Of a DNA stretch of 29,975 nt, positions 1-29,975 are shown piece after piece (within the stretch, counting starts at the first letter, position 1; every line of letters starts with the position of its first letter). The DNA comes from a virus: positions 1 to 29,975 of IMG/VR virus record IMGVR_UViG_3300021364_000119, one strand, 5' to 3'. The notes under the pieces are model-generated. The model was given only the letters and a program-made list of their open reading frames with translations, searched no databases and was not told the origin of the DNA. The position numbers and the translations under genes were made by a program.

Positions 1-1
1 A

Positions 2-544
2 ATCCGAAAAGCACATCTCAAAACAATAGAGCCAGTTGGAAAGAATAAACTCTGGCTTATGCACATTAATATTTTCCCACAATTTGATGTTGACCTTCCT
101 ATCTTTGGTTTGGATATAGTAGCGAACCCCAAAAAGATCTCAGGTTGCTTTTGTGATTATTCACCTACATCTGAAAGATACCATCCCTTTTTAGATAAGT
201 TTAAACTAGAAACAGCTGGTTTGACTTGGACAAGAGCAAGAGAAATGCCAGACTGGGCTCAGGAAATTTTCAGTCCAAATATTGTAGGTGCTGGTTCAAT
301 ACGAGAAGGAGAGGAGACAGACCAACTCTGTCAGATGGCCTTTAATCTTGCTTCCTTTTATTGTATGGAGATGGATAACCCAGTTCATCAAAAAGTAGGT
401 GGGTTGAATACAAGAGATGCTCAAAACAAATATTGTCGTAATCAGAAAATGAATAGAATGCTCCATTCATCAATCCTTGCAATGGGGATATCTGAAGAGC
501 GTAAGAACCAATATGTTGAAGATGTACTCTTTGAAGAAGTATAA
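2..544 (+). CDS. pcyX: Ferredoxin-dependent bilin reductase, PcyX-like (5' truncated)
   Basis: The reading frame is open from the first bases of the window, so the N-terminal part lies outside it. Members of this family reduce biliverdin IX-alpha to phycobilins using electrons from reduced ferredoxin. The block MHINIFP...DLPIFGLDIV...CDYSP matches the family core. The His after the Met at base 59 and the Asp 17 residues later (FGLD) have the spacing of His88 and Asp105 in PcyA. The Asp-His pair is known to be essential in PcyX, which makes phycoerythrobilin. The Glu of the PcyA triad has no clear equivalent at the expected spacing: a Glu lies 11, not 12, residues before the His. The Met at base 59 is internal, because homology continues upstream of it. 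A heme oxygenase gene would be expected nearby but could only lie upstream, outside the window. PcyX rather than PcyA or PebS is an inference. Confidence 0.8.
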   Translation: MRKAHLKTIEPVGKNKLWLMHINIFPQFDVDLPIFGLDIVANPKKISGCFCDYSPTSERYHPFLDKFKLETAGLTWTRAREMPDWAQEIFSPNIVGAGSIREGEETDQLCQMAFNLASFYCMEMDNPVHQKVGGLNTRDAQNKYCRNQKMNRMLHSSILAMGISEERKNQYVEDVLFEEV

Positions 545-562
545 TTTACCTGTATAGGTTTT

Positions 563-598
563 GTAATAATTATTCCGAACGGGAATATAATGTATTAC
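563..598 (+). other. Interrupted inverted repeat after bilin reductase gene
   Basis: Outer arms GTAATA and TATTAC (6 bp) enclose inner arms TATTCC and GGAATA (6 bp) around a GAACG loop. It lies 19 bases after the bilin reductase stop and is followed by A/T-rich sequence with a short T run (AATTTT). It could be a weak terminator or an operator for the genes that follow. No convincing promoter was found in the 545-742 gap; a TATAAT at 586 has only a poor -35 at 19 bp. Confidence 0.3.
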
Positions 599-742
599 GC
601 AATTTTAACAAAAAATTAACACAAAATTGAGGTCCTCCGTTATATATAATTGCGTTAGGGAATGATACTTTCCGAAACACAATGTTTCTTTTGGTATCAC
701 CTAACACAAAATTTATCCCCAAATCTTACAGGAGAAAAAGCT

Positions 743-1006
743 ATGAATAAGCTTGTGGCCGCGCTGTGCGTGCTTTTAGGTATTGGAACCATGTCGGTTC
801 AGGCAGATGAGTTATACTCTTACACTGCAAAATTAAATGAAGAAGGTAAATACTGTGCTCGGATTGAGTACTTAGGTGTCAATAATCTTCCCGTGAAAAG
901 AACTAAGTGTCGCACATTGGAAGAGTGGTATGACCGTGGATATCTGATTACCAAAGTTGGTCAACCCACACCTACATTAGAAAACTTTGAAAATGGTGGC
1001 TGGTAG
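743..1006 (+). CDS. Small secreted protein with signal peptide
   Basis: This 87-residue protein begins with a classical signal peptide: MNKL, a hydrophobic core to about residue 17, then an A-type cleavage region ending near SVQA-DE. The ATG at 743 is chosen over an in-frame ATG at 662 because it has a GGAG-type ribosome site (CAGGAG, 729-734) and begins exactly at the signal peptide. The mature part of about 65 residues has two Cys (GKYCAR and KRTKCRT) that could form a disulfide in the periplasm. I do not recognise a family. It sits between the bilin reductase and another small exported or membrane protein, and the two may form one small accessory operon. Confidence 0.7.
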   Translation: MNKLVAALCVLLGIGTMSVQADELYSYTAKLNEEGKYCARIEYLGVNNLPVKRTKCRTLEEWYDRGYLITKVGQPTPTLENFENGGW

Positions 1007-1016
1007 GTCCAAAACA

Positions 1017-1241
1017 ATGATTAACACAATCCGCAATATTTTTGTTGTTGGTTTCTTTGCTGTAGTTTCAATTGCAGGGCTACTCTATCCCATTTTAAAC
1101 CCCACCCAATATGCTGAATTAATGCGTCATCAGTTCTATATCCCAATGGTACAACACAATGTCCCTATGTGTCTCGTAGCAGAAATGGAACACCCAGCTG
1201 AAATTCCAACATTTACTTGCGATAAACCCCTACTCGCATAA
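1017..1241 (+). CDS. Small membrane-anchored protein
   Basis: This 74-residue protein has a short basic N-terminus (MINTIRN) and one hydrophobic segment at about residues 8-24, so it is a signal anchor or an uncleaved membrane helix. The C-terminal part carries two Cys (PMCLV and FTCDK), as in the preceding gene product. An in-frame ATG at 987 would overlap the previous gene, and neither start has a strong ribosome site; 1017 is preferred because it places the basic residues directly before the hydrophobic segment. Function unknown. The gene ends just before the tandem promoter block at 1247. Confidence 0.55.
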   Translation: MINTIRNIFVVGFFAVVSIAGLLYPILNPTQYAELMRHQFYIPMVQHNVPMCLVAEMEHPAEIPTFTCDKPLLA

Positions 1242-1246
1242 ATAGG

Positions 1247-1275
1247 TTGACAATTCAGACATAATGTAGTATAAT
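1247..1275 (+). promoter_or_regulatory. Consensus sigma70 promoter P1 (upstream of gene 33)
   Basis: TTGACA at 1247-1252 and TATAAT at 1270-1275 are separated by 17 bp, both hexamers perfect. It is the first of three tandem promoters in the 249-base gap before gp33 and is probably an early or middle promoter read by host polymerase. Confidence 0.85.
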
Positions 1276-1278
1276 GGT

Positions 1279-1306
1279 CGGACCAATGAGGAAACTTGTT
1301 GGTTCG
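1279..1306 (+). other. Hairpin in P1 leader
   Basis: The arms CGGACCAA (1279-1286) and TTGGTTCG (1299-1306) can form 8 pairs including one G-U, with a 12-base loop containing GAGGAAAC. It begins close to the predicted P1 start, so a P1 transcript would start with it. Its role is unknown. Confidence 0.35.
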
Positions 1307-1331
1307 GCTTCTTATCAGCTGAAAAAAGGTG

Positions 1332-1360
1332 TTGACTTTTTCTTTTAATCGTGTTATAAT
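1332..1360 (+). promoter_or_regulatory. Sigma70 promoter P2, extended -10
   Basis: TTGACT at 1332-1337 and TATAAT at 1355-1360 with a 17-bp spacer. TG precedes the -10 (TGTTATAAT), the extended -10 pattern. A palindrome (GCCAATATTGGC, 1378-1389) followed by five T lies just downstream, before P3. Confidence 0.75.
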
Positions 1361-1408
1361 AACAAACATTATACACGGCCAATATTGGCAATCTTTTTAA
1401 GAAAACGG

Positions 1409-1437
1409 TTGACAAAAGCGGCAAAGTAGGATATAAT
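1409..1437 (+). promoter_or_regulatory. Consensus sigma70 promoter P3 (proximal to gene 33)
   Basis: TTGACA at 1409-1414 and TATAAT at 1432-1437 with a 17-bp spacer. The predicted start near 1444 lies about 37 bases before the gp33 ATG, giving a short leader with a GGGGAAG ribosome site. It probably drives gp33 and gp59. Confidence 0.85.
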
Positions 1438-1480
1438 AGAACCAAATACAATGCAAAAACAAAAAGGGGAAGAATCCGAA

Positions 1481-1723
1481 ATGTCTGTAGTAGCATTAAC
1501 ACCAGATAAAATACATCATGAAATAAGCAAACATATATCCAAGGGAGTTCCCTATATTGATGCTTTGGTTCACTTTGCTGAACAAAACGAAATTGAAATT
1601 GAAACCATTGCACAGATTGTAAAGAAATCTTCTATATTAAAAGAGAAGATTAAAACTGAGGCAGTAGGTTTACGAATGGTAGAAAAAGACGATGAGCCAG
1701 ATATCACAGACCATTGCAAGTGA
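1481..1723 (+). CDS. 33: Late-transcription coactivator gp33-like
   Basis: This 80-residue protein resembles the short gp33 proteins of marine T4-like phages: a pattern like YIDALVHFAEQNEIEIETIA, then a basic stretch (KSSILKEKIKTEA) and a short tail. In T4, gp33 binds the polymerase beta flap and couples the gp55 sigma factor to the sliding clamp so late promoters fire. The ATG at 1481 is chosen over an in-frame ATG at 1451, because a GGGGAAG site lies 8-14 bases before it and the 1451 start would put that site inside the gene. It is followed directly by gp59, overlapping its start by 32 bases; T4 has the same 33-59-32 order. Identification rests on pattern and position, not an alignment. Confidence 0.7.
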   Translation: MSVVALTPDKIHHEISKHISKGVPYIDALVHFAEQNEIEIETIAQIVKKSSILKEKIKTEAVGLRMVEKDDEPDITDHCK

Positions 1724-2294
1724 TAAATCATTCGAAGCGTATATTAAATTTAACGCAATAAAAAGACATTTTACTACAGATAACTACGATTATTTTAAGT
1801 ATAACGGAAAAGTAAGAGCAAACTTTGATACTTTTATCTCAAGGAATGATGCTTACAGTTTCGCTAAACTTGCAAAAAGAGAAGATTACGAGAACTTAAT
1901 TCTTGCTAATATACTCAAGAAGCCCGACATCTGGGTCCGAGAAATTTTGGACGAGGAGTCGGAAGAAAGATATATATTATGGAAGAAGAAAATTGAAGCC
2001 TTAGGCTACAATTTCAAAAGTGAGTTGGGAAAACTCAATGAGGATTACCAACAAAATTTTATATCACGGGATGGCCAACACCCTTATATAATGTCACTGT
2101 ATTTGCAAAAGCAAATCAGTCTTGAAACATTGACCATCTTGGCACATTCTGCAAATATTTTTTCGTATTGGAACGAAAAAGTGGTTGACAAAATTGTAGC
2201 TTGTGATATAATAAGACTTGTTAGAAAATATAAACCTTTTCTAGCATATGATGAAAAGAGGTTCAAGAACATTGTTCGCGAATACTTCTTCTAA
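1692..2294 (+). CDS. 59: Helicase loader gp59
   Basis: The 200-residue product has the size and layout of T4 gp59, which loads gp41 helicase onto gp32-coated single-stranded DNA at forks. Family-like features include an N-terminal stretch with YDYFKYNGKVRA (T4: KYDVIKYN) followed by a helical region rich in F, K and Y, and a C-terminal helical domain. The neighbours support the call: it lies between gp33 and gp32 as in T4, and its partner gp41 is at 4673. The start overlaps gp33. A sigma70 promoter for gp32 lies inside its last 110 bases. Confidence 0.8.
   Translation: MSQISQTIASDKSFEAYIKFNAIKRHFTTDNYDYFKYNGKVRANFDTFISRNDAYSFAKLAKREDYENLILANILKKPDIWVREILDEESEERYILWKKKIEALGYNFKSELGKLNEDYQQNFISRDGQHPYIMSLYLQKQISLETLTILAHSANIFSYWNEKVVDKIVACDIIRLVRKYKPFLAYDEKRFKNIVREYFF
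2185..2212 (+). promoter_or_regulatory. Sigma70 promoter inside gene 59, reading into gp32
   Basis: TTGACA at 2185-2190 and TATAAT at 2207-2212 with a 16-bp spacer and an extended -10 (TGATATAAT). The predicted start, about 2219, falls at the base of the stem at 2220, giving a gp32 leader of about 120 bases. Confidence 0.75.
2220..2263 (+). promoter_or_regulatory. Candidate H-type pseudoknot at 5' end of gp32 mRNA
   Basis: Stem 1 pairs 2220-2228 (GTTAGAAAA) with 2237-2245 (TTTTCTAGC), nine pairs including one G-U, around an 8-base loop. The loop's AACC (2233-2236) can pair with GGTT at 2260-2263, giving stem 2 of 4 bp stacked on stem 1. In T4, a pseudoknot near the 5' end of gene 32 mRNA starts cooperative gp32 binding that represses its own translation. 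The bases also encode the end of gp59. Stem 2 is short and could be chance. Confidence 0.4.
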
Positions 2295-2295
2295 T

Positions 2296-2325
2296 CGCAA
2301 TATAACGCAATATAACGCTATACAT
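2296..2325 (+). repeat. Short tandem A/T-rich repeat before gp32 ribosome site
   Basis: CGCAATATAA is repeated exactly twice (2296-2305, 2306-2315) and a degenerate copy (CGCTATACAT) follows, ending at the AAGGAG ribosome site. In T4 the gene 32 operator is an unstructured A/U-rich repeat next to the ribosome site to which gp32 binds. These repeats are in the right place for that role. Confidence 0.5.
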
Positions 2326-2338
2326 AAGGAGACTAAAT

Positions 2339-3274
2339 ATGGCACTTACAGACTTTTCTTCGCTCAAGAAGAACAGAAAAAATACTCTCGATAAGTTGAA
2401 TTCTCAACTCGAGAAAATCGCAAAACCATCTTACCAAGACCCTAACGAAGGTAAATTTTGGAAACCTACTAGAGATAAAGCTGGTAATGGATTCGCAGTA
2501 ATCCGTTTCTTACCTGCACCTCAAGGTGAAGAAATGCCTTTCGTAAGGATTTGGGACCATGGATTCCAAGGACCTACAGGTCAGTGGTATATCGAAAACT
2601 CATTAACCACTTTGGGACAGGACGACCCTGTTTCTGAGTACAATTCCAAACTCTGGAATTCAGGTATTGAGGCTGATAAGGAACAAGCAAGAAAACAGAA
2701 GCGTAGGCTGAAGTACATTGCTAATATCTATGTTGTGAAAGACTCAGCAAATCCAGAAAACGAAGGCAAAGTATTCATGTACCAATTCGGTAAGAAAATC
2801 TTTGACAAGTTAAATGATTTAATGAATCCTTCATTCGAAGATGAAACTCCTGTCAATCCATTTGATTTATGGGAAGGTGCAAACTTTAGACTGAAAATTC
2901 GTCAGTTCGAAGGTTATCCTAACTATGACAAATCTGAATTTGACCCTGCAACACCTTTATTCGAAGATGATGCAGAGTTGGAGAGAGTATGGAATGAAGA
3001 ACATTCCCTCCAGGAACTACTTGAACCTAAAAACTTCAAGTCTTATGCTGATTTAAAAACCAAACTCTACAGAGTTCTGGATTTATCGTCAGACACAACC
3101 GAACAGGTTGCAATATCACCTGCAGAAGCTGAAGACATTCAGGACGATGATTTGGATTTGAGTAATCTATCTCAATCTGCACCAGAACCTTCTGCACCAG
3201 TTGCTGAAACCCCTGCGGTCAGCACTGATGATGATGACGATCTATCAATCTTTAAAGAGCTTGCTAGAGGCTAA
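2339..3274 (+). CDS. 32: Single-stranded DNA-binding protein gp32
   Basis: The 311-residue product has the gp32 layout: a basic N-terminal segment (SSLKKNRKN) for cooperative binding, a core OB-fold region with FWKPTRDKAGNGFAVIRFLP, WYIEN and ANIYVVKD...NEGKVF, and a strongly acidic C-terminus with runs of D that would contact gp59, UvsX and polymerase. It coats single-stranded DNA in replication and recombination. The T4 zinc ligands are not kept: the T4 ENC and CPVC positions read ENS and PVSE here, while the HGF histidine remains. As I recall, cyanophage gp32 has the same loss. A strong AAGGAG site lies 8 bases before the ATG. Expression is probably self-limited through the leader described at 2220-2325. 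Confidence 0.95.
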   Translation: MALTDFSSLKKNRKNTLDKLNSQLEKIAKPSYQDPNEGKFWKPTRDKAGNGFAVIRFLPAPQGEEMPFVRIWDHGFQGPTGQWYIENSLTTLGQDDPVSEYNSKLWNSGIEADKEQARKQKRRLKYIANIYVVKDSANPENEGKVFMYQFGKKIFDKLNDLMNPSFEDETPVNPFDLWEGANFRLKIRQFEGYPNYDKSEFDPATPLFEDDAELERVWNEEHSLQELLEPKNFKSYADLKTKLYRVLDLSSDTTEQVAISPAEAEDIQDDDLDLSNLSQSAPEPSAPVAETPAVSTDDDDDLSIFKELARG

Positions 3275-3286
3275 TTTGGTATATAA

Positions 3287-3347
3287 GGCAGGTGGGCTTA
3301 AAAAGAGCTTGCGATTAAGTTGCGTGTACAGCTCGGCCCATCTTGCC
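3287..3347 (+). promoter_or_regulatory. Structured RNA between gp32 and the next gene
   Basis: GGCAGGTGGGC (3287-3297) pairs with GCCCATCTTGCC (3336-3347) through about 11 pairs with one G-U and one bulge. Inside, GAGCT (3305-3309) pairs with AGCTC (3330-3334). An alternative inner stem is CTTAA (3297-3301) with TTAAG (3315-3319). No T run follows, so it is not a plain terminator; the ribosome site AAGGAG of the next gene begins six bases later. It could be a leader element, an RNase processing site or an uncharacterised small RNA. Confidence 0.5.
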
Positions 3348-3364
3348 GCCTTTAAGGAGAAACT

Positions 3365-3649
3365 ATGTCAATAAAACCAGAAACCGTACTTGACTTCGAT
3401 TTTGGCTTTACAGCTATGACCGAAGATGAGTTAACCGTGGTGCAAGAAACTAGAGAGGCTGCAGAAACTGCATCTACCTCAGCTGAAATGGCATCACAAA
3501 AAGCACAACTTTTATATGACGCAATCACGCCACTGTTAAATAACCTTAAGGCGAATCCTGAAAAAGATTATATCTATTGGCCGGACCGTTATGCAAAACT
3601 TGATGCGTTTGCAGATAAATTACATCAAATATTAACTGGAGAATTATAA
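3365..3649 (+). CDS. Conserved marine-phage protein between gp32 and UvsX
   Basis: This 94-residue acidic protein starts after a strong AAGGAG site and ends by overlapping the uvsX ATG (TAATG). The middle (residues 27-60) is helical and Ala-rich. The C-terminal NPEKDYIYWPDRYAKLDAF is a pattern I recall from small unnamed proteins of marine T4-like phages. There is no catalytic motif, signal peptide or membrane segment. Its tight coupling to uvsX and its position after gp32 suggest a helper role in recombination or replication, but nothing in the sequence proves this. Confidence 0.75.
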   Translation: MSIKPETVLDFDFGFTAMTEDELTVVQETREAAETASTSAEMASQKAQLLYDAITPLLNNLKANPEKDYIYWPDRYAKLDAFADKLHQILTGEL

Positions 3650-4713
3650 TGAGTTTACTTGATAAAATGCTCAAAGCAGGTTCAGTAAAATCTTCTAATG
3701 TTCTCTCGAAATCAGCATTCTTCCAAGAAAAAGACCCAATTAAAACCGAACTACCGATTGTCAATATTGCATTCAGTGGTTCGCTTGATGGTGGTTTAAT
3801 TCCTGGATTAACTGTTGTTGCGGGTGAATCAAAGAGTTTTAAAACCTTGTTAGGTCTTTATTGTATGAAGGCTTACCTAAACAAATATAAAGATGGCGTT
3901 GCCCTCTTATATGATTCTGAATATGGTATTACACCAGAATATTTGGAAAGTTATAACATTGACACAGACCGTGTTATCCACATTCCAATCGAAGATGTTG
4001 AACAATTAAAATTTGACATCACTAAAAGATTAAATGAGATTGACAAAGGTGACCGTGTATTTGTTATGATTGACTCAATCGGAAACCTTGCTTCTAGAAA
4101 AGAGGTTGAGGATGCCGAAAATGAGAAAAGTGTTGCCGATATGTCACGTGCGAAACAATTAAAATCGCTCTTCCGTATCGTCACGCCTAAATTGACTGGC
4201 AAGGACATTCCTTGTATTGCGGTCAACCACACTTATAAGGAAATTGGATTATTTCCTAAAAACATTGTATCAGGTGGTACTGGTATCTATTATTCAGCTA
4301 ACCAAATCTTTATTATTTCCAAAGCACAGGAAAAAGAAGGAACAGAGCTTGCTGGATTTAAATTTACTATCAACATTGAAAAATCAAGATATGTAAAAGA
4401 GAAATCAAAACTACCATTCACAGTCTTATATGACTCTGGAATCCAAAAATGGTCAAGTCTATTTGAACTCGCTCTTGAAGGTGGGTGGTTGACAAAGGCC
4501 ACACAAGGATGGTATAATGTAGTGGATAAATCAACAGGTGAAATTCTTGGCTCTAAACGAAGAGCAAAAGACATTGAATCTGATAATGAATTCTTCGAAG
4601 GCTTAATTGCTGACAAAGAGTTCAATGCTTTTGTTGAAAAGAAATATAAACTAACCATGGTGGAGGCAGAAAGTGCTCGAGAAGACGATATTATCGAACC
4701 TGATACTGAATGA
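3649..4713 (+). CDS. uvsX: RecA-like recombinase UvsX
   Basis: The 354-residue product is a RecA-fold ATPase that forms filaments on single-stranded DNA and drives strand exchange and recombination-dependent replication. Walker A is GESKSFKT at residues 59-66, close to the T4 UvsX version. The Walker B-like strand VFVMIDSIGNL and the following KEVEDAENEKSVADMSRAKQLKSL segment also match the family. The C-terminus is acidic. It overlaps the gene before by one base (TAATG) and the gp41 start by 41 bases, so the trio is probably translationally coupled. A sigma70 promoter lies inside it at 4489. Confidence 0.95.
   Translation: MSLLDKMLKAGSVKSSNVLSKSAFFQEKDPIKTELPIVNIAFSGSLDGGLIPGLTVVAGESKSFKTLLGLYCMKAYLNKYKDGVALLYDSEYGITPEYLESYNIDTDRVIHIPIEDVEQLKFDITKRLNEIDKGDRVFVMIDSIGNLASRKEVEDAENEKSVADMSRAKQLKSLFRIVTPKLTGKDIPCIAVNHTYKEIGLFPKNIVSGGTGIYYSANQIFIISKAQEKEGTELAGFKFTINIEKSRYVKEKSKLPFTVLYDSGIQKWSSLFELALEGGWLTKATQGWYNVVDKSTGEILGSKRRAKDIESDNEFFEGLIADKEFNAFVEKKYKLTMVEAESAREDDIIEPDTE
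4489..4518 (+). promoter_or_regulatory. Sigma70 promoter inside uvsX, reading into gp41
   Basis: TTGACA at 4489-4494 and TATAAT at 4513-4518 with an 18-bp spacer and TG before the -10 (TGGTATAAT). The predicted start lies about 150 bases before the gp41 start codon. Confidence 0.65.
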
Positions 4714-6109
4714 AGAATACAGTCGTAAGGTATTTCCTTATTTAAAGGAAGACTATTTTGATGATACCGCTTATCGTAAGCTATTTTCTACTGCATTTGA
4801 TTATGTTGAAAAATACAAAGAGCCTCCTTCAAAAGAGGCTTTACGTATTGCACTTGACCACCGTTCAGATCTAAATGAGGATTTATATTCACAGACATCT
4901 GAACTGATTGATAATCTAGAATTAGATAAATCTACAAACCTTGACTTCCTTTTATCTGAAACAGAAAAATTCTGTCAAGATAAGGACCTTTATAATGCTA
5001 TTCGTAGGTCTATCAACATTCTAGATGGTCAGGATTCTGGAATCGGCAAGGGCGAAATACCAAAACTATTATCTGATTCGTTGGGTATTAGTTTTGACCA
5101 ATCAGTTGGTCATGATTTCCTAAATGATTATGATGATCGTTATGAACATTACCACAGAAAGGAAGAGCGTATTCCTTTCGATATTGATATATTAAACAAA
5201 ATCACCAAAGGCGGTCTACCTCGTAAATCTATGACTGTGTTATTGGCGACAACCGGTGGTGGTAAATCATTGGTCAAATGTCACATGGCAGCTAATCATC
5301 TGATGTATGGTAAAAATGTTTTGTATATTACAATGGAAATGGCTGAGGAAGAGATTGGTCGCCGTATCGATGCCAATATTATGGATATCACGTTAGACGA
5401 AGTAAATGAAATCCCACGTGATGTTTATGAAAAGAGAATGGCAAGATATAAAACCAAAACACCTGGTAAACTTGTAATTAAAGAGTTCCCAACTGGTAGT
5501 GTACACTCTGGTCACTTTAGACATTTATTAAATGAACTTCGTTTGAAAAAAGGCTTTCAGCCTGATGTAGTATATTTGGATTATCTTAATATATGTGCTT
5601 CATCTCGAGTTCGTGGCGCGGCTGCAGCAAATAGTTATACTCTTGTAAAATCTATTGCTGAGGAAGTGCGTGGTCTCGCAATGGAATATAATTGTGCAAT
5701 TGTCACATCATCACAGTTCAACCGTGATGGTTATGGCAATTCAGATGTTGACTTGACAAATACATCGGAATCAATGGGTATCACTCATACTGCTGATGCA
5801 ATATTTGGTCTGGTCAGTTCTGAATATCTTGATGAATTGAATCAACTCATGATTAAACAATTGAAAAATCGCTGGGGCGATATCAGTTATTATCGTAGGT
5901 TCCTTGTTGGTATTGAACGTGCCAAAATGAAAATCTATGAATTAGAGGAATCAGCACAGAAAAATATAGACATTGAAGGACCTGGTGGTGGGTCTGGAAA
6001 AAAGATTCAAGTTGATGATGGACCAGTGTTTGATAAAACAGACATTGGAACAAGGCTCAGTAGACGAAAATCCAAGAATGTTTTTGCAGACACTGTAGAC
6101 TTTAGATAA
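4673..6109 (+). CDS. 41: Replicative DNA helicase gp41 (DnaB-like)
   Basis: The 478-residue product is the hexameric 5'-3' fork helicase. The N-terminal helical domain covers about residues 1-140. The RecA-like ATPase domain begins near IPFDIDILNKITKGGLPRKSM and has Walker A ATTGGGKS at 192-199, the strand VLYITMEMAEEEIGRR, and a Walker B strand DVVYLDYLNIC. Later SSQFNRDG and RAKMKIYELE fit the DnaB-type core. The GTG at 4673 is used because GGAGG lies 8 bases before it; it overlaps the uvsX end. gp59, encoded upstream, should load it, and the primase gp61 partner is 23 kb away at 29071. Confidence 0.95.
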   Translation: MLEKTILSNLILNEEYSRKVFPYLKEDYFDDTAYRKLFSTAFDYVEKYKEPPSKEALRIALDHRSDLNEDLYSQTSELIDNLELDKSTNLDFLLSETEKFCQDKDLYNAIRRSINILDGQDSGIGKGEIPKLLSDSLGISFDQSVGHDFLNDYDDRYEHYHRKEERIPFDIDILNKITKGGLPRKSMTVLLATTGGGKSLVKCHMAANHLMYGKNVLYITMEMAEEEIGRRIDANIMDITLDEVNEIPRDVYEKRMARYKTKTPGKLVIKEFPTGSVHSGHFRHLLNELRLKKGFQPDVVYLDYLNICASSRVRGAAAANSYTLVKSIAEEVRGLAMEYNCAIVTSSQFNRDGYGNSDVDLTNTSESMGITHTADAIFGLVSSEYLDELNQLMIKQLKNRWGDISYYRRFLVGIERAKMKIYELEESAQKNIDIEGPGGGSGKKIQVDDGPVFDKTDIGTRLSRRKSKNVFADTVDFR

Positions 6110-6118
6110 AAGAAACTT

Positions 6119-6126
6119 TATAAATA
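6119..6126 (+). promoter_or_regulatory. T4-type late promoter TATAAATA
   Basis: An exact TATAAATA octamer, the T4 late -10 read by gp55-polymerase with gp33 and the clamp, lies 45 bases before the ATG at 6171. The 6110-6170 gap contains no other signal. It probably drives the coupled run from 6171 to 11954. Confidence 0.75.
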
Positions 6127-6170
6127 GTTTAGTACTAGTATACTAAATTATAGCATTTAAAGGGTGTCAG

Positions 6171-7631
6171 ATGAAACGCTTCGGCAATTATATTACAGAA
6201 GGCTCAATTCTTAAACCAGACTACGTAGTAGGTCATAAATTTATTTTTAAAGGTAATGGCTTTAAAGAGCTATTAGCTTTAGGTTATAAGAAAGATGATA
6301 TATTCGAAGTTGTATCTGAAAATCCTAATGCATTAGAGGTTGGACCACAGGGTGGTGATTTTGTAAAACACCTTAAAGGTCCTGATGGTCGTATCATTAA
6401 AATCACAGGTGGCTCCGCGTCGGCCAAATCGGGTAATTTCACACACCTACCCGCGGCCGGCTCACCTCCGAAAGCAGCAGAATGGGAAGACCTCATTGTA
6501 TATGCTTATAATAAGATTAATAATCAACCCACAGATGAAGCCACATCTGAAGTAGCATTAAAATACTGGGATTTATATTCTGAAAATGCTACAACAATTG
6601 CTAAAAATTTCAATAAAGCCTTAAAAACGAATCGTATGGTCCAAACTGGTCGCGGAGGCGCGGTTGGTAAAGTAGAATTAGGTCCATTTTGGAAAGAAAC
6701 AGGTGCGGGAGATAAAACTCCAAAAACCGATATCGCATCAGCTGACTTTAAAGAGAAGGTATCTTTGAAAAAGACAGGTGGTTCTCAATTGGCATCAGCT
6801 GAGAAAAAAGAAGGTATCGCCATTGTTAAGTCTGCACTTGCTGAAATGGGTGCTCAACCAGGTTTCGCAAAAGATCTTTTAGACGCAATGGAAGAAAAAA
6901 TGACTAAATTGATTAGTCGTGAAACTACTGGTAGTTTAGAAGACGCGGCCAAGGCTGGTAAAAAGACAGCAGAGGTACTTGATTACCAGAAAAAGGATGC
7001 TCAAAATAAGGAACTTTCAATAATGCTTGAAAGTTATATTAACCAAAATACAGCAGCAAATTCTTTATTCGCAAAACATGTTGTATTTGAAGCTTCTACT
7101 GGTAATAATAAATTCGGTTCTCCATCATCAAAGGCTGCAGCAAATTTATTAGGAAAATTTGACCCATCTGGTTCAGTTGTAATAGAACCAATTAGGAGTG
7201 TAAACGACCCTATTATTTCAAAATACGCTAAAAATGTCAAACCTTATGTTGCATTTAAAAAGGGTGGAGCAAGTCCAGCCTATTCTGCATTCCGATTAGG
7301 TTTATCAAAAACAAATGAAGAATTTGAAACATTTTCTTCCATAGTTCTAAATGAATTAAATAGCCATAAAGAATTCCAATCATTATTAACAGAGGACTTT
7401 TTACAAGAAGGACCTTTTGATATGCTTCGAAAAGCAGGAGTTGCAATTAGAAGTATGGGTAAAAAAGCACTTGGCTTTTTGAAGAGAGTAGTTGATAATA
7501 TTATGGCTAATGTGAAAAAAGTATTTAAAAGACTTGTATCGGCTGGTAAAAGCATGTTTAAACGATTAATGGCATTCTTTGGATTGGATATATCTTCTAC
7601 GAGAGGTATTCCTGGTGGGGTATCTCTATAA
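6171..7631 (+). CDS. Large probable head-internal protein with capsid-targeting N-terminus
   Basis: The 486-residue product is preceded by a late promoter. It starts MKRFGNYITE-GS, matching the T4 capsid targeting pattern (IPIII: MKTYQEFIAE-A). A prohead protease cut after I-T-E would remove ten residues. A second candidate site, F-L-Q-E-G at 410-414, would release a 73-residue C-terminal tail that is basic and amphipathic (VKKVFKRL, FKRLMAFFG). The middle, about 70-400, is soluble and rich in A, K and G, with no catalytic motif I recognise. The stop overlaps the ATG of the kinase gene. A packaged structural or ejected protein is inferred. Confidence 0.75.
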   Translation: MKRFGNYITEGSILKPDYVVGHKFIFKGNGFKELLALGYKKDDIFEVVSENPNALEVGPQGGDFVKHLKGPDGRIIKITGGSASAKSGNFTHLPAAGSPPKAAEWEDLIVYAYNKINNQPTDEATSEVALKYWDLYSENATTIAKNFNKALKTNRMVQTGRGGAVGKVELGPFWKETGAGDKTPKTDIASADFKEKVSLKKTGGSQLASAEKKEGIAIVKSALAEMGAQPGFAKDLLDAMEEKMTKLISRETTGSLEDAAKAGKKTAEVLDYQKKDAQNKELSIMLESYINQNTAANSLFAKHVVFEASTGNNKFGSPSSKAAANLLGKFDPSGSVVIEPIRSVNDPIISKYAKNVKPYVAFKKGGASPAYSAFRLGLSKTNEEFETFSSIVLNELNSHKEFQSLLTEDFLQEGPFDMLRKAGVAIRSMGKKALGFLKRVVDNIMANVKKVFKRLVSAGKSMFKRLMAFFGLDISSTRGIPGGVSL

Positions 7632-9400
7632 TGAAAAGCTTTTTAGAGTATAAAGAGACACCACCTATCGATGTCGAAGAAGGACCAAACGATCCAGCAA
7701 TCTTCAAAGCAATATTTCTTGCGGGTGGTCCAGGCTCTGGAAAAAGTTTTATTTCGGGTAAAACAGGTTTACCTATTCTTGGATTTAAAGTTGTCAATTC
7801 AGATGTTTCGTTTGAAAAGGCAATGAAAGATGCTGCTCTGGAAATGAATCCAGAAAATATCTTTAGTGTCACTGGTCAGGCAATGAGAGATAGAGCCAAG
7901 AAAATGACCGATTTAAAGAAAAAGATCTTATTAAAAGGTCGTCTTGGTTTAGCCATTGATGGTACTGGCCGCGATTATTTAAAACTCAAAAATCAAGCTG
8001 TAGAATTAAAAACATTAGGTTATGATGTGGCCATGATTTTTGTGAATACAGACTTAGATACAGCGTTGGAAAGGAATAGAAATCGTGAAAGAACATTACC
8101 TGAACCGGCTGTTGTTAAAATGTGGAAAGATGTGCAGACAAATATTGGACGCTTCCAAAGTTTATTTAAAGATAATTTCATTGTTGTTGACAATTCTTCT
8201 GGTAGTAATTGGCAGAAAGCTACTACAAAAGGATTTAAATTCGCGCAACGATTTGCAAATAAACCAGTCCGACACGTCAAAGCAATAAAATGGCTTGCAC
8301 AATTCCGAAGTGGTCAAATGGAAGGTTGCATGGACTTGGAGGATATGAAACTTGTAGAAAGTATTATTGATATCCCAAGAAGAACATATGCACCTGCTGT
8401 ATTTGATAACGAAGAATCTGATAATCCAAAAATCAAACCAAGCGTAAAAGAATTAATTAATAAACAATTAAAAGAATTTGAAACAGAATACCCAATCCTT
8501 AAAACATCTTTAATCGGTTCTATCCTCACAAAACGATATAGGAACGATGCTGATTTGGACATTAATGTTTTATTTGATGTACCACCAGAAAAAGCAGAGG
8601 CAGAAAGAGAACGACTCTCTAAAAAGTACTTATCATCAAAGAACCCAGACAATATCCAGGGTAAATTAATCCCAGGAACCGAACATCCAATTAATTATTA
8701 CTTTATTACAAGTAAAGGTATATACGATGAACAAAATGGTAAGGCAGATGCTGTATTTGATATCGAAACAGATACATTTATCAAACGCCCAGAGGATTTT
8801 GTATTCGACCCAGATTTGTATATGCACGAATTTGATAGAAAGGTACAAGAGCTTGACATTATTAAAGGTGAATTAAAACGCGATATTATTGACTATAAAG
8901 AGTTGACAGAGCTTCAGCCAGGTGATATAATAGACTTGCAAGATAAAATTGAGGATAAACTGAAAGAAGTGGAAACTGGAATACAGGATTATGTACGTGT
9001 TGGTGACTTGGTTGACAAGGAACGCCGTGCTGCATTTGATACTGATATGACACCAGAACAGATTAAAACATTCTCTATTAAAAACAGACTACCTAAAAAT
9101 GTCGTTTATAAAATGTTAGAGAAATATCACTACTTAAAATTTTATAAAATGTGTAAAAAGATACTTGATGATGGAAAGGTTGATGATGCTGAAATTACAA
9201 AATTACAAACAGAGGCAACATTATCCGCACCAAATAAAGCAATTATTGATAATATTCTGACCAGAGTTTCTGAAAAATTAGAAAAGGATTTAAAACGAGG
9301 CAATTATAAAGATTTAAATGACATCGCAAAATTGGTAAAGAACAGAGTGGAAAAAGATACCAAACATAAAGGCTTTTCCAGAATGAAGGACCAGAAATGA
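7631..9400 (+). CDS. P-loop kinase fused to nucleotidyltransferase-like domain
   Basis: The 589-residue product combines two enzyme-like domains. Residues 25-215 form a P-loop kinase of the polynucleotide kinase/zeta-toxin type: Walker A GGPGSGKS at 32-39, AIDGTGRDY, and a lid-like ERNRNRERTLPE. Around residues 295-318, SLIGS followed by NDADLDINVLF matches the GS...DxDxD pattern of polymerase-beta-like nucleotidyltransferases. The rest is helical. The start MKSFLEYKE resembles the capsid-targeting motif with E one position early. It overlaps genes on both sides. The next large gene is ligase-like, so a nucleic acid end-repair or modification role is possible, but the substrate is unknown. 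Confidence 0.8.
   Translation: MKSFLEYKETPPIDVEEGPNDPAIFKAIFLAGGPGSGKSFISGKTGLPILGFKVVNSDVSFEKAMKDAALEMNPENIFSVTGQAMRDRAKKMTDLKKKILLKGRLGLAIDGTGRDYLKLKNQAVELKTLGYDVAMIFVNTDLDTALERNRNRERTLPEPAVVKMWKDVQTNIGRFQSLFKDNFIVVDNSSGSNWQKATTKGFKFAQRFANKPVRHVKAIKWLAQFRSGQMEGCMDLEDMKLVESIIDIPRRTYAPAVFDNEESDNPKIKPSVKELINKQLKEFETEYPILKTSLIGSILTKRYRNDADLDINVLFDVPPEKAEAERERLSKKYLSSKNPDNIQGKLIPGTEHPINYYFITSKGIYDEQNGKADAVFDIETDTFIKRPEDFVFDPDLYMHEFDRKVQELDIIKGELKRDIIDYKELTELQPGDIIDLQDKIEDKLKEVETGIQDYVRVGDLVDKERRAAFDTDMTPEQIKTFSIKNRLPKNVVYKMLEKYHYLKFYKMCKKILDDGKVDDAEITKLQTEATLSAPNKAIIDNILTRVSEKLEKDLKRGNYKDLNDIAKLVKNRVEKDTKHKGFSRMKDQK
8903..8931 (+). promoter_or_regulatory. Sigma70 promoter inside the kinase gene
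   Basis: TTGACA at 8903-8908 and TATAAT at 8926-8931 with a 17-bp spacer and an extended -10 (TGATATAAT). It would direct transcription of the genes at 9397 and 9641 independently of the late promoter at 6119. Confidence 0.6.
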
Positions 9401-9648
9401 AAACATATAAGGAATTTGTAGAAGGATTTGCAATACCTGATTACCCAATGCAAAAGGACCAAGTCCGTTATATGGACGGCCAATGGGTCACCGGTGATGC
9501 CGGCAAACCACATACATTTGACCCCAATAAAACTGGTGGTGAAAATTTAGACGATATGAATAAAGCTGTAGAAACAGACAGAAAGAAGGAAAAAGTAGAC
9601 CCAAGTATTCCAGGTAATACACAATTGGATATAGACCCAAATGATTAA
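9397..9648 (+). CDS. Small internal-protein-like polypeptide
   Basis: This 83-residue hydrophilic protein begins MKTYKEFVEG, nearly the same as the T4 IPI/IPIII leader MKTYQEFIAEA. The remainder is acidic and has no predicted domain; YMDGQWVTGD and FDPNKTGGENLDDM are its most distinctive segments. The ATG overlaps the kinase stop (ATGA) and its end overlaps the ligase-like gene by 8 bases. It is a good candidate for a processed head-internal protein. Confidence 0.75.
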   Translation: MKTYKEFVEGFAIPDYPMQKDQVRYMDGQWVTGDAGKPHTFDPNKTGGENLDDMNKAVETDRKKEKVDPSIPGNTQLDIDPND

Positions 9649-10876
9649 ATTTAAAAAATATATCGCAGAGGCCGCAGGTGCAAATCTTCATATGACGCAC
9701 TTGGAAGATGCTGTCCTTGATGGTGGTGTCACTGGTACAAGAAATGTAATTAATTATTTAAGAAACATTCGCGATATGCTTTCTGGTAGCACCGCAACAC
9801 CAGTAAGTCTTACCACAAAATGGGACGGTGCCCCTGCTATTTTTGCTGGTATTGACCCATCAGATGGTAAGTTCTTTGTGGCAAAGAAAGGACTATTTAA
9901 TAAAAATCCAAAATTATATAAAACAGATAGTGAAATAGATGATGAATTAAAAGGAGACCTTGCTGACAAGTTTAAGGTTGCCTTAGCAGAGTTTCCAAAA
10001 CTCGGAATTGAAGGAGTAGTACAAGGTGATTTCTTATTTACAAAATCAGATCTCAAAACAGAAAACATTGATGGAAAACCGCATATTACTTTCCATCCTA
10101 ATACCATTGTTTACGCGGTACCTAAAAGTTCAGACCTCGGTAAAAAAATATCAGAATCCGAAATCGGTGTGGTCTGGCACACAACATACAGAGGAAAAAC
10201 TCTTGAAACAATGTCTGCAAGTTTTGGAGAGGAGATTGCATCAAAACAAAGTTCGGTTAAAAGCGTATGGTCAATAGACGCAACATTTAAAGACGAATCG
10301 GGAAATGCAACTCTTACCAAGGCAGAAAATAGAGATATTACAGCAAAGTTATCGGCTGCTGGAAAATTATTCAGAAAAACAAAAGCAGCAAAATTAAATG
10401 CATTACATCAAAATACTGATTTAAATGCTCGTGTCAACACATACATTAATAGTAAGGTACGAGAAGGCCAGCGAATTACAAATGTAAAACAATTTGTGAT
10501 TGGGCTTCAACGATACATCGAAGAATATTATCAGAAAGAAGCAGATAAAGTTAAACAGCAAAAAACAAAAGATGCTAAAATCGCACAAGGTAAGGTATTA
10601 TTACAATACTTTAACAAGCGAGAGATTAAACAAGTAGAAACTATTTTCGAACTGTATAATTTACTTGTTGATGCAAAATACATGATAATAAATAAATTAA
10701 ACCAGGTAGAAGGAATTACAACTCTACTGAAAACAAGTAGTGGATTCGAGGTCACTGGCCAGGAAGGTTTTGTTGCTATCGACCATTACAGTAAAAACGC
10801 ACTAAAGATTGTGGATAGATTAGAATTTAGTAAAGCAAACTTTAGTACTGAATATATTAAAGGGTGGCAGAAATAA
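9641..10876 (+). CDS. Ligase-like nucleotidyltransferase with capsid-targeting N-terminus
   Basis: The 411-residue product has KWDG at residues 60-63, motif I of covalent nucleotidyltransferases (DNA and RNA ligases, capping enzymes), in the context LTTKWDGAPAIFAG. Further ligase-like elements are FFVAKKGLF, EGVVQGDFLFT and a later VWHTTYRGK. The order suggests an adenylation domain over about residues 55-230 followed by a helical C-terminal part. It starts MIKFKKYIAEA, a clear capsid targeting pattern with a cut after I-A-E. Following the kinase/nucleotidyltransferase gene, it suggests an end-healing and sealing pair. Whether it seals RNA or DNA, or modifies another substrate, cannot be told. 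Confidence 0.75.
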   Translation: MIKFKKYIAEAAGANLHMTHLEDAVLDGGVTGTRNVINYLRNIRDMLSGSTATPVSLTTKWDGAPAIFAGIDPSDGKFFVAKKGLFNKNPKLYKTDSEIDDELKGDLADKFKVALAEFPKLGIEGVVQGDFLFTKSDLKTENIDGKPHITFHPNTIVYAVPKSSDLGKKISESEIGVVWHTTYRGKTLETMSASFGEEIASKQSSVKSVWSIDATFKDESGNATLTKAENRDITAKLSAAGKLFRKTKAAKLNALHQNTDLNARVNTYINSKVREGQRITNVKQFVIGLQRYIEEYYQKEADKVKQQKTKDAKIAQGKVLLQYFNKREIKQVETIFELYNLLVDAKYMIINKLNQVEGITTLLKTSSGFEVTGQEGFVAIDHYSKNALKIVDRLEFSKANFSTEYIKGWQK

Positions 10877-11121
10877 TGGCTTGGGTCACGGTACCAGGAA
10901 GTAATGGAACATGGGAATACGAAAATACAGCATCTGCTGCTGATACCTATGTTGACTCTCCAGGCGTCGTATCAAATGGCGTCAGAACATTTACAGTACC
11001 TAACTCAGGTGGTCACACAACTCAAACTTATATAAAATGTAGGAAGCCAGGTAAGACCTTGGTGAACGGTGAAATCAATAAAGATTTTTATGATTACAGA
11101 TTCAGTCAAGGAACTCCATAA
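10876..11121 (+). CDS. Small probable virion protein
   Basis: This 81-residue protein begins MAWVTVPGSNGTWEYENTA, a pattern I recall from marine phage genomes with no assigned function. It is rich in T, G, V and Y and probably beta-structured (GVRTFTVPNSGGHTTQTYIKC). The ATG at 10876 overlaps the previous stop; an in-frame ATG at 10864 is less likely because the recurring start is MAWV. It is coupled by TAATG to the next gene, and the two probably act together in the particle. Confidence 0.7.
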   Translation: MAWVTVPGSNGTWEYENTASAADTYVDSPGVVSNGVRTFTVPNSGGHTTQTYIKCRKPGKTLVNGEINKDFYDYRFSQGTP

Positions 11122-11954
11122 TGGCAATTTGGAATAAAAACAACCAAGATTATTTACCAGATAATAAAACATTATTTGAAGCATTTATGCTATCGGATAA
11201 AGATGGTAATATTATTAACTCATTTGGTATTGCTTCAAACATTCCTATCGCTGCAGGTGAATTAGACGGTTGGGCCGCAATCCATAAATTTGGCGCGGTT
11301 CCTCTCATGTCAACAAACCCAGGCGTTGGTTCAGTTTGGGATAAGAGTGATACCTATTATCCTTGGACTGCATTTGCTACACCTGGACCACTCACGATTT
11401 CAACGACAACAACTAATGGAACTTTATCTGCATTAGACGATGGAATGACTGTGACGATTATTGGTCTCGATGAAAATTTTGAAGACGCTCAAGAAACAAT
11501 TACAATTTCTGGTAATGCGGGTGCTGGTACTCAGAATTTTGCTCGTGTATATCGAGCATTCACTTCTCAAGATAATCAAACTCAGGTACGCGTATCTACA
11601 ACAACAGGTACACCAACCGAAGTTCTTAGAATTAATATTGGTAAAGGCCAAACACTAATGGCTGTATATACAGTTCCTGCTGGCAAAACAGCATACCTAA
11701 CAAAAGGCACAGCTACTTGTGCTGCTAACGCTGACGCAACAATTGATATGTTTGTTCGTTATGGCGGAGTAGGTGCATTTAGAATTGGTCATACTGCTGA
11801 GGTTGCTGGTGTTGGTGGACAATATACATATGAATTTGCTGTTCCACTTCAAATGCCAGAAAAAACTGATATTGATATTAGAGCAACAGTTCGTTCAAAT
11901 AACGCAAGAGTGACAGCAGCATTTGATTTAATCTTAATTGATAATCCTGCTTAA
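11121..11954 (+). CDS. Probable beta-rich structural protein
   Basis: The 277-residue product has low charge and is rich in T, A, G and V, with alternating patterns typical of beta-sandwich or decoration proteins (TISTTTTNGTLSALDDGMTV, YTVPAGKTAYLTKG). It has no signal peptide, membrane segment or catalytic motif. It is the last gene of the coupled run from 6171 and ends before a 119-base gap with a strong sigma70 promoter. A capsid decoration or tail-associated role is plausible from composition only. Confidence 0.7.
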   Translation: MAIWNKNNQDYLPDNKTLFEAFMLSDKDGNIINSFGIASNIPIAAGELDGWAAIHKFGAVPLMSTNPGVGSVWDKSDTYYPWTAFATPGPLTISTTTTNGTLSALDDGMTVTIIGLDENFEDAQETITISGNAGAGTQNFARVYRAFTSQDNQTQVRVSTTTGTPTEVLRINIGKGQTLMAVYTVPAGKTAYLTKGTATCAANADATIDMFVRYGGVGAFRIGHTAEVAGVGGQYTYEFAVPLQMPEKTDIDIRATVRSNNARVTAAFDLILIDNPA

Positions 11955-11995
11955 ATAAAAATTTCAACATTATATTATGATTTTTTGGTCTTTTG

Positions 11996-12024
11996 TTGAC
12001 AAATACTTCCAAATGTATTATAAT
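11996..12024 (+). promoter_or_regulatory. Consensus sigma70 promoter for the glycan cassette
   Basis: TTGACA at 11996-12001 and TATAAT at 12019-12024 with a 17-bp spacer. It lies in the 11955-12073 gap, about 50 bases before the methyltransferase ATG, and probably starts transcription of 12074-15190. Confidence 0.85.
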
Positions 12025-12073
12025 ATATAAAATTATATAGAATATTTGCTATGAGTAGCACTAGGAGAAAATT

Positions 12074-12640
12074 ATGGGAAGAATACGCGACCGCGGTCAC
12101 GACGGTGGAAACATTTGGCGATGGCAAACAATTGAAAAATATGTTCGGAAAAATGGCTGGACAAAAGGAGCTGAACTCGGAGTTTGGCTTGGTGAAACTT
12201 TTAAACACCTTGTTCGTACCTGTCATAATCTGCATCTTATTGGTGTTGACCTTTATGAAGCTCAGCCTGGATACGACGGACCTGAACAATGGACCAGAGG
12301 TGAGAATGGCCATGCCTGGGACCACGAGACTTACTATAAAGACCTAGTAAATTTTTGCTCTCAATATCCAGATAGAGCAGAAATCATTAAAGATTATACA
12401 ACTGAAGCAGCAAAACAAGTAGAAGATGAAAGTTTAGACTTTGTCTTTATTGATGCTGACCACAGTTATAATGGTGTAATGCGAGATGTTGAAGCATGGG
12501 CTCCAAAAGTTCGCAAAGGTGGTATGATTATTGGACATGATATTCATTTTCCAACCGTGAAACAAGCAGTGGAAGAGTTATACGGAGAAGGTAATTATAC
12601 TGTAGAAGATGATTTTTTATGGTTAGTTGAAAAGCAATAA
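12074..12640 (+). CDS. SAM-dependent methyltransferase
   Basis: The 188-residue product is a class I methyltransferase of the Methyltransf_24-like group. The SAM-binding loop is AELGVWLGE near residue 35, the acidic end of beta 2 is LIGVDLYEA, and FVFIDADHSY is the motif after beta 4, with GGMIIGHDI following. This group often methylates small molecules or sugars. The ATG has a clear AGGAG site. It heads a cassette with two glycosyltransferases and a sulfotransferase, so methylation of a glycan is a reasonable inference. Confidence 0.85.
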   Translation: MGRIRDRGHDGGNIWRWQTIEKYVRKNGWTKGAELGVWLGETFKHLVRTCHNLHLIGVDLYEAQPGYDGPEQWTRGENGHAWDHETYYKDLVNFCSQYPDRAEIIKDYTTEAAKQVEDESLDFVFIDADHSYNGVMRDVEAWAPKVRKGGMIIGHDIHFPTVKQAVEELYGEGNYTVEDDFLWLVEKQ

Positions 12641-12650
12641 GGATAATACA

Positions 12651-13193
12651 GTGAAAAAGAAGACCCGAGTAATTAATTTTTATGGCGGTCCATCTTCCGG
12701 CAAAAGCACAGCTGCTGCCGGATTATTTTATAAAATGAAAATGTTGGGATACAGCGTAGAGCTGACCGACGAATTTGCCAAAGAGTGTGTATGGGAAGGA
12801 AATGTTCCCATGTTAAAAGACCAATTATGGGTCCTTGCACACCAACATCGTAAAATTTTAAGATTAAAAGGTCAAGTGGATTATGTCATTACTGACAGTC
12901 CAGTATTATTGTCTCCAATCTATAGAGAGCTTTACGATGGTCCTTTATATTCAGATTTAATTGACAAAATGGCTTTAGAGTGTTATAATATGTATGATAA
13001 TATTAACTTTTTGCTGACTCGTCCAAAAGGCTTTGAATCTGGTGGTCGAGCGCAAAATGAAGAAGAAAGTGTAAATATTGATAAGGCAATATTAAATCAG
13101 TTTAATATATTGGATATTAAATATACATTATTGGAGGGCGAAGACCCTGCAACACAAGCCTATTCAAAATTGGTGAATATACATGCACATTAA
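12651..13193 (+). CDS. P-loop NTPase / small kinase
   Basis: The 180-residue product starts at GTG 12651, with AAGGA at 12639-12643 as ribosome site. An in-frame TTG at 12627 lies inside the methyltransferase and is less likely. Walker A is GGPSSGKST near residues 11-19, and the strand VDYVITDSPVLL fits a Walker B-like position. Such proteins are annotated as AAA-like or nucleoside-kinase-like ATPases in many phages. The phosphate acceptor is unknown. A sigma70 promoter lies inside its coding sequence at 12961. Confidence 0.8.
   Translation: MKKKTRVINFYGGPSSGKSTAAAGLFYKMKMLGYSVELTDEFAKECVWEGNVPMLKDQLWVLAHQHRKILRLKGQVDYVITDSPVLLSPIYRELYDGPLYSDLIDKMALECYNMYDNINFLLTRPKGFESGGRAQNEEESVNIDKAILNQFNILDIKYTLLEGEDPATQAYSKLVNIHAH
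12961..12989 (+). promoter_or_regulatory. Sigma70 promoter inside the P-loop NTPase gene
   Basis: TTGACA at 12961-12966 and TATAAT at 12984-12989 with a 17-bp spacer and extended -10 (TGTTATAAT). It lies about 190 bases before the glycosyltransferase at 13183 and could give separate expression of the three downstream genes. Confidence 0.65.
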
Positions 13194-13851
13194 TATAGAA
13201 AGAAAAATGAAACACATCTGGGTTGGTCCAAAACCAGCTCCGTTAAAGTGGATGTATACATGGAGAGATAAACACCCTGAATGGGAATATAGTATTTTTG
13301 ACGACACCATGCTCAAACAGAGACGATGGATTAATCAGGATTTAATAGAACATTATTATAGAGCAAAGGCATTTTGTGGTGTTTCCGATTTAATTCGTTA
13401 TGAACTTTTATACGAAGAAGGTGGCTTTATTTGTGAAGCTGACATGATTTGTTTAGAAAATACTGACGAACTTTTTACATCTCCAGAAGACCACGCGTAT
13501 ACATGTTATGAAAACGATAAAGGTGGTCGCCACGTACATAATTTTGTACAACCAATTTTTGCTTGTAATCCTGGAAATGAATTTGTTAAAATGTTAATTG
13601 ATTCATTGCGTATATTACGTCCAGGTGATTTACACAGGCAACCACACAAATCAACTGGGAATGAATTTTTGGCCCAATTTATAGATGAATGGAAGGATAA
13701 ACTCACTATTTGGCCATCACATTATTTTATTCCTCAGTACTACTTAAACCAATCGGTTCGATATGAAGGACCGGATAAAGTCTATGCTGACCATAAGTGG
13801 GGTTCTACAGGTATGGGCTATCATTGCGTTGATTATTCACAAGGAGTATAA
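13183..13851 (+). CDS. Glycosyltransferase, GT32-like (DXD sugar-binding)
   Basis: The 222-residue product has the opening IERKMKHIWVGPKPAP, matching the usual I-x-x-x-x-x-H-x-W-x-G of GT32 transferases, and SDLIRYELLYEEGGFICEAD with the acidic sugar-nucleotide site at the end, here EAD instead of a strict DXD. It would transfer a sugar from a nucleotide donor. The start at 13183 overlaps the previous gene by 11 bases; an ATG at 13207 is also possible but would lose the conserved I-x-x-x region. It ends at the start of the sulfotransferase gene. Confidence 0.8.
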   Translation: MHINIERKMKHIWVGPKPAPLKWMYTWRDKHPEWEYSIFDDTMLKQRRWINQDLIEHYYRAKAFCGVSDLIRYELLYEEGGFICEADMICLENTDELFTSPEDHAYTCYENDKGGRHVHNFVQPIFACNPGNEFVKMLIDSLRILRPGDLHRQPHKSTGNEFLAQFIDEWKDKLTIWPSHYFIPQYYLNQSVRYEGPDKVYADHKWGSTGMGYHCVDYSQGV

Positions 13852-14510
13852 TGTACTTATCGCACAAATATAAATTCCTCTTCTTACGTACGCCGAAAAC
13901 TGCTTCAAGTAGTTTATCGGATTTCTTTATTAATAATGTAGATGACCCTGATGCTATTTACACAGAAGTAGAAGATAGTAGTATTCCAGGAACATTACCA
14001 GAAAGTATTGTATCAAGGTACAGACCTTATGCATTTTATCATTTTACAATCGAACAATTAATCGCCGAAAAAGTTTTGACAGAAGAACAAGCTCGTGAAT
14101 ATTATTGTTTTGCATTGTTAAGGGAACCACTCGACAGACAAAAGAGTTTATATTACTTTTATAAGAAATGGAAATCACCCAAAACACCAGCTTCATTAGA
14201 TGAATATAAATCTTGGGCTCCGTATGGTTTATTTGAGGACCCAAACTCAAGAATCGTACAGACTGATTTATTAAAGATACGAGGTGAACTCGTTGGTGAA
14301 TATTGGTTATATGAAGATTTGGATGTTCGTTTAAATCATTTTATGACTGAAACATTAGGTTTGGAATGTCCGCCATTACCACAGCATAAAACTGATACTC
14401 GTAAAGATAAAACAAATGAAATTGAATTTGATGCAGATGCACTAATACCAGTTCATAATTATTTTTATAATGACTTTATTATGTACAAGGAGTTAAAACA
14501 CGGACAATGA
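13851..14510 (+). CDS. Sulfotransferase family protein
   Basis: The 219-residue product has FLFLRTPKTASSSL near residues 9-22, the phosphosulfate loop of PAPS-dependent sulfotransferases, and CFALLREPLDRQKSLYYFYK near residue 88, the second PAPS-contacting segment. It would transfer sulfate to a carbohydrate hydroxyl or similar acceptor. It is coupled at both ends (13851 and ATGA at 14507). Two glycosyltransferases flank it, so a glycan acceptor is likely. PAPS would have to come from the host. Confidence 0.8.
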   Translation: MYLSHKYKFLFLRTPKTASSSLSDFFINNVDDPDAIYTEVEDSSIPGTLPESIVSRYRPYAFYHFTIEQLIAEKVLTEEQAREYYCFALLREPLDRQKSLYYFYKKWKSPKTPASLDEYKSWAPYGLFEDPNSRIVQTDLLKIRGELVGEYWLYEDLDVRLNHFMTETLGLECPPLPQHKTDTRKDKTNEIEFDADALIPVHNYFYNDFIMYKELKHGQ

Positions 14511-15190
14511 AAGCATATATTCTCAGAATAAACACTCCAACAAGTCGTGAATACGCAGAGGTATGTGCGAAATCTTGTGACGATGTTGGATTAGACTGGG
14601 AATATTTTGAAGGTTGGTCAGATATTACTGGCCGTGCAGCCTGGTGTCAAACTGGCATTAAAATGAAATATTATGAACCACCTTTAATTATTGATAATAT
14701 GTCTCCGGCACAAAAAGCAAATGCCTGTTCAGCTGGACATGGAGCGATATGGAAAAAGATAGCTGAGGGTGATGATAATGTTGGTATTGTATTAGAACAT
14801 GATGCAATTATGTATTATAAACCTTATGAAAAAATACCAGACAATTATTTAATTACGTTGGGTTATAAACTTACAGACCCATCTAGATACGACCATAAAA
14901 AGGCTGGACCTCCTAATGCTCTAATAAATATAACTGGCCACGAAGGTGCTCATGCATATATGATGACAAAAAGAACCGCGCAAAATATGGTTCATGAAAT
15001 TGAGGAAAAAGGAGTTTTAGGCGCAGTTGATAATGCATATTTTATCCGAGGACAGCGTAGAACGAATATACCATTATGCATTATGTCACCAACACCAGCG
15101 ATGGGTTGGTTAAGGGAGTCGACTATATGGTCGGCAAGCGCAGCTGTAAATTATGAATTTATACCTTCATTCGCAGAGTTTTATAAATAA
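14507..15190 (+). CDS. Glycosyltransferase, GT25-like
   Basis: The 227-residue product begins MKAYILRINTPTSREYAEVC, like the ILRI-type opening of GT25 enzymes involved in LPS glycosylation. KANACSAGHGAIWKKIAEGD then VGIVLEHDAIMY matches the family's CxxSH...W and LEDDA patterns; here H replaces the first D (EHDA). HAYMMTKRTAQ is also family-like. It closes the glycan cassette, overlapping the sulfotransferase by 4 bases, and its stop codon lies within the late promoter for the next operon. Confidence 0.8.
   Translation: MKAYILRINTPTSREYAEVCAKSCDDVGLDWEYFEGWSDITGRAAWCQTGIKMKYYEPPLIIDNMSPAQKANACSAGHGAIWKKIAEGDDNVGIVLEHDAIMYYKPYEKIPDNYLITLGYKLTDPSRYDHKKAGPPNALINITGHEGAHAYMMTKRTAQNMVHEIEEKGVLGAVDNAYFIRGQRRTNIPLCIMSPTPAMGWLRESTIWSASAAVNYEFIPSFAEFYK
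15182..15189 (+). promoter_or_regulatory. T4-type late promoter TATAAATA
   Basis: An exact TATAAATA octamer overlaps the end of the GT25-like gene and lies 37 bases before the ATG at 15226. It probably drives the long run from 15226 to 23503. Confidence 0.75.
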
Positions 15191-15225
15191 AACAAATAGA
15201 GCTCTAAATTACGGGATTATACCTT

Positions 15226-17064
15226 ATGGACCCAAAAGATAAATTAAACCCACGCCCAGAGGCAGAGATGGACGACGAGTCTCAGCGTGACGGTTTAGAA
15301 CCTAGAAAGCCTAAAGAAGATTCAAAAGACAAAGAAAAGAAAAAGAAAGGTTCATTACTTAAAAAAGATACCGAAGGTCGTGTCGATTCTTCAAAGTATG
15401 TAGAAACAGAACCAACAATTTCAGAAGCTGCAAGAAAATCTACAGCTGTAATTGGATTCGGTCGTATGAATCCTCCTACATCAGGCCATGAAAAACTGGT
15501 AAATAAAATTATTAATGAGGCCATTTCCCGTGATGGCGACCCATTGGTATATCTTTCCAAAACACAAGATTCAGATAAAAATCCATTAACATATGACCAA
15601 AAAATGAGATATGCAAAAGCATTCTTTGGCAAAAAATATTTTCCTGTTTCAAGATCTCGAACAATTATCGAAGTTGCAAAAGAACTTGATGGTGTATATG
15701 AAAATTTAGTTGTTGTAGTTGGTTCAGATAGAATAAAAGAATTTAGTGGATTAATGAACAGATATAATGGAAGGGATTATAATTTTAAAACATTAGATGT
15801 CATTTCCGCAGGTGAGCGTGACCCAGATTCAGATGGAGTCACCGGTATGTCTGCATCAAAAATGAGAGCTGCAGCAGAAGATGGTGATTTAAAATCATTC
15901 ACAAAGGGTGTTCCATCAAAAGGTAGACGTTTCGCAAATGCAATGTATAATGATGTTCGCAAAGGACTTGGCATGGTGGAAGAATCATTTGATGATATGG
16001 TAGCCAATTTCTTAGGCGAAAGAGTTGTAAATGGTAAACTTGACCCATTATCTGCAATGGGTAAATCAAAACTTACCGGCCGAGAGGTTGCTCAATATTA
16101 TAGAGATAATCCTAAGGCGAAGTCAGCCTCAAAGAAAAAAGAAGTTAAATTAGGTATTGAACTTGCTCTTGATTTAAGTGGTAATTATAATTACGCTATT
16201 AAAGAAATTGATAAAATTAAACGCAATTTATCCAAACATCCAGAAGTTCAAAAAGCATTACAATTTGCAAATGAATCCGTAAATCAAGAACTCTATACTG
16301 CATCCTCATTCCGTAAAAGATTATTAGATGAAAAGATGACAGTTGCTGATAAAAGAGCAAAAAGTAATTATTATAAAGATGACTCAAAGGACGGTAAATT
16401 ATCTAAATCCACATCTGCAAAACGCCACGCACAATTTGCAAAACAAACAAAAATGGACGACGATGACCCAGCTGCATATAAACCAGCACCTGGTGACGCG
16501 ACAGCAAAAACAAAACCATCAACACATACAAAAAGATTTAAGGCAATGTTTGGTGAGTCAAACGGTGCATTTTTAAAACGACCTCACCAATTATTAAGAT
16601 CTGATAATACAGTAAACTTTGATTATCGCTTTAAAATGTATTCCGCTGCAAAGGCAATGGACGAAAGAGTAAAACAAAGAGAAGAGATTAAAGCACAAAT
16701 CGAAGGTGAAGGCGATCCTTGTTGGGATGGCTATAAACAAGTTGGTATGAAAAAAGGCCGCAAAGGTAATATGGTACCAAATTGTGTTAAAGAAGAATTA
16801 GAACAGCTAGCAAATGAAGTCGAATTTATATTCATGAATGAAGGCGATACAGATAAAACACTACGAGATAAGGCAAAGAAATCAGGTATGCCTTTTAATA
16901 TCTTAAAGAAAGTGTTTGATAGAGGTGTCGCTGCATGGAGAACTGGCCACAGACCAGGTACTACTCCTACACAGTGGGGATTTGCCCGTGTTAATAGTTT
17001 CGCAACGAAATCAAAAGGAACATGGGGTAAAGCCGACAAAGATCTAGCAGATAAGGTTAAATAA
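15226..17064 (+). CDS. Nucleotidylyltransferase (HxGH-type) with long C-terminal extension
   Basis: The 612-residue product contains an adenylyl/cytidylyltransferase-like domain at about 73-250: FGRMNPPTSGHEKL with the T/H-x-G-H motif at 85-88, VVVVGSDRIKEF, and VTGMSASKMRAAAEDGD as the second nucleotide motif. The first 67 residues are charged and disordered, ending in T-I-S-E-A (64-68), a good prohead protease site. Residues 306-352 form a helical module also found in the protein at 21098. The C-terminal RTGHRPGTTPTQWGFARVNS recurs in phage proteins as I recall. The substrate (NMN-type or other) cannot be determined. The late promoter suggests a packaged enzyme. Confidence 0.8.
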   Translation: MDPKDKLNPRPEAEMDDESQRDGLEPRKPKEDSKDKEKKKKGSLLKKDTEGRVDSSKYVETEPTISEAARKSTAVIGFGRMNPPTSGHEKLVNKIINEAISRDGDPLVYLSKTQDSDKNPLTYDQKMRYAKAFFGKKYFPVSRSRTIIEVAKELDGVYENLVVVVGSDRIKEFSGLMNRYNGRDYNFKTLDVISAGERDPDSDGVTGMSASKMRAAAEDGDLKSFTKGVPSKGRRFANAMYNDVRKGLGMVEESFDDMVANFLGERVVNGKLDPLSAMGKSKLTGREVAQYYRDNPKAKSASKKKEVKLGIELALDLSGNYNYAIKEIDKIKRNLSKHPEVQKALQFANESVNQELYTASSFRKRLLDEKMTVADKRAKSNYYKDDSKDGKLSKSTSAKRHAQFAKQTKMDDDDPAAYKPAPGDATAKTKPSTHTKRFKAMFGESNGAFLKRPHQLLRSDNTVNFDYRFKMYSAAKAMDERVKQREEIKAQIEGEGDPCWDGYKQVGMKKGRKGNMVPNCVKEELEQLANEVEFIFMNEGDTDKTLRDKAKKSGMPFNILKKVFDRGVAAWRTGHRPGTTPTQWGFARVNSFATKSKGTWGKADKDLADKVK

Positions 17065-17066
17065 AA

Positions 17067-17615
17067 ATGAGTGGTGCAGGAGACTGGGGAACAGATAAAG
17101 CGCGCAATAGACTTCAGAAAGACACACCAGGACAAAAAGTAGGAGAAGAAAAAATGGAACCATTTAAATTAGATGGTCGAACAAAGGCATTTAAAGAAAA
17201 GGTCAAGAAACTTGCGTATTCAAAGAAGAAACTTAATGCTCAAGCAATTAAATTATTAGACCCTAAAGATTTTGATAATCCTTTGAAAGGCTACCCATAT
17301 AACGAGAGAATGACAAAAGAGCATTCAGAAGAATTAATGGCATTTGTTAAAAATGCAAACGAAGCAGGTGTTGAACCTACAGAATTAATGGACGCAGTGG
17401 AAAACTGGATGGCCATTAAAGGTTATACACAAGTTAAAGAAGAATCTGAATTAGATGAAGATTGGCGCAAAGACATGGAAAGAGCTGTTGATGATGCAAA
17501 TGCAAGAATTGCAAAGGCTGAAAAAGAGCTCGAGGCTGCCAAACAGAAAAAAGCAGACGTAAGAGCAAAATATAAAGACAAATATAATCGCGCGGTCGAC
17601 AAGGCCAGAGGATAA
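17067..17615 (+). CDS. Coiled-coil protein of the packaged-protein operon
   Basis: This 182-residue charged protein begins MSGAGDWGTDKARNRLQKDT and lies 2 bases after the nucleotidylyltransferase stop. The centre has NPLKGYPYNERMTKEHSEEL and the C-terminal 50 residues are a strong coiled coil (ERAVDDANARIAKAEKELEA). There is no catalytic motif. No clear ribosome site precedes the ATG, so it is probably read by coupling. Function unknown; the company and composition fit a head-core or internal protein. Confidence 0.75.
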   Translation: MSGAGDWGTDKARNRLQKDTPGQKVGEEKMEPFKLDGRTKAFKEKVKKLAYSKKKLNAQAIKLLDPKDFDNPLKGYPYNERMTKEHSEELMAFVKNANEAGVEPTELMDAVENWMAIKGYTQVKEESELDEDWRKDMERAVDDANARIAKAEKELEAAKQKKADVRAKYKDKYNRAVDKARG

Positions 17616-17641
17616 GACCTTATCAAGGTGAACAATACATT

Positions 17642-19066
17642 ATGCGAAATTTCTCAAACTTTTTATCTGAAGCGAAAGGCGAAGACTTTCAACTCAGAGT
17701 AATCATGGTCACGACTGTGCCGGATGCAAATATGCCGGCATTTCGTACCGCCTCCCACCTGGAAAAAGTATGTAAGGAACGCAATGTTCCTTTTTTTGGC
17801 TTTGATGTTGAACGTGGTTCTATTGAATGGGCAGATGGTATAGGTTCATATGTCATTCGTAATCGTAAAGACCAAACAGGCTTTAAAGTTGGACCTGGCA
17901 CTCTTTGTATTGTCCGCGGTAATGTAAGACACAATAAAGGTTGGTTTGATAAAGTTTCACAATTTGAGAAATCAGGTTGTACAATGGTCAACGCAAGAGA
18001 AGTTGCTGAATTGTGTAATGACAAATATCGCTGTTATCTCAAATTACAAGATTTTGGTTTAACACAACCAAGAACAGTCTTAATTCCAAACGAAGAAGAT
18101 GATGGTATTCAATCAGCATTAGAAAACCTTGATAGACCATTTCCGATTATTATGAAAACATTGGAAGGTTCAGAAGGTGTGGGGGTTGTTAAAATTGATT
18201 CCGAATCTTCACTTAAAGCTTTTATCCAATTAATCTATAAACAAGATGAAGCTGCAGCCTTATTAATCCAAGAATATATTGAAATGAAAGAAGATTACCG
18301 TGTCCATGTATTGGACGGTAAGGTTATAGCAAGTATGACTCGTGGTAAGGTCAAAGGCGATTTTCGTTCAAATGTCACACAAGGTGGCGATGTAAATGAA
18401 GTCAAACTCACAAAATTAGAAGTGGAACAATGTCTATTGGCAGCAAAAGCTGTAGATGGTAGATGGGTCGCTGTTGATTTTATTCCTTCAAAAGATAGAG
18501 AAAAAGAACCTCCTTTCATATTAGAGGTCAATCACAGCCCTGGCACAAAAGGTATTGAATCCGCAATGGCTGGTTCAAAAGAAAAAGGTGATAAGGAAAA
18601 TCCACTTTTAAATTTACTAATAGACCATTTTTCACAAAAGAAATTCCATTGGTCACATCCAACACAGGTTGGATATATAGAAATGGTGACGATAGAACCA
18701 TTTGGACAATTAACGGCAAAACTTGATACAGGTAATTATAGATACCCAGTACTACATGCTGATAAATATAAAATTGAGGGAAAGAATATTACATTCACAT
18801 CGTTTGGCAAAACTATAAAAACCAAACTGATAGGCGATTACGTTTCTAAAACAATGGTCGGCGAAGATAAAAGACCATTGGTAAAACTCAATTATGAATT
18901 CGCTGGTAAAAAATACGGCGAAATTACTTTTGGTTTAGACGAGCGCGATGGTCTTACAACAGATGTTCTATTAAATAGAAAATTAATGAATAAAATGAAT
19001 GTAATGGTTAACCCAAACAGAAAATATGTCCGTACAACAGCATTCGAGGCAGAGGAAAAAGAATAA
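17642..19066 (+). CDS. RimK-like ATP-grasp ligase fused to retropepsin-like domain
   Basis: The 474-residue product starts MRNFSNFLSEA, a clear capsid targeting pattern. Residues 90-310 form an ATP-grasp domain: PFPIIMKTLEGSEGVGVV with the ATP-binding Lys at 172, LLIQEYIEMKEDYRVHVLDG, and FILEVNHSPGTKG with the metal-binding E295 and N297. RimK-type enzymes add amino acids to protein or peptide ends. Residues 340-474 resemble the RimB/Zn_protease retropepsin-like family, with LDTG at 361-364 as the catalytic Asp motif. The fusion combines an adding and a cutting function. It overlaps the next gene's ATG by one base. Confidence 0.85.
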   Translation: MRNFSNFLSEAKGEDFQLRVIMVTTVPDANMPAFRTASHLEKVCKERNVPFFGFDVERGSIEWADGIGSYVIRNRKDQTGFKVGPGTLCIVRGNVRHNKGWFDKVSQFEKSGCTMVNAREVAELCNDKYRCYLKLQDFGLTQPRTVLIPNEEDDGIQSALENLDRPFPIIMKTLEGSEGVGVVKIDSESSLKAFIQLIYKQDEAAALLIQEYIEMKEDYRVHVLDGKVIASMTRGKVKGDFRSNVTQGGDVNEVKLTKLEVEQCLLAAKAVDGRWVAVDFIPSKDREKEPPFILEVNHSPGTKGIESAMAGSKEKGDKENPLLNLLIDHFSQKKFHWSHPTQVGYIEMVTIEPFGQLTAKLDTGNYRYPVLHADKYKIEGKNITFTSFGKTIKTKLIGDYVSKTMVGEDKRPLVKLNYEFAGKKYGEITFGLDERDGLTTDVLLNRKLMNKMNVMVNPNRKYVRTTAFEAEEKE

Positions 19067-19956
19067 TGAAAGCAGTAAAAGGTAGTATTAACGAGGCATT
19101 AAGACAAGTTGCAGCTTATAATAGTAATCAACTTGCTGAAGCATCAATGTCAAAGAAACAAAGTTTAGAAGATTTTGCTAAAGCAGTTGGTGTTGATAAA
19201 AAAGAACAACAATGGATTATGGATAATGAAGATGATTTCGGCCATTACCATAATAACAGTGCTCTGAAAAAGTCTTGGTTATCTCTATCATATCCAGTTT
19301 ATGACGGCGATTATTACTTTGCTTTTATTGGTGATAACGAAAGAGAAAATGCCAAGCTCAATGCTGAAGCAAATCGTAAATTAAGACAATTAGCAAAAAG
19401 TTCAATGGGGAACGAAGAAATTTTTGATGAAATGAGTAAATTATTCGGCATGACTGCATATTCTAATGTTGGTGCTGGTGATACAATGACTCGTGACGAA
19501 CTGTGGAGAGCAATTCAACATATTCGTAAAGACTATAAAGAAGAAACGGAAGTTGAAGGATACGAAGAGCTTGAAGAAAAAGTATTAAAAGGTGCAATGG
19601 CAAAAATGGCTCGTAAAATACTAGATAAAATGAGAAAACGTGCTAAGAAAATTGCCCTACCTGAAAGTTTAAAAGAAGAAATAGAATTAACCGAAAGATT
19701 AAAACCACATATTGCTAAAAAATCAAAATATTACAATAAACAATTTGATAGAAAGCTTGAACTTAGAAAAATTAAATCTTTTATCAGTGGAATTCAAAAA
19801 CTTGATAAAGAGCTTCAAGGGTTTCAAAACAATGCTGGTTTCTACGGCCCAAGTAAAATATTTGATGGTCTTGCAGATGCAGAACATGAAGCATATAATT
19901 ACCAATGGGAAATCGAACAAGGGCGCTGGGACGGCGAGATAGAAGTAGATTCATAA
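19066..19956 (+). CDS. Probable head-internal protein
   Basis: The 296-residue product starts MKAVKGSINEAL; I-N-E-A at residues 8-11 fits the prohead protease site although aromatic positions 4 and 7 are missing. A second site, L-A-E-A, occurs in NQLAEASMSK near residue 25. A region at about 35-165 has WIMDNEDDFGHYH and YPVYDGDYYFAFIGD; the remainder is rich in K and E with basic helices. No enzyme motif is recognised. Overlapping starts on both sides (TAATG) show it is part of a coupled operon. Confidence 0.7.
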   Translation: MKAVKGSINEALRQVAAYNSNQLAEASMSKKQSLEDFAKAVGVDKKEQQWIMDNEDDFGHYHNNSALKKSWLSLSYPVYDGDYYFAFIGDNERENAKLNAEANRKLRQLAKSSMGNEEIFDEMSKLFGMTAYSNVGAGDTMTRDELWRAIQHIRKDYKEETEVEGYEELEEKVLKGAMAKMARKILDKMRKRAKKIALPESLKEEIELTERLKPHIAKKSKYYNKQFDRKLELRKIKSFISGIQKLDKELQGFQNNAGFYGPSKIFDGLADAEHEAYNYQWEIEQGRWDGEIEVDS

Positions 19957-20219
19957 TGAAAAGTTTTAAACAGTTTAACGAACAGGGTAATCACATTTAC
20001 CAAAAGTTTATTCTTGCTACAAGAGCAGGAGATGATGTCTGGAAATTAAATGGTCAGGAAGATGACATTAAAAAAGCAAAAGATAGATTGGCTGATATTT
20101 GGACACAAGGTGGTAGTGCAAAGGATAAAGCAATTATAGACGCTAGATTTGCACAGAAAAATAAATGGAAACTATACCAAGTCGTAAGTTGGGACGGCAA
20201 ACAAGGCAAGAAAGGATAA
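19956..20219 (+). CDS. Small capsid-targeting-motif protein
   Basis: This 87-residue basic protein begins MKSFKQFNEQG, matching the capsid targeting pattern with aromatic residues at 4 and 7 and Glu at 9. The ATG at 19956 overlaps the previous stop; a start at 19905 inside the previous gene is unlikely because the motif begins at 19956. The remainder (DDVWKLNGQEDDIKKAKDRL, LYQVVSWDGKQGKKG) has no known domain. It is a candidate internal protein. Confidence 0.7.
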   Translation: MKSFKQFNEQGNHIYQKFILATRAGDDVWKLNGQEDDIKKAKDRLADIWTQGGSAKDKAIIDARFAQKNKWKLYQVVSWDGKQGKKG

Positions 20220-20222
20220 CCA

Positions 20223-20867
20223 ATGGATAACAAAGAATTTATTAAAGATTTACTAACTCGAAAACTTGATGAAGTAATTGGAGGTCCTAAACCTGTTGGC
20301 GATGGTCAACTTGACTCTTACTATGCAATGCAGGATGCCAAAGAAAAGGCCAAAAAAGATGGTAAAGTCTGGGATAAAATGGGTCAGGACGAAAAGGACC
20401 GTTATGTTGCTCCAGAAATGGAAAAGGCTGGTTATGAGAAAAAACCTGGTAATACAAAATGGACAAGAAAACCAACTGAAGATGAGAAAAAATTTGCGGA
20501 TAAAGTCAGAGCTGATGATGAGCGCGTACGTAAAATGTCGTCCGATGATAAGATAGATTATTTTGCTAAAAATCCTCATAAATCTACAGCTGGCATGGAC
20601 GTTTCTGATGATGATTTGCAAAAGATTAAATTGGCAAGAATGGAAAAACAGCTTGAAGATCTTCTCAAGAAAGCGGAAGAGGCTCAGATGAAAATGTATG
20701 ATGCCGAAGAAGAAGGCGACGATGACGCGTATGAAGAAGCTGATGAAGAACACGAATACTGGTATGACAAAGTACAATCACTAGAAAATAAAATAGAAGA
20801 TTTAAAAGATGAAATTGGTAGTAAAAAAGAAGAAACAATAAAAACTTTTAAAAGTTTTGTTAAATAG
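20223..20867 (+). CDS. Acidic coiled-coil protein
   Basis: The 214-residue product is highly charged. It contains a basic-acidic middle with WDKMGQDEKDRYVAPEMEKA and NTKWTRKPTEDEKKFADK, then a long coiled coil (about 135-205) with an acidic run EEEGDDDAYEEADEEHEYWY. The N-terminus MDNKEFIKDLLTRKLDE only loosely resembles the capsid targeting motif. Composition recalls prohead core or scaffold proteins of T4-like phages. No enzyme motif is present. A large minus-strand open frame over it is only a shadow of its K/E-rich codons. Confidence 0.7.
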   Translation: MDNKEFIKDLLTRKLDEVIGGPKPVGDGQLDSYYAMQDAKEKAKKDGKVWDKMGQDEKDRYVAPEMEKAGYEKKPGNTKWTRKPTEDEKKFADKVRADDERVRKMSSDDKIDYFAKNPHKSTAGMDVSDDDLQKIKLARMEKQLEDLLKKAEEAQMKMYDAEEEGDDDAYEEADEEHEYWYDKVQSLENKIEDLKDEIGSKKEETIKTFKSFVK

Positions 20868-20869
20868 TA

Positions 20870-21076
20870 ATGCTATCATTTTCGGATTATTTGGAAGAAA
20901 AGGCTAAATCAAAGGCTCAACAAAGGCTTTTTGGTTTGGCACTATCGGTAAAAGATGGTGATACACCTGAATCCGAAGTCTCACAACAGGTGAGAGACAT
21001 GGCAAAGAATATTTCCAAAAAGGATTTGGAAGATTATGCCAAAACAAAACATAAAGGTTTACCAGATAAGGTATAA
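20870..21076 (+). CDS. DUF3008-like small protein with capsid-targeting N-terminus
   Basis: This 68-residue protein starts MLSFSDYLEEK (aromatics at 4 and 7, Glu at 9 and 10). The rest, KSKAQQRLFGLAL...KDLEDYAKTKHKGLP, matches the DUF3008 pattern seen in bacteria and phages, whose function is unknown. In usual DUF3008 proteins this segment begins near the N-terminus; here it is placed behind the targeting-like peptide. This arrangement fits a bacterial-type small protein adapted for packaging, an inference. It lies 2 bases after the previous stop. Confidence 0.75.
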   Translation: MLSFSDYLEEKAKSKAQQRLFGLALSVKDGDTPESEVSQQVRDMAKNISKKDLEDYAKTKHKGLPDKV

Positions 21077-21097
21077 AAATAGAATCGGAGACGATAA

Positions 21098-22870
21098 ATG
21101 AAAAAATTTAGAAATTTATTAACAGGATTGGTCGAATCCGATGCTGCTTACGGTGCTTCATTAAAAAAGATTGCGCACGACGAAAAAATTAAATCTTTAT
21201 CTAAAAGAGATAGAGAAACATTAATGCGTATCGCTGATATGATGAAAAATGCAAATCGTGATGACATTAAACACGAAGTTGCAAACAGCCCAGAGGAAAG
21301 AAGAAAGGAACGTCTTGCTAGAATGCAAAGACAATCTGGTAGTGAAACACATAGAGATAGACAGAAAAGATTAGGTAAACCTCAAACTGAAGAAACTGAA
21401 CTCAATGAAATGACTCAAAGATTTATCTTTGATACCTTAAAGAGTGCTACCAAGGCCGAAAAAATGGCTTCTAGATTTAATCTAGATGTTGATAGTGGTG
21501 TAGGTAAAGATTCCGATGGTAAATTATTCTATGTTGCTGTCACTGGTAAATTTACAGATATTACCAAATGGATGAAGCTTTTAGATGAAGAAGTAATTTT
21601 AGAAGGTGGCGATTGTTATCATTGTGATGGTAAAGATGATGATTGCAAACATTGTGGCGGTTCAGGTTATGTTCAGTTTAAAGATGATGACAGAGATTCT
21701 AAAATCACAAGTAAAGATATTAAAATGGCAATAGGTATTGCCAATGACCCAAGATATAAAGGTGGTAATTATTCTGCTGCATATTCAAAAATTTCAAAAC
21801 TTAAAAAAGGTTTAGTATCACACCCAAGAGTTAAAGACGCATTAAGACAAGCTAACGAATCAGTTGCAAATGTAAGAAGAATTGCGAAAGAATTACAAAA
21901 AGAATCACCAAATAGATATAGTCCTCTCCAAATGGCAAAAGCTAAAAAAGAAAGAGAGGAACGAAGAAAGAAATCTGGCGACTCTGAAAGAAATAGATAT
22001 CAAAGATTAAAGCAAAGAGCCTATGGTAATTACATGGGTGGTCTCAAAGATGACTTTGCATATATTGAAACTACATTAGAAGAGAATTATAGAATACTTG
22101 CAACCAAAGGTATGGGAACTGAAACACCATCTTCCGCAAATAATATCAAGAAAAATGGTATAGAGATGGATTATTACGATGCTTCCGGTAGCAAAAGACG
22201 AGGTAAAATCTCTAATATAGATAATGAAACATATACTGTAAGAGACATTGATGATGGTAAATATCGTAAATATAAATTCCTTGATAGAGAAAAGGCTAAA
22301 GAATATTTAAAGAAGGAAAATATCAACGAAAATGATATGTCTTTAGATGACATTAAAAAGAAATGGGCTAAAGAAATTATTGCCTTCCAAGATGATGGAA
22401 AGGATTTACCATCAAGTGCAATGTCAGATTTCTATGGTTATAGAGATGTAGATTCTATTAAAACAGATGACCCTGATGAGTTCGATGATTTTGTTATGGG
22501 TTTACAAATGAGCAAATATAGAGAAGCATTAGGTTTAAAAGAAGCTTCTGCAAAGGCTGATGCAATGAAAGCCATTAAAAGAGATAGAGATTTTCAACAG
22601 GTTAAAGATGTAGATGTAAGAGCAACTACAGCTGATATGAAACTTGCTAAAAAGAATCCTATTGTACAATTAAGAAAAATTCTTGATTACAAGGGTGGTA
22701 CAATGGAGTTCTTAAATAAGAAAAAATTAAAACTGAAGAGTGATGAAGCTGATGCTTTATTACGAGGTTTTGATTCACTCCAAAAAGTACAGGACAAAGA
22801 AAAATATCAGTTATTAATTTCTAAGGACCCTGCAAGTCTTAAAAAGATTCTTAAAATTGTAAAACGATGA
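21098..22870 (+). CDS. Large multidomain packaged-type protein with zinc-knuckle
   Basis: The 590-residue product starts MKKFRNLLTGLVE, a degenerate capsid-targeting-like leader. In order it has a charged helical region (15-100) with ERRKERLARMQRQSG, a region at about 105-165, a CxxC-x6-CxxC knuckle (C173, C176, C183, C186) reminiscent of a DnaJ-type half site, and the helical module at 206-255 shared with the protein at 15226. Later come KRRGKISNIDNETYTVRDID (a small beta module) and FYGYRDVDSIKTDDPDEFDD. Possible prohead protease sites include L-K-E-A. It overlaps the next start (ATGA). No catalytic activity is evident. Confidence 0.7.
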   Translation: MKKFRNLLTGLVESDAAYGASLKKIAHDEKIKSLSKRDRETLMRIADMMKNANRDDIKHEVANSPEERRKERLARMQRQSGSETHRDRQKRLGKPQTEETELNEMTQRFIFDTLKSATKAEKMASRFNLDVDSGVGKDSDGKLFYVAVTGKFTDITKWMKLLDEEVILEGGDCYHCDGKDDDCKHCGGSGYVQFKDDDRDSKITSKDIKMAIGIANDPRYKGGNYSAAYSKISKLKKGLVSHPRVKDALRQANESVANVRRIAKELQKESPNRYSPLQMAKAKKEREERRKKSGDSERNRYQRLKQRAYGNYMGGLKDDFAYIETTLEENYRILATKGMGTETPSSANNIKKNGIEMDYYDASGSKRRGKISNIDNETYTVRDIDDGKYRKYKFLDREKAKEYLKKENINENDMSLDDIKKKWAKEIIAFQDDGKDLPSSAMSDFYGYRDVDSIKTDDPDEFDDFVMGLQMSKYREALGLKEASAKADAMKAIKRDRDFQQVKDVDVRATTADMKLAKKNPIVQLRKILDYKGGTMEFLNKKKLKLKSDEADALLRGFDSLQKVQDKEKYQLLISKDPASLKKILKIVKR

Positions 22871-23253
22871 AGCGATTCAATGAATCATTTGGTTTATATG
22901 AGGGAGTCGTTGTACCTCTCGAGCAACCATTGGTAGAATTTGATACTACTGGGGGATTAATAGTATCAGAAAAGGAACCAGAGTTGAATAAACCAAAAAG
23001 GTCAAGTGGAGACAAAAAATATGTTGTCTATGTGAGAAATCCAAAAACAGGCAACATTAAAAAGATACAATTTGGTGATGAGAAAGGTGGGCTGACCTCT
23101 AAGATTAATGATAAAGGGGCTGCAGCAAGTTTTGCCGCGAGACATAATTGCGATACAAAAACAGATAAATTAAGTCCAGGTTATTGGGCTTGTCGCCTTC
23201 CAAGATATGCCAAGGAATTGGGATTAACAGGTGGCGGAAATTACTTTTGGTAA
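22867..23253 (+). CDS. Conserved small phage protein (DUF5872-like)
   Basis: The 128-residue product has a variable N-terminus (MKRFNESFGLYEG, possibly a targeting leader with L-Y-E-G) and a conserved-looking C-terminal domain: KKYVVYVRNPKTGNIKKIQF followed by AASFAARHNCDTKTDKLSPG and YWACRLPRYAKELGL. I recall this domain from many marine phages, possibly as DUF5872, without known function. Two Cys and one His could bind a metal. Its end overlaps the next gene by 23 bases. Confidence 0.7.
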   Translation: MKRFNESFGLYEGVVVPLEQPLVEFDTTGGLIVSEKEPELNKPKRSSGDKKYVVYVRNPKTGNIKKIQFGDEKGGLTSKINDKGAAASFAARHNCDTKTDKLSPGYWACRLPRYAKELGLTGGGNYFW

Positions 23254-23503
23254 ACCTTACGTAGACGAAGGTAATATAAGAACATTTAGTGTCGATGCTA
23301 TTGATGAAGAATTTGTTTGGCATCGAGACGAAGAAGATAGAATTATAGAAGTGATTGAAGGTGATGGTTGGCAATTTCAACCGGAAAATTCATTACCTTA
23401 CTTGTTAAAGCCTGGAATAGAGTTTACAATAAGAAAAGGTGAATACCACAGGCTATTGAAAGGTATCAATGACTTGGTGGTTAAAATCACTAAAATTATA
23501 TAA
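23231..23503 (+). CDS. Cupin-like small protein
   Basis: This 90-residue protein uses a GTG at 23231 inside the end of the previous gene. Its pattern FVWHRDEEDRIIEVIEGDGW followed by LKPGIEFTIRKGEYHRLLKG resembles a single cupin barrel, with His in WHRD and in YHR as possible metal ligands. I recall similar unnamed proteins in marine phages. No strong ribosome site precedes the GTG, so translation is probably coupled. Its last bases overlap a late promoter for the following gene. Confidence 0.6.
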   Translation: MAEITFGKPYVDEGNIRTFSVDAIDEEFVWHRDEEDRIIEVIEGDGWQFQPENSLPYLLKPGIEFTIRKGEYHRLLKGINDLVVKITKII

Positions 23504-23506
23504 ATA
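23499..23506 (+). promoter_or_regulatory. T4-type late promoter TATAAATA
   Basis: An exact TATAAATA octamer overlaps the stop of the cupin-like gene and lies 33 bases before the ATG at 23539, which has a TTAGGAGAC ribosome site. Confidence 0.75.
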
Positions 23507-23538
23507 AACACATAATTAAATTTAATTAGGAGACAGAT

Positions 23539-24609
23539 ATGTCAAGCAATGTAGACTACTTCACCAAAAAGGAAAAGCTTTCCGAAGAGGTGGAAATACA
23601 AGAGGTTCAGGAAACTGAAAAAGCTGAACTTTCTGAGGCGGTTTTAAAAATTTCCTATTTTACTGGTAAGGTAAAAAATAATAAAACTGCTGAAAAATTA
23701 GGAATTAAAATTAAAGTTCTTGGAGGTGGCGAAGGTAATGCTCATATTGCAATGTCGGGTACTGAAGAGGCACTTAAGAAGTATGCTAGTAGATTCCTTG
23801 GTGCTGATAAAAACGATTCACTAAGCCAAATACAAAATGACGTAGGTGGTCCATACTTCGGCGAATCAATTGATTGGACATCAAAGATTAACGACAAGGT
23901 TGAAGAATATATTCAAGAGGGGTCATGTAGCTCAAAAAAGAAATTACACGGAAGCTATAATGAAGAGGATAGTGAATACCAAGAATTTTTCAAAAAGGCT
24001 TTAGAAAAATTTGGTGTAGACTCACCTGATGAGCTTTCAGATGAAAAGAAAAAAGAATTCTTTAATTATGTTGATGACAATTATTCAGCAAAAAATGAGG
24101 AATTTGACGCAGAACTTTTAGACATCATTGCAGAAATGACAGACGAAGAGTTTGATGAACTTTTGGAAGACGACGATCTTCAGGAATTATCACCTGAACT
24201 TTTAAAAAGATACAGAAATAAAGCATATAAGCAATACAAAAAAGCCGGTGATGCAATGAGTAAATCAGCTATTGCGCGCAGAAGGGAGTGGGACCCTGAA
24301 CCAACTAAGCGTTCTAAAGATGCTTTTGCTAAGCATCAAAAAGTTCGTGATAAGCGTAGTAAAGGTATCGGTTCGGCAGATAAAAGAAATATGGCAAGAT
24401 CTGGTTATCAATTTAAGAGTCCAGTTAGACATAACCCTAAAGACTTTTCTTTGTCAAAGAAATCAATTGGTGACGTGCAAAAAATTAAAGGATATGGCCT
24501 AGACCAATCCGGTAAAAATAAAATTGTCAGTCCAGGTGGTCAGATAAGACACGTATCTAACGATGAACTTAAGGCTTACCAAGAGCGTGGCTGGAAAAAA
24601 TCCAAATAA
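23539..24609 (+). CDS. Probable prohead-core-type or internal virion protein
   Basis: The 356-residue product has its own late promoter. The N-terminal 35 residues are acidic and end with ELSEAVLKI, a candidate prohead protease site (L-S-E-A). A compact region follows (IKIKVLGGGEGNAHIAMSGT), then a very acidic helical stretch (LLDIIAEMTDEEFDELLEDD), then a basic C-terminal region with LKRYRNKAYKQYKKAGDAMS and IARRREWDPEPTKRSK. Acidic-to-basic layout and protease site suggest a head protein that is processed. I do not recognise a named family. Confidence 0.7.
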   Translation: MSSNVDYFTKKEKLSEEVEIQEVQETEKAELSEAVLKISYFTGKVKNNKTAEKLGIKIKVLGGGEGNAHIAMSGTEEALKKYASRFLGADKNDSLSQIQNDVGGPYFGESIDWTSKINDKVEEYIQEGSCSSKKKLHGSYNEEDSEYQEFFKKALEKFGVDSPDELSDEKKKEFFNYVDDNYSAKNEEFDAELLDIIAEMTDEEFDELLEDDDLQELSPELLKRYRNKAYKQYKKAGDAMSKSAIARRREWDPEPTKRSKDAFAKHQKVRDKRSKGIGSADKRNMARSGYQFKSPVRHNPKDFSLSKKSIGDVQKIKGYGLDQSGKNKIVSPGGQIRHVSNDELKAYQERGWKKSK

Positions 24610-24613
24610 CACG

Positions 24614-24621
24614 GATAAATA
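24614..24621 (+). promoter_or_regulatory. Late-promoter variant GATAAATA
   Basis: GATAAATA differs from the late consensus at the first base only and lies 32 bases before the ATG at 24653, which has a TAGGAG site. The position matches the other late boxes. Confidence 0.45.
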
Positions 24622-24652
24622 AATTTAAATAATCTATATTATAGGAGATATT

Positions 24653-24910
24653 ATGAAAGCGATAATTGAATGGTTAAAAGATTTTTTTGGTTTAAATAAA
24701 CCTGAGCCAAAAACTTCTGTTCGCACCACACCAGTAACTAAAAAAGAAGTTGCTAAAGGACCAGCTGTTAAGAAGGTCACAAAGGCTTCTTTAAATAAGT
24801 TAACTAAAGCTCAATTAGAAGAGCGTGGTCGTGAACTCGGCATTGAATTAGACAAAAGGTTAGTTAAAGCTAAATTAGTTGACCAAGTCTTTAAAGCCGA
24901 ACAGAAATAA
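24653..24910 (+). CDS. Small HeH/SAP-like DNA-binding protein
   Basis: The 85-residue product has an N-terminal amphipathic helix (MKAIIEWLKDFFGL), a basic Pro/Thr/Lys linker (KTSVRTTPVTKKEVAKGPAV), and a C-terminal helix-extension-helix segment: LNKLTKAQLEERGRELGIEL followed by DKRLVKAKLVDQVF. The last part matches the HeH/LEM/SAP-like fold that often binds DNA. With its late-type promoter it may be a virion- or DNA-associated protein. Function unproven. Confidence 0.7.
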   Translation: MKAIIEWLKDFFGLNKPEPKTSVRTTPVTKKEVAKGPAVKKVTKASLNKLTKAQLEERGRELGIELDKRLVKAKLVDQVFKAEQK

Positions 24911-24917
24911 TTTTTGT

Positions 24918-24934
24918 TATAAATTAACGTTAAT
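24918..24934 (+). promoter_or_regulatory. Late-promoter variant TATAAATT plus palindrome
   Basis: TATAAATT (24918-24925) differs at the last base from the late consensus and lies 26 bases before the ATG at 24952. It overlaps a perfect 12-base palindrome ATTAACGTTAAT (24923-24934), a possible operator or chance A/T symmetry. Confidence 0.4.
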
Positions 24935-24951
24935 TTAACAGGAGAATAACG

Positions 24952-25269
24952 ATGGCACTATGGGGAAAAACAGACACCGCCGGTGATATACCTAAGTGGC
25001 TCGAGGACGACGCAAATAACACTAATAAGTCCAATGACAAAGACAACGCAGTATTCGTTGACTTGACAGAGGCTGGTGTAGAGTCTAACAGAGCTAAAGG
25101 TCTTCATACACCTGGTTGGAACTTGTATCACACATATACAGACCAAAATGGTAATACCCGTCATAAAGCTGAAAATATTGTAGTAATGAAAGTTTCTGCA
25201 TCTGATGCTGGTGACGCTGGTGTGACAGGTAATACAGCCGTGGAAGACGCAATTGTAGCTGACAGTTAA
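24952..25269 (+). CDS. Probable small virion protein
   Basis: This 105-residue acidic protein begins MALWGKTDTAGDIPKWLEDD and has an N/T/G-rich middle (GWNLYHTYTDQNGNTRHKAE). MALWG-type starts followed by an abundant-protein composition occur in marine T4-like phages, where I recall them as structural. A strong AGGAG site precedes the ATG. There is no catalytic motif. It is followed by a possible terminator. Confidence 0.7.
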   Translation: MALWGKTDTAGDIPKWLEDDANNTNKSNDKDNAVFVDLTEAGVESNRAKGLHTPGWNLYHTYTDQNGNTRHKAENIVVMKVSASDAGDAGVTGNTAVEDAIVADS

Positions 25270-25284
25270 TAGTTAACACTTTTT
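25265..25284 (+). terminator. Possible weak terminator
   Basis: GTTAA-TAG-TTAAC forms a 5-bp A/T-rich hairpin overlapping the stop codon of the preceding gene and is followed by five T. The stem is too weak to be sure. Confidence 0.3.
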
Positions 25285-25297
25285 ACATTTTTGTTTT

Positions 25298-25672
25298 ATG
25301 AAATTGACGGAATCAACCTTTTTACTTTATGCTATGAAGCACTATGACAATCCACAATGTACGGATATGTCAGAGTTCGAAGAAGATATGAAGAGGTTTC
25401 AATATCTTCGAAAATTATTTAGTCGTTATCGACAGGATAATGAACTCAAGGAGAGGTTGATTCTAAATCATTTGATAGTACTATTTAATGTATTTGGTGG
25501 TAAAGCTACGGAAATGCTTTTTATGAGGCTTCACGAATATCATGAATATTTGAAGCCTTTTGTAGTTTATCTGAATTTCATGCCACAATTGTTGGTATAT
25601 GACGATGTGATTATTAATAGTAAAAGCATTGTTTCAGATGAACAAATTATAAAGTGTTTACAGGAAATCTAA
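25298..25672 (+). CDS. Conserved T4-like phage protein of unknown function
   Basis: The 124-residue product begins MKLTESTFLLYAMKHYDNPQ and continues with helical segments (YLRKLFSRYRQDNELKERLI, LNHLIVLFNVFGGKATEMLF). I recall this protein type as conserved in marine T4-like phages but unnamed. It has no signal peptide and no true membrane segment. There is no ribosome site before the ATG (the upstream 15 bases are T-rich), which is unusual for this genome. It is followed after one base by the next gene. Confidence 0.75.
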   Translation: MKLTESTFLLYAMKHYDNPQCTDMSEFEEDMKRFQYLRKLFSRYRQDNELKERLILNHLIVLFNVFGGKATEMLFMRLHEYHEYLKPFVVYLNFMPQLLVYDDVIINSKSIVSDEQIIKCLQEI

Positions 25673-25673
25673 T

Positions 25674-26570
25674 ATGGTTGTAGACTTATTTCTGGTATTT
25701 AATTTTATTAAGAGGCTAGTTACGCCTTTTACTAAATGGCCAGCATATAAAGAAGGCATTATTGATGAGAAAGGAAATATCCTTATCTCTCGTAAAAAGT
25801 TTACTCGTAATAAACAGAAAAAAGCCTTTGGTATCTTCGACCAACTTATCTTAAATCTCAAAAAATTACTAGGAAAACTTCCTGGTGGTCAAACACGTAT
25901 TGCTTCTTATGCAGCTGCCTTGTGGTTAATCAAGGAAAGCGAAAAATTTGAAAACAATATGTTGACAGAGTCAGAAGTAGGTGATATAATAGAGGAATCA
26001 TTAAGAAACTTTATTGCTGAAAATAAAGATATTCTATATGAAGATGCTTGTCCTACTGCTGCTGGTGATGTAGATTTAAATACAAAGAACCGTGATGCTA
26101 CTATTAAAAAGCACAATTATGGTCCTTTAAACGTAGATATGCCTGGTCCTTATTGGGAAAAGATTGCTGACCATTGGGATACAACTGTAGAAGCAGCAAA
26201 GAAAAGTTTATGCGAAAATTGTGTGGCATTTGACATTTCACCTCGTATGAAAGATTGTATGCCAGGTGAAACATCAGATGATGAAGGCGAATTAGGTTAT
26301 TGCTGGATGCATCATTTCAAATGTCATAGTGCTAGAACATGTAATACATGGGCAAAAGGTGGACCAATTAATAATGACGAAGTAAGTCATGATTGGCAAA
26401 GCCGAAACGAAGCTGTAATTGAAGAAATTCCAACTGTAAATGTTGGAGGTGGAGCAATTGCAGGTTTAGGAGTAGGACCACAAGGTGAGCCAGGAGTGTC
26501 TCCAAAGGCTCAAAAGAAATATAAGAAAAAGAATTTAAAACAATTACTACAGGATGTAGCGGAGAGTTAA
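25674..26570 (+). CDS. Conserved phage protein with C-terminal Cys-rich domain
   Basis: The 298-residue product has two parts. Residues 1-120 (MVVDLFLVFNFIKRLVTPFT, KWPAYKEGIIDEKGN, LPGGQTRIASYAAALWLIKE) match a recurring marine phage protein of unknown role. Residues 150-235 hold a Cys-rich region, LCENCVAFDI, MKDC, LGYCWMHHFKCHSARTCNTW, whose six Cys and His could bind metal. A short low-complexity C-terminus follows. The C-terminal region looks like a separate domain found in other phage proteins, so this may be a fusion. A sigma70 promoter lies inside it at 25962. Confidence 0.7.
   Translation: MVVDLFLVFNFIKRLVTPFTKWPAYKEGIIDEKGNILISRKKFTRNKQKKAFGIFDQLILNLKKLLGKLPGGQTRIASYAAALWLIKESEKFENNMLTESEVGDIIEESLRNFIAENKDILYEDACPTAAGDVDLNTKNRDATIKKHNYGPLNVDMPGPYWEKIADHWDTTVEAAKKSLCENCVAFDISPRMKDCMPGETSDDEGELGYCWMHHFKCHSARTCNTWAKGGPINNDEVSHDWQSRNEAVIEEIPTVNVGGGAIAGLGVGPQGEPGVSPKAQKKYKKKNLKQLLQDVAES
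25962..25990 (+). promoter_or_regulatory. Sigma70 promoter inside gene 25674
   Basis: TTGACA at 25962-25967 and TATAAT at 25985-25990 with a 17-bp spacer and extended -10 (TGATATAAT). It would transcribe the 3' half of the host gene and then the lysozyme gene at 26572. Confidence 0.6.
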
Positions 26571-26571
26571 A

Positions 26572-27027
26572 ATGAGAAGTGAAGATAGAGAAGCCGTATT
26601 TGAACAACTTAAAATCGACGAAGGAGTTGTCTATGCCATCTATAACGACCACCTCGGGTATCCCACTTTTGGAGTCGGTCATCTTGTCCTCGACAGTGAC
26701 CCGGAATTTGGAGAACCAGTTGGTACAGAGGTTAGTGAAGAAAGAGTCAGGGACTGTTTCGACAGAGATCTTGAAATTGCCATCGGAGAGTGTCACGCTC
26801 TATACGGCGAAGGGGACTTTGGAGACTTCCCAGGTGAAGTCCAGCAAATCTTGGTTAATATGATGTTCAATATGGGTCGTACACGTTTAAGTGGCTTTAA
26901 AAAATTTAATGCTGCTTTAGGTGAACACAATTGGAAAACTGCTGCTGTTGAAGGCAGAGATTCAAGATGGTACAGACAGGTCACAAACCGCGCCGAAAGG
27001 TTAATGTCTCGCCTCGAAGAAGTCTAA
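26572..27027 (+). CDS. T4-type lysozyme (GH24 endolysin)
   Basis: The 151-residue product hydrolyses the glycan backbone of peptidoglycan. The catalytic triad of T4 lysozyme is in place: Glu17 in LKIDEGVVYAIY, Asp26 in NDHLGY and Thr32 in PTFGVGHLV. The remaining helices (VQQILVNMMFNMGRTRLSGF, RAERLMSRL) follow the family and the length (T4: 164) is close. It has no signal peptide, so it needs a holin to reach the wall. It starts one base after the previous stop. A tail lysozyme role is less likely because it is standalone near spanin genes. Confidence 0.9.
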   Translation: MRSEDREAVFEQLKIDEGVVYAIYNDHLGYPTFGVGHLVLDSDPEFGEPVGTEVSEERVRDCFDRDLEIAIGECHALYGEGDFGDFPGEVQQILVNMMFNMGRTRLSGFKKFNAALGEHNWKTAAVEGRDSRWYRQVTNRAERLMSRLEEV

Positions 27028-27031
27028 GTCC

Positions 27032-27244
27032 ATGTGGGCTTGGCTCAAAAGTTTATTCGTAAAATCATACACAATCACTGTGTCATACGACACGCAATTT
27101 GGAAATGGTGACGATAAAGTTTGGAAAGGTGTTAAAAACATCACAAAGAAAACTTGGAAAGAATTACACTTTGTCTCAGAAGACAAAAGGAAAATTCAAA
27201 TACGCTCTAATGCGGGATTAAATTACCGTATTGAAGAGGAATAA
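27032..27244 (+). CDS. Small conserved hypothetical protein
   Basis: This 70-residue basic protein starts MWAWLKSLFVKSYTITVSYD and ends LNYRIEEE, four bases after the lysozyme stop. The N-terminal WAWLKSLFV is a short amphipathic helix rather than a full membrane segment; the rest looks like a small beta domain. Function unknown. A role in lysis is only suggested by position. Confidence 0.6.
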   Translation: MWAWLKSLFVKSYTITVSYDTQFGNGDDKVWKGVKNITKKTWKELHFVSEDKRKIQIRSNAGLNYRIEEE

Positions 27245-27247
27245 ATA
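27240..27247 (+). promoter_or_regulatory. Late-promoter variant AATAAATA
   Basis: AATAAATA, one change from the late consensus, lies 31 bases before the ATG at 27278, which has a TTGGAG site. The spacing matches the exact late boxes, but in A/T-rich sequence it may be chance. Confidence 0.35.
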
Positions 27248-27277
27248 ATTTTACATTAATGAAATTGGAGAAATAAA

Positions 27278-27514
27278 ATGCCAGTAAAAGATATTATACA
27301 ACATGCGATTGATAACAATCCATTAAAAGTTCAAGCAGCGTTTGACGACGAAATGAAAGGTCGTGTACGTAATGCTTTAAATGCAAAGTATCAAGAAATG
27401 ACAACTGATGCTGAACCAGAAGTCGAAACTGAAGTAGAAGTAGAAACAGAAGTTGAAGCTTCGGCTGAAGACGAAGTTGTTGAAGAATCAGTAGAAGAAA
27501 CTGAGGACAAATAG
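27278..27514 (+). CDS. gp67-like prohead core protein
   Basis: The 78-residue product has the layout of T4 gp67: a helical N-terminal half (DIIQHAIDNNPLKVQAAFDD, MKGRVRNALNAKYQEM) and a long acidic tail of E, V and T. T4 gp67 is a small core protein of the prohead, later cleaved by gp21. Composition and size support the call, but no strict sequence signature was seen. In T4 gp67 lies next to gp21 and gp23, whereas here it lies among lysis genes. It overlaps the GTG of the spanin gene by one base. Confidence 0.5.
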   Translation: MPVKDIIQHAIDNNPLKVQAAFDDEMKGRVRNALNAKYQEMTTDAEPEVETEVEVETEVEASAEDEVVEESVEETEDK

Positions 27515-27894
27515 TGTATCAAGTTTTTGGTACAATTATTATTATATTAGGTGGAGCCTGCTATTGGCTTTATAATGATAATAATACATTAAAAGCAAAT
27601 CAAGTGAAACTTGAATATGCAATCGAAGAGCAAAAGGCCGCGTTTGAAACTATGAAAGAATCATATGAAAAACAAGGCCAGGCTCTAAATAATTTACAAC
27701 GTGCTAATGCAGAAATCGAGGCAGAAAAAGACAGATATTTAGATATCTTTCGTAAACACAACCTCGACAAATTAGCTTTAATGAAACCAGGTCTAGTTGA
27801 AAATCGTTTAAATAATGGAACGAAGGCCGTATTTGAGGAGATCGAAAATGATAGCAAGAACATTTCTAGTCTTGGCGACGATACTAACGATTAG
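27514..27894 (+). CDS. i-spanin (Rz-like inner membrane protein)
   Basis: This 126-residue protein has one N-terminal membrane helix (VFGTIIIILGGACYWLY) and a coiled coil (about 25-75: VKLEYAIEEQKAAFETMKES, LQRANAEIEAEKDRYL), followed by a motif LDIFRKHNLDKLALMKPGLV that I recall from phage i-spanins. It would span the periplasm with the lipoprotein encoded by the overlapping gene to fuse the two membranes at lysis. The GTG start overlaps the gp67-like stop (TAGTG). Confidence 0.8.
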   Translation: MYQVFGTIIIILGGACYWLYNDNNTLKANQVKLEYAIEEQKAAFETMKESYEKQGQALNNLQRANAEIEAEKDRYLDIFRKHNLDKLALMKPGLVENRLNNGTKAVFEEIENDSKNISSLGDDTND

Positions 27895-28372
27895 TGGTTG
27901 CTCTATATTCGGCTCCAAACCAGTTGAGATTATTTCAAAACCAGTAAAAATTGATATAATTCAGCCAACACTTCCTAGAGAAATCTCTTTACAACAACCA
28001 ACTTTTTATGTTGTATCCGAAGCGGTCATTGCAAATCCTTGTAAACGCTCACTTTCATTTGAACCACCAAAGTTCAATGACGAAGGTGTTGAACAACTTA
28101 AAAGACCAAAGACCTGTGAATTATCTGAAAGGGAAAATCCTGAATGGCCAGTAGGCTATACATACTTGGATAGATTCCTTGATGATATGAAAGCTTTAAA
28201 TAGTGGCGATATAGTTTTTGTAGCTTCGACTGTAAAAGACTATGAATTGATGACTGCCAACTTCCAAGAACTACGCAGGTACATCAGAGAACTCGGCGAG
28301 GTAATCGTTTACTATAGAGACGTGACGATTGATGATAAGCCTGGAGTTGCTGCAGAAGTTCAGAAAAAATAG
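27848..28372 (+). CDS. o-spanin-type lipoprotein (Rz1-like)
   Basis: The 174-residue product has a lipoprotein signal peptide MIARTFLVLATILTISGC with lipobox I-S-G-C and the lipidated Cys18. It starts within the end of the i-spanin gene, 47 bases overlapping, which is a typical Rz/Rz1 arrangement. ATG 27848 has a GGAG site; a possible earlier start at 27815 has no signal peptide at its start. It is longer than most Rz1 proteins, with a mature part of about 156 residues including a C-terminal helical region (FLDDMKALNSG, LRRYIRELGEVI). Mature Pro-rich KPVKIDIIQPTLPR near the N-terminus fits an o-spanin. Confidence 0.75.
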   Translation: MIARTFLVLATILTISGCSIFGSKPVEIISKPVKIDIIQPTLPREISLQQPTFYVVSEAVIANPCKRSLSFEPPKFNDEGVEQLKRPKTCELSERENPEWPVGYTYLDRFLDDMKALNSGDIVFVASTVKDYELMTANFQELRRYIRELGEVIVYYRDVTIDDKPGVAAEVQKK

Positions 28373-28428
28373 TTTCGACATTGTTTCAATAAATTATCTA
28401 TTCTAGCAATCTATTTGATAAATAATGA

Positions 28429-28457
28429 TTGACATGTTATGCATCCTGTGATATAAT
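28429..28457 (+). promoter_or_regulatory. Consensus sigma70 promoter before gene 28483
   Basis: TTGACA at 28429-28434 and TATAAT at 28452-28457 with a 17-bp spacer and extended -10 (TGATATAAT). It lies 26 bases before the TTG start, so the leader is short. A late-promoter variant GATAAATA (28417-28424) lies just upstream in the 110-base gap. Confidence 0.85.
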
Positions 28458-28482
28458 AAATTAAACCAGGAGGACTTTCAAC

Positions 28483-29016
28483 TTGTCTAATCAAGAAGAA
28501 ATCTCAGATGTCAAAGTAGACGTCGCCCTAATTAAAAAAGATATAAAACAGATAGAACGCTTTTTTGAAAAAGTGGACCAAGCTGTTGACGGAATGGCTG
28601 ATATTACCAAAAGCCTCGCTGTCCAGCAGCAGATTATTGAAAACTTTCAAACAAAAATTTCTAACCTAAATGATAAGTTAGATACCTCATCACGCCACAA
28701 CCTAGAGGGAAGATTGGCCTTGAAAGAAGAATTAGACGAACACAAAGAGACTTTTAAGGAAAGCATGTTGGAAGCTATGGAAGTTGCAAAAACACAACAT
28801 GCAACAATGGCAGCTGCCACACGTAAAGAACAAGAAGAAAGACACCAAAGAACGATAGATTTAATAGAGAACATTGCAAAAGATACTTCCGAAAAACTTG
28901 CAGACCACGATAAAAGATTAAGAAACATAGAGAATCTCAAATGGTGGATTCTAGGCGCAATTGCTGCAGGTTCTTTCATCGCACATAATTTCGATTTATC
29001 TGCAATAATGAGTTGA
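28483..29016 (+). CDS. Coiled-coil protein with C-terminal membrane anchor (XhlA-like)
   Basis: The 177-residue product begins at TTG 28483, justified by a very strong AGGAGG-type site (CCAGGAGGA) 9 or so bases before. Most of it is coiled coil (VALIKKDIKQIERFFEKVDQ, KEELDEHKETFKESMLEAME), and the last 26 residues contain one hydrophobic helix, WWILGAIAAGSFIAHNF. The tail-anchored layout resembles XhlA-type phage proteins that assist holin action, but no strict signature is present. A holin-like or membrane-docking role near spanins is inferred. It ends within the promoter of gp61. Confidence 0.6.
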   Translation: MSNQEEISDVKVDVALIKKDIKQIERFFEKVDQAVDGMADITKSLAVQQQIIENFQTKISNLNDKLDTSSRHNLEGRLALKEELDEHKETFKESMLEAMEVAKTQHATMAAATRKEQEERHQRTIDLIENIAKDTSEKLADHDKRLRNIENLKWWILGAIAAGSFIAHNFDLSAIMS

Positions 29017-29041
29017 CATTTGGTCTAGTATTTGTTATAAT
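29013..29041 (+). promoter_or_regulatory. Consensus sigma70 promoter for gp61
   Basis: TTGACA at 29013-29018 and TATAAT at 29036-29041 with a 17-bp spacer and extended -10 (TGTTATAAT). The -35 overlaps the stop codon of the previous gene and the start lies about 23 bases before the gp61 ATG. Confidence 0.85.
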
Positions 29042-29070
29042 ACTATCCAAATAAAATACAGGTTTATATT

Positions 29071-29975
29071 ATGATTGATTTTGTTGATATTCAGTACGCC
29101 CAGCACCTTGCTGGCAGGCTCGACCTATTTAAAATCAGGTCAACAAATCCTTACAAAATAAATTTCAGATGTCCTATCTGTGGTGATTCACAGAAATCTA
29201 GGACCAAAGCTCGTGGTTGGCTCCTTGAGAAAGAAAACAACTTCTACTTTTACTGTCATAATTGCAGTGAAAGTCATTCCTTTTCCAACTTTCTCAAGGT
29301 GGTCGACCCTTTGGCATACAACGATTATGTTGCCGAAAAATTCATGAAAAAGGGAGACAAAACCAAGACACCCAAATTGGAAAAATTCAAAACTGATACT
29401 CCCACATTTGCTCGTAACGAGCCGTTAAAAAAATTAAAAAAAATCAGTCAACTTCAGCATTCTCATCCCGTAAAGAAATATATAGAAAAGAGGCGTATTC
29501 CTCCTGCACATCATTACAGACTTTATTACGTGCAAAAATTTAAGGAATGGGTAAACACCTATATTCCAGATAAGTTTGAAAGTCTTGATAAAGATGAGCC
29601 TAGGTTGGTAATACCCTTTATGGACGAGGATAAAAACCTATTTGGTGTATCCGCTCGAGGATTCAACCCAGAAGGTATTCGATATATCACTATCATGTTC
29701 AAAGACCGTCCGAAAATATTTGGCTTAGATAAAGTCAACTTCAATCGCGAATATTTTGTCGTCGAGGGAGCCTTGGACAGTATGTTTTTATCAAATGCTG
29801 TGGCAATGGCTGGTGCAGACGGAGGTACGGGCGCGCTGAAAGTAGTAAAAAATGCAACTTTCGTGTTTGACGCCGAACCTAGAAACAAAGAAATCCATAA
29901 ACGTATGGAAAAAGTGATTGGACAGGGTTATAAAATTTGTATCTGGCCTGACAATGTTCCAGGTAAAGATATAAA
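29071..29975 (+). CDS. 61: DNA primase gp61 (3' truncated by window)
   Basis: The frame is open to the window end, giving 301 residues. Primase gp61 makes RNA primers at the fork together with gp41. The N-terminal zinc-binding site is CPICGDS (C34, C37) and YCHNCSES (C62, C65), with 24 residues between pairs. A central region follows, then LVIPFMDEDKNLFGVSARGF and a TOPRIM-like core with YFVVEGALDSMFL and VFDAEPRN. These order well with T4-like primases. It is preceded by its own sigma70 promoter and lies about 23 kb from gp41, unlike T4, where gp41 and gp61 are adjacent. The end of the protein is outside the window. Confidence 0.92.
   Translation, partial: MIDFVDIQYAQHLAGRLDLFKIRSTNPYKINFRCPICGDSQKSRTKARGWLLEKENNFYFYCHNCSESHSFSNFLKVVDPLAYNDYVAEKFMKKGDKTKTPKLEKFKTDTPTFARNEPLKKLKKISQLQHSHPVKKYIEKRRIPPAHHYRLYYVQKFKEWVNTYIPDKFESLDKDEPRLVIPFMDEDKNLFGVSARGFNPEGIRYITIMFKDRPKIFGLDKVNFNREYFVVEGALDSMFLSNAVAMAGADGGTGALKVVKNATFVFDAEPRNKEIHKRMEKVIGQGYKICIWPDNVPGKDI

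Follow-up and report, generated by a model that had tools for sequence, protein, structure and literature searches.

The stretch of phage DNA that we analyzed (the window, a complete IMG/VR record of 29,975 bases) starts inside a gene encoding a ferredoxin-dependent bilin reductase (FDBR) which, as judged from its sequence, belongs to a sister clade of PcyX and not to PcyX proper, and which carries a lysine, Lys55, at the active-site position that is occupied by Glu76 in PcyA and by Asp55 in PcyX. We propose, with a probability of about 0.6, that this gene is the second one of a phage cassette made of a heme oxygenase gene (hemO) and an active FDBR gene of the Lys55 clade, that PEB would be its likeliest product and that the cassette would serve heme/iron turnover or biliverdin disposal.

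An FDBR gene cut by the edge of the window

The following features of the window are considered here:

2..544, + strand: FDBR, truncated on its 5' side where the contig ends, leaving the 180 C-terminal residues of some 228 (PF05996, 60.8 bits; PDB 5owg, E 1.4e-27)
20..22, + strand: codon of Lys55, at the PcyA Glu76 / PcyX Asp55 position according to alignments
62..64, + strand: codon of His69 (PcyA His88), found without exception in the sampled FDBRs of the PcyA/PcyX branch that span this position
113..115, + strand: codon of Asp86 (PcyA Asp105), unchanged throughout the sampled FDBRs of the PcyA/PcyX branch
1692..2294, + strand: gp59-like helicase loader (PF08993, 29 bits, cut-off 25), in the same order in 79/80 relatives
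2339..3274, + strand: gp32-like single-strand DNA-binding protein (PF08804, 159.6 bits)
3649..4713, + strand: UvsX/RecA-like recombinase (PF00154; UvsX annotation of phage matches)
4673..6109, + strand: gp41-like DnaB-type helicase (PF03796; matching phage proteins are annotated as primase/helicase)

The 5' part of the FDBR gene is missing from the record, and a full-length version of 228 residues, 99% identical over the shared part, was read from a related contig (L004:5857-6543). Against the PF05996 profile, for which the cut-off is 31 bits, this full-length copy scored 68.7 bits. Among solved structures, the window ORF matched PcyX_EBK42635 (5owg) best and PcyA second (E 4e-13). An AlphaFold2 model of the FDBR (pLDDT 90.7) resembled both PcyA (Z 25.9, rmsd 2.4) and PcyX 5owg (Z 23.2, rmsd 1.5 over 176 residues, 30% identity) in structure comparisons, and its fold also matched PebA, PebB and HY2. 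Profile, structural match and fold thus bear out the first-pass annotation, made from the letters alone, in calling this gene a bilin reductase. Its assignment of the gene to a T4-like phage, next to replication genes, likewise agrees with the gp59, gp32, UvsX and DnaB-type helicase genes found downstream, while a nucleotide search of window bases 1-24,900 against isolate phages gave no match.

That the third residue of the catalytic triad is changed could mean that the FDBR gene is inactive or decaying. This is very improbable considering that the reading frame is intact over the portion present in the window, that His69, Asp86, His53, Gln196 and Asn199 are all conserved in the FDBR alignment, that the gene is kept together with hemO in nearly all contigs, and that it is under strong purifying selection, with dN/dS values of 0.03-0.05 against relatives in those pairs where dS could be estimated, the remaining pairs being saturated.

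Directly after the FDBR gene lie two short ORFs (744-1006 and 1019-1241) with signal-peptide-like or membrane-like starts; homologues of each were seen in about 20 relatives, and the first of them (744-1006) has no Pfam match.

Lys55 and a sister clade of PcyX

Alignments showed that the Asp-His pair, which the first-pass annotation had described as kept, is indeed present as Asp86 and His69, as it is in PcyX. The same annotation had found the third triad residue not evident at its spacing and had pointed to a Glu one residue off. It was right that the residue is not acidic, yet the position is not vacant, since Lys55 aligns gap-free with Asp55 of PcyX and fills it. The loop that separates the third triad position from the His is 14 residues long in PcyX and in the Lys clade, compared to 12 without their two-residue insertion. 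Glu58 was therefore rejected as a near-aligned third triad residue: it appears to be one off only by a gapless count back from the His, which ignores this insertion, and the Glu of the first-pass annotation is a counting artefact.

In a first alignment of 194 distinct FDBRs, position 55 was Lys in 54/54 window relatives that span it (these were found with search patterns blind to Lys55), Asp in 66/66 Mosig-type PcyX, and Glu in every PcyA spanning it that was sampled from cyanobacteria, Roseomonadaceae and cyanophages. A wider search of IMG/VR, using patterns taken only from the part downstream of Lys55, kept 80 loci among at least 542 stretches encoding relatives; within these 80 loci, all 51 distinct sequences covering position 55 had Lys. 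The combined tally of distinct sequences is 131 with Lys, 70 with Asp and 68 with Glu, with the reservation that 26 of the 131 stem from a biased scan, one of whose patterns contained Lys, the other 105 having been found through patterns blind to Lys. Other residues, among them Asn71 and Leu202, are also fixed in the Lys clade, His203 is nearly fixed, and the counterpart of PcyA Asp220 is Lys or Arg in the window's subclade and Pro in most wider members.

A tree computed with the C20 mixture model placed the close clade of the window in a single group (100/98) that is sister to PcyX, the Lys clade and PcyX being together sister to Roseomonadaceae PcyA, in agreement with the AX clade that was described earlier (PMC10151467). 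In a wider tree from which the residue-55 column was removed, a single branch still set each residue type apart from the others (Lys 83/94, Asp 96/96, Glu 95/95). In all these trees, bootstraps had not settled, so that supports are rough, and the root was set by the choice of outgroup. Once the full gene had been obtained and aligned with PcyX and PcyA, it thus fell within the bilin reductases, on the PcyA/PcyX branch and outside the grouping of PebA, PebB and PebS. We do not assign it to PcyX, as the first-pass annotation did, because both Asp55 and membership of the PcyX clade were tested and neither was found: Lys replaces the PcyX-specific Asp in the window and in all 131 distinct clade members, and the window gene falls in a separate sister clade. 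The Glu76-His88-Asp105 triad of PcyA is incomplete as well, Glu76 being replaced by Lys. Pre-PcyA enzymes, which have Asn or Thr in place of His88 or lack the triad and which belong to globin-associated clusters, differ from the window gene in which the His is present, a comparison made on residues. That the gene is a divergent variant, as had been suspected, is supported by both Lys55 and the separate clade.

One genome scan with a single pattern revealed no Lys-type FDBR in bacterial genomes. Two FDBRs from metagenome-assembled genomes labelled Neomarinimicrobiota (L169) and Halobacteroidaceae (L170) fall inside the phage PcyX group in the tree, so that both contigs may come from phages and have ended up in bacterial bins. 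Another contig, labelled Bifidobacterium breve (L173), has a cyanobacterial-type PcyA and looks like contamination.

A hemO-FDBR cassette in related phages

On the contig that provided the full-length FDBR, a heme oxygenase gene (L004:5237-5857; PF01126, 71.9 bits for a cut-off of 23) lies upstream of the FDBR gene and abuts it. The encoded protein shows homology to human HO-2 and has an HxxAE motif, its proximal His being aligned. Among the 80 close loci, hemO was found within -80 to +60 nt upstream of FDBR in 74, and in the remaining six FDBR starts no more than 170 nt from where the contig ends, so that hemO is immediately upstream in 74/74 close loci having room. The PF01126 profile matched 49/49 close contigs and 49/50 wider contigs (98/99 in all); on the sole exception, G128, some 420 nt lie between the contig end and the start of FDBR, which is too short for a whole hemO. 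The first-pass annotation had left the matter of an upstream heme oxygenase open at the window edge, and the relatives settle it for their own loci: the two-gene cassette is theirs, lies outside what the window shows, and suggests that the window begins inside its second gene, with hemO presumably just to the left. Considering that relatives are abundant (at least 542 IMG/VR stretches) and that hemO occurs on every clade contig reaching far enough upstream, the cassette appears to be stably maintained in these phages.

Several details of the cassette vary. Many divergent members have further genes between hemO and FDBR; in some of them (L374, L492, L500 and L462), these encode a protein of about 235-245 residues without assignment and small basic proteins. 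Long open frames in wider contigs had hinted at a HemO-FDBR fusion, which was rejected as the genes are separate. The GDxSGG motif of HemO reads GDAHGG (Ser to His) in 47/49 distinct close copies and in some copies of the wider clade, no such motif was found in the other two close copies, and Mosig-type copies mostly have GDLSGG. In about 40 relatives, genes for an IscA-type iron-sulfur carrier and a class 3 lipase lie upstream of the cassette on the opposite strand (for example L073:3713-4030 and L073:4404-5186, both on the - strand).

Cassettes of this kind are known: hemO-pcyX/A and alaS in aquatic phages were already published (PMC11480375). The Lys clade, in contrast, may be new: it is absent from the main text of that study, in which marine FDBR copies fall within PcyX, and the main texts of the accessible literature do not mention it, although the PcyX structure paper and supplements may already plot a member. 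The published hemO-pcyA/X-alaS cassettes, including that of phage CB_2, share the adjacent hemO and FDBR with the window clade, whereas alaS lies elsewhere on the genome in several clade members, as a broken cassette. PcyX itself (EBK42635, PDB 5owg, and the copy of pelagiphage Mosig EXVC030M) is also a phage FDBR of the PcyA/PcyX branch with the same fold and an adjacent hemO, which adjoins FDBR in Mosig too, but the Mosig FDBR lies beside neck and tail genes, unlike the window clade FDBR that lies beside gp59-gp32-uvsX-gp41. Cyanobacterial, cyanophage and Roseomonadaceae PcyA have the fold and the His88-Asp105 pair in common with the window clade, from which they differ by their own clade, by Glu76 and by an identity of only about 20-27% (aligned bacterial and cyanophage copies). 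A query with the Roseomonas-type FDBR found no viral relative. PebS of cyanophage P-SSM2 is likewise an FDBR on a T4-like phage, but it belongs with PebA/PebB to another lineage in the tree and its phage has a cyanobacterial host.

Product, host and role

HemO converts heme into biliverdin, iron and CO, and FDBRs protonate and reduce biliverdin with ferredoxin electrons through their Asp-His pair. In the phages described here, HemO would open heme to biliverdin, freeing iron and CO, and the FDBR would then use Asp86-His69 to turn biliverdin into a reduced linear bilin. A search of clade fragments revealed no ferredoxin gene, so that the electrons would be supplied by the host, although the complete phage genomes may still encode a ferredoxin.

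The product would best be guessed to be PEB, as for PcyX (PMC11480375). An absence of Asp55 alone does not predict PEB, because the FDBR of phage CB_2, reported without Asp55, yields PCB (PMC11480375). The Lys clade might make PCB in the same way, like PcyA, but we consider this unlikely: the clade lacks PcyA Glu76, a residue associated with 18-vinyl reduction (PMC10151467), the CB_2 enzyme groups with two bacterial FDBRs (PMC11480375), and CB_2 is a 527-kb phage unlike the clade phages (PMC7674155). As the Glu linked to 18-vinyl reduction is missing, the product is probably something other than PCB.

It is also possible, although PEB seems the better guess, that Lys55 alters the chemistry through a two-electron stop or reduction at a different position, so that 15,16-dihydrobiliverdin, phytochromobilin or some other bilin would be formed instead of PEB. 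The switch from an acid to a fixed base at position 55 is perfectly clade-specific and comes with other fixed changes such as Asn71 and Leu202, and the position of PcyA Asp220 has changed as well. Asp55 of PcyX is reportedly dispensable for catalysis, and if so, position 55 may simply be tolerant. Pre-PcyA enzymes without Glu76 do yield phytochromobilin and PEB (PMC10151467), whereas structure-function rules for FDBRs predict poorly (PMC13193486). With a catalytic pair that is fixed, natural variation at a single active-site position, from Glu (PCB) to Asp (PEB) and Lys, makes the basis of FDBR regiospecificity directly testable.

Our preferred reading, with PEB as the likeliest product, also concerns the host. 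No photosystem reaction-centre gene (PF00124) was detected in the window or in clade contigs of up to 221 kb, while the P-SSM4 control was positive, so that the absence of photosynthesis genes noticed at first extends, for reaction-centre genes, to these clade contigs. In a clade member of 201 kb (G105), where gp23 was identified, capsid and terminase are nearest to those of Sinorhizobium phages (67% and 59%), suggesting that the host is likely a heterotrophic proteobacterium. A closer relative of the window, G043, has a ribonucleotide reductase that is 72% identical to that of Methylophilales phages Melnitz. Overall, the hosts are probably aquatic bacteria other than cyanobacteria.

A gene for 5-aminolevulinate synthase (alaS; TIGR01821, 552.8 bits) was found in G043, G041 and G035, and also in G105, G107, G109 and others, while G106 and G108 lack it; alaS is thus frequent among clade phages, short of universal. 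In G043, it lies about 29 kb downstream of FDBR, so that in the window's phage it would lie past the right end of the window. The alaS and serine hydroxymethyltransferase genes of G043 (L255:3502-4701 and L255:7568-8725) are 3 kb apart; glycine, the product of serine hydroxymethyltransferase, is the substrate of 5-aminolevulinate synthase.

With hemO constant, alaS frequent and photosystem genes absent, the cassette would most likely serve to turn over heme and iron or to dispose of biliverdin in heterotrophic hosts, and light harvesting, the former explanation of phage heme-degradation cassettes, fits phages of heterotrophs badly. Wegner et al. call the purpose of phage cassettes enigmatic and mention iron supply (PMC11480375). 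A more daring and rather doubtful proposal is that the Lys clade forms an undescribed FDBR class in phages of non-photosynthetic bacteria, in which the invariant Lys would steer the reaction to a product besides PEB or PCB as part of a phage-run heme turnover by alaS, hemO and FDBR.

Further minor observations concern the rest of these genomes. The 201-kb relative G105 has 24 predicted tRNA genes in one stretch (L523:9121-17978), and the window has none. The window encodes a zeta-toxin-type P-loop kinase fused with a nucleotidyltransferase domain (7631-9400) and a RimK-like ATP-grasp protein (17642-19066) whose end weakly resembles a putative ATP-dependent zinc protease domain.
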